A DNA stretch of 64,000 nt from Gammaproteobacteria bacterium. Its GTDB lineage: Bacteria; Pseudomonadota; Gammaproteobacteria; CAIRSR01. How positions within the stretch are numbered: position 1 is the stretch's first letter; each line of letters opens with the position of its first letter. Where the stretch lies: positions 1 through 64,000 of the forward strand of contig CAUYTY010000206.1 in assembly GCA_963575655.1 (NCBI GenBank), in the 5' to 3' direction. The position numbers and the translations under genes were made by a program. Of this stretch, positions 1-64,000 are shown piece by piece. The notes below the pieces were generated by a model, which was given only the letters and a program-made list of their open reading frames with translations, had not been told where the DNA came from and did no database searches.

Positions 1-29
1 CGTCCAATATGCTATTTAGCTGGAGTCCC

Positions 30-398
30 CTAACCAACGCGCAGGTTAGTAGCACCGAAAAGCTGATCAACACTATGCTTCGCCAACTTCTTGGTAGACA
101 TCAATTCAAAATAGATGCTAAAAGTTTCATGCAAAGCAGGTAGCGTGGAGAATTCTCGCCATTTATTTTCATCGAAGAACTCTAGCCCTGTTGCCAATGC
201 CTGAGCGGCGAAATACTCTTGAATACCCAGATGGCTAAATGCGTACATTGTACTGGAGGCATTCTCGCATCTGGGCACTAAAAACCGCTACCGGAGACGA
301 CAATTTTGGATTAAATCACAAATATTTTGAATAAAATTGGGGGTATCAAATGCATCTTCGGCAGTTGACCCATCGTTGTAGCTGAGTATTTTCGTCAT
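30..398 (-). pseudogene. Remnant of NACHT/STAND-type NTPase gene
   Basis: A reading frame opens at an ATG at 398 (preceded by AAAGGAAC) and runs to a stop at 30, but is cut by an in-frame TAG at 288-290. After the stop comes the motif FSHLGIQEYFAAQAL, which resembles the conserved F-H-x-x-x-Q-E-Y-F-A-A segment that follows the NACHT NTPase core in many bacterial STAND proteins, often defence or signalling ATPases. No Walker A or B motif is present, and only about 120 codons separate start and end, so the ATPase core has been lost. I infer a deletion remnant plus a nonsense mutation. The family call rests on one motif. Confidence 0.5.
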
Positions 399-786
399 AT
401 TTGTTCCTTTTTACGATTGCATCATTGAGCCTTTGAAAAAGAAAACACCAGACAGCGAAGCTTGTCATCATTAGAATGCAAACCATCGATATCTTCCAGT
501 GCTATATAATTGCACCACTCGCATCCATTGACGTATCGAACCTGACCCCATAGACTATGCGGTCGCGTGTTGTCATAATTGGTATTCTCAACACACAACC
601 AACCGATTAGACCTTGAGAGCCTTGTAAAGACCCGTAGAGTAATTCGCCTTCAACAGCTAATTACGAAATCGAATAATCTCGCTAACTTGTTAGTGATCT
701 CCTGAAATCCTCCAAGCTAAACCGCCAATACGCTGATTAGTATAAGATTTTTTGTCTCCACAACTCTCTTACGCCCAAGGCATGGC
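399..786. other. Intergenic region, no gene seen
   Basis: This is AT-rich DNA between the NACHT remnant on the minus strand and the TPR gene on the plus strand. I see no convincing reading frame, RNA gene or long inverted repeat. It should contain the promoter of the chaperone cluster, but no box pair stands out. Confidence 0.5.
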
Positions 787-3132
787 ATGGCCAAACCGAA
801 GATTAAACCTCGCTTTACGCCCGCGACACTCGACCAGCTCCTCGCCCAGGCAGCCGATCACCAAGAAGCCCAGCGTTACAAGGAGCTTATTGACGTCTAC
901 AAGGAGTTACTGCAACGGGAGGTACGCCCAGAGTGGCAGGTCGCCTTGAGTCACGCCTATGGTCAACGGGCGCAGGCGCTGGCGGCAAAAGGAATGTACC
1001 GGGAAGCCGTGGCAATGTGGGAGAGCAGCCGTATCTCGGGAGACACAAACCTAAATCTTGCCACCGTTGCGGGCTGGATGCTGGCCGCTGGGATGTATAC
1101 CCGAGTGGCAACGCTATTGCGAGAGATACCGACTCTACCTGAGAATCTCCAGATACACCTCGGGGCCGTATTGTTGATGGGAAACAACGAATTTGCCTCC
1201 AGCTTACCCGAAGATGCACCGCTAATACGTCACCTTGGACCCGCCCGAATCGCCTTAGAGGCGTGGTGCCTGGGAAACGATACCGTGGTACGTGAACAAT
1301 TACGCGCAATCCCCTTTCGTTCTCCCTATCGCGAACTTCGTCAAATCCTTCAGGGATTATTGACCGCAGACAAAAATCCTTTAGAGGCAATACCCGCCAA
1401 TTCTCCTTATATCAATTTTGCCCAAGTAGCAATCGCTGCCCAAGCCCCTTTGGCGAACTTGGAAAAACGTATTGCTACCCTACGTCCTGCCGAACAAGAA
1501 TTGGCGGCGATATTACGTGGCGTAGATCCGACTCAATTACGGTTAGTGCTTGAGGTCCGTGCCGCACTTACCAATGCCAGCGAAAATCTGAAACCACTAT
1601 TCTCTTGGGTTACTACTCGACCCGCACCGGTATCCGAGGATCAGGCTCGGCGCTTTGCCCTTGCTATTCTGCCTCATCAGCCGCACTTGCTGGCCCCCTT
1701 TCAAAAACGATTCGGTGTACTTCCTCCTTTTGAAATCGCTCGCCTACAAGCACTGCTCGCTGAACAGGAAGATAATCCCAAGAAAGCCCAAATCCACTGG
1801 AAAAACGCCTTCAAAGCGCGTAATCACAATGATTCTACCGGGACGCTGATGGGGGCATTAATCCTTCGTCACCTAGCTACCCTTGAGACTCAGATGTACG
1901 GCCCTGATGACCCAGATGTTATCAAATACCTAAGTAACAGTTTGGAGCTAGACCCCCTCGACCGTGCTACTTGGTTAAAAATTATCAATATCCAGCGTGA
2001 CGATTCCGATAAAAAATGGCACTCCGTGGCGGAACGGGCATTGATTCATCTCCCGGAAGATTCCGAACTATTGCTTTTAGCCGCTCAGGGGGCAGCCGAG
2101 CGTGGCGCCTATAAAAAGGCTAGCGGTTATGTCAACACCCTCTTGCATCTTGACCCTATAAATAATGGGGCTCGTCACCTGCTAATTAGTCTGCATCTTA
2201 GCCATGCCCGCAAATCCCTCAAGGGTAACAAACTCGCGATTGCTACCAAAGAATTAGAAACAGCGCAACGTTTAGCCCATGGCAATGCCGATAATGCCCG
2301 TATCGCAGTACACCGCGCTTTTCTGGCCTTGACCCAGGAAAATCTATCGCTGGCCAACGAATTTGCTATTCAAGCGGCGAACGGACCCGCCGGGGGAATG
2401 GGGGCAGCACTGCTGTTACGAGTAGAAGGAAAACAAGCGAATATCAACCCCGACCTTCTGAGCAATCTGTACAAAAATCTACCGGAATCTACTCCCGAGA
2501 CTAGCCAAGTCATTGCGCTATTGGAACTAACAGAAGAATTACTCCCCTTACATAATGAACGAGTAATTTTTTCGTTCTTCAATGGGACATTGGCCGTTCC
2601 CCTGCGGGCTGCGGCGTCCCATTCCTATACTGAAGACCAACTCACCCGGCTCTTCGAGATCCTGTACAGTAGTTTCTTGTGGGGGGTAGTCGCTGCGTAT
2701 GCAGAGGCAGCACTAGAGCGTTGGCCGGAGCACCCCTTTTTCGTGCTTCACAAATACATAGGACACACCCAGGGGCAGCGGCATCGTCTTTCTAAAGAGA
2801 ATCGAGACCATTTAACAACCATCAGAGATGCCGCCGTTAAAGAAAAGAATATCCGTACCGCTCAAAGTATTGACGACTTCCTCGGAATTTTCCCTATGCC
2901 TCACCGAGGGAATTTCCCTGACTCCAGGTGGAGCGGTCAGCAAGTACTCGATAGCATGCCGCCGGAGCACACTCAGGAAATTGAACAACTTATGAATGAT
3001 ATGGCCGAAGGATTGGGAAGAACTCCCGAACAGATGCGTAACGCATTATCCGATCTCATCGGATCGATGATGGACGAAGAAACAAAACACGAAATAGGCG
3101 AGCCCCGTCGCGGCCGAGGAAGAAATAGATGA
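787..3132 (+). CDS. Large TPR protein heading the accessory Hsp70 cluster
   Basis: A 781-residue protein with no signal peptide or membrane segment, built mainly of helical pairs of tetratricopeptide type (for example around residues 15-110 and 330-520). TPR arrays bind protein partners. The start at 787 (ATGGCCAAACCG) gives a basic N-terminus; the C-terminus (PRRGRGRNR) is also strongly basic. Its stop overlaps the start of the J-domain gene (ATGA, 3129-3132), so the two are translationally coupled. GrpE-like and Hsp70 genes follow on the same strand. From this context I infer that it is a client adaptor or scaffold for this Hsp70. I do not recognise a named family. Confidence 0.8.
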   Translation: MAKPKIKPRFTPATLDQLLAQAADHQEAQRYKELIDVYKELLQREVRPEWQVALSHAYGQRAQALAAKGMYREAVAMWESSRISGDTNLNLATVAGWMLAAGMYTRVATLLREIPTLPENLQIHLGAVLLMGNNEFASSLPEDAPLIRHLGPARIALEAWCLGNDTVVREQLRAIPFRSPYRELRQILQGLLTADKNPLEAIPANSPYINFAQVAIAAQAPLANLEKRIATLRPAEQELAAILRGVDPTQLRLVLEVRAALTNASENLKPLFSWVTTRPAPVSEDQARRFALAILPHQPHLLAPFQKRFGVLPPFEIARLQALLAEQEDNPKKAQIHWKNAFKARNHNDSTGTLMGALILRHLATLETQMYGPDDPDVIKYLSNSLELDPLDRATWLKIINIQRDDSDKKWHSVAERALIHLPEDSELLLLAAQGAAERGAYKKASGYVNTLLHLDPINNGARHLLISLHLSHARKSLKGNKLAIATKELETAQRLAHGNADNARIAVHRAFLALTQENLSLANEFAIQAANGPAGGMGAALLLRVEGKQANINPDLLSNLYKNLPESTPETSQVIALLELTEELLPLHNERVIFSFFNGTLAVPLRAAASHSYTEDQLTRLFEILYSSFLWGVVAAYAEAALERWPEHPFFVLHKYIGHTQGQRHRLSKENRDHLTTIRDAAVKEKNIRTAQSIDDFLGIFPMPHRGNFPDSRWSGQQVLDSMPPEHTQEIEQLMNDMAEGLGRTPEQMRNALSDLIGSMMDEETKHEIGEPRRGRGRNR

Positions 3133-3440
3133 CCACCCCCTTTGAGGTCTTAAATGTCGCTGAGGATGCCGATGATTCAGCCATTAAGAAGGCCTATCTG
3201 GCGCGCGTTCGGGAATTTCCGCCAGAACGGGATCCCGAACACTTCCAAGTAGTCCGAGATGCCTACGAAACGCTACGTGGGCCACGTGAGCGTATCGCGT
3301 GGCGATTATTTAGATCTGATATCCCTGACCCGATCCCTCTCCTTACTGCATGGCTTGCCAGTGCTAGGCCACAGCGGCCCGATCTCGCGTCGGTACACCG
3401 GGTTTTGGAAATAGGTATTAAAAAACTTCCAGCAGCGTAA
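3129..3440 (+). CDS. J-domain protein with degenerate HPD motif
   Basis: A 103-residue protein whose first 60 residues match the J-domain pattern: FEVLNVAEDADDSAIKKAY (helix I-II), then a loop, then the AYETL helix III signature. J proteins stimulate Hsp70 ATPase through an invariant His-Pro-Asp in the loop. Here the aligned positions 31-33 read Pro-Pro-Glu (FPPERDPEHF). The rest of the fold appears intact, and there is no Gly/Phe or zinc region. The gene overlaps the upstream TPR stop by four bases and is followed after about 30 bp by the GrpE-like gene. I infer that it docks to the Hsp70 encoded downstream, but activation by the usual HPD contact is doubtful. Confidence 0.8.
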   Translation: MTTPFEVLNVAEDADDSAIKKAYLARVREFPPERDPEHFQVVRDAYETLRGPRERIAWRLFRSDIPDPIPLLTAWLASARPQRPDLASVHRVLEIGIKKLPAA

Positions 3441-3470
3441 CCGTTTCCCCTAACTAGAAATTAAAACCAA

Positions 3471-4139
3471 ATGGACGACACCCAAAAAGAAGCGCTTCTC
3501 CGCGAATTTAGCGCATATCTCGAAACTATTGATCCGCAGGAAGAAATAGACGAAGGCGCGGCGCATCCTGATCTTCATACCTTACTCGCTGAATTGGCGG
3601 CCCTGCGCACCGAGGTACGTACTCAGGCGCGCCAATTTAAGAGCAGCCTAGACCAATTCCGTGAGGTATTCGAAACTCTGCGTACCGGTTATGACACCCT
3701 GGAGAGCGAAGCGGCGCGACGTACCACCGACCAACAAACACTACGTCGTGAAGTATTACGCCCCTTGTTGCTCCAAATTCTGGAGGTGCGCGACCATGTC
3801 GAGAGGGGGGTAAATGTCACCACGAATATGCCTTCCCCAATTTGGTGGTGCCGCGAAGAACGCCGTATCTTGGATAGCCTGCGTACTGGTCAGGAAATGA
3901 GCCTACGGCGTTTGGACCAGGTCATGTCCTCCTACCAAGTTCGCCCGATTGAATCCCTCCGGCGACCTCACAACCCATTTACTATGACCGTCGTAGAGGC
4001 CGAAACCCGCACCGACCTTGAACCCGGAACAGTTACCGAAGAAGTACGTCGTGGTTTTTTATGGGGCGAGGAATTGCTGCGTCCCGCTGATGTGAAAGTC
4101 AGTCGAAGAAACCCGGAGACTTCCTCCAAGGTTTCATGA
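3471..4139 (+). CDS. GrpE-like nucleotide exchange factor
   Basis: A 222-residue protein with a long N-terminal helical part (residues about 10-95, coiled-coil-like) and a middle segment (RREVLRPLLLQILEVRDHVE) like the start of the GrpE core. GrpE releases ADP from Hsp70. The C-terminal part (PFTMTVVEAETRTDLEPGTV followed by VRRGFLWGEELLRPADVKV) matches the GrpE beta-domain pattern, where canonical proteins end with a region like GYxxxxRxLRPAxVxV. It lies between the J-domain gene and the Hsp70 gene. The sequence is diverged from housekeeping GrpE, so it is probably dedicated to this cluster. Confidence 0.8.
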   Translation: MDDTQKEALLREFSAYLETIDPQEEIDEGAAHPDLHTLLAELAALRTEVRTQARQFKSSLDQFREVFETLRTGYDTLESEAARRTTDQQTLRREVLRPLLLQILEVRDHVERGVNVTTNMPSPIWWCREERRILDSLRTGQEMSLRRLDQVMSSYQVRPIESLRRPHNPFTMTVVEAETRTDLEPGTVTEEVRRGFLWGEELLRPADVKVSRRNPETSSKVS

Positions 4140-4211
4140 TCGTTCGCTCCTCTCAATATAAAGAGGTACACGACCATCACCTTCCTGCAATTTCTGCCGA
4201 CCAGTTTTAAT

Positions 4212-4257
4212 GTAACCGTTCACACCTTCTCCCAACGAAAGAGGGGTAAACAGTTAC
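4212..4257. repeat. Palindromic repeat family R2, copy a
   Basis: An imperfect inverted repeat, gtaaccgttcac ... gtaaacagttac. It is one of seven similar hairpins in gaps between genes in this window. This copy lies inside the chaperone cluster, between the grpE-like and hsp70 genes. Confidence 0.6.
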
Positions 4258-4309
4258 AATTTTAACAAGATTCTGGAACAGCTCCTCAATTTTCAGGACA
4301 CCCCTTTAC

Positions 4310-6079
4310 ATGAAAGAAAGCATCATTGGTATTGATCTGGGCACCACCAACTCCGAGGTATCTATCGTTGAAGATGGGCGGGCGCGCGTTATTGGTGATG
4401 AAACAGGACGACGGATTTTGCCTTCCGTGGTTGGAATTAGCGAGGATGGAACCTTATTGGTAGGGGAGCCTGCCCGCAACCAATACGTTCTGTATCCTGA
4501 GCGTACCGTGCGTTCGATCAAACGCAAAATGGGTAGTGATCATCGCGTGGATCTGGCGGGGCAGACTTACACCCCCCAAGAAATATCCGCCATCATTCTC
4601 AAGCGCCTCAAGAGTATTGCAGAAGCCGACCTAGGCCATCCCATCCAAAAGGCGGTAATCACCGTCCCGGCCTATTTCTCCGATGCCCAGCGACAAGCCA
4701 CTCGTGAAGCGGGGGAGATTGCCGGCCTGGAGGTGGTGCGCATGATCAATGAGCCCACCGCTGCGGCTTTGGCCTATGAGGCTGGCCACCAGGGACAGCG
4801 TCGTATTCTGGTTTACGATTTGGGAGGCGGTACGTTCGATGTATCGGTGGTAAGCATGGAAGATGCCGTAGTTGAGGTATTGGCCAGCCATGGTAATAAC
4901 TCTCTCGGCGGCGACGACTTCGACGACAAAGTGGTGGGTTTCCTCACTGATCACCTGAAGGCCCACTACGGGGTGGACGTGCGGGATTCACGTCATGTTA
5001 TGGCCCGCCTACGTCGTATTGCAGAGACTGCCAAGATAGCCCTTTCGGACGCCCCCTTCGTCCGCATCGAAGAGGCATACCTGACGGAAAAGGACGGGAC
5101 CCCGATACATCTCTCGGTAGAATTATCACGTGAACACTACGAAACATTGATCTCCCCGTTCATTGAAGAAACCCTAGCCGCAGTTCATATCGCCCTCAAA
5201 GGGGCTGGATTGACAGCCTCGGCCATTGACGAAATATTATTGGTGGGTGGGGCAACCCGCACCCCGCTGGTCTCGCAACGATTAAAAGAGACCCTAGGAA
5301 AAGAACCACGCGGCGAGGTCGACCCCGATCTGTGCGTGACCATGGGGGCCTCGATTCAGGGCGGTATGATTGCGGGGGAAAAAGTCAGAGCGGTATTGGT
5401 AGATGTTACACCCTATACCTTTGGTACCAGCGCATTGGGGATGTTGGACGGAGAATTCAGTCCCGATTGTTTTGTCCCCATTATCCACAAGAACAGCCCC
5501 ATCCCGGTTACCAAGACCGAGGCTTTCGAGACCTTTACTAATTATCAGATGCAGGTCGAGGTAAAAATCTTCCAAGGGGAAAATCCTGACGCCCGACGCA
5601 ACACCCTGATCGGCGAATTTATGGTTGAGGGATTGAGTCCAGTTCCTGCAGGAAATGTCGTACTGGTACGTTTGGCCTTGGACTCAAATGGTATCCTTCA
5701 CGTCACCGCCGTAGAAAAAAATACCGGCATGGAGAAGTCAATTACCATCCATGGGGCGGTGTCTCACCTAAAAGGCACCGAGCTTACGGTAGCACGGGAT
5801 CGTGTCTATTCCCTGTTTGGTGAACAGAACGCTCCTGCTGCTTCGTCACCCGAGGTCGGTGTCGTTGCCACGGAGACTAGCTACCACCACGCCGTAATTC
5901 AGGCCCGCGCCTTGGTGGAAAAGGCCGAACGCGCCATTGAAAACGTCTCTGATGAGGATCGCGACGAGATCATCAATCTCACCGAGGCAATTCGTGACGC
6001 CCTCGCTGCCGAAAAATTCGATGATCTGAAGGAACCCGTCGAACAACTCTCAGACATCCTTTATTACTTGGAGAACTGA
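4310..6079 (+). CDS. Hsp70 family chaperone (DnaK-like, accessory)
   Basis: A 589-residue Hsp70. The ATPase domain carries IGIDLGTTNSEVSIVEDG (phosphate 1), VPAYFSDAQRQATREAG, NEPTAAALAYEAG, VYDLGGGTFDVSVV (phosphate 2) and LLVGGATRTPLV (adenosine). A substrate-binding part follows from about residue 380 (VDVTPYTFG, then EVKIFQGE). It is shorter than E. coli DnaK (638) and has a short lid ending YYLEN rather than EEVD. It would bind and release unfolded segments in the cytoplasm with the J-domain and GrpE-like proteins upstream. The stop overlaps the start of the zinc-ribbon gene (TGATG). It is probably not the housekeeping dnaK, which normally sits beside dnaJ. Confidence 0.93.
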   Translation: MKESIIGIDLGTTNSEVSIVEDGRARVIGDETGRRILPSVVGISEDGTLLVGEPARNQYVLYPERTVRSIKRKMGSDHRVDLAGQTYTPQEISAIILKRLKSIAEADLGHPIQKAVITVPAYFSDAQRQATREAGEIAGLEVVRMINEPTAAALAYEAGHQGQRRILVYDLGGGTFDVSVVSMEDAVVEVLASHGNNSLGGDDFDDKVVGFLTDHLKAHYGVDVRDSRHVMARLRRIAETAKIALSDAPFVRIEEAYLTEKDGTPIHLSVELSREHYETLISPFIEETLAAVHIALKGAGLTASAIDEILLVGGATRTPLVSQRLKETLGKEPRGEVDPDLCVTMGASIQGGMIAGEKVRAVLVDVTPYTFGTSALGMLDGEFSPDCFVPIIHKNSPIPVTKTEAFETFTNYQMQVEVKIFQGENPDARRNTLIGEFMVEGLSPVPAGNVVLVRLALDSNGILHVTAVEKNTGMEKSITIHGAVSHLKGTELTVARDRVYSLFGEQNAPAASSPEVGVVATETSYHHAVIQARALVEKAERAIENVSDEDRDEIINLTEAIRDALAAEKFDDLKEPVEQLSDILYYLEN

Positions 6080-6405
6080 TGGAACGCTGCCCTGCTTGCC
6101 GTGCAATTCTTGCCGGCAGTACCACTTGTCGGCGTTGCGGTTGCGAGCTTGCGAGCGCCACGGCGGCCGAGGACGCAGCAGAGGTGTTGCTGCGCACCAC
6201 CCTAGCAGCTCTTATCAAAGGAGAAATAGGGCGCGCCGCCCACCTCGCTACCATCTCAGCAGGATTACGACGCTCCTCCTTGGCTACCCTCCTCGTTGGT
6301 TTCGCAGAGCAATGGACGCTTGCAATAAAAACCGATCACTGGGACTTGCCCCTAATAATTGAAGAAGAGGAGCAAGATTCAGTGCCTTTCGAGGAAACTG
6401 AGTAG
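6079..6405 (+). CDS. Small zinc-ribbon protein ending the chaperone cluster
   Basis: A 108-residue protein with an N-terminal zinc ribbon (C4-x2-C7 ... C17-x2-C20), a helical middle and a very acidic tail (EEEEQDSVPFEETE). Its ATG overlaps the hsp70 stop codon, so it is translationally coupled. I do not recognise a named family. The coupling suggests an accessory subunit or regulator of the Hsp70; the zinc site may be structural. Confidence 0.75.
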   Translation: MERCPACRAILAGSTTCRRCGCELASATAAEDAAEVLLRTTLAALIKGEIGRAAHLATISAGLRRSSLATLLVGFAEQWTLAIKTDHWDLPLIIEEEEQDSVPFEETE

Positions 6406-6841
6406 GATACGCAATATGTCTCCTACCCGGTTGGTCGCTGGAATAGACGATTACCCCATGAATTCGTTCGCCCGGAACTTGTCAAAGAGCTAATCCATTG
6501 GTAGGGTGAGCAACCTCAATATACTTCTTCTCTATCACCCCTGGGGCATTGCCCCAGGCTGGTATACCAATTATATGCAGAAATGTTCTTTATCCGTTAT
6601 ATTGAACACTGTCAGAGTTCATTTCTCATTTTTCTTGAGATACGAAAAACTCACTTGAGGCTCAATGGGTTGGAGGTTTACGTTATGTTAACGTTAATGA
6701 ACTTTGAGTTAGTATTACCGCCCAGCATAAGGAACCTTTTAAGTATAATTGGCATACAAGATCGCACTGTTGTGCACTGCCTGGACAGTTATAAAATATT
6801 TTTAATTAATCTAGAAACCAACTCGCGTGATCTAGGCAAGA
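6406..6841. other. Intergenic region with hairpin, no supported gene
   Basis: About 435 bp of mostly AT-rich DNA. An 8-bp stem-loop, cctggggc-att-gccccagg (6540-6558), follows the chaperone cluster and may end its transcript, although no T run follows. An open frame at 6583-6864 has no recognisable protein features and I do not call it a gene. Confidence 0.5.
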
Positions 6842-7265
6842 AAACCAAAAATTCTTACCGTTGATAACGGTTTCCATCAATATCAAAACGGTAACAGAAA
6901 CTCTGTGGAATGATTATCAAATTATTGTAGCAACCAGTGGACCAGGCGCCATTGAGGTGGCATCTTCCGGAAAACCAAACATCATCCTCTTGGATATAGT
7001 CATGCCCGAAATGAGTGGTTATACGGTTTGTCAGTGGTTAAAATCCAATAAAGATACCAAGAAAATCCCGATTGTTTTTGTGACGACCAATACTAACCCA
7101 GAAGATATTGCCCGGGAAATTGAGGTAAGGGCGCTCTGTTATCTTACCAAACCCGTTGACACCAAATTCCTTCGGGCAATAGTCAAGACAGCTTTATCAA
7201 GCCATATCGCCCCGTATACATTCGAAGAAAATACTCAGTGCGTAAAAACACGCCACCTTCCCTAG
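6842..7265 (+). pseudogene. Frameshifted response-regulator receiver remnant
   Basis: Translation from 6842 gives KPKILTVDN, the start of a receiver domain. The frame then breaks near 6869-6870 (run gg), and the rest continues one frame over: NIKTVTETLWNDYQIIVATSG, then IILLDIVMPEMSGY with the phosphoacceptor Asp, and finally YLTKPVD with the conserved Lys. Removing one G at 6869-6870 joins the two parts. No start codon lies between an upstream in-frame TAG (6833-6835) and KPKIL. The protein also stops right after the receiver domain, where an output domain would be expected. I infer a dead gene. Confidence 0.75.
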
Positions 7266-7425
7266 GCGTACCACGTCGAGCACATTTTTAGCCTAACCAA
7301 ACCATGGTAGGTTGGGCCACCCGCGTAGGGATCCGATGAGAAACGAACCTCATCTTACGCGACTACCTTAGCAAAGTTACGGTCTAGTAAACTGCGGCAC
7401 CGTCATTCCGGCGGGGATTATCAGA

Positions 7426-8714
7426 ATGACGACCAACTCCCAGGAGGTTTCCGATAATGTCTATTACTTGGTCGACACGTTTGGCACAGGTATAATTAAA
7501 CATGAGGATCTATTGGTAGACGATGATACCCTCTTGCTCTCGTTTCTGTCGGTCATCCTCCGTAGTCAGGGCCACGAGTTGCTGACCGCCAGAAATAGTG
7601 TGGAGACCTATCGACTAATTCGCGAACAGCAAGCCACCCTGGTCATCAGTGATTGGAATATGCCATAACTGACTGGCTCGGAGCTCTGCTGTAAAATCCG
7701 CGCCGCGAATTTTCCTCATTACGTTTATTTTATTCTGCTCACCGCGCGCAATGATCGAGCCTCCTTGCTGGAAGGCATGAAGGCTGGGGTAAACGATTTC
7801 ATGATTAAACCAGTGGACCCAGGAGAATTACAAGTCAGGGTTCGTGCGGGAGAGCGTGTGCTACGGCTAGAACGGGAATTGGACGAACGCAATGCCGCAC
7901 TGGACCGCATCAATGTAGAATTATTGTCTCGGGTCTATGAGACCATGAAAAGGGATGTGTCCATGGCCGCCATTGTTCAAAAATCATTACTTCCCAAGCC
8001 TCGAGTTTTGCGGGGTTTCACATTTCAATCGTTATATCTTCCCAGTAATCTGCTGTCCGGGGATATGTTCGGTTATTTCCCATTGGATGAGGCACATATT
8101 GCCTTCTTCCAAATGGACGTATCCGGGCACGGCATTTCGTCGGAGTTGATTTCATTTGCTTTCAGCAAACGATTGTGGCAAGAACGACACAGCGAGTGCC
8201 TCGCGTCAACGAGTCTGGTAAACGAACATGCACTCCCAATTTTTTGCATCCCGAGCAGGTCATCGCCAATCTCAATCGGCAATTTTCCAACGAACCCGAA
8301 GCGGAGTCATATTTCTTGACCCTGATCTACGGTGTGGTCGACCTCGACTCTGGAAAGATCCTACTCAGTGCGGTCGGTCATCCCCATCCATGGTTATGGA
8401 ATCATTCGCTTGAACAATTCTCTGAATCTACAGTACGTGGCCTCCCGGTGGGCGTTCTGGAAAATAGTTGCTACACGCCAGAAATCCTAGAGATGAAACC
8501 TGGCGATCGTCTATTCATCTTCACCGATGGCATTCTGGAATATCCTAATCCCACAAGGGAACTCTTCGGCGCCGAACGTTTTCGAGAAACCCTGCGACAG
8601 GCCGTAGGGTTACCAATTTCTCAAGTCCCCCAGTGGGTTAATGAAACGCTGCAAGCCTGGCGCGGTAGCACCAATTATCCTGACGATATCAGCCTCTTGA
8701 TCTTAGAAAGGTAA
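7426..8714 (+). pseudogene. Receiver-PP2C (RsbU/SpoIIE-type) phosphatase, broken twice
   Basis: The frame encodes a receiver domain (LLVDDDTLLLSFLSVIL, ISDWNMP) followed by a coiled linker and a PP2C-like phosphatase domain (FFQMDVSGHGISS, later FIFTDGILEYPNP and DDISLLIL). Such proteins dephosphorylate anti-sigma-factor antagonists when the receiver is phosphorylated. Two lesions are visible. An in-frame TAA at 7666-7668 sits just after WNMP, where one base change would give Glu, Gln or Lys. A frameshift lies near the run of six T at 8240-8245, after which the frame ending at 8714 continues with HPEQVIANLNRQF. The next gene is an RsbW-like kinase. Unless these are sequencing errors, the gene is inactive. 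Confidence 0.82.
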
Positions 8715-8717
8715 ATT

Positions 8718-9164
8718 ATGTTGACCGCCCGTTTAAGTTTAACCCTCTCCAGCGCACCGGAAAACGCTGGATTGATCTGTACGCTGATGCGGACCTTTTG
8801 CGAACACGCGGGACTGTCACCACCACCAGAAGCGGCACGAGTCGAACTAGCCCTCGCCGAGGCGGTAAATAATGCCATCCAGCACACCTACCAGGGCAAA
8901 ACAGGCACCGAGATTACCATTCAGACACAGATCGAGGCAGGCTATTTGCGCATAGAGGTCCACGACCAAGCTCAATCCCTCGATCTCACCCACGAAGCAG
9001 CGATGCCAAACCCTTGCCAGGAAAGTGGTCGAGGCTGGCCATTAATGCGGACTTGCGTCGATCGAGTGGACTATCGCATTGACAACGCGGGCAACGTATT
9101 AACCCTGAGCAAATACCTATCGGTACCGAAAAATTTAATAAAAAACCACGAGAATAACTCGTAG
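8718..9164 (+). CDS. RsbW-like ATP-binding anti-sigma kinase
   Basis: A 148-residue HATPase_c protein with the N box ELALAEAVNNAIQHTY and the G2 box GRGWPLMRTCVD, typical of RsbW/SpoIIAB-type serine kinases. These hold a sigma factor or an antagonist in a partner switch and are opposed by PP2C phosphatases. It starts three bases after the phosphatase gene, so the pair forms one unit. Since the upstream phosphatase gene is broken, this protein may now be unopposed. Its target is not visible here; no STAS antagonist is encoded next to it. Confidence 0.82.
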   Translation: MLTARLSLTLSSAPENAGLICTLMRTFCEHAGLSPPPEAARVELALAEAVNNAIQHTYQGKTGTEITIQTQIEAGYLRIEVHDQAQSLDLTHEAAMPNPCQESGRGWPLMRTCVDRVDYRIDNAGNVLTLSKYLSVPKNLIKNHENNS

Positions 9165-9282
9165 TTTCTCGAATGGGTCATCAGAACGGGTCACCAGCAT
9201 AATTACAACACGCTCGCTGCACAACTTTATGCTGGCGGCCGTAATTTGAATGAATTTTTATTTGTAATAATAGGTAGCTCAC

Positions 9283-10698
9283 ATGGCAATAAATGAACTA
9301 GGGTCGTTCCTGAGCAAAAAGTCGTATTACTTTGGGATCGCACTAGGCAAAGACATTGAGACTCAGATTTATCTAGTCAGCCAAGCCACAAAAGAACTAC
9401 TTACCACACAAGCGGCCTTCGCAGATGAAAGCGTCGCCAGCAAGGGTAGAATTGCCGACGGCCTTGATTACCTATCTTCGAGCATGGACGATGTCCGTGA
9501 GGGTGTCTTTGGCCTTAAATCTGCGTTCGAGATTGGAATATCAGAGGTAGTTTGGCAAATTGAAAAGAGGAAACGCGAACTGCAAGATATTCTAAAAATA
9601 TCAATGCTCTACCTGGATTCCCAGAATAAGGAGAGGAGAAAACGCGCCGAAAACAGTTATTTAAATGGCTTGATTGATGTGGCGGAAGAGGAGTTTCTTT
9701 TCTTCGAGGAATTGAATGGTCTTGACTTTACTATTCATATCAATCTCGCCATGATTTATATGTTCCATAAGGTAGACATAGAAAAGTCAATTGAATATTT
9801 TAACAAAGCAATCGAATGTATCAGGCAGAGATCACCATATTACACAAGCTTTTCATTGATACACAAAGCAATACTGCTCCGAGAGGCTAATCTAATCGAA
9901 GATGCAAGAACGTGCCTAGAAGAGGCAGTGCGGCTATCTCCTAATTTTTGCGAAGCGCTCTATCAATTAACTATTACTGAGTTAGCAACAGACAAAGACA
10001 AGGCCATGTCTTTTATTTTTAAGTTATTAGAGATGGATATCAGGTATGCCCTAAAAATTGAAGACGAACCCGCTTTTATCACGATAAAGGAAGACCTCCA
10101 CACCCGTTACCGAACCATCGTAAACTCCCGGACACCAGAAATTAGATCCCATCACGATGACCTGCTTACCAGAATGATCAGTATCTCGGAGCAGGTTACG
10201 AAATGCAACCTAATCGTGGAGAACGAGGATTTTAAATTAAATGAAGAATTACAATTGGATACAGTCCTGCAAAGAATTGTCGAACTGGTTGATCGCGAGT
10301 CTTTACTAGATATCTATACTGCCGATCTCATATTAAACGACGAAGCAACCCCACTCTCCGCAGAATTAAAAGAGAGCGCCCACTACTATGTCGGATCAAG
10401 AGTTAAACATTTTGAGTTCGAAAAAACAAAACTAAACGAAAAACGAAAGAAAGAAAACGAAAATTCATTGATCTATGCCATGAGCAAAGGGATCAGAGTT
10501 CCGATTGCCTACTCCTTAATTTACATTGTAGCCTTCTTTCACTTTAGGGATATATTGATTTCCATTTTGTTGGCCACGATACCGTTCATTTTTATCTTTT
10601 CGATATCCGAACAAAGAAAGGCGTTACACACCAATCAGATGAATGCCATTGATGAGAAGTTAAATAAATTGATTGAAGTCAAAGGAATGATGCCTTAG
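9283..10698 (+). CDS. TPR protein with C-terminal membrane anchor, unknown function
   Basis: A 471-residue protein in three parts. Residues 1-110 are helical and include DDVREGVFGLKSAFEIGISE. Residues about 120-260 hold TPR units (NLAMIYMFHKVDIEKSIEYFNKAI; a later unit has CLEEAVRLSPNFCEAL). A helical region leads to a hydrophobic hairpin at about 404-440 and a short charged tail. I recall N-terminal segments of this type in uncharacterised bacterial TPR proteins, but no function is assigned. The gene is more AT-rich and Lys-rich than its neighbours and stands alone between repeat-bearing gaps, which suggests accessory origin. Confidence 0.7.
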   Translation: MAINELGSFLSKKSYYFGIALGKDIETQIYLVSQATKELLTTQAAFADESVASKGRIADGLDYLSSSMDDVREGVFGLKSAFEIGISEVVWQIEKRKRELQDILKISMLYLDSQNKERRKRAENSYLNGLIDVAEEEFLFFEELNGLDFTIHINLAMIYMFHKVDIEKSIEYFNKAIECIRQRSPYYTSFSLIHKAILLREANLIEDARTCLEEAVRLSPNFCEALYQLTITELATDKDKAMSFIFKLLEMDIRYALKIEDEPAFITIKEDLHTRYRTIVNSRTPEIRSHHDDLLTRMISISEQVTKCNLIVENEDFKLNEELQLDTVLQRIVELVDRESLLDIYTADLILNDEATPLSAELKESAHYYVGSRVKHFEFEKTKLNEKRKKENENSLIYAMSKGIRVPIAYSLIYIVAFFHFRDILISILLATIPFIFIFSISEQRKALHTNQMNAIDEKLNKLIEVKGMMP

Positions 10699-10703
10699 CC
10701 TGC

Positions 10704-10861
10704 AACCCAAGTAACCACCTAACTCGTCATTTCGACAGGAATTGTCGGAATTCAGGACACAGGGGCGAAGGTTACCGACCAAGCCATCTATAGCATCTAG
10801 ATTTTGGCAATTCCTGCCGGAATGACGGCTTAGCCGTTTGCCAGATGGCAAAACTTGGGTT
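10704..10861. repeat. Palindromic repeat family R1, full copy a
   Basis: A 158-bp imperfect palindrome bounded by aacccaagt and acttgggtt, with inner arms gtcatttcgacaggaatt and aattcctgccggaatgac. A second full copy lies at 46893-47046, and shorter or half copies occur elsewhere. It has the form of a MITE or REP-type element and carries no coding capacity. Confidence 0.75.
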
Positions 10862-10928
10862 AAGTATCTCTTTGGATTACCTAAGCAGAAGGAAAAAGCA
10901 GACAGATTATTTTCTGGGAGATTTCCTG

Positions 10929-11816
10929 TTAATCTCGCCAGCGGCGGGTGAGGTCGTGGTAGGCATCGATCCGCCGATCTCGCAAGAAGGGCCACATCCG
11001 GCGCACTTTTTCGGTATGAGTTAGGTCGAGGGTTGCCACCAAGGTGACGGATTCCTCTCCGGCTTGGGCCAGGATTTCCCCCTGTGGACCCGCAATAAAA
11101 CTCCCCCCCCAAAACTGAATACCAGGACTTTGGCCACTCGGGTCTGGTTCCTGACCCACGCGGTTACAGGCAAGCACGGGTAAGGCATTGGCAATCGCAT
11201 GCCCACGTTGCAGCGTGACCCACGCGGCGTGTTGACGAGCCCGTTCGTCGGGAGGGTCGCGAGGGTCCCAACCGATAGCCGTCGGATAGAGCAGCAGATC
11301 GGCCCCAGCCAAGGCCATGAGCCGCGCTGCTTCGGGATACCACTGATCCCAGCACACCAATACACCCAACCGTCCTACCGAGGTCGGAATGGGCGTAAAA
11401 CCCAGATCACCCGGCGTGAAATAGAATTTCTCGTAATAACCAGGGTCGTCGGGGATGTGCATCTTGCGATAACGTCCCGCAATCTGTCCATCCGTCTCCA
11501 GAACTACGGCAGTATTGTGGTATAGACCTGGCGCACGACGCTCGAACAGCGAGGCGACAATAACCACTCCAAGTTCAGACGCAAGCCTCCCCAATAATTC
11601 CGTGCTCGGCCCAGGAATGGATTCAGCGGCATCGAAGCATCGCGGGTCCTCCGTCTGGCAGAAATATACCCCGCTATGTAATTCTTCGAGCAATATTAGG
11701 CGTGCCCCCGCCGCCGCTGCGGAACGAATACCACGGCAACTCGCAGCAAGGTTACTGGTACGATCCTCAGTACAGGGGTGTTGAATAAGTGCAACGGTGA
11801 GTTGAGAAGAATTCAT
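10929..11816 (-). CDS. aguB: Carbon-nitrogen hydrolase, N-carbamoylputrescine amidase-like
   Basis: A 295-residue nitrilase-superfamily enzyme. The catalytic triad is visible: E45 (LLEELHSGVYF), K118 (GRYRKMHIPDDPGYYEK) and C155 (GVLVCWDQWYPEAARL). The DDPGYYEKFYFTPGD segment is typical of N-carbamoylputrescine amidases, which make putrescine, CO2 and ammonia in the agmatine route. No agmatine deiminase gene is next to it, so the substrate is inferred from family resemblance. A run of eight G (complement of 11103-11110) encodes W-G-G within the frame and leaves it intact. This contrasts with the broken tracts in other genes of this window. Confidence 0.88.
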   Translation of the reverse strand: MNSSQLTVALIQHPCTEDRTSNLAASCRGIRSAAAAGARLILLEELHSGVYFCQTEDPRCFDAAESIPGPSTELLGRLASELGVVIVASLFERRAPGLYHNTAVVLETDGQIAGRYRKMHIPDDPGYYEKFYFTPGDLGFTPIPTSVGRLGVLVCWDQWYPEAARLMALAGADLLLYPTAIGWDPRDPPDERARQHAAWVTLQRGHAIANALPVLACNRVGQEPDPSGQSPGIQFWGGSFIAGPQGEILAQAGEESVTLVATLDLTHTEKVRRMWPFLRDRRIDAYHDLTRRWRD

Positions 11817-11966
11817 GGGCGAGTCGATATGATGCTAAATCTTCACATTGGTTATAGGACAAGGGGGGCAAGGATAGTGAGGTAGGTCCTATCTAACCTC
11901 CCAAAATGAATTGCGGTGATTGATTTTTAATTAACGGCTGAATACGCGATATCTAGCGGCAACCTG

Positions 11967-12338
11967 TTAGAGGGTATGGGTAGGACGATCGGCTTTGGTA
12001 CCGGCGAGGTAGGTCTCTATTTTAGAGCGGACCACCCCTTTGTCTAATTCACTGAACTGAACACCAATACCGGCCGTTCGATTCCCCTGCGCCCCTCGTG
12101 GGGTAATCCAAACGACCTTTCCCGCCACTGCCAGACGGTCTGGTTCATCCATAAGATTCATAAGCATGAAGACTTCATCCCCCAACTGATAGGATTTAGT
12201 AGTCGGGATGAATAGGCCTCCGGTCTTAAGAAAAGGCATATAGGCCAAATAGAGGGCGTTCTTATCCTTGATGGTCAGAGATAGGATACCCTGGCGAGCG
12301 CCTGGAGGTGTCGGAGTGGGGCGGGGAGCGTCGGACAT
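11967..12338 (-). CDS. pilZ: PilZ-domain protein (type IV pilus type)
   Basis: I take the start at 12338 (MSDAPRPTPTPPGARQ), preceded by CAAGAGATC, giving 123 residues; a longer frame reaches upstream but its extra part looks non-coding. The protein matches the compact PilZ proteins needed for type IV pilus assembly: SLTIKDKNALYLAYMPFL, GGLFIPT, then KVVWITPRG and TAGIGVQFSE. Many members of this subgroup lack the RxxxR c-di-GMP-binding motif, and none is seen here. It acts in the cytoplasm with pilus ATPase partners. In other bacteria the gene often follows holB; here it is followed by gene-free DNA. Confidence 0.85.
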   Translation of the reverse strand: MSDAPRPTPTPPGARQGILSLTIKDKNALYLAYMPFLKTGGLFIPTTKSYQLGDEVFMLMNLMDEPDRLAVAGKVVWITPRGAQGNRTAGIGVQFSELDKGVVRSKIETYLAGTKADRPTHTL

Positions 12339-12528
12339 AGTTATGATCTCTTGGAAAATAACGCGGGCAGCACACGAGGATAGAGGAGGCATCCCAGCCA
12401 TTGATCCTGCCTTGTCACCAGGCTGGGTATTACGAATCATGGGGGGATACAACTCAATGCTATCCCCCCACTCGTCCTTGGCTGTCAATAGGCAACATAT
12501 TCCTTTAGCAGACGAAGAGAAGAGCCAA

Positions 12529-12555
12529 AAAAAATCCCGCACTCGGCGGGATTCG
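12529..12555 (-). terminator. Terminator downstream of tRNA-Phe
   Basis: Read on the minus strand, the stem aatcccgc / gcgggatt is followed by a run of eight T. It lies about 35 bp past the tRNA 3' end and is a classic intrinsic terminator. Confidence 0.75.
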
Positions 12556-12587
12556 TTGTCCTTACTGGATACCTTTAAACACTTATT

Positions 12588-12663
12588 TGGTGGCCAGGGG
12601 CGGAATTGAACCACCGACACGATGATTTTCAGTCATCTGCTCTACCAACTGAGCTACCTAGCC
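12588..12663 (-). tRNA. tRNA-Phe (anticodon GAA)
   Basis: A 76-base cloverleaf on the minus strand. The acceptor stem GGCTAGG pairs with CCTGGCC (one G-T pair), the D arm contains AGCTCAGTTGGTAGAGC, and the anticodon stem is GATGA/TCATC with loop CTGAAAA, giving anticodon GAA. The T arm contains GGTTCAATTCC. The 3' end ACCA is encoded. An intrinsic terminator follows. Confidence 0.96.
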
Positions 12664-13242
12664 ATTTGAAACAAACACGTTAGATGCCAAAACGGGCACG
12701 AGCACCGTGCTCACTGCTTGGGCATTGCCACTCAAACGTAAGGGTACGACACCACATCGGCACGCGCATTAGACCTGCTTCACCCCAAGGGTGTCAAGTC
12801 CCGCGTGGGGAGCAGGTGCGACCGAAGCTGGGGCAGTGGGCACATTCCACAGTTGGAGGGAATGACAAGGGCGTTGGCGTACAAAATCCCTACTCCACTA
12901 AACAATATCAATGTTTTACAGTGAGACTACCAGACCAATTATCCGAGAAAACCGATCAGAATTTACCCACGGAAGGTCGGACACCATGCCTCTACAAGCA
13001 AAATATATTCAATGGACAACCTACCATTTTAATGAATAATTTCAATCGTTTTCTCATTTATTTCACCTTTTTGGTGCGCTGTGCAATGTACGTGCCCCAA
13101 CATTGAGAACCCACTTTCTGACTTTATTATCTGAAATCGAGGGTAATTTCTTTATTTCTATTCATTCGCGAACGTTACCAAAACGCATGGCACCAACCTT
13201 GCGTTGAATGAGAACTAATATATTCATTGAGAGAAAACCGCC
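12664..13242. other. Intergenic region, no supported gene
   Basis: About 580 bp between tRNA-Phe and the CheW fusion gene. An open frame at 12684-13106 encodes a low-complexity product with no recognisable domain or ribosome site; I leave it out. I saw no repeats from the families described elsewhere. Confidence 0.5.
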
Positions 13243-15906
13243 GTGAGAAAGCCCGTTCACGCCTACCGTGCCACTAATCTTTCCTATCTAACCCGCTTCA
13301 TGAGCAGTCTACACGCCGATCAATCGCGGTTGCGTGATATTCAGGCGGTTTACGATAACCTAACATTGCTGGGTCAGTTGCTTTGTGCGGGCACTGACAT
13401 TACCAGCATGCGTACCGATTTTAACAATCTCGCCAATATGTTGTTGGATCAATTGGCCAAAGAGTTACGCAAAAAGGCGGAGCTCAGCTTGGGATCAAGC
13501 GCACGCATGGCCATCGACATTTTAATCCGCAATCTATTTGAGCGTACTGCCGATATTGGATTTCTCGCGACCGACATGGATGTCCGTCACTATGCGGAGG
13601 CGGTAGAAGAGAATCCTGCGGTAGTTTACGACAAAGAACGTCGTTCTACTCTAAAAGAACGTTTCAGTGAATATGTAAGAAAATATTCGGTTTATCACAA
13701 CATTATTTTGCTTTCACCACAAGGCCAAATGTTGGTTCAGTTAGATGATGATAATCCCGTAGGCAATTCCCATGACTCACTGATTTGCCAGGCATTAACC
13801 ACCGATCAATCTTATGTAGAAACCTTTCGCGCCTGTGACCTGTTAAAACAGCAAGACACCCCATTGATTTATTCTTACCGTGTGATGTCCGAGGACGGAA
13901 GTCATCCAGTCGGGGTTTTGTGTCTGTGTTTCCGTTTTCAGGATGAATGTCGTCGGATTTTTGCAAATCTGGTCGCCGACGATGATTGGACGGTTGTTAC
14001 CATCCTTGATCAGGAAGGGAAGATAATTGCTAGCAGTGATACCTACCAATTCCCTGTCGGCGCTAAAGTCGAGCGGGTAATAAATGAGCAATGCCATGTT
14101 GTCCGTTTCGCTGGCCGTGAATATCTGGCGACGACTCGCTCAACGATGGGTTATCAAGGCTATATGGGGCCGGGCTGGATGGGGCATACATTGTCACCGT
14201 TAAATCATGCTTTTGAGATGGCTGAAGCGCATGAGTTGGAGCGGGTCAATGAGGAACTCGTCAACTGTGTCTTAGAAGCTGCCACGCTCTTTACCTCAGA
14301 ATTGCGCGATATCCCAGTGCGTGCCGCCAGCATCCAACGCGAGCTGAATCGGGCGGTGTGGAACGGTAGTATCTGGCTGTCTCGTGATAGTTATGCGCTC
14401 AATGCCTCCTTCGCCAAGGTGTTACTGTGGGAAATTGGCAGTACTGGTGTCAAAACTCGCAACGTTTTTAGTGAATCCACGACAAATCTTTACAAGACAG
14501 TGGTGTCATCGGTACTTTACGATTGTGGCACTCAGGCAGCGCTGGCCATTGATATTATGGATCGCAATCTTTATGAACGTGCCAATGATTGCCGCTGGTG
14601 GGCATTGACCAGTGTATTTCGCGCCGAACTGGCCAATTTACGTCCAGGAGACCGCGAGCAGCGCCGTGTTTTGACAGATATTCTCTGCACCATCAACAGT
14701 CTTTATACCGTTTATAGCAACTTATTAATCTTTGATATCTCAGCCCGTGTAGTAGCAGTATCTAACCCAGCGTATACCGAGTTACTCGGACAAACGTTAC
14801 CGCAAGATTGGGTGCGCCAAACGCTAGGTCTGCCCGACACACAAAGCTATTGCGTTTCGTCATTCTCTGCTAGCAAGCTCTATGGCGGCCATCCAACCTA
14901 TGTTTACGCTGCGGCAATTCGCGAGCCAAATGGATCGACCCCAGTGGGGGGCATCGCTATTGTTTTCGATTCAACGCCACAGTTTAAAGCCATGTTAGAG
15001 GAGGCGCTGCCTCGCAAAGAAAATGGTAGTGTTATCGAAGGGGCTTTTGCCGTATTTGCCGAACGTGACGGTCGGATTATTGCCAGCACCGATGGAGAAC
15101 TGAAACCCGGCGAACGTTTCGACATTGGTCGTGAGTTTTTCGAGCTAGTCCAAGGGGCAGGCTGTACCAATATCGTTATCTTCCGCAAACGCTATTACGC
15201 CGTAGGCTCAGCGATGTCGGCAGGTTATCGTGAATACAAAAACGAGAGAGATTTCTATCGGAACGATGTAGTATGCCTGGTACTCTCCCCGCTGTCCGAT
15301 AGCGTGATCGACCCGGCCAGTTTGCATTCCCTACGTGACGTAACCCCCGACAATTATGCCTTACGCCATCGTGTGGGTGACGAAGATTCCGTTGAGATCG
15401 CCACGTTCTATATAAGTGGTGGTTGGTACGGTGTTCGTTCGGATTTCGTAATGGAAACGTTTGAGGCAAAAACAATTACGCGTCTGCCCGGGATGCCAAC
15501 CTGGGTACGAGGTTGTGTCGTACATAATGATATCGCAATCACCGTTTATGATTTGGCAGGGCTACTTCCTGGCGTCAAGGAGCTATCGCAGAGCTGTCAG
15601 ATAGTAGTGGTCAAGGTCCCCAATCAACAATTACGCTACGGCATTTTGATTGATGAATTGGGAGAGATTCCAGAAATAGCCGCTACCCAGATCAAACCCC
15701 TTCCCAGCATGATGAGTAGTGATGACTCCCCCATTGAAAGCCTGGTCAGACCTCATGCCGATGTGGGAAAAGGGCAGGCCCTGCTAATGATTCTCTCTGC
15801 GGAGCGGATGCTTCAGTCTTTGGCAAAATTAAAAGATGTTCCTAAGCTCATTGACTCCAGGCCACAAGCAATTTTGGAGAAGATTCAAGGTCCCGCAAAA
15901 ATGTGA
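13243..15906 (+). CDS. Soluble dual sensor-domain protein with C-terminal CheW domain
   Basis: An 887-residue protein starting with GTG (GAGAGAAA upstream). Two similar sensory modules are visible: residues about 90-310 and 440-690. Each holds a helical start (AIDILIRNLFERTADIG; AIDIMDRNLYERANDCRWW) and a cache/PDC-like beta part (NIILLSPQGQMLVQLDDD; NLLIFDISARVVAVSNP; then GKIIASSD and GRIIASTD). The C-terminal 170 residues form a CheW-like domain (EIATFYISGGWYGVRSDFVMETFEAK, GVLID-type segment YGILIDELGEI). No membrane segment or signal peptide is seen, so both sensors should be cytoplasmic. CheW couples receptors to CheA; this fusion could feed a ligand signal straight into a CheA array. 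Confidence 0.85.
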   Translation: MRKPVHAYRATNLSYLTRFMSSLHADQSRLRDIQAVYDNLTLLGQLLCAGTDITSMRTDFNNLANMLLDQLAKELRKKAELSLGSSARMAIDILIRNLFERTADIGFLATDMDVRHYAEAVEENPAVVYDKERRSTLKERFSEYVRKYSVYHNIILLSPQGQMLVQLDDDNPVGNSHDSLICQALTTDQSYVETFRACDLLKQQDTPLIYSYRVMSEDGSHPVGVLCLCFRFQDECRRIFANLVADDDWTVVTILDQEGKIIASSDTYQFPVGAKVERVINEQCHVVRFAGREYLATTRSTMGYQGYMGPGWMGHTLSPLNHAFEMAEAHELERVNEELVNCVLEAATLFTSELRDIPVRAASIQRELNRAVWNGSIWLSRDSYALNASFAKVLLWEIGSTGVKTRNVFSESTTNLYKTVVSSVLYDCGTQAALAIDIMDRNLYERANDCRWWALTSVFRAELANLRPGDREQRRVLTDILCTINSLYTVYSNLLIFDISARVVAVSNPAYTELLGQTLPQDWVRQTLGLPDTQSYCVSSFSASKLYGGHPTYVYAAAIREPNGSTPVGGIAIVFDSTPQFKAMLEEALPRKENGSVIEGAFAVFAERDGRIIASTDGELKPGERFDIGREFFELVQGAGCTNIVIFRKRYYAVGSAMSAGYREYKNERDFYRNDVVCLVLSPLSDSVIDPASLHSLRDVTPDNYALRHRVGDEDSVEIATFYISGGWYGVRSDFVMETFEAKTITRLPGMPTWVRGCVVHNDIAITVYDLAGLLPGVKELSQSCQIVVVKVPNQQLRYGILIDELGEIPEIAATQIKPLPSMMSSDDSPIESLVRPHADVGKGQALLMILSAERMLQSLAKLKDVPKLIDSRPQAILEKIQGPAKM

Positions 15907-15962
15907 ACGTTCTGGCTAGCTATCGAAAGTAGCATAACATATACATGGAGTGAGAGACCCAA

Positions 15963-16000
15963 CAAAAAAACCGCAGCAGATCACTGCAGCGGTTTTTTTG
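15963..16000. terminator. Bidirectional terminator
   Basis: aaaaaaaccgc-agcag ... ctgc-agcggttttttt forms a strong hairpin with A and T runs on either side. It separates the convergent CheW-fusion gene (+) and soxX (-) and can serve both. Confidence 0.85.
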
Positions 16001-16041
16001 TAGTTGTTCACCCCTTCTGTTGAAATGGGGGTGAACAGTTA
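16001..16041. repeat. Palindromic repeat family R2, copy b
   Basis: Inverted repeat tagttgttcacccc ... ggggtgaacagtta, directly following the bidirectional terminator. See copies at 4212, 18586, 26973, 36018, 45757 and 46842. Confidence 0.7.
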
Positions 16042-16067
16042 GATCTTCTTAATCGGTCGAGTACACT

Positions 16068-16700
16068 TTACTGGTTCGCTGGAGAGGCAGGATCCAGCAA
16101 GAGCGCCACCAAATCCTTAATCTGCTTCTCGGTCAATAGATTGAAATGACCAAAACGTGGCATGGCGCTACATGCGTTATAGGCTTTGGCATTGTAGATC
16201 TTGCCCCAGGTATATTCAACAACGGACTGGCTGTCACCATGCGACTTTCTATAGTTGTAGAGAGAAGGCCCGATGGTGCCATACGAGATCTCGTCTTTAC
16301 CGATCTGGTGGCAATTGTAGCAAGCGCCACCATTAGGGACGCCGGCCTTATCCGTCCAGGTGGATCCTTTACCATTTTCCGCAATCTTATCGCCTTCCTT
16401 CCAGTCGCCTAGATATTGGCCATCGCCAGGAGATTTGATGGTGGCATGGTTTTCCTTTTCGACAGCAGCACGCTGCTTGGCGCCGGCATCGCCCGTAGCA
16501 AGCTTAGGGTCGGAACATAACGCCTGGGTGGCATCCTGATTAATACTGTCCAGGCTAACAATTCCCTCAGCGCGGAAACTCGCGCGAATGGCACTATTCA
16601 TCGCCGCAGTGGTTGACCCATCCTGTGCATTAACTGACAAGCTAATGCCCGCCGCGCAGACAACCATGCCACACAGTTGATAAATTTTAGTAATTTTCAT
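16068..16700 (-). CDS. soxX: SoxX, c-type cytochrome of thiosulfate oxidation
   Basis: A 210-residue protein with an N-terminal signal peptide (residues 1-25, ending VNAQ). It has one haem site C127-Y-N-C130-H131 and a likely distal Met ligand M180 (ACSAMPRFGHF). SoxX pairs with SoxA in the periplasm to join thiosulfate to the SoxY cysteine, passing electrons to cytochromes. It is the last gene of a soxY-soxZ-soxA-soxX run, 15 bp after soxA. The insertion between signal and haem site makes it longer than minimal SoxX proteins. A bidirectional terminator lies about 70 bp downstream. Confidence 0.95.
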   Translation of the reverse strand: MKITKIYQLCGMVVCAAGISLSVNAQDGSTTAAMNSAIRASFRAEGIVSLDSINQDATQALCSDPKLATGDAGAKQRAAVEKENHATIKSPGDGQYLGDWKEGDKIAENGKGSTWTDKAGVPNGGACYNCHQIGKDEISYGTIGPSLYNYRKSHGDSQSVVEYTWGKIYNAKAYNACSAMPRFGHFNLLTEKQIKDLVALLLDPASPANQ

Positions 16701-16715
16701 TGGTCAGGGCCTTTA

Positions 16716-17522
16716 TCAACGCTTCAGTCCAGGGGTCTTGACAACACCGCCATTAGCATTAGCTGCCATGTACATGGACAATGCAATCGTGACATCGGAT
16801 CCGTAGATGGGGAAGGGGAAGCGCTGCTGACGATAACAGTCATTGATGCGCCGTTGCATCGTCCAAAACTCGCCACTCGAAACTCGGTAAGCGGGCCAGA
16901 ATCCCCAAGCAAGTGCTGCTCCCTTTTGCGAGGTGATATCAGGCAGATCCTGAAGACGGATACGCTTCTTGGCGTCATCGTGGCACGATGCACACGCAAA
17001 ATCCATTACCCCACCACGATAATAGAAGGCATGTTTACCAAGCTCATACATTTCCTTTTCCTTGGGGTGTTTTGGTACAACATTGATCTTCATATCGCGA
17101 GAGTTTGTTACCACGTAGGCAACGACCGCCTCAATGGATTTCTTGGCGCCTTTGCCGAAGGGGGCAGCAATGATTTCTTTCGGGTCAATTCCTTGCAGAG
17201 TTTCCATACAGGTCATGAGCCGAGATTCAAGATCCTGAACCTTTCCGGTGTCTTTGAAATAACGCGGAAGTTGGGCTGCAGCGCCTTTTACTACTCCAGC
17301 ACCAAGGCCAAGGTCGCATTTTTCAAGGGTAGCGTTTTTGGGTCCGGCGGGGGTTTTCCATAGTCCCTCGCCGTCGGCCTCATAAAGCTCGGCGGGGTTA
17401 CCATCGGAAATCATCTCGCGGTATTTATTGATCTCATCGGTGGCGCTCTGCGCGATGGCCTGTGCTGCCGTGCCAACTAGCGCAATAGCAGCAAAGCTCG
17501 CAAGCAATTTCTTTAAGTACAT
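16716..17522 (-). CDS. soxA: SoxA, L-cysteine S-thiosulfotransferase haem subunit
   Basis: I take the start at 17522 (MYLKKLLASFAAIALVG) after GGTGAAGCC, giving 268 residues with a signal peptide cut near residue 25. There is one CxxCH haem site (C177-A-S-C-H181) and the active cysteine in RRINDC229YRQQR, which carries the persulfide or haem ligand in SoxA. C69 and C105 match the place where a first haem is bound or replaced by a disulfide in the family. With only one CxxCH this is the single-haem form. It forms the SoxAX complex with the next gene and acts on SoxYZ in the periplasm. Confidence 0.95.
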   Translation of the reverse strand: MYLKKLLASFAAIALVGTAAQAIAQSATDEINKYREMISDGNPAELYEADGEGLWKTPAGPKNATLEKCDLGLGAGVVKGAAAQLPRYFKDTGKVQDLESRLMTCMETLQGIDPKEIIAAPFGKGAKKSIEAVVAYVVTNSRDMKINVVPKHPKEKEMYELGKHAFYYRGGVMDFACASCHDDAKKRIRLQDLPDITSQKGAALAWGFWPAYRVSSGEFWTMQRRINDCYRQQRFPFPIYGSDVTIALSMYMAANANGGVVKTPGLKR

Positions 17523-17553
17523 GGCTTCACCAGTAATTAGGCTGTGTGCACAA

Positions 17554-17865
17554 TTACGAAATTGTCGTTGCATCGGTACGGGTGTCACCTTGAGTGTCGA
17601 CCCATTTCACCGAGATCTCGTCTCCCTTAGCCGCTCCTTTAATCTTGAAGTAGAGAAAGGGGTCTTTGGAAACGCTGGGACCAAACTGCGCAGAGAATAC
17701 CTCCTTGCCTTTTATCTGAGCAGTCACCAAGGTGATGTGCATGGCGGGAATCAGCTTACCCTCAGAATCTTTACGTTGCCCAGATTCCATATCGTGTCTC
17801 ATTAATATCTTTACATCAACGACACCTTTATTTTCGGTGGCGCGAATACGCATCGGGTTACCCAT
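17554..17865 (-). CDS. soxZ: SoxZ, partner of the sulfur carrier
   Basis: I take the start at 17865 (MGNPMRIRATENKGVVDVK), with GGAG upstream, giving 103 residues. The LMRHDMESGQRKD and HITLVTAQIKGKEVF segments are typical of SoxZ, an immunoglobulin-like beta protein that forms a heterodimer with SoxY and reaches the periplasm with it. It has no signal peptide of its own, as usual. It sits 56 bp after soxY and 31 bp before soxA. Confidence 0.94.
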   Translation of the reverse strand: MGNPMRIRATENKGVVDVKILMRHDMESGQRKDSEGKLIPAMHITLVTAQIKGKEVFSAQFGPSVSKDPFLYFKIKGAAKGDEISVKWVDTQGDTRTDATTIS

Positions 17866-17921
17866 GATCACTCCGTTACAATTTGTTGGATTGTTTAGTG
17901 TGTGGTGCGAGACCGGATTAT

Positions 17922-18374
17922 CTAACCGCCACAGCCGCCGTGAGTTACCTTGACTTCTTTGGTCACAAAAAGCCACTTGCCGTCGACCTTGACGAGGGCA
18001 TGAACATTTGAGGTTTCTTTCACTTTTACGCGCGTGGCGACAAATGGTTCGGCGCCCGCCGGAAGGATGAAATGCGCGGCCAGAGGCTTGGGATTTTTCT
18101 CAACAATAATTGCGATTTCCTGGGCATTCAACGAAGTCGAAACACCGACCGGGACCACCGCACCGTTTTCGGCAATATCCGGGAGTTCGAGCATGACCTC
18201 TGCGGATTGGTTGGCTGAACCGCCCCCAAGCGCCTTCAACACATCGTCCATATTCTTACCGTCAAAGGCTTGACTGTTCCACTCTAGCGCCTGTGCCTGC
18301 GTAATCAATCCCGTGGAGGCCATGAGGCCGATCATTGCCATCATGCGCAATACATTACGTCGTTGGTGATTCAT
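17922..18374 (-). CDS. soxY: SoxY, sulfur carrier protein
   Basis: A 150-residue protein with a twin-arginine type signal (NHQRRNVLRMMAMIGLMAST) and the diagnostic C-terminal swinging arm ending GGCGG, with Cys148 as the covalent sulfur carrier. It travels with SoxZ to the periplasm, where SoxAX loads thiosulfate on the cysteine. It is the first gene of the soxYZAX run. soxB, which hydrolyses the bound sulfonate, and soxCD are not in this window. Absence of soxCD near the cluster would fit organisms that store sulfur globules, but those genes could be elsewhere. Confidence 0.96.
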   Translation of the reverse strand: MNHQRRNVLRMMAMIGLMASTGLITQAQALEWNSQAFDGKNMDDVLKALGGGSANQSAEVMLELPDIAENGAVVPVGVSTSLNAQEIAIIVEKNPKPLAAHFILPAGAEPFVATRVKVKETSNVHALVKVDGKWLFVTKEVKVTHGGCGG

Positions 18375-18585
18375 GGGTACCCCTTATAAAATTTGCTGTT
18401 ATTCAGCCTACAAAACTGAAATGTGGAATAAAAATTCAATCTAACAACAAATACCGCAAACATTACTGGAAACTTCCAGAAGTACAACTTAATCCATTGA
18501 CCTGAGACCATTGTGAGGAAGATATTCCAGCAATATCTAATGGTATCATGTCTGTAAAAGATAAATCACCCATTCCAGGGCATCG

Positions 18586-18620
18586 TATACCCCCTCCAAT
18601 GGGAGGGGGTGAACGGTTAC
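18586..18620. repeat. Palindromic repeat family R2, copy c
   Basis: A tight hairpin, ccccctcc-aat-gggaggggg, followed by tgaacggttac. It lies between the divergent soxY and folC genes, so here it cannot be a simple terminator of a convergent pair. Confidence 0.7.
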
Positions 18621-18655
18621 CTACCACCCACCTACCTGAGTGATTACACAAGCGG

Positions 18656-20074
18656 ATGCACACCAATCCCTTTACCTCTTCTTCCCTAAGTGAGTGGTTG
18701 ACCTACCAGGAACGCCTCCACCCGCGTGCCATTGATTTGGGATTAGAGCGGGTGGCTATGGTCCTGAATGGGCTGGGTTGGTCCGATCCGCCGCCGTTTC
18801 CGGTAATAACTGTGGCAGGAACCAATGGGAAGGGGTCATGCGTAGCCACTTTGGAGGCGATCTTCCAGACTGCAGGGTATCTCAGCGCCACTTATACCTC
18901 TCCTCACCTCCTGCGCTACAACGAACGGGTACGTGTAGATGGTCGTGAGGTTAGCGATGAGGAACTCTGCACCGCCTTTACCCGAATCGAGGCGGCCCGT
19001 ACCGAAACCTCGCTCACCTATTTTGAGTACGGAACCCTGGCGGCCCTAGATCTGTTTCGGAAAGCACAGCCTGATGTGGTCATCCTGGAGGTAGGGCTGG
19101 GCGGACGGCTCGACGCTACCAACGTCCTAGACGCCGATGTGGCAATAGTGACTACGGTGGACCTCGACCACATGGATTGGTTAGGCCTCGACCGGGAATC
19201 TATCGGGCGTGAAAAGGCTGGAATCTTTCGATCCGCTCGGCCAGCAGTATGTGGCGACCCAAACCCACCGGCCAGTCTTGTAGAGCACGCCCATTCCCTT
19301 GGGACCCCGCTCTATATTCAAGAACGGGACTTCGGTTGGCAGGTCTCCGCTGGTGAAGAAGAAAGAAGGGAAATCGCCGAAAAGGATAGGGATGCCCGCG
19401 TCGGGAGATGGAATTGGTGGGCGTGTCCCGTAGACCAGCAACGGGCGCAACAACCTCACACCAGCAAAATTTTCTCCCGGTACGCACTACCGCCGCCTCG
19501 CATGATGGGTCGCTATCAATATCAAAATGCAGCTACTGCCTTGATGGCCCTGGAATGTCTCTCTCACCGTTTACCGGTAGCGACGACCGCAATAAGTCGG
19601 GCCTTGGAGGGGGTGGCGATTCCGGGTCGCTTTCAGGTCTTGGCTGGACCCGTGCTGCATATCCTGGATGTCGCCCACAACCCCCAAGCGGCTACCGCTT
19701 TGGCAGCCACCCTGCGAACTATGCCTTGGGAAAGGGAAGAGAAAGGTCACGGCAGAACCATCGCGGTGGTCGCTATGCTCGCGGATAAAGATATTACTGC
19801 CACCCTGGGTGCAATGATCAACGTGGTGGATGCCTGGTATCTCGCGTCGCTGTTAGTACCACGAGGGGCGCCTGCATCACGCCTTGCTGAAGTCTTGGCA
19901 GATCTTGGCGCCACAGCGCCCATTACGATCTACGCTGATGTAACTACAGCATTGACTGCGGCTCGCACGCAAACGGTGGCTGGTGACCGGATAGTTGTTT
20001 TCGGTTCCTTCTACACGGTGTCATCGGTTCTCGGGGAGGAAATACCCCAGCAACGAGACAACCCCATCGGATGA
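18656..20074 (+). CDS. folC: Folylpolyglutamate / dihydrofolate synthase
   Basis: A 472-residue Mur-ligase-type enzyme. It has the ATP-binding loop VAGTNGKGS (about residues 52-60), the folate-binding SPHLLRYNERVRVDG segment, EVGLGGRLDATN, and the C-terminal glutamate ligase part (ILDVAHNPQAATALA). It adds glutamate to dihydropteroate and to folates. The length fits bifunctional FolC, with an extra charged insertion near residues 230-275 (EEERREIAEKDRDARVG). It is normally next to accD in gammaproteobacteria; here a mobile repeat follows 68 bp downstream. Confidence 0.93.
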   Translation: MHTNPFTSSSLSEWLTYQERLHPRAIDLGLERVAMVLNGLGWSDPPPFPVITVAGTNGKGSCVATLEAIFQTAGYLSATYTSPHLLRYNERVRVDGREVSDEELCTAFTRIEAARTETSLTYFEYGTLAALDLFRKAQPDVVILEVGLGGRLDATNVLDADVAIVTTVDLDHMDWLGLDRESIGREKAGIFRSARPAVCGDPNPPASLVEHAHSLGTPLYIQERDFGWQVSAGEEERREIAEKDRDARVGRWNWWACPVDQQRAQQPHTSKIFSRYALPPPRMMGRYQYQNAATALMALECLSHRLPVATTAISRALEGVAIPGRFQVLAGPVLHILDVAHNPQAATALAATLRTMPWEREEKGHGRTIAVVAMLADKDITATLGAMINVVDAWYLASLLVPRGAPASRLAEVLADLGATAPITIYADVTTALTAARTQTVAGDRIVVFGSFYTVSSVLGEEIPQQRDNPIG

Positions 20075-20141
20075 TGGCGTAATTGAGCGGTATAGGAAGA
20101 CCCCAGCCAGCCGATAGGGGATCAGCTTGTCGAGATGCATC

Positions 20142-20519
20142 GTCAATCACCCCGGGCTAAAGCCCGGGGCTTGTGAAAGCAAGCCCGAGATTGACCAGCC
20201 TTAGTCCGAGAAATCGGACTACGTTGCAACGAAGTACAAGACTCACCTTGGGGCGCTTCCTCAACTCCAAGCTCTGAAAGCAGCAGAAGCAGACACGCGA
20301 CGGGTACGCACGAAACGGTCTGCTGCAAGGTTCGCAAGAATCGAAGCTGCGTTGCAACATTGGCGAGGGGAGCCACACCGTAAGGTGTGCGTCACTAGGC
20401 CCTTACGGGCTGACAGCCGGGAAAGACCGGCAACTTTAAAGATTTTGCTATCCAATGGGGCGGAAAAAACCGTCCCCTTTCCTCCCCGCCCTCAAGGGCG
20501 GGGTTTCTCGGGGACACTG
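20142..20519. mobile_element. 378-bp IS200/IS605-like non-coding element, copy 1
   Basis: Almost identical to 52323-52700, with no gaps. The left end holds the hairpin ccccgggct-aa-agcccgggg and then gggcttg-tgaaag-caagccc; the right end holds ccccgccc-tcaa-gggcgggg followed by tttctcggggacactg. Such GC-rich end hairpins are typical of IS200/IS605-group elements. There is no transposase or TnpB. In copy 2 the right hairpin differs by a paired C-to-T and G-to-A change, which keeps the stem. The element ends one base before the ATG of the next gene. Confidence 0.7.
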
Positions 20520-21455
20520 ATGAACGACCTGTCTCCCCTCACCCTTCCCACTGCGAGCTGGAATCCGGTACTCGGCTGTATGCCAGTGTCGAAGGGCTGC
20601 GAACAGTGCCGAGCAGTGCGTTACGCTCGCCGCTTTGCCGCACACAATCAACGTTACGAGGGTCTCACTCGGGTCACGGTGCCCGGTCTGGCCTGGAAGG
20701 GAGGGGTACGACCCGCCCCACAAGACCTGGATAAACCGACTCGTTGGCTTGTCCCCCGCACCATTGCCGTTAATCCTCTAGGTGATCTATTTCACGAGGC
20801 AGTCCCTCTCCGGGTACTTGCCATGGTCTTCATGGTGATCGCTGCTACGCCGCAGCATACCTATTGGTTGGGGACACGCCGCCCGGAGCGTATCCCCGAA
20901 TTTCTGGACTGGCTCTCCATCTGGCATCCCGCCCTCTACCGTACTTGGCCACCACCCAATCTATGGCTGGGACTCTGTATCGAAGACCAATTGACCTACG
21001 ACCAAGGTCTACCATTACTCCTCGCCACACCCGCCTGGGGTAGGTTTATCTATCTGAATCCGTTGCTCGGCCCAATCAATCTACATTCCCTCCCTCAATC
21101 GTCTCCCACTAAAAAACCTGGAGAGGATGGCGCGAACTATGCGTATCAACCACATCTGAATTGTGTGCTGGCCCATGGCGAGCGCGGACCTCATGCCCAC
21201 CCCATTCATCCAGCGTGGGTCAAAGACCTGCGCACCCAATGCGAACAATTAAGGGTTGCGTTTCACTTTCGCGGTTGGGGGGCCTGGGTCCCAGAGGAAT
21301 TTGTTACCTACCCGCAGCATTATCCCGCATGTACGATTAGCCCCGATGGAGAGGTCAAGGCCGGTATTGTCCTACCTGGGACAGTACTGCGCCAAACTGG
21401 AATCCGTCTCCCCGCTACTCCTAAGCGCGGTCGACGGCGAGCAGTGGCAGAATAG
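20520..21455 (+). CDS. DUF5131 / phage Gp37-Gp68 family protein
   Basis: From ATG 20520 the protein has 311 residues. It shows the family signature ASWNPVLGCMPVSKGCEQC (three Cys, compare WNPVTGC..VS.GC..C), then AVNPLGDLFHEAVPL, YWLGTRRPERIPEFLDWL, LWLGLCIEDQ, and AHGERGPHAHPIHPAWVKDL with FHFRGWGAW. The family is of unknown function, found in phages and bacterial islands; the Cys pattern suggests a metal or iron-sulfur site. The usual Gly-Gly-Glu motif is changed to H-G-E here. The start codon touches the end of the 378-bp element, and the frame stays open back to 20352 inside it. The native start or promoter may therefore have been replaced. Confidence 0.85.
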   Translation: MNDLSPLTLPTASWNPVLGCMPVSKGCEQCRAVRYARRFAAHNQRYEGLTRVTVPGLAWKGGVRPAPQDLDKPTRWLVPRTIAVNPLGDLFHEAVPLRVLAMVFMVIAATPQHTYWLGTRRPERIPEFLDWLSIWHPALYRTWPPPNLWLGLCIEDQLTYDQGLPLLLATPAWGRFIYLNPLLGPINLHSLPQSSPTKKPGEDGANYAYQPHLNCVLAHGERGPHAHPIHPAWVKDLRTQCEQLRVAFHFRGWGAWVPEEFVTYPQHYPACTISPDGEVKAGIVLPGTVLRQTGIRLPATPKRGRRRAVAE

Positions 21456-21688
21456 TAATCGAAACGTAATCGTTTCGTCCTATCTAAAACGCACGACAGA
21501 AAATTTAGTGATGCCTCTCATGGCCACCTTACGTACTGGTCGCCATAACTCAGGCGGGTAGAATAAGTGACTTTGCTGATTCTGCGGAGGATGTGCTTTG
21601 CATAAGATTATAAATCTCCCGTTCCACGACGCATAATAACGTAGCTACCAGATTGGCCAATCTCTGCAAGTTCCAACTGTTTCAACAC

Positions 21689-22159
21689 TCATCCCCGGTG
21701 ATAGGGGTGTCCATTAAGTAAGGTCCAAGCACGGTAAAGCTGCTCGGCCACGACTATTCGTACCAGCGGATGAGGGAGGGTGAGACGAGATAGCGCCCAG
21801 AATCCGTGTGCCCGAGCTTTGCAAGTAGCCGCAAGCCCCTCGGGTCCGCCTATTAATAAAGCCAAGTCACGACCTTCTCGCAACCAAATGGCTAGATGAT
21901 CGGCCAATTCTCTACTCGACCAGGATTGGCCTCGTTCATCGAGCGCCCAAACTGTAGCATCCCTCGGAATAGCAGCGAGCATTCGTTCCCCTTCCTGACG
22001 CTGCAATCGCTCAATATCCGCTCCTTTACCTCGCCGTCCGGTAGGAATCTCCACCAAACGCAAGACACACTCCGGCGGTAGGCGTACCGCATATTCGGCG
22101 TATCCCTCATCTACCCAGCGCGGCATACGCTCACCAACGGCAATCAAGTGGATCTTCAC
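21689..22159 (-). CDS. rlmH: 23S rRNA (pseudouridine1915-N3)-methyltransferase
   Basis: A 156-residue SPOUT enzyme. It shows MKIHLIAVGERMPRWVDEGY at the start, WALDERGQSWSSRELAD, LLIGGPEGL (SAM-binding knot) and SRLTLPHPLVRIVVAEQLYRAW at the end, with the final YHRG. It methylates pseudouridine 1915 in helix 69 of 23S rRNA. Length and motifs match the family. It is downstream of nadB on the same strand. Confidence 0.96.
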   Translation of the reverse strand: MKIHLIAVGERMPRWVDEGYAEYAVRLPPECVLRLVEIPTGRRGKGADIERLQRQEGERMLAAIPRDATVWALDERGQSWSSRELADHLAIWLREGRDLALLIGGPEGLAATCKARAHGFWALSRLTLPHPLVRIVVAEQLYRAWTLLNGHPYHRG

Positions 22160-22175
22160 AAGGACTCACAAAAGA

Positions 22176-22209
22176 AGTCACGGCGTCGCAGATGAATCGA
22201 CGCCGTGAC
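22176..22209. terminator. Strong hairpin between nadB and rlmH
   Basis: The perfect arms tcacggcgtcg / cgacgccgtga flank a short loop. It lies between the nadB stop and the rlmH start. There is no T run, so it may be a processing or attenuating hairpin rather than a full terminator. Confidence 0.5.
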
Positions 22210-22254
22210 CGATGGCTAGTACAATGGATTAGGAGGAGACCATCTCAAAAATTA

Positions 22255-23877
22255 TTACCAATTCGAACTTGGCCGGTAGCGGGGGGGTACCAAAATGGTG
22301 TTGCGTGCGGGAACTGAATCGTCCGGCAGCGGGTTGTCCAAGGTGTAGTGCAGGCCGCGACTCTCACGCCGGGCCTGGGCACTGCGAATAATAAGGTCGG
22401 CAATCAAAACTAGATTGCGCAATTCGAGAAGATCGCTGGTAATGCGAAAGTCTCGATAGTATTGGGCAATCTCCTGGATGAGCAAATCCACCCTATGTTT
22501 GGCACGCTGTAACCGTTTATCGGTACGAACAATGCCTACATAATCCCACATGAAACGGCGGACCTCGTCCCAATTGTGTGACACCACAACCAATTCATCA
22601 GAATCAGTCGAGCGACTTTCGTCCCAGGGAGGTAATTCTCCGGGGTCGGGCGTACCATCCAATCCTGCGAGGATATCGGTAGCCGCCGCTTGTCCAAACA
22701 CCAAACACTCCAACAGAGAATTACTCGCCATGCGATTGGCACCGTGAATTCCCGTGTGTGATACCTCTCCTACGGCATAAAGTCCCTCTACATCAGTACG
22801 TCCGCGCAGATCGGTCATAAGTCCGCCGTTCATATAGTGGGCAGCGGGAACCACCGGCAGCGGCGCACGGGTCATATCAAAGCCGTACTCCAAACAGTGG
22901 GCATGGATATTTGGGAAATGCTGGAGAACGAAATCGCCCCCCTTATGACTAATGTCGAGGTAAACACATTCCGCCCCTAGGCGTTTCATCTCATGGTCAA
23001 TGGCGCGGGCGACGATATCACGCGGCGCGAGCTCCCCTCGTGCGTCGAAGCGCTGCATAAAAGGGGTGCCGTCGGGTAATAATAACCGCCCCCCCTCTCC
23101 GCGTACTGCTTCACTGATCAAGAATGATTTTGCGCGTGGGTGATAAAGACAGGTGGGATGAAACTGGATAAATTCCATATTGGCCACCCGACAACCCGCA
23201 CGCCACCCCAAAGCGACGCCATCACCAGTAGCCACATCGGGATTACTGGTGTAGAGGTAGACCTTCCCTCCCCCTCCCGTTGCTAACACGACGAAGCGTG
23301 CAGCCACCGCCTTTACTCGACCGCTGGGTCGATCCAAAAGGTAGGCGCCGAGACAGCGTCCCGAGGAACGTCGTAACCAACCACCGGTAATCAGCTCCAC
23401 TGCTACATGGTTGGCGTAGATGTCGATATTGGGATGGGCACGTACCCGCTCTACCAAGGCAGTCACGACGGCGCGACCGGTGGCGTCAGCGGCATGGACA
23501 ACCCGCCGCTGGCTGTGTCCACCTTCACGGGTGAGGTGGAACCCCTCCTGACCGTCTGGAAGCAGTTCACGAGTAAAGGGCACTCCCTGTTCCACCAACC
23601 AGCGAATCGCCGCCGCTGCCCCTGTGGCAGCAAAGCGTACCGTTTGCGAGTCGCATAACCCGGCCCCAGCTACCAGGGTATCGCGGACATGGAGGTCCAC
23701 GGAATCTTGGGCATCTAGGACCGCAGCAATCCCGCCCTGGGCGTAGAGGCTCGCCCCCTCATCCACTTCACGTTTGGCAACGATGGCCACCCGGACCCGA
23801 TCAGCTAGGTGCAGAGCGGTGGTCAGACCGGCTAAACCACTACCAAGAATGAGAACGTCATAAGGGATGTTGTTCAT
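22255..23877 (-). CDS. nadB: L-aspartate oxidase
   Basis: I take the start at 23877 (MNNIPYDVLILGSGLAGL), with CGGAGATC upstream, giving 540 residues. The FAD-binding GSGLAGLTTALHLA opens the protein; ASLYAQGGIAAVLD, EGGHSQRRVVHAADATGRAV and GANRMASNSLLECLVFG are typical of NadB. It oxidises aspartate to iminoaspartate, the first step of NAD synthesis, with oxygen or fumarate. It lies divergent to rpoE, the same arrangement as in E. coli, which supports a gammaproteobacterial origin. Confidence 0.96.
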   Translation of the reverse strand: MNNIPYDVLILGSGLAGLTTALHLADRVRVAIVAKREVDEGASLYAQGGIAAVLDAQDSVDLHVRDTLVAGAGLCDSQTVRFAATGAAAAIRWLVEQGVPFTRELLPDGQEGFHLTREGGHSQRRVVHAADATGRAVVTALVERVRAHPNIDIYANHVAVELITGGWLRRSSGRCLGAYLLDRPSGRVKAVAARFVVLATGGGGKVYLYTSNPDVATGDGVALGWRAGCRVANMEFIQFHPTCLYHPRAKSFLISEAVRGEGGRLLLPDGTPFMQRFDARGELAPRDIVARAIDHEMKRLGAECVYLDISHKGGDFVLQHFPNIHAHCLEYGFDMTRAPLPVVPAAHYMNGGLMTDLRGRTDVEGLYAVGEVSHTGIHGANRMASNSLLECLVFGQAAATDILAGLDGTPDPGELPPWDESRSTDSDELVVVSHNWDEVRRFMWDYVGIVRTDKRLQRAKHRVDLLIQEIAQYYRDFRITSDLLELRNLVLIADLIIRSAQARRESRGLHYTLDNPLPDDSVPARNTILVPPRYRPSSNW

Positions 23878-24215
23878 CAAGATCTCCGAGAGGGCCTCTA
23901 TCCACAGAAATCCCTCCGCAGCTCTCTGTTTAATCAGTGGCAAGGAGAGATAATTGTGTACTGTAAGGGGGATTATCCTGCTCAATGGCTAGGCTACGCG
24001 CTTTTTCAAGCCTTCCCATGTTGGCGAAGCAGCCACACCCATGCGGTTGGTCATCGAGCGGCAGCAAGCACCATCTCGAAATATAATGCCAGGGTTTAGC
24101 GGTTGCGAACTAATTCACAATCCACCAGTCACAGGTCACTCTACCCAGAGGGGCAGGCGGACACGGGTGCGTATCAATCAAGAAAATCCCGTTCCCCATC
24201 AGTTAGGAAGCCCAG
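23878..24215. promoter_or_regulatory. Divergent nadB / rpoE intergenic region
   Basis: A 338-bp spacer that must hold both promoters. A possible sigma-E-type site for autoregulation of rpoE reads gcGAACTa at 24105-24112, then a 16-base spacer and TCACA at 24129-24133. The match to GGAACTT/TCTGA is only partial, so this is a weak candidate. Confidence 0.3.
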
Positions 24216-24818
24216 ATGCACGTAGTGAAGACTGATACGGGTGATGCAAACTTGGACCAATCGCTGGTAGAGCGCGTCCAGCGGGGGGATAAACAATCCT
24301 TTGATATCTTGGTGCGCAAGTACCAACACAAGATCGTTCACCTTATTGCCCGCTACGTCCACGATCAAGGAGAGGTAATGGATCTTGCCCAGGAAACCTT
24401 CATCAAGGCCTACCGGGCACTACCCAATTTCCGCGGTGAGAGTGCCTTTTATACCTGGCTGTACCGGATTGCAGTAAACACTGCCAAAAACTACCTGATC
24501 AACCGGGAGAGGCATCCCCGAACTGTTCACTTTACGATGGAAGATGACCCGCAAGGAGTGATGGAAAATGAGATAGTTCAAGACCTTGCCACTCCCGAAA
24601 ACCTGCTTCTCCGGGACGAAATCGAGCGAACGGTGTTTGAAACCATCGCCCAACTCCCCGAGGAACTGCGTGTTGCCATCACTTTACGGGAGATGGAAGG
24701 CCTAAATTACGAAGAGATCGCACAGGCTATGGGATGTCCGCTAGGCACCGTCCGTTCACGGATTTTCCGCGCCCGTGAGGCCATTGACCAAAAGCTCAAA
24801 CCCTTGCTGGAGAATTAA
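24216..24818 (+). CDS. rpoE: RNA polymerase sigma-E (AlgU-type) factor
   Basis: A 200-residue ECF sigma factor. Region 2 reads FDILVRKYQHKIVHLIARYVHD then VMDLAQETFIKAYRALPNFRGESAFYTWLYRIAVNTAKNYL; region 4 reads LPEELRVAITLREMEGLNYEEIAQAMGCPLGTVRSRIFRARE. It directs RNA polymerase to envelope-stress genes and is held by the anti-sigma factor RseA encoded next. AGGAAG precedes the ATG. The rseA gene begins two bases after the stop. The degP/mucD-type protease gene downstream is a usual member of the regulon. Confidence 0.96.
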   Translation: MHVVKTDTGDANLDQSLVERVQRGDKQSFDILVRKYQHKIVHLIARYVHDQGEVMDLAQETFIKAYRALPNFRGESAFYTWLYRIAVNTAKNYLINRERHPRTVHFTMEDDPQGVMENEIVQDLATPENLLLRDEIERTVFETIAQLPEELRVAITLREMEGLNYEEIAQAMGCPLGTVRSRIFRAREAIDQKLKPLLEN

Positions 24819-24820
24819 AC

Positions 24821-25402
24821 ATGGCTACACCGAAAAATGAGCCATCACAAGTCGAGGTAGTATCCGCACTGATGGACGGCGAGGTTGAGGCGGACGAGCT
24901 TGACCGCATCGTACGTGAAATTGCCGCCAATCCAGACCTAAAAGACTCCTGGACGCGCTACCACCTGACCCGCGACATCCTGCACCGAACCCATCCCTCG
25001 CTGAAGATCTCTGCCCTTCCTCATCGGGTCGCTGCTGCCCTGACCTCTGAACCCTACTACCTCCGCTCCCAGCGGCGTCGTTTTCGACCTATTGTTGGGT
25101 TTTCGTGGCAAAAGACCGGGGCAATCGCCGCCGCTGTGGCGATTCTTACACTGCTCGCGGTATTAACCTTCTCCTCATCGCCGCCATCTCTCACCTTCCC
25201 CCCCCAAGTAGCGACCATATCCTCGCCTACGGCGGTTTGGATCGCGGATGAGGGGACGCTCTTGCCAACCACCGAGATCTGGGGTAGCCCGGTTCATCCC
25301 AGCGCCCAGCTTAATCCCTATCTGGTCGATCATGGAGAATATCTGCCCGGTAGTGGGATAGGAAATATCATCCCCTTTGCCCACGTTAGCTACGGCGAAT
25401 AG
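24821..25402 (+). CDS. rseA: Anti-sigma-E factor RseA-like
   Basis: A 193-residue membrane protein. The cytoplasmic N-terminus (VEVVSALMDGEVEADELDRIVREI, then RYHLTRDILHR) matches the sigma-E-binding domain of RseA/MucA. A single membrane segment follows at about residues 103-122 (TGAIAAAVAILTLLAVLTF), then a periplasmic tail. Regulated cleavage of such proteins frees RpoE. No rseB lies downstream: the next gene is the periplasmic protease. The tail ends FAHVSYGE, without a clear YVF-type DegS ligand. Confidence 0.88.
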   Translation: MATPKNEPSQVEVVSALMDGEVEADELDRIVREIAANPDLKDSWTRYHLTRDILHRTHPSLKISALPHRVAAALTSEPYYLRSQRRRFRPIVGFSWQKTGAIAAAVAILTLLAVLTFSSSPPSLTFPPQVATISSPTAVWIADEGTLLPTTEIWGSPVHPSAQLNPYLVDHGEYLPGSGIGNIIPFAHVSYGE

Positions 25403-25406
25403 ATAG

Positions 25407-25465
25407 CCCAAGTTGCTACCTGTCCATTATTCCCTGAGGAATGACGAGTAAGTGGCAACTTGAGT
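25407..25465. repeat. R1-type short palindrome
   Basis: agcccaagttgctacct ... aagtggcaacttgagt forms a short form of the R1 family, with inner arms cattattcc / ggaatgacg. It lies between rseA and the protease gene, just after the rseA stop. Confidence 0.6.
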
Positions 25466-25535
25466 GAATTTACGTCAGACTGACCTCAAACTCTTTGTCT
25501 GACAAATTTCTGTATACACCACCTTTGGAGAATCT

Positions 25536-26954
25536 ATGACGCGAATTATTCGTTTTGGCCTCAGTGCGGTATTCACTGCGCTTTTTCTAATGACTGGTCC
25601 CACTCAGGCGCAAGATCTTCCTGACTTTACTCAATTGGTGGAAAATTCTAGTCCCGCAGTAGTCAACATTAGTACCAGCCAAAAGGCAAAACAACGCCGC
25701 TTTCGTCTTCCTCAGGACAAAGAGATGCCGGGCGTTCCCGACGATCTCAACGACCTCTTCCGTCGCTTTTTTGGGGATCGTGACGGAGAAGGAGAAGGGG
25801 ATTCTGAGGCACAATCCCTAGGATCGGGCTTCATTATTTCTTCCGATGGCTATCTCTTCACCAACCATCATGTAATCAAAGACGCGGATGAGGTTATTGT
25901 TCGCCTTAGTGATCGGCGCGAATTGACAGCCAAGGTAGTAGGAAGTGACCCACGTAGTGATATTGCCCTGATTAAAATAGAGGCCAAGGGCCTGCCAGTG
26001 GTGCATATGGGCGACCCATCCAAGCTCAAGGTCGGTGAGTGGGTATTGGCGATTGGTTCCCCCTTCGGCTTCGATCACTCTGCTACGGCAGGGATCGTCA
26101 GTGCTTTAGGGAGAAACCTACCTAGCGAGAATTACGTACCCTTTATCCAAACCGATGTCGCCATCAATCCTGGGAATTCTGGGGGGCCGCTATTTAATTT
26201 GGCGGGAGAAGTCATTGGTGTCAATTCCCAGATCTACAGTCGGACCGGCGGATTCATGGGGCTGTCTTTTGCTATTCCAATCGATGTCGCCATGGACGTA
26301 ATGAATCAGATCAAAGGTAAGGGTTACGTCTCCCGAGGCTGGCTCGGGGTACTAATCCAAGACGTGACCCGAGAATTAGCCGAATCCTTTGGTATGGAGC
26401 GTCCAGAAGGGGCATTAGTCGCTAAAGTTCTCTCCAATGGTCCGGCAGGAGCGGCCGGGGTGGAGGTCGGCGATGTCATTCTGGAATTTAACGGTAAGCG
26501 TATCTTTCAATCCGCGAATCTCCCGCCCCTGGTTGGTCGTACCCCCATTGGCACCTCCGTCGAACTCAAGGTATTGCGCGGTGGTAAGCAGCGCACTTTA
26601 TCGCTCAAGGTGGGAGAACTTCCCAACGAAGACGACGAAACCCAAACCAAAAATCCAGAATCCACTAAAGACAATCGTCTGGGTTTAGTGGTCATGGACC
26701 CCACGGCGGAACAACGTTCTGAATTGAATATCAAAGAAGAGGGTGGCGTATTAGTAAAAGAAATAGCTGATGGCCCCGCCCGCCACGCCGGATTGCGTCA
26801 AGGAGACATCATCCTATCGATCAATCATACGCGGGTTTCAAACGCTGCCAACTTCCGAAATATGGTTAAAGAGTTGCCGGGAGGCAAGACGGTGCCTTTA
26901 TTGGTTCAACGGTCTGGAGGACCGATCTTTATGGCCATCAAGGTACCCGAGTAA
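25536..26954 (+). CDS. degP: Periplasmic serine protease, DegP/MucD type
   Basis: A 472-residue HtrA protease: signal peptide (1-25, ending TQAQD), trypsin-like domain with the triad H112 (TNHHV), D142 (RSDIAL) and S215 (NPGNSGGPLF), then two PDZ domains (about 270-360 and 385-470). It degrades or refolds misfolded periplasmic proteins. The start is preceded by TTTGGAG. It follows rpoE-rseA, as mucD follows the algU cluster in pseudomonads, so expression is probably tied to envelope stress. The linker near residue 85 is acidic and Gly-rich (DGEGEGDSE). Confidence 0.94.
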   Translation: MTRIIRFGLSAVFTALFLMTGPTQAQDLPDFTQLVENSSPAVVNISTSQKAKQRRFRLPQDKEMPGVPDDLNDLFRRFFGDRDGEGEGDSEAQSLGSGFIISSDGYLFTNHHVIKDADEVIVRLSDRRELTAKVVGSDPRSDIALIKIEAKGLPVVHMGDPSKLKVGEWVLAIGSPFGFDHSATAGIVSALGRNLPSENYVPFIQTDVAINPGNSGGPLFNLAGEVIGVNSQIYSRTGGFMGLSFAIPIDVAMDVMNQIKGKGYVSRGWLGVLIQDVTRELAESFGMERPEGALVAKVLSNGPAGAAGVEVGDVILEFNGKRIFQSANLPPLVGRTPIGTSVELKVLRGGKQRTLSLKVGELPNEDDETQTKNPESTKDNRLGLVVMDPTAEQRSELNIKEEGGVLVKEIADGPARHAGLRQGDIILSINHTRVSNAANFRNMVKELPGGKTVPLLVQRSGGPIFMAIKVPE

Positions 26955-26972
26955 CTGAAATCTAACCATTCG

Positions 26973-27015
26973 ATAATCGTTCATCCCCTCCCAACGGGAG
27001 GAGATGAACGATTAC
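26973..27015. repeat. Palindromic repeat family R2, copy d
   Basis: The best-matched R2 hairpin: gtaatcgttcatc arms with core cccctccc-aac-gggaggag. It lies between the convergent degP and ABC transporter genes, where it could act as a terminator. Confidence 0.7.
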
Positions 27016-27028
27016 CCCTCCCACCTAT

Positions 27029-28834
27029 TCATAAAATTGGTTGCGAATCATCCTCCTGCTCTTCTTGTTGTAGCATCCACAAATAAGCATAGAGCCCGCC
27101 CTGAGCGAGTAATTCGCGATGGTTACCACGTTCTTTGATTCGGCCATCTTCCATTACCAGGATCTGGTCGGCATCCATGACGGTAGAAAGGCGGTGGGCG
27201 ATAACTAGGGTGGTGTGATTCTCGGCGACCTCGGTAAGTGCCGTTAGGATCGCCTGTTCCGAGCGCGAATCTAGGCTTGAAGTAGCTTCATCAAAGACCA
27301 AGAGTCGTGGCCCCTTGAGAATTGCCCGAGCAATGGCCACACGCTGCTTCTCGCCACCGGAAAGTTTGAGGCCACGTTCGCCCACCACGGTCTCGTAACC
27401 TTGGGGAAGGGTGAGAATGAAATCATGGAGATGGGCGAGGTCGGCGGCGCGTTCCACCTCTTTTCGGGAGGCGTCGGGACGGCCATAGACAATGTTGTAG
27501 TAAAGGGTATCGTTAAAGAGCACCGTATCCTGGGGAACAACCGCAATGGCGGCCCGTAAACTATGTTGGGTGACTTGGCGGATATCCACACCATTGATCA
27601 ATACCCGACCACCAGTGACATCGTAGAAGCGGAATAGTAACCGAGCCAACGTTGATTTCCCCGCTCCACTCGGTCCTACCACCGCTACTTTGCGTCCAGC
27701 GGGAAGCTCGAAATCCACACTGTAAAGAATGGGACGGTCGGGACTATAGGCAAAATCGACGGACTCAAAGCGTAGTGTCGCGTCTCCGTCGGGTAAGGGT
27801 ATTGCATTCGGGGCGTCGAGGACCTCTGGCTTTTGATCCAACAGATTCAACATCTGCTCCATGTCTGCCAGGGCATGTTTGAACTGGCTGTAGACCACAC
27901 CGAGAAAGTTCAAGGGAATAAAAAGTTGGATGAGAAAGGCGTTGACTAGCACCAGGTCGCCAATGGTCATCTGTCCCGCGACTACACCCTGTGCGGCGAG
28001 CAGCATCACCCCCGTCACGCCAAAGGCAATGATGCTACTCTGCCCTGCGTTGAGCGCCCCCAACGAAGTTTGAGTCTTTACTGCCGCGTCTTCCCACTGC
28101 GCCAGAGTGTCATCGTAACGGCGCAGCTCGTGGGGCTCATTACCGAAACATTTCACCGTCTCGTAGTTGACCAAGGAATCCACCGCCTGAGAGCTGGCCT
28201 CGGATTCCAGAATATTCATGCGATGGCGAAATGGCATCCGCCAATTGGTGGTAATAAAGGTGAAGATGATATAAAGGACCACCGAGCCAAAGGTAACCAA
28301 GGCAAACCAAGGGTTGTAGCGACCGAGCAAGATGGCAGTGATCAGTACAATCTCCACCAAGGTGGGGAGAATACTAAAGGCCAGGTAGTTGAGGAGCGCG
28401 CTGACGCTATGGGTACCGCGGTCAATATCTCGGGTGAGTGCCCCGGTGCGTCGCTCCAGATGGTAGCGCAGGCTGAGCGCATGGAGGTGAGAGAGGACCT
28501 GGAGAGAAACCTTGCGCATCGCACGATGGCGCACGCGGGCGAAGAGACTATCGCGCAACTCATTGAAGATCGAGGCAGATAATCGTAGTGCACCATAAGT
28601 GGCCAACACGGCCAGAGGTACGACCAGTGGCGCCTGTCCGGTTGGGCCGAGACGGTCTACCAGCTCCTTGAGGGCCAGAGGTACGCCAACGTTGGCGATC
28701 TTGGACACGACCAAGGCAATGAGGGCGACGAGAACACGACCCCGATAATCCCAGAGAAAGGGAAGCAGGGCACGAACCGTGCCCCAATCGTTGCGAATGG
28801 CGGGAAGTGTGGTGTGGTGATCGTAACGCATCAT
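27029..28834 (-). CDS. ABC exporter, Atm1/HMT1-type half transporter
   Basis: A 601-residue fused membrane-ATPase protein. Residues 20-320 form six membrane helices with a TRDIDRGTHSVSALLNYLAF segment typical of the Atm1/ABCB7 family. The ATPase has Walker A GPSGAGKST, signature LSGGEKQR and Walker B LLVFDEATSSLD, with H-switch IAHRLSTV. Relatives export glutathione-linked sulfur or metal complexes. In a sulfur oxidiser a role in persulfide or metal export is plausible but inferred. Its ATG ATG start overlaps the stop of a small upstream ORF. Confidence 0.92.
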   Translation of the reverse strand: MMRYDHHTTLPAIRNDWGTVRALLPFLWDYRGRVLVALIALVVSKIANVGVPLALKELVDRLGPTGQAPLVVPLAVLATYGALRLSASIFNELRDSLFARVRHRAMRKVSLQVLSHLHALSLRYHLERRTGALTRDIDRGTHSVSALLNYLAFSILPTLVEIVLITAILLGRYNPWFALVTFGSVVLYIIFTFITTNWRMPFRHRMNILESEASSQAVDSLVNYETVKCFGNEPHELRRYDDTLAQWEDAAVKTQTSLGALNAGQSSIIAFGVTGVMLLAAQGVVAGQMTIGDLVLVNAFLIQLFIPLNFLGVVYSQFKHALADMEQMLNLLDQKPEVLDAPNAIPLPDGDATLRFESVDFAYSPDRPILYSVDFELPAGRKVAVVGPSGAGKSTLARLLFRFYDVTGGRVLINGVDIRQVTQHSLRAAIAVVPQDTVLFNDTLYYNIVYGRPDASRKEVERAADLAHLHDFILTLPQGYETVVGERGLKLSGGEKQRVAIARAILKGPRLLVFDEATSSLDSRSEQAILTALTEVAENHTTLVIAHRLSTVMDADQILVMEDGRIKERGNHRELLAQGGLYAYLWMLQQEEQEDDSQPIL

Positions 28835-28998
28835 GGGCGACCGCCTCGCAGCGATTGCACAGCGAGGATGATTGATAACTCTGGAGCTTCTTCACGTAGA
28901 CCAGTCATCAGCTGCTTGCTGCGATATTGCCTGAACGCGGGGGAGAGTTCTATCACGACTTCAGGGGGCACTTTGGTAACCTTGTGTAGTTCTGTCAT
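28831..28998 (-). CDS. Small 55-residue ORF coupled to ABC exporter
   Basis: The frame from ATG 28998 encodes a charged, helical 55-residue peptide (starts MTELHKVTKVPPEVV, ends SLRGGRP). Its TGA overlaps the first ATG of the ABC exporter gene (CATGATG), the usual sign of translational coupling. There is no signal or membrane segment. I do not recognise the family. It could be a leader peptide controlling the exporter or a small partner. Confidence 0.55.
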   Translation of the reverse strand: MTELHKVTKVPPEVVIELSPAFRQYRSKQLMTGLREEAPELSIILAVQSLRGGRP

Positions 28999-29075
28999 TG
29001 GGGTGCGCTGCTAACCGGGTAGAATATCGTACTTTTTCATAGTCGCTTCGATAGTTACTAACAAAGGTTCTTGTC

Positions 29076-29423
29076 ATGCGCAGAGAGTTTTGGTTCGGCT
29101 TCGTCCTGATCCTATCCCTTGAGGCACCAGTGGCTGCCCAGCCTATGCAAGGCCAAGAGCTATACGATTATCTGGAGGAATATATCAAGGTTAAGAGTGA
29201 TAACGAGGGCAACCCAATCAAGGCGGGTATGTTTTTGGGTTATGTGCGGGGAGTATTGGATGCCTTGGAGGGAACCGCTTTATGTCTTCCTAATAATGCC
29301 CCCATAGAGCATTTGATCCAACAGGTTGCTCAACATATCCATAAACATCCCCCCTCGCAGCGAACCGTTGCCCGCAATTTAGTATTCGATGCCTTGCGCA
29401 ACCAATTTGCCTGTCAACGGTAG
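29076..29423 (+). CDS. Rap1a/Tai-like secreted protein
   Basis: A 115-residue protein with a signal peptide (1-21, ending PVAAQ). It shows the Rap1a/Tai pattern: a helical start, GYVRGVLDALEG, CLPNNAPIEHLIQQVAQHI, then HPPSQRTVARNLVFDALRNQFAC. Founding members are immunity proteins against type VI amidase effectors, but many solitary relatives have no known effector. No amidase or type VI gene is next to it, so immunity is only one possibility. The two Cys (after residue 65 and near the end) could form the disulfide seen in the family. Confidence 0.75.
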   Translation: MRREFWFGFVLILSLEAPVAAQPMQGQELYDYLEEYIKVKSDNEGNPIKAGMFLGYVRGVLDALEGTALCLPNNAPIEHLIQQVAQHIHKHPPSQRTVARNLVFDALRNQFACQR

Positions 29424-29454
29424 TTTTCTATTCACATCACACAGATATGAAGTT

Positions 29455-32118
29455 TTAAAACAATAGTAGATCACCACGTTTTGGCCTCATCCCACCACGC
29501 CCCTTACTGGTAAGTGAACTTCCGATACTCAAGGTACAATAGTCTTGATCAATAATACCAGTATCGAATCGTGGACTATCGAAATTGGCGATAATCCCAC
29601 TGATATTTAATTGTGGTGCAGTAACATTCAGCGTACCGTTGATACCTGTTGCCGAAGCAGCCTGGATGACATTAAAACCAAAAACATTTTGAATCCAATG
29701 AATGGGGGTGTTTCCTCCCATCGCCAATGTACTACCGCTGAGGATTAACGTATTTAATGCCAGCGTAATATCTCCGCCGAAGCCGCCACGGGCATTGGCT
29801 TGAATAAAGCCATTATCCATAAGCAACATACGCGCATTCACTGCAATATCTCCACCATTGCTGTTGGTACCGCTGGCGGTAGTCTTGATTCCTGAATTTT
29901 GCAGATTAATGAATTCTCCGCCACCAATAGTGATAGAACCGCCGTTACCGGTTTTGGCGAGGGTCGAAATATACGAGGAATTCAGGGTCAACCAGTGAGA
30001 AAAGTTGATCGCAATACTTCCCGCCCCGGCACTTCCCGTCGAATTAGTCGTAATGGAGCTATTCCGTAGAGAGAGATTGGGTGTGTTCAGCGTAATCGAT
30101 CCCGGAACAGCGGCAGCATCCACAACCCTTGCCTCATTCGCGATGCTGATTTCTCCGTCCACTAAACGAATCGCATCACGAGCAGTAACGACAATCTGGC
30201 CGGTTCTTCCGCTGGAATTCTTCCCCCAGGACGCAGAGGAGATCAAACCACTATTGCGAATGTCCAACGCTTTTGCGTTCACGGCCACCGTACCCGCCTT
30301 TCCGGTATTATAAGTCAGGCTGGAGATCATTCCTGCATCACTGATGAGCATATCTCCCTTTGAGGTAACTGATACCATTCCGGCGTTACCATTGCCGATG
30401 GTTTCCGAGAAGATTCCTGTCTGGTGAGTAAAGCCATGCTCGATACTTAATTTATCGTTGCCGATAACAGTTACGGTACCCGCTTTTCCAGAGCCCCAGG
30501 TTGAGCTTGAAATCATACCACCATCGACGATCGATATCCTTCCTTTGGAAGAAATCGATACTGTTCCGGCGTTACCTTTACCGAGGTTGGCCTCCGAAAA
30601 AATTCCGGTCGCCCAATTCGCGCCTTGATGACCAATAGTCAATCCACCTTGGGTTGCAACCTTCACGACCCCCGCTTTACCGGAACTCCAGGTTGAACTA
30701 GAGATCATTCCGCCATTGACAATAGACATATTACTCTGAGCACTAACCGACACCCTTCCAGCATTACCACTACTACCTGGATAGGCCTGTGAAGAGATGC
30801 CTGTTTCCCAATCAGGATAATCTTGGCTATCAATAGTAAGATGCCCCTTGCTGGTAACTGTTACGCTACCAGCCTTGCCGGCAGTCCAGGTCGAACTAGA
30901 GATCACTCCACCATTGACAATAGACATATCACCTTTCGAGGTAACTGACACCATTCCTGCGTTTCCGTTACCTAAATAAGCCTCTGAAAGAATACCGGTT
31001 TCCTCATCAGAGTTTTTATTATCAATCGACAGATTGCCTTTGCTGGTAACGGTCACAGCGCCTGCTTGGCCCGCGCCATGAGTCAAGCTGGCAATCATTC
31101 CGCCATGGACGATGGCCATATCTCCTTGCGAAACCACTGCCACCCCCCCGGCCTTTCCAGAACGGAAGGAATTAGCGGTAATTCTACTTTTATCGATGGT
31201 TAAGGAACTGTTTCCGGTGCGAAGATTAATTCCCTGACCGTCGCGCGCATCGCGTGCCCCCGTGTTATCGACGAACAAATTGCTCCTTGTGATGGTCATT
31301 TCCCCGCCACGCAAGATCAAACGTCCTGCGCCATTGCCACTACTGTCGATGATACTGGAATTGATCCGGAGAATGCCATGCGTAATTGGCACCGCGCCAG
31401 ATATGGATACATCCCTATCTCTTGCCCCGACGGCTACGATCCGAACCGTTCCGGCGATTGCTTTCAATATGGAATTGTTTTTGATCGTAATGTTTGCAGC
31501 GCTCAGATCCAGCGATTGTTCCGGCTTAACGATCAATTTAGCGCCATTAATCTGGATCAGACCGTTAGTGGCAGGAGAAGTGGCTAGGAAACCGAAGGCG
31601 GCGGGGGCCGCGCTAGTTAATGTGCTAATCGTGGAGGCGTTAGCACTGTAGACCGTCCTTCCTTGGAATTTTAATTGGGCTGCCGTACTCATGTGAAACG
31701 CTGCTGGCACATCGATACGTGCGTGTTCCCCGAAGATGGTACCGTTAGGGTTGATAAAATAGAAATTGGCATGTCCTCCTGGCGTAGATCGCAACACTCC
31801 GTTAATATAAGAAGCAGAGTCGCCGGTCACACGTGAGATAACGTTATCCAACGAGTTACTGATATTTTCGGTAAAGGTAACAACCTGACCACGGTTGACA
31901 TTAAATTGTGAGAAGCTGTGAAATAAATTATTACCGACCGTCACACCCAGCGTTTGGGGGATAGTGACCTGGGTCCCCTTTAGATCCAGCGATGCTCCCA
32001 CGGTGCCATCAGTAGTGATACCACCAATCGCCCAAACAATGTTCGTAAAGAACCATAATTCTATACCAGTGCACACTGGAATCGTCCGTTGAAAACATGT
32101 TTTAGTTTCTCGGTTCAT
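29455..32118 (-). CDS. TpsA-like exoprotein with filamentous haemagglutinin-type secretion domain
   Basis: I take the start at 32118 (MNRETKTCFQRTIP), with GGGAG upstream, giving 887 residues. The N-terminus has the two-partner secretion domain: GGITTDGTVGASLDL, then SQFNVNRGQVVTFTEN, NVISRVTGD, and FYFINPNGTIFGEHARIDVP. The rest is a long beta-helix. Its middle (about residues 320-640) is built from a repeated module of 60-70 residues containing AGMVSVTSKGDMSIVNGG and a Ser/Thr-Trp turn. It would be exported through a TpsB pore, which is not encoded next to it. Likely an adhesin or surface fibre. Confidence 0.88.
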   Translation of the reverse strand: MNRETKTCFQRTIPVCTGIELWFFTNIVWAIGGITTDGTVGASLDLKGTQVTIPQTLGVTVGNNLFHSFSQFNVNRGQVVTFTENISNSLDNVISRVTGDSASYINGVLRSTPGGHANFYFINPNGTIFGEHARIDVPAAFHMSTAAQLKFQGRTVYSANASTISTLTSAAPAAFGFLATSPATNGLIQINGAKLIVKPEQSLDLSAANITIKNNSILKAIAGTVRIVAVGARDRDVSISGAVPITHGILRINSSIIDSSGNGAGRLILRGGEMTITRSNLFVDNTGARDARDGQGINLRTGNSSLTIDKSRITANSFRSGKAGGVAVVSQGDMAIVHGGMIASLTHGAGQAGAVTVTSKGNLSIDNKNSDEETGILSEAYLGNGNAGMVSVTSKGDMSIVNGGVISSSTWTAGKAGSVTVTSKGHLTIDSQDYPDWETGISSQAYPGSSGNAGRVSVSAQSNMSIVNGGMISSSTWSSGKAGVVKVATQGGLTIGHQGANWATGIFSEANLGKGNAGTVSISSKGRISIVDGGMISSSTWGSGKAGTVTVIGNDKLSIEHGFTHQTGIFSETIGNGNAGMVSVTSKGDMLISDAGMISSLTYNTGKAGTVAVNAKALDIRNSGLISSASWGKNSSGRTGQIVVTARDAIRLVDGEISIANEARVVDAAAVPGSITLNTPNLSLRNSSITTNSTGSAGAGSIAINFSHWLTLNSSYISTLAKTGNGGSITIGGGEFINLQNSGIKTTASGTNSNGGDIAVNARMLLMDNGFIQANARGGFGGDITLALNTLILSGSTLAMGGNTPIHWIQNVFGFNVIQAASATGINGTLNVTAPQLNISGIIANFDSPRFDTGIIDQDYCTLSIGSSLTSKGRGGMRPKRGDLLLF

Positions 32119-32558
32119 GATAGCTCCCTGCAATAGCAGTCAATAACTTATTTAACTGGTAACGACCTATCTGGTTCCACCTCACGTCTCTGTGTCCTGG
32201 ATTCCGACACTCTCTGCCGGAATGACAACCTAACGGGTTGCAGGTAGTGCCTGGCCGGAAATCGTCCTAGTTTTGCAACGCAGAGGGCGGCAAAACATAA
32301 ATTTTTAGTTTTCGGTCAGGTACTAGGTAGCAACTGGACTTCAAGTAATTCCACGCAAGAATAACCACGAGGATGCTAATGCGCAATATCCTACACCAAT
32401 ATAAGACGCTACCGGAAAACAAGTATTGAATGTTTACCTAGAGCCATGATAATTTCGTAAGGCTAGATTTATTGACCGATCCTCTTAGCTATCATTTTCT
32501 ATTTTTCCTGGCGATAGAAATAATCGCTTACGTTTTCCGTAATTTTGCGGGAGTATCA
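32119..32558. other. Intergenic region with R1 fragment
   Basis: About 440 bp between tpsA (-) and pyrD (+). A degraded R1 palindrome (32198-32232, gtgtcctggattccgaca ... gccggaatgac) is visible. No gene is supported. An upstream in-frame extension of pyrD (32472-32558) looks non-coding. Confidence 0.5.
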
Positions 32559-33584
32559 ATGAGTCCAGACATGTATCCTCTCATCCGTGCATTGCTATTT
32601 CGTCTTGATCCAGAGCTTGCCCACCGCTTTACTCTCGCCACCTTGGCGCGGGCTCATCGGTTGGGCTTGTTAGCAGCTTTTTTGCCACGAAGGGTGGAGT
32701 GTCCACGAACGGTAATGGGGCTACGTTTTCCCAATCCGGTAGGACTTGCTGCGGGTTTGGATAAAGATGGGGAGTGCCTTGAAGCCCTTGGGGCCTTGGG
32801 TTTTGGTTTTGTGGAGGTGGGTACTGTGACTCCTCGCCCCCAATCCGGCAATCCTCGACCGCGAATGTTTCGTTTAGTTGCCGCTGAGGCTCTCATCAAT
32901 CGCATGGGTTTTAACAATCATGGGGTGGATGCGCTGGTGGAGCGTTTGCGTCGGGTACGTTTCAACGGTGTCCTCGGTATTAATATTGGTAAAAATCGCG
33001 ACACTCCCCTGGAGTCTGCGGTAGAGGATTATCTGATCTGCCTGCGTCAGGTTTATCCCTATGCGGACTACGTGGCCGTCAATATCTCTTCCCCGAATAC
33101 TCCACAATTGCGCCTCCTCCAAACTGGTGCGGCGCTCTCTCGATTGCTTTCCATTCTCAAATCCGAACAGGGACGCCTCGCAACAGAATACGAACGTACG
33201 GTGCCACTCGCCATAAAAATTGCTCCTGATCTATCGCCCGGCGAAGTGGAAAACCTTGCCCACATCCTATTGGAAGAAGGGATAGATGGAGTTATCGCGA
33301 CCAATACCACCGTGGCTCGTGAGGCAGTGGCCCATTTGTGTTACGGAACGGAGGAAGGCGGATTGTCTGGGGCACCCTTGGCAACCCAATCTACTGCTGT
33401 GGTGGAAAGGCTCCATACCGTCCTTGGTAACCGTATCCCGATTATTGGTGCAGGCGGTATCCTTACACCCGAGGATGCCCTGGCAAAACAGGTAGCAGGC
33501 GCATCACTGGTACAACTCTATACCGGGCTCATCTACCGTGGTCCTGCGTTGGTGGAAAAGGTCGCCAAGGCATTGTGTGTTTAG
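32559..33584 (+). CDS. pyrD: Dihydroorotate dehydrogenase, class 2
   Basis: I take the start at 32559 (MSPDMYPLIRALLFRLDPE), with GCGGGAG upstream, giving 341 residues. The N-terminal helices (LIRALLFRLDPELAHRFTLA) mark the membrane-bound quinone-linked class 2 enzyme. Further motifs are NPVGLAAGLDKDGE, GFVEVGTVTPRPQSGNPRPR, NRMGFNNHG, VNISSPNTP with the class-2 catalytic Ser, and the FMN phosphate site GAGGILTPEDA. It makes orotate for pyrimidine synthesis. Confidence 0.96.
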   Translation: MSPDMYPLIRALLFRLDPELAHRFTLATLARAHRLGLLAAFLPRRVECPRTVMGLRFPNPVGLAAGLDKDGECLEALGALGFGFVEVGTVTPRPQSGNPRPRMFRLVAAEALINRMGFNNHGVDALVERLRRVRFNGVLGINIGKNRDTPLESAVEDYLICLRQVYPYADYVAVNISSPNTPQLRLLQTGAALSRLLSILKSEQGRLATEYERTVPLAIKIAPDLSPGEVENLAHILLEEGIDGVIATNTTVAREAVAHLCYGTEEGGLSGAPLATQSTAVVERLHTVLGNRIPIIGAGGILTPEDALAKQVAGASLVQLYTGLIYRGPALVEKVAKALCV

Positions 33585-33606
33585 AAATAATCAAAATGGT
33601 TTCTGC

Positions 33607-33703
33607 GGCTATCCACTTAACCCGCAACACATATTAGCGTATCTGACGAGGGACAGGCGTTTCCATCCGTCTCGCAGATGGCTATCTTCTTAAAAATGTA
33701 GGG
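33607..33703. repeat. Dispersed repeat R3, copy a
   Basis: About 97 bp, bounded by ggctatccacttaa and gatggctatct-like ends. It resembles 54820-54918 at roughly four of five positions by eye. No coding capacity is seen. Confidence 0.6.
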
Positions 33704-33723
33704 GGAATGGGTTCAAAGCGACA

Positions 33724-33751
33724 GGGCATAGACGCAAAATGTAAGATCTGA
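33724..33751. repeat. Repeat R4, copy a
   Basis: Related to cataga(c/t)gcaaaatgtaa at 34804-34833 in the same orientation. An inverted form (caggtcttacatttgaca) lies at 34697-34715. The copies flank the DUF2167 pseudogene. Confidence 0.55.
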
Positions 33752-33811
33752 GCGCAAGAGAAAACCCGGAGACACCTCAGACGCACCCTTAACCAACGGA
33801 GCACTGACATC

Positions 33812-34685
33812 ATGTTGAATAGCATCTTCCGTATTATTCACTGCTTTAATTCTGGCGGTATTTTCACATGCCCAAGCCGAATTGCCCACAGATTCTGCCG
33901 AGTCGGAAATGAAACATGCCCTGGCGGCGGTCATGGCCGCCAAAATTTAAGGACCCCAAGCTATTTCTCTCGGCGATCAGGCAGTCCTTAACATTCAAGA
34001 AACCTTTGCATTTATTCCCCAGCAAGAGGCTGCTGCCTTCATGCGTGCCATGGGGAATCAGACTGACGAAAGTTTTTACGGACTTGTGATTGGCGAAAAG
34101 ATAAATGATTTTGTCAGTATTCGCTTTGAGAATGCTGGCTACGTAAAGGATGACAACGCTAAAGACTGGAACGCCGACGAACTCTTGAAAAATCTCAAGG
34201 ATGGTACCGAGGAACACCGTCAGCGAGGGATTCCTGAATTCGTGGTCAGTGGCTGGATTGAACCTGCCTACGACATCACCACCCACCGACTGGTATGGTC
34301 CGCTGAATTACGGGACAAGACACACCCCTTTGAGTGACGATACCGAGTATGGCGCTAACTGCAATACCTATCAACTCGGCCGCGAGGGTTATATCTCCAT
34401 GAATCTGGTAACCGACCTGGCCAATGTAAACGCGCGAAACCCATCGCCCAACAACTCCTATCCGACTTGCAATTCAATGATGGTAAGCGCTACACCAACT
34501 TCAATTCTTCCTCCTACAAAGTGGCGGAGTATGGGTTGACTACTTTGGTGGGGGGGGATCGCCGCCAAAAAGCTGGGCGTGTTGAGCATGGCGGGGGGGG
34601 TCTCGCTAAGTTCGCCAAGGTTATCACCCTTGCAACCATCGGTGTCGTAGCTGGATTACGCAAGTTCTTTAGCCACAAAACGTAA
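33812..34685 (+). pseudogene. DUF2167 membrane-protein pseudogene
   Basis: Pieces in different frames together spell a DUF2167-family protein. They are a signal peptide (TALILAVFSHAQA), LGDQAVLNIQETFAFIP, FMRAMGNQTDESFYGLV, GYVKDDNAKDWNADELL, AYDITTHRLVWSAELRDKT, EYGANCNTYQLGREGY, LSDLQFNDGKRYTNFNSS, and a C-terminal helix. Lesions include a frameshift near the start, an in-frame TAA at 33948-33950, shifts near 34325 and 34435, and shifts at two runs of eight G (34550-34557 and 34593-34600). With this many breaks it is a true pseudogene. The family is of unknown function. Confidence 0.85.
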
Positions 34686-34696
34686 AAGATTGGGTG

Positions 34697-34715
34697 CAGG
34701 TCTTACATTTGACAT
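34697..34715. repeat. Repeat R4, inverted copy
   Basis: caggtcttacatttgaca, the reverse complement form of the R4 core. Confidence 0.45.
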
Positions 34716-34803
34716 TTATATGCTTCTTTTCCGTATGTCTCATTACCTAACTCACGGTCATGTAACTCACGTCAAAATATTAACCCGCTCTGATTAAAGT
34801 CGC

Positions 34804-34833
34804 GGGACATAGATGCAAAATGTAAAACCTGAC
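34804..34833. repeat. Repeat R4, copy b
   Basis: gggacatagatgcaaaatg followed by taaaacctgac, matching copy a at 33724. Confidence 0.55.
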
Positions 34834-34892
34834 TCCAGAAGCTGCCTAAATGGATAGCCAATAGCCGAATAATGGACAGGTAGTAACTTGGA

Positions 34893-35948
34893 TTAATTGG
34901 TCGTTGCCCGAATTCCCACGGGAATCTTTTTGTTTAGACCTATTGCCTGGCGGACCTCACCAAGGGTTTCCATAGCTACCCGCTGAGCGGCTGCACAACC
35001 CTCTTCAATAATGTCGTGTACCCATTCGGTGCGTTCCAGATAATCTTGTGCCCGTTCCCTGAAGGGAGCAGTTTCGGCAAGTACTGCATCGATTACCGGT
35101 CGCTTACAATCTAGACAACCAATCCCCGCACTACGACAACCCTGTTGAGCCCATGCCTTGGTATCTTCCGCAGAATAGACCTCATGAAACTGCCACACGG
35201 GACACTTACTCGGGTCACCGGGATCGGTACGACGCACTCGGGCTGGGTCGGTGGGCATAGTGCGCAATTTCTTTTCGATCGAGGCTGGTTTTTCGCGCAG
35301 AGCGATGGTATTACCGTAAGACTTCGACATCTTCTGCCCATCCAGACCGGGCATTTTGGAGGCGGGGGTAAGCAGCGCCGCCGGTTCTGGCAAAATGGGG
35401 CGTTCGTTGTCCTTTACGTAGAGATAATTGAAACGACGTGCCACCTCCCGGGTTAATTCAATGTGCGCTACCTGGTCCTCTCCCACGGGCACCCAGCCCG
35501 CTTTATAGATAAGAATGTCAGCGGATTGGAGCAACGGATAACCGAGAAAACCGTAGGTTGCAAGGTCGCGACCTCTAAGTCGTTCCTGCTGATCTTTATA
35601 ACTCGGGACTCGTTCTAGCCAACTCAGAGGAGTGATCATAGACAAGAGTAAATGGAGTTCCGCATGCTCCGGTACCCGCGATTGGATGAACAATGTCGCA
35701 GCGGAGGGATCAATACCCGCTGCCAACCAATCAATGACCATATCCCAAAGATTTTCTCCAATAATACCGGGCTCTTCGTAATGGGTGGTCAGGGCGTGCC
35801 AATCGGCCACAAAAAAGAAACACTGGTATTCGCGCTGAAGGCGCAGCCAATTTTTTAATACGCCGTGATAGTGTCCCAAATGAAGCGCACCAGTGGGACG
35901 CATACCGGAAAGGACACACCGATTTTGAGGGGCAGGAGCGGTAGGCAT
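34893..35948 (-). CDS. trpS: Tryptophanyl-tRNA synthetase
   Basis: A 351-residue class I synthetase. The HIGH motif appears as HLGHYHG (residues 22-28) after SGMRPTGALHLG, and the KMSKS motif is exact (GLDGQKMSKSYGNTI). GEDQVAHIELTREVARRFN is typical of bacterial TrpRS. It charges tRNA-Trp. The next gene on the same strand, after about 90 bp and an R2 hairpin, is the M50 protease... upstream in transcription order, as often seen in gammaproteobacteria. Confidence 0.96.
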   Translation of the reverse strand: MPTAPAPQNRCVLSGMRPTGALHLGHYHGVLKNWLRLQREYQCFFFVADWHALTTHYEEPGIIGENLWDMVIDWLAAGIDPSAATLFIQSRVPEHAELHLLLSMITPLSWLERVPSYKDQQERLRGRDLATYGFLGYPLLQSADILIYKAGWVPVGEDQVAHIELTREVARRFNYLYVKDNERPILPEPAALLTPASKMPGLDGQKMSKSYGNTIALREKPASIEKKLRTMPTDPARVRRTDPGDPSKCPVWQFHEVYSAEDTKAWAQQGCRSAGIGCLDCKRPVIDAVLAETAPFRERAQDYLERTEWVHDIIEEGCAAAQRVAMETLGEVRQAIGLNKKIPVGIRATTN

Positions 35949-36017
35949 GAGCGAGTAGTCGAAAAGGGTTTAGTAAATTTTAAACTAAGAGGATACCCAT
36001 GGGGCACGATCAAACAC

Positions 36018-36060
36018 AACCGCCCACTCCTTCTCCCGTCGAGAGGGGGTGAATGATTAC
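36018..36060. repeat. Palindromic repeat family R2, copy e
   Basis: A diverged R2 hairpin (ccttctccc-gtc-gagagggg then tgaatgattac) in the gap between the M50 protease and trpS genes. Confidence 0.6.
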
Positions 36061-36075
36061 GATCGAACGATTGGA

Positions 36076-36750
36076 TCACAGTCGCAACATGGATATTACA
36101 GCGTATTGAACCAGGGCCACCAAGGGGTTCATCACCCATCCCAGAATTCCGCTGGTCAACAGCAGCAATAAAATGAGTATGCCGTATGGCTCACTCCGAA
36201 CCAACCATCTAGTAAATGACGCAGGCAACAATCCTATTAAAATTCGGCCCCCATCCAGGGGAGGCAGAGGTAACAGGTTCAAAACCATTAGGGCGCTGTT
36301 AATACCAATCCCTGCAAGCCCCATAAAGACCATCGGTTCCCCAACCCAGGAAGTTTCCTCTCCCAATAGCGGATAACCAAACTTTATCAACACCCCCCAC
36401 AGAAGCGCCATGAGCAGATTGGCAAGTGGTCCGGCAATCGCCACCAAGGCCATATCGCGTTTAGGCTGACGAAGATTCTCAAAGGTTACCGGAACGGGCT
36501 TGGCCCAACCGAAAATGAATAAGGGGGTCCCGGCAATACTGCTTATGATTAACAGCGTAGCGGGAACCGCAATCGTTCCCACCGGGTCGATATGTTTGAT
36601 CGGGTTGAAACTGAGGCGACCGAGCATCAGCGCTGTCGGATCTCCCAGGCGATTGGCCATCCAACCATGAGCAACTTCGTGGAGAGTAACACCGAAGAGT
36701 ACCGGTAGGACCCAGATAGCAAATTGCTGCACAATATTCAGATTGTCCAT
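36076..36750 (-). CDS. Site-2-protease-type M50 membrane metalloprotease
   Basis: A 224-residue protein with five or six membrane helices. Zinc ligands are H24-E25-V-A-H28 (TLHEVAHGW) and the Asp in LPLPPLDGGRI near residue 168. This is the short YwhC-like form, without a PDZ domain, that commonly neighbours trpS in bacteria; its substrates are unknown. It is transcribed toward trpS with about 125 bp between them, containing R2 copy e. Confidence 0.92.
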   Translation of the reverse strand: MDNLNIVQQFAIWVLPVLFGVTLHEVAHGWMANRLGDPTALMLGRLSFNPIKHIDPVGTIAVPATLLIISSIAGTPLFIFGWAKPVPVTFENLRQPKRDMALVAIAGPLANLLMALLWGVLIKFGYPLLGEETSWVGEPMVFMGLAGIGINSALMVLNLLPLPPLDGGRILIGLLPASFTRWLVRSEPYGILILLLLLTSGILGWVMNPLVALVQYAVISMLRL

Positions 36751-37169
36751 GGGATCAGCTTACCGATTATCCAACATTTTTCTGGCGGGCAGGACTAGCG
36801 ACTGATCCGAATTGCTTGAGACAAGCCTTTGGCACTACAAGGCATCCTTACTCGCGGGGTAAAATCGGAAGGACTGCTGTCAACAATCCGCACAAGGACA
36901 GACCGCTCGTCGCAGTTGATAAGGCGGTCGGATGACTAAACCTCAGAAACAAACACCATCGAGATACTGCGGGGGAAGTTATTACGGAGATAACCAGTAA
37001 CGCTCTTAATGTCTCCAGCCCCACAACTCAACAAAGAAAAGGGGACTAGGCGACACAGGAAAAACATCTATTCACCCGCGCACTAGACATCCGCCGTGGC
37101 TCTATTTTCAAATACTGCCAATGCCACGGCGGATGTCGTAATCCGCCAGATTAGTCATTACCGATCTAA
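36751..37169. other. Intergenic region with 15-bp-stem hairpin
   Basis: About 420 bp. The only clear structure is a perfect inverted repeat gacatccgccgtggc / gccacggcggatgtc (37086-37100 and 37123-37137) with a 22-base loop, lying downstream of the repeat-protein gene. It may end that transcript or stabilise its 3' end, although no T run follows. Confidence 0.6.
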
Positions 37170-38234
37170 TCAGGGGACATGGGGCGGCATTATTCTGCCT
37201 TCACCCATATGACCGGCGGTGCCCTCCATAGCATTGACGCTTCCATGTGCAGCAGCGGCTGGCTCAGCAATGACCATTCCACGATCAGTGGCACGCTGAC
37301 GTAGTCTGGTGTAGAGCTGCTCCTTGATCTGCTGTCTCTCTTGAATTGTCTGAGCTTGCCGCAAGGAACGACGGACTTCTTTTCTTTCCGCTGGGGTGAT
37401 GAGTGCCCGCATACTAACTCGCCGCTCCGGCTTGGCCATTAAAGCCGAATCAGCAGCTACGGTCTGAGGCACTACCTGTGCAGAATTAGCGGCAACAACT
37501 TTCTGTGGAACGACCTGAGCCGAATTAGCAGCTACGGTCTGAGGCACCACCTGTGCAGAATTAGCGGCTACGGTTTGTTGTGGCACTACCTGTGCCGAAT
37601 TAGCGGCAGCAACTTTCTGTGGAACGACCTGAGCCGAGTTAGCGGCTACGGTTTGTTGTGGCACTACCTGTGCAGAATTAGCGGCAGCAACTTTCTGTGG
37701 AACGACCTGAGCCGAATTAGCGGCTACGGTTTGTTGTGGCACTACCTGTGCCGAATTAGCGGCAGCAACTTTCTGTGGAACGACCTGAGCCGAGTTAGCG
37801 GCTACGGTTTGTTGTGGCACTACCTGAACTGAGTTGGCGACAGCAACTTTTTGCGGGACAACTTGGGCTGAATTGGCAGCTACGGTTTGAGGCGCCACTT
37901 GAGCCGAATTAGCGGCTACGGTTTGTTGTGGCACTACCTGAGCTGAATTGGCGGCAGCAACTTTTTGCGGGACAACTTGGGCTGAATTGGCAGCTACGGT
38001 TTGAGGCGCCACTTGAGCCGAATTAGCGGCTACGGTTTGTTGTGGCACTACCTGAGCTGAATTAGCGGTAGCAACTTTTTGCGGGACGACTTGGGCCGAA
38101 TTGGCAGTTACCGTCTGCGGGGTTACTTGAGCTGAGGCAGCAGATGCGGCTTGCTCCGCACCCGCCGACAGCATAAAACCATTGGTTGCCACTGCAAAGG
38201 TAAGTAATACGGAATTGAGCTTCGTGTTGACCAT
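37170..38234 (-). CDS. Secreted tandem-repeat protein (ANSAQVVPQ repeats)
   Basis: I take the start at 38234 (MVNTKLNSVLLTFAVATNG), with GTGGAG upstream, giving 354 residues. A signal peptide (1-27, ending SAGA) is followed by about 18 repeats of 12-13 residues, consensus ANSAQVVPQ with alternating KVAA and QTVA tails. A basic helical C-terminal domain of about 85 residues follows (TPAERKEVRRSLRQAQTIQERQQIKEQL). In DNA the repeats form a 78-bp period (two protein repeats), nearly identical at 37560-37830, which shows recent expansion by slippage or recombination. Probably periplasmic or surface; the repeats may form an extended stalk. I do not recognise a family. Confidence 0.8.
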   Translation of the reverse strand: MVNTKLNSVLLTFAVATNGFMLSAGAEQAASAASAQVTPQTVTANSAQVVPQKVATANSAQVVPQQTVAANSAQVAPQTVAANSAQVVPQKVAAANSAQVVPQQTVAANSAQVAPQTVAANSAQVVPQKVAVANSVQVVPQQTVAANSAQVVPQKVAAANSAQVVPQQTVAANSAQVVPQKVAAANSAQVVPQQTVAANSAQVVPQKVAAANSAQVVPQQTVAANSAQVVPQTVAANSAQVVPQKVVAANSAQVVPQTVAADSALMAKPERRVSMRALITPAERKEVRRSLRQAQTIQERQQIKEQLYTRLRQRATDRGMVIAEPAAAAHGSVNAMEGTAGHMGEGRIMPPHVP

Positions 38235-38541
38235 AATTTTTCTCCACAATTATTTTGGAAATAGCAACCTAGCATGATTTTGGTGCTATCCGCAATCCAC
38301 ACTATGGGTAGGATGACCCGTTTTAGGCCTCAGATTGCAAGTTCGTCGCATGCAGACAAGCCCGGAGAACGGCTATGGAACAGTTATCCACACGTGATTT
38401 AGCAGAGCGAATTCGTCGGGATTCTGGTGGGCCACAAACGTGATGATTCCTTTCCCTTGTCGATAAGAGGGCGATTACCGAAAATCTCCGAGCTGATTTT
38501 CACCGGCTCTGGCGTAGGTGGCATATACACAACGATGAGTA
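38235..38541. other. Intergenic region with one DnaA-box match
   Basis: About 300 bp with no supported gene. TTATCCACA at 38384-38392 is a perfect match to the E. coli DnaA box, but it stands alone. Confidence 0.4.
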
Positions 38542-38817
38542 TTACTGTTTGCAAGCGGTTGCTTTACGGAAAGTATCCATCGTCCAAATCGTATCACCGT
38601 CAGGAGTTTTGGTATCTGACTTCCAGATATGCGAAATACGTAGACAATAAGTACCCGTATTCATAATCTCGGCGGATCGCTCCACTGGTTTCTCACCACC
38701 GATACGTATCAGCTCGGGGTTAGTAGTAGTGTAATTCGGCTTAAGAGGCGTCGAACAACCCGCCAATAAGACAGAAACGGCAGCAGCTCCTATAAGGGTC
38801 ATGTGGAAAATTTTCAT
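38542..38817 (-). CDS. Small lipoprotein, unknown function
   Basis: A 91-residue protein with a lipoprotein signal: MKIFHMTLIG start, hydrophobic core and lipobox LLAGC with Cys21 as lipidated residue. The mature part (about 70 residues) has no family I recognise; two further Cys (in TGTYCLR and near the end in TACKQ) may pair. GAGGAC precedes the ATG. Probably outer-membrane anchored and periplasmic. Confidence 0.72.
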   Translation of the reverse strand: MKIFHMTLIGAAAVSVLLAGCSTPLKPNYTTTNPELIRIGGEKPVERSAEIMNTGTYCLRISHIWKSDTKTPDGDTIWTMDTFRKATACKQ

Positions 38818-39668
38818 TTATAGTGTCCTCGTAAGTCGTATTCGGGTGGAAAAACATTCGCGCGAATGATGTCTGAATACCTAAAAATGGGCGCCGCAAA
38901 GATCGTGCTGATAATATTGGAATCCCAAGAGGCAGAGAAGGGTAACAGTTTAAATTGAATAAAGACTGCTCTGCGAATCCCTTAATTGCCAATTCTCCGC
39001 ATATCCTCGTAGGAGTACCGGGAGTGCGACGCCCCCCCCCCAGTCCGGTTGCGTAATGCAATAGAGCAGAGGACGCGAGGGTAATTCTGAAGGCGCTGCC
39101 ATTGAGGTTCAGCCAGCCCGCCGTCCTTTGACGTTTCTGTAAAAACGCCGGTCTTTCCCGGCTGTCAACCCGTAAGGGTAACTTGGCTTACGCCAGTACA
39201 AGGTCTCCTCGCCCAGAACAAGAAGGTCGGTCAGACTAAGGATTGGGTCTTATACCGTCTCGACCGTCATTCCTTTCGTCGTCAGAGCCTGGGACTGGAG
39301 AAGCATCCCAGGGTGGCTCGCTTTCGCTTCTCTTCTTGTCGGCTGCCTTTCGGAGGGCTGGTTGAATCTCAAACTTTTCAGCCAGCGGAATGGATTTCGC
39401 TAGGTTGAAAAGTTAGGCGGCGACTCAACTTCGCTGCCTTTCAGGGGAGGCAGGATGATAACCTCTCCTGTCGCAACATCCAACCTTCCGGGTTTCGGGT
39501 GCTCCAGGACGATGGCCAGGACACCTGGGCGTCATCATAGTGGAAGAAATTGCAGCATCCACATATCTGCTGGAAATATCAGGCTTGATCTTCAAACAAA
39601 ATTGACAGTCACATCACACTTTTCATAATCTCCCTCAAGGTTCACCACCATGACGAGAGGAGTGTGGT
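38818..39668. other. 850-bp non-coding region with dense hairpins
   Basis: No supported gene. It holds a run of ten C at 39032-39041 and, from about 39120 to 39540, closely packed inverted repeats. These include gccggtctttcccggc, ctgggactggagaagcatcccag, an arm pair aacttttca / ttgaaaagtt with an inner agcg/cgct stem, and ctgcctttcaggggaggcag. The segment gccggtctttcccggctgtc plus cccgtaaggg is shared, in reverse orientation, with the 378-bp elements at 20142 and 52323. This suggests a structured RNA or a relic of a related mobile element. Confidence 0.5.
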
Positions 39669-40796
39669 ATGAGGGTTGTCGCGAGCGTATTACTCTGGGT
39701 ATTGATGGTTTCTGCGGTAGCGCAGGCGGCGGAGGTTGAGGTAGTGAAGATTGGGGTGGTATCCCCCCTGACCGGACCCCAGGCCCACCTGGGCAAGGAC
39801 ATTGAGAACGGCGCACGGCTCGCCATCGACGAGGTCAACGCCAGCCATCCCACCTTGAGCGGGCATCCGATACGCTTTGAACTCCTTGCCGAGGATGACC
39901 AAGCCGACCCTCGAACCGCCACCGTGGTAGCCCAAAAATTGGTGGACAACGGCGTCAAAGGGGTGATTGGCCACCTCAACTCTGGGGCCAGTATCCCGGC
40001 CGCACGTATCTACGCTGAGGCAGGTATTCCCCAGGTTTCACCTGGTTCTACTGCCGTAACCTACACCCGCCAGGGTTTCAAGACCACCTATCGTGTCATG
40101 GCCAATGACGCCCAACAGGGACGGACCCTCGGCGAGTACGCAGTCCGAATTGGTCGACGAGTTGCGGTGGTGGACGACCGCACGGCATATGGCCAGGGAC
40201 TTGCCGACGAGGTGGCCAAGGCAGTTCCGGCTGCTGGTGGTGAGGTAGTTGCGCGGGAATTTACCACCGATAAGTCTACGGATTTTACTGCTATCCTCAC
40301 CTCGCTCAAAGCCAAGCGCCCCGATGTCGTCGTCTACGGTGGCATGGACCCCCAGGCTGCCCCCATGGCGCGCCAGATGAAGATGTTAGGACTCAAAGCG
40401 GCGTTGATGGGAGGGGACGGGATGCAGTCCGCCGAATTTCTCAAGCTTGCCGGGTCTGCCGCCGAAGGAGTCATCGGTTCCTCACCAGGATTGCCCTTAG
40501 ACAAGATGCCTGGCGGCACCAAATTTGCGGATCGATTCACCGCCCGCTTTGGCAAGATTCAGATCTATGCCCCCTTTTCCTACGATGCTAGCCGTGTTTT
40601 AGTAACCGCCATGCAACAGGCCAACTCCGTTGAACCGGCCCAGTATCTGCCCGTGTTGGCCCGCATCGCCTTTGACGGCGTCATTGGTCCGATTGCCTTC
40701 GACACCTACGGTGACCTCAAGGATGGCCCCGTCACCCTCTACCAAGTAAAAAGTGGGCAGTGGGCACCACTGATAACGATGGGAGGAAAGAATTGA
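39669..40796 (+). CDS. livJ: Branched-chain amino-acid-type ABC transporter, substrate-binding protein
   Basis: A 375-residue periplasmic binding protein with a signal peptide (1-21, ending AQAAE). Typical Leu/Ile/Val-binding motifs follow: IGVVSPLTGPQAHLGKDIENGA, GVIGHLNSGASIPAARIY, QVSPGSTAVTYT and DDRTAYGQGLADE. It binds a ligand for the LivH-type permease encoded four bases downstream. GAGAGGAGTG precedes the start. The real substrate could be another amino acid, amide or urea-like compound, since this family is broad. Confidence 0.92.
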   Translation: MRVVASVLLWVLMVSAVAQAAEVEVVKIGVVSPLTGPQAHLGKDIENGARLAIDEVNASHPTLSGHPIRFELLAEDDQADPRTATVVAQKLVDNGVKGVIGHLNSGASIPAARIYAEAGIPQVSPGSTAVTYTRQGFKTTYRVMANDAQQGRTLGEYAVRIGRRVAVVDDRTAYGQGLADEVAKAVPAAGGEVVAREFTTDKSTDFTAILTSLKAKRPDVVVYGGMDPQAAPMARQMKMLGLKAALMGGDGMQSAEFLKLAGSAAEGVIGSSPGLPLDKMPGGTKFADRFTARFGKIQIYAPFSYDASRVLVTAMQQANSVEPAQYLPVLARIAFDGVIGPIAFDTYGDLKDGPVTLYQVKSGQWAPLITMGGKN

Positions 40797-40799
40797 CCC

Positions 40800-41741
40800 G
40801 TGGATAACCTCATATTCTATCAAATCCTTCTCCAGCAGGTCTTTAATGGCCTGGTCCTAGGTAGCCTCTACGCCCTGGTAGCGCTGGGCTACACCATGGT
40901 TTACGGCATCCTTGAGTTGATCAACTTCGCCCATGGTGAAGTCGTAATGCTCGGGGCGATGGTGACCTTGACGGTCCTTGGGGTCCTTTCCGGGGCGGGT
41001 TACAGCGGGGTGTGGACGATTGGGGTAGCGCTCGTGGTGGCGGTGCCGGTATGCGTAGTTACCGGACTGGCCATCGAACGAGTGGCCTACCGCCCTCTCC
41101 GCCACGCCCCCCGGCTTGCCCCCCTCATTACCGCGATTGGTGTCTCCATCGTGCTCCAGAACCTGGCCATGATCTTTTGGGGACGCCAATATCTCTCCTT
41201 TCCACCGGTCATAGACGTTCAGATATACGAGTGGTGGGGGGTATCGGTGACTAACGTACAGCTTGTCGTTATCGCCCTGGCTACAACTATGATGGTCGGA
41301 TTATTGCTGCTCGTCGGCCATACCCGCCTCGGTCGGGCAATGCGTGCCATTGCCCAAAACAGGGAGGTAGCAGGCCTGATGGGGGTGAACGTAAATACGG
41401 TGATCGCCGCTACCTTCGCCATCGGATCGGGGTTAGCGGCGGTTGCAGGGATGTTGGTGTCGGCCTATTACGGCCTCTCCCACTATGCCATGGGCTTTAT
41501 GTTGGGCCTCAAGGCATTCACCGCTGCGGTACTGGGAGGAATCGGTAACATCCCTGGAGCAATGCTCGGCGGATTACTATTGGGGGTCATCGAAAGTCTT
41601 GGGGCGGGCTATATCGGCGACCTGACCGGCGGTTTTCTGGGCAGCAATTATCAAGACATCTTTGCTTTTTTTGTGCTGATTCTGGTTCTAATCTTCCGCC
41701 CTGCGGGATTACTCGGAGAACAAGTGGCAGATCGAGCGTAG
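40800..41741 (+). CDS. livH: Branched-chain amino-acid-type ABC transporter, permease
   Basis: A 313-residue membrane protein starting with GTG. It has the LivH hallmarks GLVLGSLYALVALGYTMVYGILELINFAHGE, then RAIAQNREVAGLMGVNVN (ATPase-contact loop) and GLKAFTAAVLGGIGNIPGAMLGGLLLG. It would form a channel with LivM, driven by LivG and LivF. None of livM, livG or livF follows: convergent chemotaxis genes begin directly after. Either the operon was cut by rearrangement or the remaining subunits are encoded elsewhere. Confidence 0.94.
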   Translation: MDNLIFYQILLQQVFNGLVLGSLYALVALGYTMVYGILELINFAHGEVVMLGAMVTLTVLGVLSGAGYSGVWTIGVALVVAVPVCVVTGLAIERVAYRPLRHAPRLAPLITAIGVSIVLQNLAMIFWGRQYLSFPPVIDVQIYEWWGVSVTNVQLVVIALATTMMVGLLLLVGHTRLGRAMRAIAQNREVAGLMGVNVNTVIAATFAIGSGLAAVAGMLVSAYYGLSHYAMGFMLGLKAFTAAVLGGIGNIPGAMLGGLLLGVIESLGAGYIGDLTGGFLGSNYQDIFAFFVLILVLIFRPAGLLGEQVADRA

Positions 41742-41910
41742 CCGTTAAGCGCGATTTAGCGCGGAACACCATTAAGAGAGTGTCGCCTAACCAACGCGCA
41801 CCTTAATACGCATCCGCGTTCATTGAGACGGAATTTCATAGAACAAAGTCAAGTCGCCACTGATACGTTAACGTTAGACTGCCATTCGATAGGGATTATC
41901 GGAATGATGG

Positions 41911-43665
41911 CTAGCTCAGTACCGTTGCCTGTTGGATTAATGCCGGAATATCCAAAATCAGAGCCATTTCTCCATCGCCTAATATGCTGGCACCGTTAAT
42001 ACCAGAGAGACGGCGGAATACTTCCCCCAATGGTTTGATTACGGTCTGGAATTCACCGAGGAGTTGGTCTACCACCAACCCCACCTTTCGTCCAGCAGAA
42101 CAAACCACGACCACACTCTGGCGAACCTCCCTTCCCGTTTCGCCCGTGGCAAAAATTTGATTCAACCACAATAACGGCAACCTCTCGCCGCGTAGGTTGA
42201 TGGAGTCTGTCCCATAGTGATCCTGGGCTTGAACGAGGTCCAGGCATTCAACCACCGTATCCAGGGGGGCGATGTAGAACGCCCCAGCGACACCCACCAA
42301 AAAACCATCAATGATGGCGAGTGTCAGCGGTAAACGTAACCGTACTACCGTTCCTACCCCCAACAAGCTTTCCGCCTCAATAGTGCCGCAGAACCCCTCG
42401 ACTACGCGGCGTACCAAGTCCATACCCATGCCTCGGACCGAGAAATCGGTTCTCTGCGATACCGTACTCAGCCCTGGTTCGAAGATGAGCTGGAAGATCT
42501 CGGCTTCGGAGGGTTTAGCATCCTGGGGCATTAGGCCAACTTGCACCGCCATCGCCAAAATCCGCTCACTATCAATGCCACGACCATCATCCGCGACCTC
42601 AATGACAACACTACCGGAGTCATGGTAGGCATTGAGGTCAAGTCGTCCCTGAGGGGGTTTCCCGACAGCAACGCGCTCCTCTGGGAGTTCGATGCCATGC
42701 TCAAGGCTGTTGCGCACCAGGTGGGTCAACGGATCGACGAGGAGTTCCACCATCGATTCGTCGAGTTCAGTATCCGCACCGTTCACTTCTAATCTCATTT
42801 CCTTGTTTAAGGAACGAGCCAGGTCACGAATCAGCGGCTGGAAACAAGAAAAAGTCTCCCCGATCTGGACCATCCGCAGACGTAAGGCAACCTCTCGAAT
42901 TTCCTCTGTTAAACGGGACAACGCCGCAACCGATTCCATTAGGGCGGAGTCCCCCAGGCGCTTGGCCGTCATTTTCTGGCTGGCGCCGAGGACAACCAAT
43001 TCACCCACGAGATCAATCAACCGTCCGAGTTTGGTAGCGTCCACCTGCACGTGCGGTGTATCTTCTGATAAAACTCTGATTAGTGCTTCGACGGAGGCTT
43101 CAGGAACTTCAAGATCAAGAAATTCAGGAGTTTCAGAAACCTCGGCGGGCGCGATGGGTAGAATCGCGACAGGTTCCAATACAGGCACTATCGATTCACC
43201 AAGAGGTCTTCCGAGAGGAATCGTGGGGGGGATTTTAGTCACAGGAGGGGAAGGCGTGGCGCCTTCCATGTAGCAATTGATCTGGTTTTTGAGTTCCTCC
43301 CCATTCCGAGTTAGTTTGGAAGATACAGCATTTTCCCCCATAACCGTATTCACCAGCTTGCGGAGATGATCCTTGCAACGCAGCAGCAGATCCGCCAATA
43401 CCGAGTCGAGAATAATCTGTTCACTCCTCATCCGATCGAGTACGTTTTCGACACGATGAGCAAAATCAACCATTGGCTCAAAACCGAATGACCCTGCCCC
43501 GCCCTTAATGGTATGAACAACGCGGAATAGGGTATTAATAATCTCCCGTTCGTAAGGCCTTCCTTCTAGGGTTAACAGTATCTGTTCCATTTTGGAAAGT
43601 GATTCAATACTTTCCTCAAAGAAAACCTGGAGAATTGGTTCTAGGATCGGATCGATCATGACCAT
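41911..43665 (-). CDS. cheA: CheA-type histidine kinase lacking a P2 domain
   Basis: A 584-residue kinase: Hpt domain with H51 (FRVVHTIKGGAGSFGF), a Pro-rich linker (about 130-190), dimerisation and HATPase region (LVGELVVLGASQK, LLVDPLTHLVRNSLEHGIE, VADDGRGID, RGMGMDLVRRVVE) and a C-terminal CheW-like domain. It phosphorylates CheY and CheB. No regulatory P2-like domain lies between Hpt and the kinase core; a domain of that type is instead fused to CheC at 45827. It is the last gene of a five-gene minus-strand cluster. Partners could be CheY (45341) and CheB (59729). Confidence 0.93.
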   Translation of the reverse strand: MVMIDPILEPILQVFFEESIESLSKMEQILLTLEGRPYEREIINTLFRVVHTIKGGAGSFGFEPMVDFAHRVENVLDRMRSEQIILDSVLADLLLRCKDHLRKLVNTVMGENAVSSKLTRNGEELKNQINCYMEGATPSPPVTKIPPTIPLGRPLGESIVPVLEPVAILPIAPAEVSETPEFLDLEVPEASVEALIRVLSEDTPHVQVDATKLGRLIDLVGELVVLGASQKMTAKRLGDSALMESVAALSRLTEEIREVALRLRMVQIGETFSCFQPLIRDLARSLNKEMRLEVNGADTELDESMVELLVDPLTHLVRNSLEHGIELPEERVAVGKPPQGRLDLNAYHDSGSVVIEVADDGRGIDSERILAMAVQVGLMPQDAKPSEAEIFQLIFEPGLSTVSQRTDFSVRGMGMDLVRRVVEGFCGTIEAESLLGVGTVVRLRLPLTLAIIDGFLVGVAGAFYIAPLDTVVECLDLVQAQDHYGTDSINLRGERLPLLWLNQIFATGETGREVRQSVVVVCSAGRKVGLVVDQLLGEFQTVIKPLGEVFRRLSGINGASILGDGEMALILDIPALIQQATVLS

Positions 43666-43746
43666 ACATTGCTCGAGATTGATTATAGGGATTAACCGAA
43701 TGTTGCCTGCTTTTCCTGGAGAGAAATATTAACCCCCCCTTCTGAA

Positions 43747-44718
43747 TCAGAGGGTTCCTTGCTGTACGCAATTGCGTCCACTATGTTTCGCACCATATAA
43801 TGCCATATCCGCTGCTTCTAATAACCCTTTGGCATTGCAGGTCGTCCCTGATGTATAGCTGGCGACACCAAGGCTAATTGTCACATGACTGGCAACTTTT
43901 GACTTCTCATGAAGAATGTTTAGCTCAGCAATTGCGCGACGTAATTTCTCGGCAACTAATTTACTACCCTCTGGCCCACAATCGGGAAGGATAATCGTAA
44001 ATTCCTCACCACCATAGCGAACCACGACATCACCGGAGCGATTTAGTTGTGATTTCAGTGTGCTTGCGATGGTCGTAAGGACACGATCACCGGCCGGATG
44101 CCCATAATTGTCGTTATAGGCCTTGAAGCAATCCACATCCATCATGATTAAAGATATTGGCTTATGCTGTCGTTGTGCGCGTTCAAATTCAGATTGGTAA
44201 CGCTTATCAAAGAATCGACGATTGAATACGCCGGTGAGTCCATCAGTAATTGCTTCAAGCGAGGAGCGTTCAGAGCTTGATTTCAGCATAGATTCGCGTT
44301 TCACGGACACACTTGCATCCGTAATTTGAATCAGACAAAAATTACGTCCCTCAAGCGCAATCGGCGTAATCATAATCGATTGCTGAATGCGTTCGCCGCG
44401 CCGGCGTGCCGCATCAGAATGGTAGAGGGGAAGCGGGGAGTGATGTAACGCATTAGAGAGAATAGCCGGCAAGCGGCGCGACAGTACATTCTTTATGGAT
44501 CTTTTTAGTGAGAGCGACATACCATCCAGGAATAGGTCTTCGATCGGACGATGCCATGCCTCCTCGCTGATGATGCCGCTGTATTTCTCAACCCAGGTAT
44601 TCCATAACATCACCTGTTCATCGCCATCCAGCAGAATTAGCCCAACGTTGATGGCATCCCAAATTTTCCGCTCAATTCCCTGTAAAGTTATCTCCTCAGG
44701 GGATGGGGAGAGGTTCAT
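43747..44718 (-). CDS. Diguanylate cyclase with PAS-like sensor
   Basis: A 323-residue protein: an N-terminal PAS-like domain (residues about 15-135, IWDAINVGLILLDGDEQVMLWN), a short helix, and a GGDEF domain from about residue 150. The active site is GGEEF (236-240), and the inhibitory I-site RSGD (227-230) is intact, so c-di-GMP synthesis with product feedback is expected. It lies two bases after cheC, so it is co-expressed with the chemotaxis-like genes, which suggests that this pathway bears on surface attachment or motility choice. No membrane segment is seen. Confidence 0.92.
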   Translation of the reverse strand: MNLSPSPEEITLQGIERKIWDAINVGLILLDGDEQVMLWNTWVEKYSGIISEEAWHRPIEDLFLDGMSLSLKRSIKNVLSRRLPAILSNALHHSPLPLYHSDAARRRGERIQQSIMITPIALEGRNFCLIQITDASVSVKRESMLKSSSERSSLEAITDGLTGVFNRRFFDKRYQSEFERAQRQHKPISLIMMDVDCFKAYNDNYGHPAGDRVLTTIASTLKSQLNRSGDVVVRYGGEEFTIILPDCGPEGSKLVAEKLRRAIAELNILHEKSKVASHVTISLGVASYTSGTTCNAKGLLEAADMALYGAKHSGRNCVQQGTL

Positions 44719-44720
44719 AA

Positions 44721-45344
44721 TTATCGACCCACAGGAATGCCCAAGAGAAAACTATCAATGTGAGACACCAATTCTGTTAGCGATGAAGAGCTAAACAAAA
44801 ATACCAGGTAGCCATTGGAATGACGAGCCTTAATGTTTAGATCAATATGCAACGCCAACATCACGGGGTGATTATCTTCGTTCACAATTTGTTGAATAAT
44901 AACCTCTGAGGTATCCACGAAGTAAACTGGCAAGGAACTTGCCAAGGTAAGGCCAAGCATATCAGCCATCACAGAAAGACAGGCATTCAAAATAATGTTA
45001 CCCAATTCGCACATTGCCTCCTGTTCAAATTCGGCAAGTTCTTCTACGTCTAATTGCGACCCCATCATGTCGCGCACAATTTCCAGCGCACGCTCTTCAG
45101 TAAATAGCAGCATGGCGGTGGAGTCGAAGGGTCCATTAAAATGCTGTTTGACCGCGCCCAATCGCGGGCTGTCCAGAGAAAGCGATTTCGCAGTAATTTC
45201 AGAGGATTGATAAAATTGAATGCGCGGTACGGATAATTCAATCTCCTCCGAGACGATCTCGCTCAAGCTGGATGCTGCACGTCCCGCACCAACATTGAAG
45301 ACCTCGGTAAGGGCATCCAGATGTAGCTCCAATAACTCGTTCAT
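44721..45344 (-). CDS. cheC: CheC-like CheY-P phosphatase
   Basis: A 207-residue protein with both active helices of the CheC/CheX/FliY family: HLDALTEVFNVGAGRAASSLSEI and EFEQEAMCELGNIILNACLSVMADML, each with the E-x2-N-type residues that attack phospho-Asp. It probably dephosphorylates the CheY encoded just upstream, whose stop overlaps its start by four bases. It closely resembles the C-terminal part of the protein at 45827, so the two arose by duplication. Confidence 0.88.
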   Translation of the reverse strand: MNELLELHLDALTEVFNVGAGRAASSLSEIVSEEIELSVPRIQFYQSSEITAKSLSLDSPRLGAVKQHFNGPFDSTAMLLFTEERALEIVRDMMGSQLDVEELAEFEQEAMCELGNIILNACLSVMADMLGLTLASSLPVYFVDTSEVIIQQIVNEDNHPVMLALHIDLNIKARHSNGYLVFLFSSSSLTELVSHIDSFLLGIPVGR

Positions 45345-45724
45345 GTGGCGCTCGCAAAAAAATCAAGGATCTGTCCTACGCTTTTTTCGGTAACTGGTTT
45401 GGAAATAAATCGTGCCCCCAACGCGGTAGCGCGATTCTGATTCGCCTCTTGAACATTAGCGGTCAAAATAGCAATACGGACGCTCGGATGTTTTCCTAGA
45501 ATAAGGGCCGCGGCATCGATTCCATTTAATCCGGGCATATTAATATCCATAGTACAGTAATCAGGCACCTCGCGACCTACGACCACCAGGGCATCGTCAC
45601 CACTGGCAGACTCAAGAATAACCCACTGTGGATGTTTGTCGAGTATAAATGCCCGGATCATCATCCGAGATACTCGACTATCATCCACAATTAGCAATTT
45701 TTTAACGGTTTCGCTGTTTGACAT
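45341..45724 (-). CDS. cheY: CheY-like response regulator
   Basis: A 127-residue single receiver domain: LLIVDDSRVSRMMI with acidic D14/D15, phosphoacceptor D60 (DYCTMDINMPGLNG), AILTANV with the switch Thr, and FISKPV with the conserved Lys. It would be phosphorylated by the CheA at 41911 and dephosphorylated by the CheC proteins on either side. It is four-base-overlapped with cheC. Confidence 0.92.
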   Translation of the reverse strand: MSNSETVKKLLIVDDSRVSRMMIRAFILDKHPQWVILESASGDDALVVVGREVPDYCTMDINMPGLNGIDAAALILGKHPSVRIAILTANVQEANQNRATALGARFISKPVTEKSVGQILDFFASAT

Positions 45725-45756
45725 AAATCCTCATCTAAATCGGAAGGGGATGGTGG

Positions 45757-45809
45757 GTAACCGACACAACCGTTCTCTCCCAGCAACGGGAGGGGGAGTG
45801 AGCGGTTAC
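45757..45809. repeat. Palindromic repeat family R2, copy f
   Basis: gtaaccgacaca ... cgttctctcccagcaacggg ... gagtgagcggttac. It lies between cheY and the upstream CheC-fusion gene, inside the operon-like run. Confidence 0.65.
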
Positions 45810-45826
45810 GGAACGATTGCCTGACA

Positions 45827-46810
45827 TCATTGAATATGAGAAATGAATTTATCAATCCGGGCGGTTAGCTCATTTAGCGAAGAATAATTCAGTAAAAATA
45901 TCAGATAACCTTGCGAGCGATGTTTCTCAATTTCCAGATAAATATGCAACAATAACACAAACGGTTGACTTTCTTCGCAAACGATTTTGTAGATAATTTC
46001 ATCCGATGAATCTACCGAATAGGTGGGTAACGAGCTACTCAAGACAACATTGAACATGTCCGCCATTACCGAAAGACAGGCATTGAGCACGATGTTACCT
46101 AATTCGCACATCGCCTCCTGTTCAAATTCAGCAATATCCTCGATGCTTATCTCTGATTTCATCATATCGCGGACCATTTCCAACGCACGCTCCTCAGAGA
46201 ACAATAGCATGGCCGTAGCATCAAACAATCCATTAAAATGCTGCCTAACGATCCCCATGTGTTGATGGGTAATCAAGAGGGAGTTGGTGTTGATTTCAGA
46301 TGAGGGACAGAGCCGAATAATCGGTACGGATAATTTAATTTCATCGCCGACGATCTCGCTTAAGCTTGAGGCGGCGCGTCCAACACCAATATTAAATACC
46401 TCGGTCAACGCATCCATTTGCAGTTCAGTCAGGGAATTCCAATCCTCCATCTCTGTCTTGGGGGGGATAAGCCGGATATGTATTTCATCACGCATTGACT
46501 GAAATGCGTCGATGATTTCCTGTTTGGTCGCTGTGGTTCTAAGATCTATCTCCACACCCAAATAGCAGGCTTCCGGATTGAAGGCCTTCGGTTCCGGTAA
46601 AGTATCCCAGGTGGCGGTAGTACCTACCATCTCGCCGAGGGTCGCGAGACAGCGCAGACACTCTAGAGGGTCCATGCCGTGACGTAATACGTTGAATCCA
46701 AAACGTACCGAGAGGTGCCAGGTATCTGTTGTGGACACTTGAGCTTCTTTTCGTTGAGGGTTGTCAGCAATTCTACAGATAGAATCTGCTGTAGATTCAG
46801 TTTTCGCCAC
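45827..46810 (-). CDS. CheC-type phosphatase fused to CheA regulatory-like domain
   Basis: A 327-residue protein in two parts. Residues about 30-120 (WHLSVRFGFNVLRHGMDPLECL, then EACYLGVEIDLRT and IHIRLIPP) match the small regulatory domain commonly placed between Hpt and kinase core in CheA proteins. Residues 130-327 are CheC-like, with QMDALTEVFNIGVGRAASSLSEI and EFEQEAMCELGNIVLNACLSVMADM. The local CheA lacks the first domain, so it appears to have been moved onto the phosphatase. It may recruit CheY, or another kinase partner, to the phosphatase. R2 copy f separates it from cheY. Confidence 0.82.
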   Translation of the reverse strand: MAKTESTADSICRIADNPQRKEAQVSTTDTWHLSVRFGFNVLRHGMDPLECLRCLATLGEMVGTTATWDTLPEPKAFNPEACYLGVEIDLRTTATKQEIIDAFQSMRDEIHIRLIPPKTEMEDWNSLTELQMDALTEVFNIGVGRAASSLSEIVGDEIKLSVPIIRLCPSSEINTNSLLITHQHMGIVRQHFNGLFDATAMLLFSEERALEMVRDMMKSEISIEDIAEFEQEAMCELGNIVLNACLSVMADMFNVVLSSSLPTYSVDSSDEIIYKIVCEESQPFVLLLHIYLEIEKHRSQGYLIFLLNYSSLNELTARIDKFISHIQ

Positions 46811-46841
46811 AATAGCCCCAACGTGTAGCCTGCTGCATTCA

Positions 46842-46880
46842 TGCCCCCTCCCAAATGGGGGGAGGTGAGGAGCGATCAGA
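46842..46880. repeat. Palindromic repeat family R2, copy g
   Basis: ccccctccc-aaat-ggggggagg followed by a diverged right arm (gaggagcgatc). Followed within 15 bp by R1 copy b. Confidence 0.6.
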
Positions 46881-46892
46881 AATTACCAATTT

Positions 46893-47046
46893 GCCCAAGT
46901 TGCCACCTAGCAAACGGTTAAATTGTCATTCCGGCAGTGATTTCCGAAATCCAGAACACAGGGACGTAAATCATCAACCAAGCCATCCATGGCATCAGAA
47001 TTCCGGCATTTCCTGCTGGAATGACGAATAGTCGGCAACTTGGGTT
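46893..47046. repeat. Palindromic repeat family R1, full copy b
   Basis: gcccaagttgccaccta ... cggcaacttgggtt, with inner arms gtcattccggcag / ctgctggaatgac and central cacagggacgtaaatcatca. It matches copy a at 10704 over its full length. It ends two bases before the purL stop codon. Confidence 0.75.
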
Positions 47047-47048
47047 AA

Positions 47049-50000
47049 TTAGCCAACCCACGCACGCGCATTGCGGAAGAGTCGTAACCAAGGACCATAT
47101 TCATTCCAGTCATCGGGGTGCCAGGAATATTGTTTGGTTAGGAACATGCGCTCCGGGTGAGGCATCATAATGGTGAAACGACCATCTGTTGTAGTAAAAC
47201 CGGTACCCCCGGCGGAAGAGCCATTAGGGTTGTAGGGATAGCGTTCGGTGGGTCGACCGTGGCCATCTACATAGGCCAAGGTGACAATTCCGGCCTCTTG
47301 GGCACGAAGAAGACCACTGGGATCCGCAAAAGCCGTACGTCCTTCACCGTGAGCTACGGAAATAGGCAAACGGGCACCGGCCATATCCTTCAGAAATAAC
47401 GAAGGCGAATCATAAATCTCGACTAATGATAAACGCGCTTCGAATTGTTCCGAGGTATTGCGCACGAAATCGGGCCACAGTTCAGCCCCCGGAATCAGTG
47501 TTCGAAGTTTTGCCATCATCTGGCAACCGTTGCACACCCCCAGGGCAAAGCTATCGGAACGGGCAAAGAAAGCAGCAAATTCGTCGCGGGCTCGCGGATT
47601 GAAGAGAATGGATTTGGCCCACCCCCCTCCTGCCCCCAGAACATCCCCGTAGGAAAACCCACCGCAAGCTGCCAACCCATGGAAATTAGTCAACGTGACC
47701 CGGCCGGAAATGATATCGCTGGTGTGAACATCAATGGCCTCGAAACCGGCGCGGTCGAAGGCCGCCGCCATCTCGATCTGACCATTGATCCCCTGATCAC
47801 GAAGAACGGCGATACGTGGTCGCGCCCCGCGTGCAATGTTCGGAGGGGTGATATCTTCATCGGGGTCGAAGGGAAGTATCACAGTTAGGCCAGGGTCAGA
47901 AATATCTTTTAGGTTGTCGTATTCCTCATTGGCGCAGGTAGGATTGTCACGAAGGGCCTGGATCCGCCAACTGGTTTCAGCCCAGGCGCGCTCTAGGGCG
48001 ATGCGCGGCTCGTCCAGGAAGGCGCGCCCATCGAAACGGGCCACCAGATGGTCATCGTCACTCAGTGTGCCCAGGACGTAGGTATGGTGGCCCAGGCCGA
48101 CCACCCGGAAGGCCGCCAGGACCTCCTCGGTATCGTCGTGGCGGACCTGGAGTACGGCGCCCAGTTCCTCGACGAAAAGGGCGGTCAGCGGGTCATCACC
48201 GAGGTCATCCAGGTCCACCACCAATCCGGTATGACCGGCAAAGGCCATCTCGCAGAGGGTGACGAATAGACCACCGTCAGAGCGGTCGTGATAGGCGAGT
48301 AGTCGGCCCTCGGCGTTGAGAATCTGGATGGTGGCAAAGAATTCCTTGAGAACCTGCGGGTCATCGAGGTCGGGGGCGTGGCTACCGACCTGTTGATAGA
48401 CCTGAGCCAGAGCCGATCCCCCTAACCGTGCCCGTCCCTTGCCAAGATCCACCAGGATGAGGTCGGTATCACCACAATCGGTACGCAGTTGTGGGGTTAG
48501 GGAGCGGTGTACATCAGCGACGCGGGCAAACGCGCTGATAATGACCGATAGCGGTGCCGCCATCACCTGGTCCTCCCCTCCCTCGCGCCACATCGTCTTC
48601 ATCGAGAGGGAATCCTTGCCCACCGGGATGGTAAGACCCAACGCCGGGCATAGTTCCATCCCCAGCGCGTGAACTGTGTCATAGAGATTAGCGTCTTCGC
48701 CGGGATAACCCACCGCAGCCATCCAATTGGCGGAAAGCTTGATGTCGGAAAGGGAACCGATGAACGCCGCTGCAAGGTTGGTAATGGCCTCGCCGACCGC
48801 CAAACGCCCAGATGCGGGGGCATCGATGAGGGCTACCGGAGTGCGTTCACCAATGGCCATGGCCTCGCCGGTATGACCATAGAAATCAGTGGCCGTGACC
48901 GCGCAGTCAGCCACCGGTACCTGCCACGGGCCCACCATGGGGTCGCGCACCGACAGCCCGCCGACGGTACGATCACCAATGGTGATCAAGAATTTTTTGC
49001 TGGCTACTGCGGGTAGACGCAAAACTCGGTAGGCAGCCTCGCGTAGCGAGATGCCGGAAAAATCCAACCACGGTTTGGGAAAGGGATGGCGGTGGACATG
49101 ACGCAGCATTTTGGGAGGCTTGCCGAATAGCAGCGCCAAGGGCATATCTACCGGGGTTTCATCGAGGAGAGCATCACCGAGGAGCAGGTCACGCTCGGCG
49201 GTAACCTCGCCAATCACCGCCACCGGGCAGCGTTCCCGCTCGCACAGGGCCTGGAATGACTCTAACGCTTCAGGGCGTACCGCCAGAACGTAGCGTTCCT
49301 GGGCCTCGTTGCACCAGATCTGCAAGGGCGACATCCCGGGATCGGCACTGGGAATAGCGCGCAGCTCAAAGCGTCCACCGCGTCCCGCACCAGCCACCAG
49401 CTCCGGGCAGGCGTTGGACAATCCACCGGCCCCCACGTCGTGGATGGACAAAATCGGATTATCGGAACCCGCCGCCCAACAACGATCGATGACTTCCTGG
49501 GCACGACGTTGCATCTCCGGATTACCGCGTTGAACCGAGGCGAAGTCGAGCCACTCGTTACCCGCCCCGCTCGCCTGACTGGAAGCGGCCCCCCCACCCA
49601 ATCCGATGAGCATGGCAGGACCCCCGATGAGTAACAGCGGCGTCCCCGGTGAGAGGTTATGCTTTTCTACATGTTCGGCACGGATGTTACCGATGCCTCC
49701 AGCAAGCATGATGGGTTTGTGGTAGCCACGTAGCTCCAGACCGTCGGGACCGGGCACATAGGCCTCGTAGGTACGAAAATAACCACACAGGTTGGGACGA
49801 CCAAACTCGTTGTTGAACGCGGCTGCCCCGAGGGGACCATCGATCATGAGGGTGAGTGCCGAGGCAATGCGTCGGGGACGACCGTAGTCAGTCTCCCAGG
49901 GCTGAATGGCACCAGGCAGGCGTAGGTTAGAGACCGAAAAACCGGTCAATCCAGCCTTGGGCTTGGCACCAGAGCCAGTGGCACCTTCATCACGGATCTC

Positions 50001-50988
50001 ACCCCCCGCACCGGTAGCCGCACCGGGGAAGGGGGCGATGGCGGTGGGATGGTTGTGGGTCTCCACCTTCATCAAGATGTGGATATCTTCCGCATGGTCG
50101 CCGTAATGACCCGCGTTAGGGTCCGCAAAAAAACGTCGCCCCGGCCAGCCAACCATCACCGCAGCGTTATCACGATAGGCAGAGAGGACATGCTCGGGAG
50201 ATTGCCGATGGGTGTTACGAATCATCGTAAAAAGCGAATGTTCCGCAGATTGTCCATCCACCACCCAGTCAGCATTGAAGACCTTGTGACGACAGTGCTC
50301 AGAATTAGCCTGAGCGAACATCATCAGCTCCACGTCCGTGGGATTACGCCCAAGAGCCGCAAAACTCTCTAGCAGATAATCGATCTCATCGGCCGACAGG
50401 GCCAACCCCAGGTCGCTGTTTGCCTGAACCAGCGCAACACGCCCCCCCCCCCAGTATGTCTACCAGCGAAAGTGGTACGGGACTGGCCTTGAGGAACAGA
50501 CCATCGGCCTCCTCCGGGCTATAAAGCACAGTCTCAGTCATGGGGTCATGAAGGTGCGCGGCAGCGAAGGAAAATGCCGCCTCCGAGAGTAGGACAGTGC
50601 TGGCGCCTAGGCCTAGATCCAGTCCGGTGTCACTCACGTCCAAGGAATAGGCGATACCTCGTTCCAAGCGACGTACCGAAACCAAACCACAGTGGTGAGC
50701 GATCTCCGTGGCCCGGCTCGACCAGGGTGAGAGAGTCCCGAGTCGTGGCACCACCCACAGGATATCCCCCGGCGGAGACTCGCGGGGAGAAGGCGGGCCA
50801 TAGTCCAATAACTGGTCCAACACCGCGCGCTCGGCGTCGGTTAGGCGTTGCCCTAGGTCCACGAAGTGGACAAATTCCGCGCTTAATCCCCGAAGCCCAG
50901 GAATACCGGAGGCCAAGAGGGTGTGCAGCTTATCCAGACGGAAGGTAGAAAGGGCTAGTGCCCCGCGCAGTCGCAACACACTCGACAT
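47049..50988 (-). CDS. purL: Phosphoribosylformylglycinamidine synthase, frameshifted in a G tract
   Basis: The large PurL of purine synthesis. From ATG 50988 the first part ([21 protein letters not shown] to SLVDILGGG) runs into a run of eleven G (complement of 50442-50452) and leaves frame. The second part continues with [41 protein letters not shown] through the glutaminase ([11 protein letters not shown] with the catalytic Cys, PHPERMF). With ten G the two halves join as [12 protein letters not shown], giving 1312 residues against about 1295 in E. coli, and the rest looks intact. So the gene is functional except for one extra G. It converts FGAR, ATP and glutamine to FGAM. Confidence 0.93.
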
Positions 50989-51009
50989 GGTATTACCCTG
51001 AATATGCAA

Positions 51010-51213
51010 TGGATTACAGATCGCAAACGCGCGAAAGTTCCCTGTTCAGGAACCGGGAAATCCCTATGATACCGGAAAGGCGCGGGGTCTGCCCCACTAT
51101 CATGCCTTACACCGATGATCGAACCTGAGGAAAAAGGGAACTCAATTATTTTATATTGATTTTTCGGGTACATTATCGAAAAAGTCATGTAAGTCACTGC
51201 CCATACAGGTGTT
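51010..51213. other. purL upstream region
   Basis: Holds the presumed purL promoter (minus strand) and the left edge of the DnaA-box array. An open frame on the minus strand here reflects repeated DNA and is not called a gene. Confidence 0.4.
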
Positions 51214-52080
51214 GTAGTGGTTATCCCCGGGATCTGTGGATAACTCTGTGGATGAGGTGGGAGCAAGGCCCGCAAACCCGCATCACATCTGCCTCGTGGC
51301 ATCTCTGACCACATCCCAACCAACCGGATTAGGTGTTAATAAACAGCATGTTATACAATCCTGGCGCAGATTACAAAGTGATGGTTGCGACCAAACCTGA
51401 CCATTATACCCGGTTGTGCATAACTTTTAGGTAGAATTGACATGCGCTTCGCGATAGGACGGGGTAGGGTGACGACCATGGAGAATAATCTCTCTAAGAC
51501 TGAGAGATATATCGTAACCTCCTGGTCGTAGAGGCGTTGTGGTAGTTATCCCCAGAACCTGTGGATAACTCTGTGGGTGAGTTGGGAGCAAGCCTCCCAA
51601 AACCGCACCGCACCTACCTCCCCGTGTCACCGATCACACCGTAGTCAATAGAATTAGTTATTTGAAAACAATACATTGAACAACTCCCTTATCTTTGCGG
51701 AGAGTGTTAACAGCAAAACCCGAGGGTTGCACTTGGTTGTGCATAACTTTCCCGGTAGGTTCAACATTGGCATAGAAGCCAAACGGGATGGCATGTACAA
51801 AGGTAATTCGTCCGAGGGTATTGCCTTGCCTGGTGCGCAATCTGCTGACCGTGCAAGGATTGTCGTGGTTATCCCCGAAACCTGTTGATAACTCTGTGGA
51901 TGACATGGGGGGAAGGTTCGTAAAGCCGTGTTACGCCTGACCGATCGCACAGCTGCCTACTTGTTGACCAGTAAGATATAATCTTTAATATACAATAATT
52001 TATACATATTGATGGAATTCATAAATAACCGTTGAGATCGAATCTAGCAATCATCTTTGGTTGTGCATAACTTTTTTGTC
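51214..52080. other. Threefold ~324-bp array of DnaA-box-like sites; candidate replication origin
   Basis: Three diverged units each hold TTATCCCC (51221, 51546, 51869), then TGTGGATAA or a variant (51235 and 51560 perfect; TGTTGATAA at 51883), then TGTGGATGA-like (51247, 51572, 51895), and about 193 bp further TGTGCATAA (51415, 51738, 52062). Unit spacing is 325 and 323 bp for the first site and 323 and 324 bp for the last, although much of the sequence between has diverged. TGTGGATAA is the reverse complement of the DnaA box TTATCCACA. The third unit contains a very AT-rich stretch (about 51972-52029), as in a DNA unwinding element. No gene is supported. Flanks are purL and kup, not dnaA or mnmG. 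Confidence 0.55.
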
Positions 52081-52322
52081 AAGCTTGACATTCATCTTTG
52101 CTCCGCCAGTTGCTGTGTTGATCACATTGAATTGTCTGGGAGATCGGATATTACCCCCTTTCCATCATGTACAAAGTGTGTGAGTAGGAGCTAACAACAG
52201 AAAAAGACCGCCAGCGTTGCTGGTTTTTTAGGAAGGCTGGTCAGTTAAACTGCTCCCGGAAGCTTGTGCAGCTTCGTCTAGGCATTTTCTCTTCATTGGT
52301 AGGTGTTTTGGTTTGCAAAGGA

Positions 52323-52700
52323 GTCAATCACCCCGGGCTAAAGCCTGGGGCTTGTGAAAGCAAGCCCGAGATTGACCAGCCTTAGTCCGAGAAATCGGAC
52401 TACGTTGCAACGAAGTACAAGACTCACCTTGGGGCGCTTCCTCAACTCCAAGCTCTGAAAGCAGCAGAAGCAGACACGCGACGGGTACGCACGAAACGGT
52501 CTGCTGCAAGGTTCGCAAGAATCGAAGCTGCGTTGCAACATTGGCGAGGGGAGCCACACCGTAAGGTGTGCGTCACTAGGCCCTTACGGGCTGACAGCCG
52601 GGAAAGACCGGCAACTTTAAAGATTTTGCTATCCAATGGGGCGGAAAAAACCGTCACCTTTCCTCCTCGCCCTGAAGGGCGAGGTTTCTCGGGGACACTG
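52323..52700. mobile_element. 378-bp IS200/IS605-like non-coding element, copy 2
   Basis: Collinear with 20142-20519 and nearly identical. Differences include one in the left hairpin (agcctgggg, giving a G-T pair) and a compensating pair in the right hairpin (cctcgccc-tgaa-gggcgagg). It carries no transposase. It lies about 110 bp upstream of kup, after a stretch with no gene. Confidence 0.7.
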
Positions 52701-52810
52701 GTGAATTATCAGCCCATGATTCCTTGCGTTAGTCTTGATATACATGGCTGAAACGACAACTGAAGCATCTTTGATGAGTTGTCTGCCCCTAACCATCATT
52801 CCTGTGCCCT

Positions 52811-54739
52811 ATGTCCGAATCGTCTGGCTCTTTAGTTTCTTCTACGTCCCCTGAAGTCACTCCTCTTGCTGATTCCACTACGCATCCCAAAACGGCGTCG
52901 CTATTACTTGCCACACTGGGGGTCGTGTACGGCGATATTGGGACCAGCCCGCTCTATACCATTCGAGAATGTTTTCGTACCGGTGGCGCGACGGTGATCA
53001 CCGCCGATATCTTGGGAATGTTGTCCTTACTCTTCTGGAGCTTAATCGTCGTAGTTACCATCAAGTATGTGTTCTTCGTAATGCGTGCGGATAATCGTGG
53101 CGAGGGAGGAATTTTGGCCCTTACTGCACTGGTGCTGCGTGCTGGAGAGATTACAAATCGAGAGCGAACAGTGTTTATTACCATTGGCCTCATCGGAGCG
53201 GCGCTATTCTACGGAGATGGCATGATTACGCCAGCTATTTCGGTACTCTCTGCCGTGGAAGGAATGGAGATCGCGACCCCGATTCTCACTCCCTACGTAG
53301 TACCCGTCGCCATTGCCGTGCTGATGGGTCTATTTCTGATCCAAAGCGGTGGCACCGCACGAGTGGGAGCGCTATTTGGGCCGGTAATGTTGATTTGGTT
53401 TATAACTATCGCGTTATTGGGTATCGTCAGTATCATCCAGTCCCCAAAGATTATTACTGCATTGGACCCGCGTCATGGATTGCTCTATTTCTCTCGACAC
53501 GGGGTTAGGGGAGGATTCATCCTGGGGGCAGTGGTACTGGCATTGACAGGCGCCGAGGCCCTTTATGCAGATATGGGGCACTTTAGCCGTCAAACAATTC
53601 GAATGGCTTGGTTGTTTTTTGTCTTGCCCGCGTTAGTACTCAACTACTTTGGTCAAGGTGCGCTACTGCTACGTGACCCGTCTGCGGTGGAAAATCCCTT
53701 CTATCGTTTGGTCCCTACCTGGGGCCTCTATCCCCTGGTAGTGCTTTCCGTTATCGCCACCATCATTGCCTCTCAGGCGGTTATCTCGGGGGCCTATTCA
53801 TTAACCAAAGAGGCGTTGCAGCTCGGTTTCTTGCCACGGATGCGGATCTGCCATACCTCGTCCGCCGCACGTGGCCAGATCTACCTACCCATGATCAATT
53901 GGTCCCTGGCGATTGCCGTTGTATTGTTGGTTGTAGGTTTTGGTTCTTCCGATGCATTAGCGGCGGCCTACGGTATTGCTGTGACCGGGACCATGATCTC
54001 CACCACATTACTGATGGCGGTGGTGGCACGCCGCTTATGGCACTGGCCGTTGATCGTGGTGTTGATTTGGATTGGTGCGGCATTATTGGTGGACTTCGCT
54101 TTTTTCGGGGTCAATCTGCTCAAAGTAAACGATGGGGGGTGGTTTCCTTTAGCGATAGGGGCAGGTGTCTACCTGTTGATGCTGACCTGGAAACAAGGAC
54201 GTGAAATGCTGTCGGAACGACTTGCTGATCACAGAATCCCAGTGGATAGTTTTCTGGAGTCTATAGCGCTGGATCCTCCCATTCGCGTACCGGGGACGGC
54301 GGTATTCATGACTGCAAGTTCCGAGGGAATACCGCACGCGCTGCTTCACAATCTCCACCACAACCATGTTCTCCACGAACAGGTGGTGTTGCTGACCGTA
54401 CTGGTGGAAGAAGTTCCGATTGTCGATAGCGATGAGCGCGTGGAAATTCAGCATATCTGCCTAGGATTCGAGCGGCTTACTATCCGTTATGGCTTTTCCG
54501 AGACCCCAGACGTACCCAAGGCCCTAACGCTGTGTGAGAGTTATGGTCTGGCATTCGACCCGATGACCACGAGCTTTTTCCTTAGTCGTGAGACGCTTAT
54601 CCCAAGTTTGGGGCCGGGGATGATGTTGTGGCGGGAGCATATCTTCGCCGCTATGGCCCGCAACTCCGGTAGCGCCACTGACTTTCTCCGTCTACCAATC
54701 AATCGGGTCGTGGAATTGGGTACCCAGGTGGAACTATGA
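52811..54739 (+). CDS. kup: Kup-type potassium transporter
   Basis: A 642-residue membrane protein with about 12 helices in its first 460 residues and a soluble C-terminal domain. Typical Kup segments are LGVVYGDIGTSPLYTIRECF, GEGGILALTAL, FYGDGMITPAISVLSAVEG and GAYSLTKEALQLGFLPRM. It takes up K+ with protons. It is followed by a PAP2 phosphatase and, 1.2 kb on, a K+ channel, so two potassium proteins lie close together. The start at 52811 lacks a strong ribosome site. Confidence 0.95.
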   Translation: MSESSGSLVSSTSPEVTPLADSTTHPKTASLLLATLGVVYGDIGTSPLYTIRECFRTGGATVITADILGMLSLLFWSLIVVVTIKYVFFVMRADNRGEGGILALTALVLRAGEITNRERTVFITIGLIGAALFYGDGMITPAISVLSAVEGMEIATPILTPYVVPVAIAVLMGLFLIQSGGTARVGALFGPVMLIWFITIALLGIVSIIQSPKIITALDPRHGLLYFSRHGVRGGFILGAVVLALTGAEALYADMGHFSRQTIRMAWLFFVLPALVLNYFGQGALLLRDPSAVENPFYRLVPTWGLYPLVVLSVIATIIASQAVISGAYSLTKEALQLGFLPRMRICHTSSAARGQIYLPMINWSLAIAVVLLVVGFGSSDALAAAYGIAVTGTMISTTLLMAVVARRLWHWPLIVVLIWIGAALLVDFAFFGVNLLKVNDGGWFPLAIGAGVYLLMLTWKQGREMLSERLADHRIPVDSFLESIALDPPIRVPGTAVFMTASSEGIPHALLHNLHHNHVLHEQVVLLTVLVEEVPIVDSDERVEIQHICLGFERLTIRYGFSETPDVPKALTLCESYGLAFDPMTTSFFLSRETLIPSLGPGMMLWREHIFAAMARNSGSATDFLRLPINRVVELGTQVEL

Positions 54740-55152
54740 TGTTCAAATACCGGAAATTATTCGATATATGACCGAATAGCTGGAATTGCCACAACGATTA
54801 CAGCGGATTAGAGTGACAGGGCTATCCACTTAATCCATGACACATGCTGCTGTATCCGACGAGGGGCTGGCGCTTCCGTCCGTATCGCAGATGGCTATCT
54901 GTTGAAAATGTTGGGAGATATCTCTTCCCCTGTTAGTTACTGATTTATAAGCTTTCGCAGCTTAAGTGGGTAGCCTTGCCGGCATAGTACCGCCCACATC
55001 ACCACCAACGATTCTCTCGATGAGGCTATGGGACAACCACCAAGGCGACACGGATATGTGGTCGTGCTACCCTGGTGGCTCGGGTGTGTAACCGGATTCA
55101 TGGCATTTGGGACACATTACGGTAGGAAATTGTTATAAGGAGGGCTCCTTTT
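54740..55152. other. Intergenic region with R3 copy b
   Basis: About 410 bp. A dispersed repeat related to 33607-33703 occupies 54820-54918 (ggctatccacttaa ... gcagatggctatct). The rest holds no supported gene. Confidence 0.5.
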
Positions 55153-55695
55153 ATGAGTTACTCGCCATCTTTGTCGCGCATGATCGCTTGGGAGCTACGC
55201 CTGTGTGTGGCTGTCAACCGAGTAAGCTACCGTCCGGCAGGGCACTGGTTGTTTGCCACAATAAGTCGACTCGGGGATGGGGTATTCTGGTACACCCTAA
55301 TTCTCGTCCTTCCTCTCCTCTATGGTGCTGGTGAACTGCGCTCGATGGTGCATCTGCTCACCGTGGGGCTGTTTAGTGTGGCCCTTTACAAGGGACTCAA
55401 GACGGGGATCACTCGCCTCCGCCCTTATCAGGTAGAAGAGCGCATTCGGCGCGGTAGCGCCCCTCTCGACCAGTACAGTTTTCCCTCCGGACATACCCTA
55501 CATGCCGTCGCCTTCAGTATCGTAGCGGTGGGTTACCATCCAATGCTGGTCTGGTTGGTTGGTCCTTTCACAGGATTGGTTGCCCTCTCTCGGGTTGTTT
55601 TAGGACTTCACTATCCCTCCGATGTCTTGGCGGGGGCGGTTATCGGCGCATCGGTGGCTACGGTTACGCTTCCGTTGGTCGGTGGGTTTGTTTAG
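55153..55695 (+). CDS. PAP2-family membrane phosphatase
   Basis: A 180-residue protein with four to five membrane helices and the full PAP2 signature: KTGITRLRP (motif 1), SFPSGHT (motif 2, catalytic His) and SRVVLGLHYPSDV (motif 3, nucleophile His). Such enzymes dephosphorylate undecaprenyl diphosphate, phosphatidylglycerol phosphate or related lipids at the membrane. AAGGAGG precedes the start. Its position between kup and a channel gene does not define the substrate. Confidence 0.9.
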   Translation: MSYSPSLSRMIAWELRLCVAVNRVSYRPAGHWLFATISRLGDGVFWYTLILVLPLLYGAGELRSMVHLLTVGLFSVALYKGLKTGITRLRPYQVEERIRRGSAPLDQYSFPSGHTLHAVAFSIVAVGYHPMLVWLVGPFTGLVALSRVVLGLHYPSDVLAGAVIGASVATVTLPLVGGFV

Positions 55696-55921
55696 GAGCA
55701 GTCAATGGGCCGAGCTTTGGCCAGAACCTATCGCAAAAACAACACCAGTCAATCCCCAACTTGCGCATACGTAATTGAGTTATAAAGTTTAACTACGTAA
55801 ACCTTCGTTTACAGATATTCCTCCTGAGCATTTATACCAAAGGCGTTATCCTTGCGTAAGATGTCTTTGGACATTGTGGAAATGCTTTTAGTCGGTGCAT
55901 CACCGATCGCCACATTGACAT

Positions 55922-57067
55922 ATGATCGATCCTTCCCTTGACTCTGCGGAAAGCCTACGCCTACGTGTGGTCCGATTATTAGATCTGACTACGCGATCAC
56001 TGGCCGCGCGGGTGTTACATATTATTAATGTAATAATTATCAGCGGGGGAGTGGTCGGTATTGTCCTGGTATCCGATCCCGATTATCGACTGTTTGCACC
56101 ACTGCTGGTTGATATTTTGTTAACGGTATTTCTGCTGGAATATCTGTGTCGTCTGTGGGTCGCCCCCGAACTGGTGACCGTAGAACATCGTCGCGGGGCA
56201 CGCTGGCGTTGGATAATCTCGGCTTCAGGGTTGGTCGATGGATTAGCGGTTATTGCTATTGCGATCGAGTGGCTGGCCGGATTGGCGCCGATCCATGCCG
56301 ATATGTTTGGTGTACTTTGGGTCTTCAAATTGGCACGCTATTCCCAAGGGCTGTCCGTACTGGGGCGGGTGATTCAATTGGAGGCCGAACCACTCATTAG
56401 CGTATTGTTCACCTTTACGGTTGTGCTGCTATTTGCGGCAGTACTGATCTACCTGATTGAAGGTGAAGGTCAAGCCGATAGCTTCGGCAGCGTACCCAAG
56501 GCATTGTGGTGGACCATCGTAACGCTGACCACCACTGGTTATGGTGACGCTATACCCATTACGATAGTAGGACGGATCCTCGCCGGTATCGTGATGATGT
56601 GTGGAATTATTTTATTTGCACTATGGGCGGCGATCCTCGCCACCGGTTTTTCCCAAGAGATGCGACGGCGCGCATTCCTCAAGACCTGGGATCTGGTAGC
56701 CCAGGTACCTCTATTCGATAGGGTAGGTGCTGCAGTTATCTCCGAAGTCGCACAACGATTGCGTCCACGCGAGGTCGCGACCGGTACGGTCATTCTGCGC
56801 AAGGGGGAGATTGGTGATTGCATGTATTTCATCGTGAGTGGTGAAATCATGATCGATATTGGGGATCAAGTGGTCCTGCTGCATGATGGGGCCTTTTTTG
56901 GTGAATTGGCGCTAATCACAGGCGCACGCCGCAACGCTACTGCGAGCGCGACCCACCCCACTCAACTGTTGCTATTCGACATTGCCGATTTCCGAGATTT
57001 GGCTGCCCGCCACCCTGATCTAACCGCCGCTATCCACGAAGAAGCCGAACGTCGACTCAAAGGGTAA
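55922..57067 (+). CDS. Six-helix K+ channel with cyclic-nucleotide-binding domain
   Basis: A 381-residue protein: six membrane helices, the K+ selectivity filter TTTGYGD (203-209) in WTIVTLTTTGYGDAIPI, and a C-terminal cyclic-nucleotide-binding domain (about 255-375) with the phosphate cassette FFGELALITGARRNATA. The fourth helix (VLWVFKLARYSQGLSVLGRVI) carries few basic residues, so voltage gating is likely weak, as in the MlotiK1-type bacterial channels that are gated by cAMP. With kup upstream it gives a route for both uptake and release of potassium. Confidence 0.92.
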   Translation: MIDPSLDSAESLRLRVVRLLDLTTRSLAARVLHIINVIIISGGVVGIVLVSDPDYRLFAPLLVDILLTVFLLEYLCRLWVAPELVTVEHRRGARWRWIISASGLVDGLAVIAIAIEWLAGLAPIHADMFGVLWVFKLARYSQGLSVLGRVIQLEAEPLISVLFTFTVVLLFAAVLIYLIEGEGQADSFGSVPKALWWTIVTLTTTGYGDAIPITIVGRILAGIVMMCGIILFALWAAILATGFSQEMRRRAFLKTWDLVAQVPLFDRVGAAVISEVAQRLRPREVATGTVILRKGEIGDCMYFIVSGEIMIDIGDQVVLLHDGAFFGELALITGARRNATASATHPTQLLLFDIADFRDLAARHPDLTAAIHEEAERRLKG

Positions 57068-57244
57068 TCATTCACTTCCGCGTTGACCACCATTAGATGC
57101 ACCCGTGCAGGAGGGTCTCTGGCGCGCTAGGATGATCCGCTTCCGACGTTATATGCCTATCCAGCGCGGGTACTCGGCGTACTGTGGCAACGATTGCGGT
57201 AATCGTTGCATTTAAGGTGTGGTGTGTCAGCCCTGACCGTAGCT

Positions 57245-58615
57245 TTACAACCAATCCAACGCCTCTTGCAGACGCTGCACCGCTATTACTTCCATACCTT
57301 CTGGACCTTTCTTGGGGGCATTGGCTCGGGGGATGACGGCACGCGTAAAACCATGCTTGGCGGCCTCGCGAAGGCGTTCCTGCCCTCCGGGGACGGGGCG
57401 AATCTCACCGGAAAGACCGACCTCGCCGAACAATATCAAGTGATGGGAGAGGGGGCGATTACGTAGGCTGGAAACAATTGCGGCTAGTACCGGTAGATCA
57501 GCGGCCGTCTCTCCGATGCGTACCCCACCCACCATATTGACGAACACATCTTGGTCATAGGTAATCACCCCGCAGTGGCGATGTAATACGGCTAACAACA
57601 TGGCCAATCGGCTGGGGTCCAGGCCCAGACAGACCCGTCGCGGCGTGGGTGAATGCGTTTCGTCTACCAGGGCTTGGACCTCCACCAATAAGGGGCGGGT
57701 TCCTTCACGGGTCACCATTACCACACTGCCTGGCGCCTCTTCTTCACCTCGTGACAGAAAGATGGCCGATGGATTGCTCACCCCACGCAGCCCGCGTTCG
57801 GTCATGGCAAAAACGCCTAGTTCATTGACTGCCCCGAAACGGTTCTTGATGGCACGCACCACCCGAAAGGTACTGCCTGTATCCCCTTCAAAGTAAAGGA
57901 CGGTATCGACCATATGCTCCAAGACCCTCGGCCCCGCCAGCATCCCCTCTTTGGTCACATGGCCCACCAGAAACAGTGCTGTACCTGTACCCTTGGCATA
58001 GCGCACCAGTTGAGCGGCACTCTCGCGCACCTGTGCCACCGAGCCGGGCGCTGAGTGCAACAATTCGGTGTAGACCGTCTGGATAGAATCGATCACCATC
58101 ACTCGTGGTTGAGTGGCCCGTGCAGCGGCCAACACCCCTTCGATCCGCGTCTCTGCCAGCACGGGTAGTTCCACCCCTCCTAGCCCCAAGCGCCGCGCCC
58201 GTAAGGAAACCTGTTGCAGCGATTCCTCCCCAGTTACATAAAGCACCAACAAGCGGGCATGAAGATCCGCCAATGCTTGGAGCAGGAGCGTAGATTTACC
58301 GATTCCAGGGTCTCCACCGATGAGGACCACGGACCCTTCTACCAACCCCCCGCCCAACACGCGATCCAGCTCATCCAACCCGGTAGGACTGCGCATCTCC
58401 TCGCTTACCTGCACTCGGGCCAGCGACTGGATGCTCCCAGTATCTACCCCAGCGATGGCGAAACGGGATGATTTGGACGGAGGATTGGGGAGTTCTACAG
58501 TTTCCTCCAGGGTGTTCCATCCCTCGCAGTCGGAACACTGACCAGACCATTTGGGGAACTTTGCCCCACACTCTCGACAGGTATAAACGGTTTTAGTACG
58601 GGTCATACTGGCCAT
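57245..58615 (-). CDS. radA: DNA repair protein RadA/Sms
   Basis: A 456-residue RecA-like protein with an N-terminal zinc finger (C13-x2-C16 ... C27-x2-C30 in CRECGAKFPKWSGQCSDC), Walker A GGDPGIGKST, the RadA-specific KNRFG motif (AIKNRFGAVNELGVF) and a C-terminal Lon-like domain (FVNMVGGVRIGETAADLPV, GEVGLSGEIRPV). It drives branch migration in recombination. No unusual features. Confidence 0.96.
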   Translation of the reverse strand: MASMTRTKTVYTCRECGAKFPKWSGQCSDCEGWNTLEETVELPNPPSKSSRFAIAGVDTGSIQSLARVQVSEEMRSPTGLDELDRVLGGGLVEGSVVLIGGDPGIGKSTLLLQALADLHARLLVLYVTGEESLQQVSLRARRLGLGGVELPVLAETRIEGVLAAARATQPRVMVIDSIQTVYTELLHSAPGSVAQVRESAAQLVRYAKGTGTALFLVGHVTKEGMLAGPRVLEHMVDTVLYFEGDTGSTFRVVRAIKNRFGAVNELGVFAMTERGLRGVSNPSAIFLSRGEEEAPGSVVMVTREGTRPLLVEVQALVDETHSPTPRRVCLGLDPSRLAMLLAVLHRHCGVITYDQDVFVNMVGGVRIGETAADLPVLAAIVSSLRNRPLSHHLILFGEVGLSGEIRPVPGGQERLREAAKHGFTRAVIPRANAPKKGPEGMEVIAVQRLQEALDWL

Positions 58616-59075
58616 TCGCCTTTTTAAAACGACAGAGTTTAGTCTATCTTTCCATTAGGGGTATAATTATTGTGCGGAATTATGGGTAAACAAGTTTTTT
58701 ACACCCTCTCACACTTGTTATCATTAGCGGCTTTTTAGCTGGCATCACGCAAACATCCTGCGTCGCATCCCCGGGCATGGTGGTAGAGTGCGAGGATCCT
58801 ATCGATACCCAGAATCATCGAGGGGTGGCCGTTATCTCCCCCCACGCACTGGGGTACCACCACTGCTACGGTGTACCTTTACTCCTCATCTTTCCTGCAG
58901 ACAATGGCCTGACAAAATGGAAGGAAGTGATTCCTGAGCCGACAACAAAGAATGATCGGTTACAGTCTGAACGGATAACCCAAAGATAAGACGGACAAGA
59001 ATACAGAAAAATAAAAGTAGAATAAAACAAAATTATGGAAATGATTTCGAGTAACCTTTGCGTTTACCTTTCTCT
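58616..59075. other. Intergenic region, no supported gene
   Basis: About 460 bp between the divergent radA and cheD genes. An open frame at 58777-58989 shows no family features or ribosome site. The last 100 bp are AT-rich, consistent with a promoter for cheD. Confidence 0.45.
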
Positions 59076-59582
59076 ATGACTGATCTCCATATCACAGAAC
59101 ATTATCTTTATCCGGGCCAGCGTTGGTTCGGGCGGGGAAAGATGCAATTGCGAACGCTGCTCGGCTCTTGTGTGGCGATTACTCTTTGGCATCCAGGTTT
59201 AGGTATGGGAGGGATGTGTCACTACCTGCTCCCTGAAGATCCAGGAAGGAGTCAGGGGCGACTATTAGATCCTCGCTATGCGAACGAAGCAGTGGCGTTA
59301 TTCTTGCGCGATATAAAGCGAGCGGGTACCTGTCCGGCGGATTATCAGGTGGGATTATTTGGCGGTGGTAATATGTTTACCACCCTGGAACGGGCGTGGT
59401 CGGTGGATGTCGGGCGGCGTAATGCGGAGACGGGTCGTTTTTTGTTGCGTAATCATGGATTCCCAGTTACCTACGAGGACCTGGAGGGAAGACTCCATCG
59501 TCAGATAATCTTGGATATGTACACCGGTACTCTCTCACTACGGCGTGGTACCGAACGGTCAATAATTCTTCCACCTCGCTAG
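59076..59582 (+). CDS. cheD: Chemoreceptor glutamine deamidase CheD
   Basis: A 168-residue protein from ATG 59076 ([21 protein letters not shown]); a TTG at 59058 is an alternative. It shows the CheD signature [29 protein letters not shown], with the catalytic Cys and His, and GLFGGGNMF. It converts receptor glutamines to glutamates and can cooperate with CheC. CheC proteins are encoded at 44721 and 45827, and CheB follows about 150 bp downstream. Confidence 0.93.
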
Positions 59583-59591
59583 CAAGCCTCT

Positions 59592-59645
59592 GGGTCATTA
59601 TTCTGGTAATCCCTGTCGGAATAACGAATAGGTGGCAACTTGGGC
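59592..59645. repeat. R1-type half palindrome
   Basis: ggtcattattctggtaatcc ... gtcggaataacg followed by aataggtggcaacttgggct, the right half of an R1 element, between cheD and cheB. Confidence 0.6.
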
Positions 59646-59728
59646 TATTTAGAACGGTTGTCAATTCTTTGAGGTGTTTTTTTACCAATACGTGGTTGAC
59701 ACGTAACATCAAGATTGAGGAGAGGATT

Positions 59729-60823
59729 GTGGCGAAAATTAGGGTGCTTGTGGTCGACGATTCTGCGGTCGTGCGCCAGGTTATGTCTGCGGTACTCAGT
59801 GCCGATCCCGATATCAAAGTCATTGCCACCGCAGCGGACCCTATTTTTGCGATGGCCAAAATGCAGGTGGAGTGGCCCGATGTCATTACCCTGGACATCG
59901 AGATGCCGCGCATGGATGGTCTTAGCTTCCTGCGTCGCATCATGGCGGAACGTCCCACCCCGGTGGTGGTGTGCTCCACCCTTACCGAGGCTGGTACCAA
60001 AACCGCTCTGGAGGCCTTGGAAGCAGGTGCTGCCGAAGTTATTGCCAAACCCAAGGTGGGATTGCACGACTACCTCACCGAATCTGCCGCAGCCTTAATT
60101 CAGGTAGTGAAAGCGGCTGCCCGCGCCAATCCCCGTCGCTTAGTCGCAGCATCATCGACACGGGCTATGGTCGCCCCGCCACCTAAGCTTTCTGCGGATG
60201 TCATCCTGCCTCCTATCTCCCAGCGTCGTAACATCCCACACGGCACAGAGCGGCTGGTAGCCATCGGTACCTCCACCGGCGGGACTCAGGCATTGGAACT
60301 CGTACTTCGCGCGTTACCACGAGAAGTACCAGGGATTGTTATCGTCCAACACATGCCAGAGCGATTTACCAATGCCTTTGCCTCTCGGTTGGACAGTCTC
60401 TGTGCCCTAGATGTACGAGAAGCCCGCGATGGTGAACGGGTGACCTCGGGATGTGCCCTCATTGCACCGGGTGGTCGTCACTTGTTGGTGGTGCCTGCGC
60501 CCACGGGAGGATATCAAGTGGAGGTGCGCGACGGTCCTCCGGTAAGTCGTCATCGTCCCTCTGTAAACGTTTTGTTCCGTTCCGTGGCCCGAGCTGCTGG
60601 CTCGAACGCCCTGGGGGTCATCATGACGGGCATGGGCGACGACGGGGCAACCGGACTTATGGAGATGCACCAAACCGGCGCGCGCACCGTGGCCCAGGAT
60701 GAGGCATCTTGTGTGGTCTACGGAATGCCCAAAGAAGCGGTGGCATTGGGGGCAGTCGATCGGATTCTGCCTCTTTCCGAGATTCCCCAGGCTATTGTGG
60801 AGAGTGGTGGGAGGCACCGCTGA
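59729..60823 (+). CDS. cheB: Chemotaxis methylesterase CheB
   Basis: I take the GTG start at 59729 ([19 protein letters not shown]), with GAGGAGAGG upstream, giving 364 residues. It has an N-terminal receiver domain (phosphoacceptor in [12 protein letters not shown]) and a C-terminal esterase with the Ser-His-Asp site: [27 protein letters not shown] and GMGDDGATG. It removes methyl groups from receptors when phosphorylated by CheA. It lies after cheD; cheR is not in the window. Confidence 0.95.
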
Positions 60824-60906
60824 GAAACATTCTTAAGGCTAGGTAATCGTTCTCTGTTGATCTGGGGCAAATTTCTTCGGAAATAGTTTTAAATGGGGAT
60901 GGCGCT

Positions 60907-61149
60907 GTGGTTACGGTTACAGTCAAATTTTTTGCCAGTCTGCGTGAATACCTGGATTGTGCCGAGACACGCCTTGTATTAGATGAGGTGCCTACCGTAG
61001 CAACGATCTGGGAACGAGCGGCCGGAGGCCAACCATTACCAAACCATACCCTGGCAGCGGTGAATATGGAATATGCTCGCTTTGATCGTGCGGTTGCCAA
61101 CGGCGATGAAGTGGCCTTTTTCCCGCCAGTAACGGGAGGCGCTTGGTGA
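60907..61149 (+). CDS. moaD: Molybdopterin synthase small subunit, C-terminus extended past Gly-Gly
   Basis: An 80-residue ubiquitin-like protein with GTG start: VTVKFFASLREYLD, then VAFFPPVTGG. MoaD carries sulfur as a thiocarboxylate on its terminal glycine. Here the frame continues two residues, ending GGAW, so the usual terminal Gly is not exposed. The stop overlaps the GTG start of moaE (GTGA, 61146-61149). Either a processing step removes the last two residues or the annotation of this end differs in the living gene. Confidence 0.9.
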   Translation: MVTVTVKFFASLREYLDCAETRLVLDEVPTVATIWERAAGGQPLPNHTLAAVNMEYARFDRAVANGDEVAFFPPVTGGAW

Positions 61150-61586
61150 AAATTGAATTACGAGCGCAGCCGTTTGACCCATGGCAGGAATTGGCTCGTC
61201 ATGAAGAAATTTTGCGTATCCAGCATCACGGTAGCTATGGGGCGGCAGCGGTCTTTGTTGGCAGCGTACGCGACTTTACCGACGAAAAAACGGTCCATGC
61301 CTTAGCCCTGGAACATTACCCCGGAATGACGGAACACCACCTGGAAGCCATTACTCACGAAGCGTTGGAGCGTTGGCAATTAGTGGATGCCCTTATTCTT
61401 CATCGCCATGGTGAACTGTCTCCCAGCGACCCTATCGTATTGATAGCCGCGTGGTCAGCCCATCGTACGGCGGCTTTTGAGGCTTGTCGCTATCTCATCG
61501 AGGAATTAAAGTCCCGAGTCCCCTTTTGGAAGCGTGAAAGCTTGCCCACCGGTCCACGCTGGGTAACCCACAATACTCCAGGTTGA
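61146..61586 (+). CDS. moaE: Molybdopterin synthase large subunit
   Basis: I take the GTG start at 61146 (MKIELRAQPFDPWQELARHEE), giving 146 residues. MoaE features are GAAAVFVGSVRDFTDE, LALEHYPGMTEHHLEAI, LILHRHGELSPSDPIVLIAAWSAHR, and the active lysines in ELKSRVPFWKRE. With MoaD it inserts the dithiolene sulfurs into precursor Z to form molybdopterin. It overlaps moaD by four bases. Confidence 0.95.
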   Translation: MKIELRAQPFDPWQELARHEEILRIQHHGSYGAAAVFVGSVRDFTDEKTVHALALEHYPGMTEHHLEAITHEALERWQLVDALILHRHGELSPSDPIVLIAAWSAHRTAAFEACRYLIEELKSRVPFWKRESLPTGPRWVTHNTPG

Positions 61587-61754
61587 GATTGATTCCTGAA
61601 CGAATCACCGCTGGCAACAACATTGAGAAACAATCTCCACGTTGACGCAACGCGCATAACGAATAGCTGCATCCGTCTATAGATTGAAACCACGACCAAA
61701 TTTATCAGATCGCTACGCAGCACTTGATGGATTGCTCCCCTCAAGAAGTATGAT

Positions 61755-64000
61755 ATGAACCGGAATCTAGTTATTCCTGTCTTCTTTCTTATCTATAGCC
61801 TGACCAATATTACCTGGGGCGTAGAGAATAGCTTCGAGGAATTTCTCCACAAAGGGAAAGAGTATTTCAATCAAGGTCAGTATTTTCTAGCGCTGGATGA
61901 CTTACAGTCAGCACAAGCTCGAGCAGATACTCTTGAGCAACGAGCACAAGCTAATGGAATGCTCGGCTTGACCCATTACCAGATGCGGCACCGTGAACAA
62001 GCCAATGCCCTACTGCGCCAAGCCATCGATTCTGGTACAGGCGATATCCCAGATCGTGTCCATTGGACCACTACCCTGGCCGATCTCCAGGCCAACCAAG
62101 GTCAGTTCGAATACGCCCACCGTTTGTATGCAGACGCCACGAAAATTGCGGGCGATGATCCCGAATTACGTACCACTATTCATCTAAGACAGGCCATTTC
62201 ACTTTCGCCAGAGCAACGGCTGGCGGAACTCGTACGTATTCACCACACGCTTGGTGATATCACCAATTCAATAGCGTGCGCCCGTTATCTTCTCGATCTG
62301 GGAACCCAGGCACAGGAATTAGGCATCACAGGATTGAAACTCGCATATACCAGTTTCGAGCAAGCCCGCCAGAAATTAGACGAACAACAACCACGCCTGT
62401 TGGCAGATGCGCTCGACGGGCTCGCTCAATTGTATGAAGACCAGAAACGTTATAACGAATCTTTACATCTAAACCAGCAGGCCATTCTATTGGGACAGAG
62501 GATAGCCGCCCACGACCTGCTATTGGAATTGGAATGGCGCCAGGCTCGTTTATATCGGAACTTGCAACAACCCGCCCCAGCGTTGGCCGCCTATCAACGT
62601 ACCGTTGAACACGTCGAGGCCATTCGACAAGACCTCCCGCTCAAATATCACCATGGCCGTTCTTCATTTCGCGAGATTTTGGAACCGATATATCTCGGGC
62701 TGGCCGATCTGTTATTGGCTGAAGCCAAGAAGATGAACGGTGAAGGCAAGACCGAATTGCTGTACCGGGCGCGTGAGGCAGTAGAATTGATTAAGGCGTC
62801 GGAACTAGAAGATTTTCTCGGTGGACGTTGCGCCATACACCGTAACCAAAGTACGTTATTGGAGGCAGTGGATCCCACAACGGCCATTCTCTATCCCATT
62901 CTCTTGCCGGAACGATTGGAGTTATTGGTGAGCAGCGGTGGTGAGATACGACAATATACCCAATCGGTAAGTGCCGCTACTCTGCAGGGTTTGACCCACC
63001 AATTAGCACGTGGTCTACGTGTGGGAAAAAGCAATACCAAAACCATCGCCCAGCAGCTTTATGGTTGGTTGATCGCCCCGGCACAACCTTGGTTGCATCA
63101 ACGTCAGGTGCAAACGCTGGTGATGGTACCCGATGGCGTGCTACGCTTGATTCCGCCTGCCGCTCTATACGATGGAAGGCATTATTTGATCGAGGACTAC
63201 GCACTGGCTACCTCTCCCGGTCTAACGTTGTTTGGGGCGACGCCACTTCAGCAGCAAAAGGTTAAAATCCTACTGGCAGGAATGAGCGAACCAGGTGCGG
63301 TGATTGAACATCTGCCACCAGCTTCTCTGCAAAATCTGATTGATGGCAACGAGCGGGGATTCAATCTAGACCAAGCCCCCCCCCCGCCACCACGCCTTAC
63401 CGATGAATTTAGTAAATACCGTGGCAATCGCTAGCCGAGCTCCGAAAATCGATGTAGATCGGCTTAGAAATGACCCCGCAGCACTTAAACGGATTAAAGA
63501 GGAACTCCGTCTGCCCGGTGTTGCTAAAGAGATGGATACCCTCCACCAGGAGATGTCAAGTACGCTACTGATGAACACGGACTTTACCGTAAATAGATTC
63601 AGACAGGAACTTGAGCAGAATTCTTATTCCGTGGTACATATCGCTTCCCACGGTGTATTCGGCCACACCGCTGAAGCTAGTTTTATTATGGCCTACGATA
63701 ACGTTATCGATGTTGTTGGTCTGGAACGGTTGTTCGGATCTGCCAAATCTGGAAAACAACCAGTAGAATTACTCACCCTAAGCGCCTGCCAGACTGCCGA
63801 GGGTGATGATCGTGCCCCAATGGGCCTGAGTGGAATTGCACTCAAGGCAAGGGTTCGTAGCGCTTTGGGTACTCTATGGCCAGTATCCGATGAGGCCACG
63901 CCTCAACTGATGGCAGTATTCTATAAGGCGCTGCTATCACCTGGTATTAGCAAAGCGCAGGCACTACGTCAGGCACAGATTTCTTTACTCAAGCAAGACC
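61755..64000 (+). CDS. Secreted TPR-CHAT protease, frameshifted in a C tract, cut by window edge
   Basis: The protein starts at 61755 with a signal peptide (MNRNLVIPVFFLIYSLTNITWG) and about 350 residues of TPR units (for example FNQGQYFLALDDLQSAQ). A CHAT caspase-like domain follows, opening at about residue 370 (AVDPTTAILYPILLPERLELLV). A run of ten C (63376-63385) shifts the frame to a stop at 63434. With nine C the frame continues through LRLPGVAKEMDTLHQEM, SYSVVHIASHGVFG (catalytic His) and LLTLSACQTAEGDD (catalytic Cys) to the edge. The CHAT dyad is thus intact but out of frame. Such proteins are cysteine proteases. In other bacteria they sit near haemagglutinin-type exoproteins like the one at 29455. 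Confidence 0.88.

Follow-up and report, generated by a model that had tools for sequence, protein, structure and literature searches.

In Escherichia coli, the DARS (DnaA-reactivating sequence) sites recharge DnaA, the protein that starts replication. Their core is defined by three DnaA boxes, I to III, with equal spacing at both sites and with box I opposite in orientation to boxes II and III (PMC5742627), and they work through head-to-head dimers of ADP-DnaA (PMC8682772). Published accounts of DARS conservation concern species close to E. coli (PMC4245941, PMC8682772). Analysis of a 64-kb window (the whole stretch of DNA under study), which lies on a 90.6-kb contig of a 261-contig draft genome, revealed three diverged units at 51.2 to 52.1 kb that carry a common set of DnaA boxes with a period of about 324 bp. 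Comparison with the E. coli sites makes it highly probable that this region (51197..52085, + strand, between purL and kup) consists of three DARS-type elements in tandem. DARS is a known kind of element, and it is the three-in-a-row arrangement that appears to be new; in the open literature that we searched, neither tandem DARS arrays nor a class-wide module of core, IHF site, and box IV are described, which is not proof of absence.

When both strands are read, each unit has box I on the forward strand, and boxes II and III follow on the reverse strand with starts at +14 and +26 bp from it; in all three units box I is opposed to the other two, and both orientation and spacing are identical to those of the DARS1 and DARS2 cores of MG1655. 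A search for triplets of +/-/- boxes with 14/12 spacing, each box within two mismatches, picked out all three window units, the two E. coli sites DARS1 and DARS2, and a further site on contig C28 of the same genome; the oriC and datA loci of E. coli, the genome's own oriC candidate, the rest of the 64-kb window, and five shuffled windows gave no match. The locus is noncoding, as the initial annotation had described it (only short overlapping open reading frames are listed, none of them convincing), and, given the oriC inferred on contig C198, it is distinct from oriC.

DARS1, between bioD and uvrB, shares with the units the orientation and 14/12 spacing of boxes I to III and a similar core sequence (GTTATCC..CTGTGGATAAC); unlike the array, it is present in a single copy, and the 260 bp downstream of it contain neither an IHF site within one mismatch nor a TGTGNATAA box IV. 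DARS2, between rppH and mutH, has the same core geometry, additional DnaA boxes and, downstream of the core, matches to the IHF consensus at +93 and +109 (PMC4245941). It too is a single copy, its IHF site lies about 11 bp closer to the core, and it differs further in using Fis sites (FBS2-3) and in arranging its additional boxes in another way.

Sites of the three units

The core of unit 1 comprises box I (TTATCCCCG, 51221..51229, +), box II (TTATCCACA, 51235..51243, -, at +14 from box I), and box III (TCATCCACA, 51247..51255, -, at +26); these are followed by an IHF-like site (AAACAGCATGTTA, 51341..51353, +) that starts at +120 and has two mismatches to WATCAANNNNTTR, and by box IV (TTATGCACA, 51415..51423, -) at +194. 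Unit 2 repeats this order with box I (TTATCCCCA, 51546..51554, +), box II (TTATCCACA, 51560..51568, -), box III with two mismatches (TCACCCACA, 51572..51580, -), an IHF-like site with one mismatch at +120 (AAACAATACATTG, 51666..51678, +), and box IV at +192 (TTATGCACA, 51738..51746, -). Unit 3 has box I (TTATCCCCG, 51869..51877, +), box II with one mismatch (TTATCAACA, 51883..51891, -), box III (TCATCCACA, 51895..51903, -), an IHF-like site with two mismatches at +121 (ATACAATAATTTA, 51990..52002, +), and box IV at +193 (TTATGCACA, 52062..52070, -). Box I of the array ends in CCCC, not CACA.

As written on the forward strand of the window, TTATCCCC starts at 51221, 51546, and 51869; TGTGGATAA starts at 51235 and 51560 and is replaced by TGTTGATAA at 51883; sites like TGTGGATGA start at 51247, 51572 (where the sequence is TGTGGGTGA), and 51895; and TGTGCATAA, the fourth box, starts at 51415, 51738, and 52062. 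The recurrence of these sites in the same order in three units, which had been noticed at the outset, was thus found at every position. So was the retention of a 323- to 325-bp spacing while the intervening DNA drifted: measured from start to start, the core block recurs after 325 and then 323 bp and the last box after 323 and then 324 bp, and identity between units, in 20-bp bins, is 0.65 to 0.9 over the core and 0.15 to 0.3 in mid-spacer, compared with a mean of 0.25 for random 300-bp pairs. The 16 bp around the last box (GGTTGTGCATAACTTT) are identical in all three units. Because the core is conserved and the last box lies in 16 identical base pairs while the mid-spacer has fallen to random identity, we regard the units as old duplications with constrained sites rather than an assembly repeat. 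Selection on box sequence and spacing, with DnaA as the probable binding protein, had been suggested earlier and is supported.

Alternative readings and the location of the origin

Among the alternatives, a datA-like locus, in which ATP-DnaA would oligomerize on boxes to either side of an IHF site and so undergo ATP hydrolysis and inactivation, resembles the array in one respect: in datA, too, DnaA boxes surround a single IHF site (PMC5742627), and boxes III and IV of each unit are co-oriented with the IHF-like site between them. The essential datA boxes, however, all share one orientation (PMC5742627). E. coli datA, which inactivates DnaA, has its boxes head to tail and lacks the +/-/- triplet with 14/12 spacing, whereas the array has boxes in both orientations and contains a DARS core in each unit, and we consider a datA-like function very improbable.

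The suggestion that the region serves as oriC of the chromosome or as origin of a second replicon, at which DnaA would assemble and melt the AT-rich stretch at 51972-52029, draws on the many DnaA boxes, on that stretch beside them, on the divergent flanking genes (purL on the - strand, kup on the + strand), and on a shallow local dip in GC skew at 48 to 52 kb. The AT-rich stretch does exist, but it is the same segment that covers the IHF-like site of unit 3, which offers an explanation for it other than an unwinding element. The box geometry is that of DARS, and a stronger cluster lies elsewhere, at C198:5232-5814 (locus L187, 5220-5890), which is the densest cluster of exact TTATNCACA boxes, with 7 exact boxes (compared with 5 at the array locus) and, if one mismatch is allowed, 14 boxes within about 580 bp. 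This cluster, between the gene for a pyrophosphate-dependent phosphofructokinase and glyA-nrdR, consists of two imperfect tandem copies of a seven-box DnaA module with a period of about 408 bp. Cumulative GC skew, which had been proposed as a check, is V-shaped on C198 with a sharp minimum at the box cluster; on the window's contig it shows no lasting reversal at the array and, after the dip, falls on to the far end (-592 at 52 kb, -908 later).

Gene neighborhood had also entered the argument, and the array is indeed flanked by purL and kup and not by dnaA (contig C247) or mnmG (contig C241). The array has no replication gene at its sides, and none of dnaA, dnaN, mnmG, and rpmH adjoins it; none of these adjoins the C198 cluster either, so that this feature discriminates little. 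We considered an oriC at dnaA or mnmG and set it aside, neither locus having a box cluster. In relatives with complete genomes, the units lie away from the origin. In one of these genomes, G037, two DARS-type cores, homologous to the window units, lie at 0.83 and 3.04 Mb, outside the sampled skew minimum near 0.51 to 0.68 Mb, which is close to mnmG and a dnaA-like match. With a box cluster at the skew minimum of C198, skew still falling beyond the array on the window's contig, and the G037 cores away from the minimum, the array is unsupported as oriC, and the genome's own origin, judged by these features, is likely to be on C198. A search of a plasmid collection with the array gave no match, which leaves a plasmid-borne element unsupported, and purL and kup are chromosomal genes. 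To an origin of either kind, of the chromosome or of a second replicon, we attach almost no weight. The DNA of the C198 candidate showed no blastn conservation in 55 relatives.

The module across Gammaproteobacteria

When up to three mismatches were allowed, 41 of 56 relatives had the core pattern; with a limit of two, so did 289 of 369 genomes of the class. The reversed pattern, searched as a control, gave no match in either set. The spacing of the core is thus kept class-wide; a comparison of close relatives for conserved spacing had been proposed as a check. To survey what follows the core, we used 52 units from other genomes and accepted IHF consensus matches with at most one mismatch on the + strand. 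Such a match occurs at +117..+124 from box I in 32 of these units, compared with 0.47 per 8-bp bin of background, and 26 have a TGTGNATAA box IV at +190..+208, which in most of them lies at +201 to +207 and in some at +191 to +194. The IHF-like sites of the array are weaker matches but occupy this same position; the chance of their falling so is about 1e-3 (AT-matched) to 1e-5. A TGGG or AAGC motif after box III was dropped as a candidate, similarity being seen in only 8 to 9 of the 52 units, too few.

A passive cluster of extra boxes that soaks up DnaA is scarcely credible: it would explain why a stretch without genes carries several boxes of high and medium affinity, but a fixed orientation, a 14/12 spacing, an IHF site at a set position, and a set phase of box IV, all conserved across the class, are not needed for titration. 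The initial annotation had offered a DnaA-titration locus as one option and came close in placing a DnaA-binding locus away from the origin; the specific match is to reactivation by DARS, not to plain titration.

The module is usually present in a single copy in Gammaproteobacteria. Same-strand pairs of cores, 201 to 692 bp apart, occur in G008, G036, and G053; unlike the array, these comprise two copies and, where examined, have another gene neighborhood (the G036 pair adjoins priA). Among the matches listed for the 56 relatives, three copies were found only in the genome under study. Phasing of the copies by helical turns was considered and not adopted: the spacings of 201, 272, 324, and 692 bp are near whole turns, but four values prove little.

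The gene for the replication restart helicase, priA, adjoins a DARS-type unit in five of the relatives' loci that were examined (L025, L027, L028, L036, and L038). These units are intergenic, lie upstream of priA, and come from diverse gammaproteobacterial families. A gene of about 1,290 codons near the units of L027 and L028 was considered as purL and rejected; tblastn with PurL finds nothing there, which argues against an ancestral synteny of purL and DARS.

Predicted function, close relatives, and surroundings

If the region is a tandem DARS-type array, as we think highly probable, DnaA would occupy boxes I, II, and III of each unit, and the opposed boxes I and II would hold two ADP-DnaA molecules head to head and so promote release of ADP. 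An IHF bend about 120 bp downstream could fold box IV (+192 to +194) back onto the core, where DnaA bound to box IV, by touching the core, might assist or time the exchange. The apo-DnaA released in this way would rebind ATP and become competent to start replication at oriC, elsewhere in the genome and probably on C198. Three units in a row might provide a higher local capacity for reactivation or allow cooperation between units. Binding of DnaA and IHF, ADP release, looping, and the benefit of tandem copies are all predictions from the arrangement of sites.

Going further, and tentatively, we speculate that a standard gammaproteobacterial module, made up of the core, an IHF site at about +120, and box IV at about +193 or, one helical turn further on, +204, might have been amplified here into a single cooperative station for DnaA reactivation whose copy number tunes initiation; we hold this to be possible but on balance doubtful. 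Work on DARS has dealt almost entirely with E. coli and its close relatives, and a module shared across the class, in which the IHF position is fixed and a fourth box is present, would offer a testable general architecture for DnaA recharging. The likely oriC of the genome is an imperfect tandem duplication too, and in this setting the triplication would amount to a natural experiment on how dosage affects the control of initiation.

The genome encodes Hda and IHF-alpha, both above curated cut-offs. Hda acts in RIDA, which produces ADP-DnaA. Hda above cut-off is absent from the same-genus genome G001 and present in G056, which belongs to an uncultured Thiotrichales bacterium, the nearest named MAG, whose PurL is 86% identical to that of the window. 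In the core search of the 56 relatives, the core was absent from G001, from the same-family genomes G002 and G003, and from G056; G003 has one match at three mismatches, which lacks a good box I. The lack of both Hda and the core in G001 suggests that this close relative has lost the ATP/ADP switch of DnaA; these absences may also reflect a gap in the draft assembly.

With no core in these four genomes, the array is not conserved close by. In relatives purL and kup are not neighbors either, and the array is found beside neither gene; since the two genes stand apart and the core is missing in close relatives, the purL-kup junction and the array are lineage specific here. The fourth triplet of this genome is a single one (C28:7717-7751, locus L042), near a contig end and next to a fructosamine kinase gene, and no TGTGNATAA fourth box is found before the contig ends. 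A run of 12 C divides purL between two frames (window positions 50386-50455), which reflects either a sequencing error or a frameshift, and a split into two frames is also seen in this genome's mnmG (C241). The window also contains two HEARO RNAs (Rfam RF02033; 114 and 116 bits) at 52323-52559 and 20142-20378, with no recognizable iscB open reading frame adjacent; one of them sits between the array and kup.
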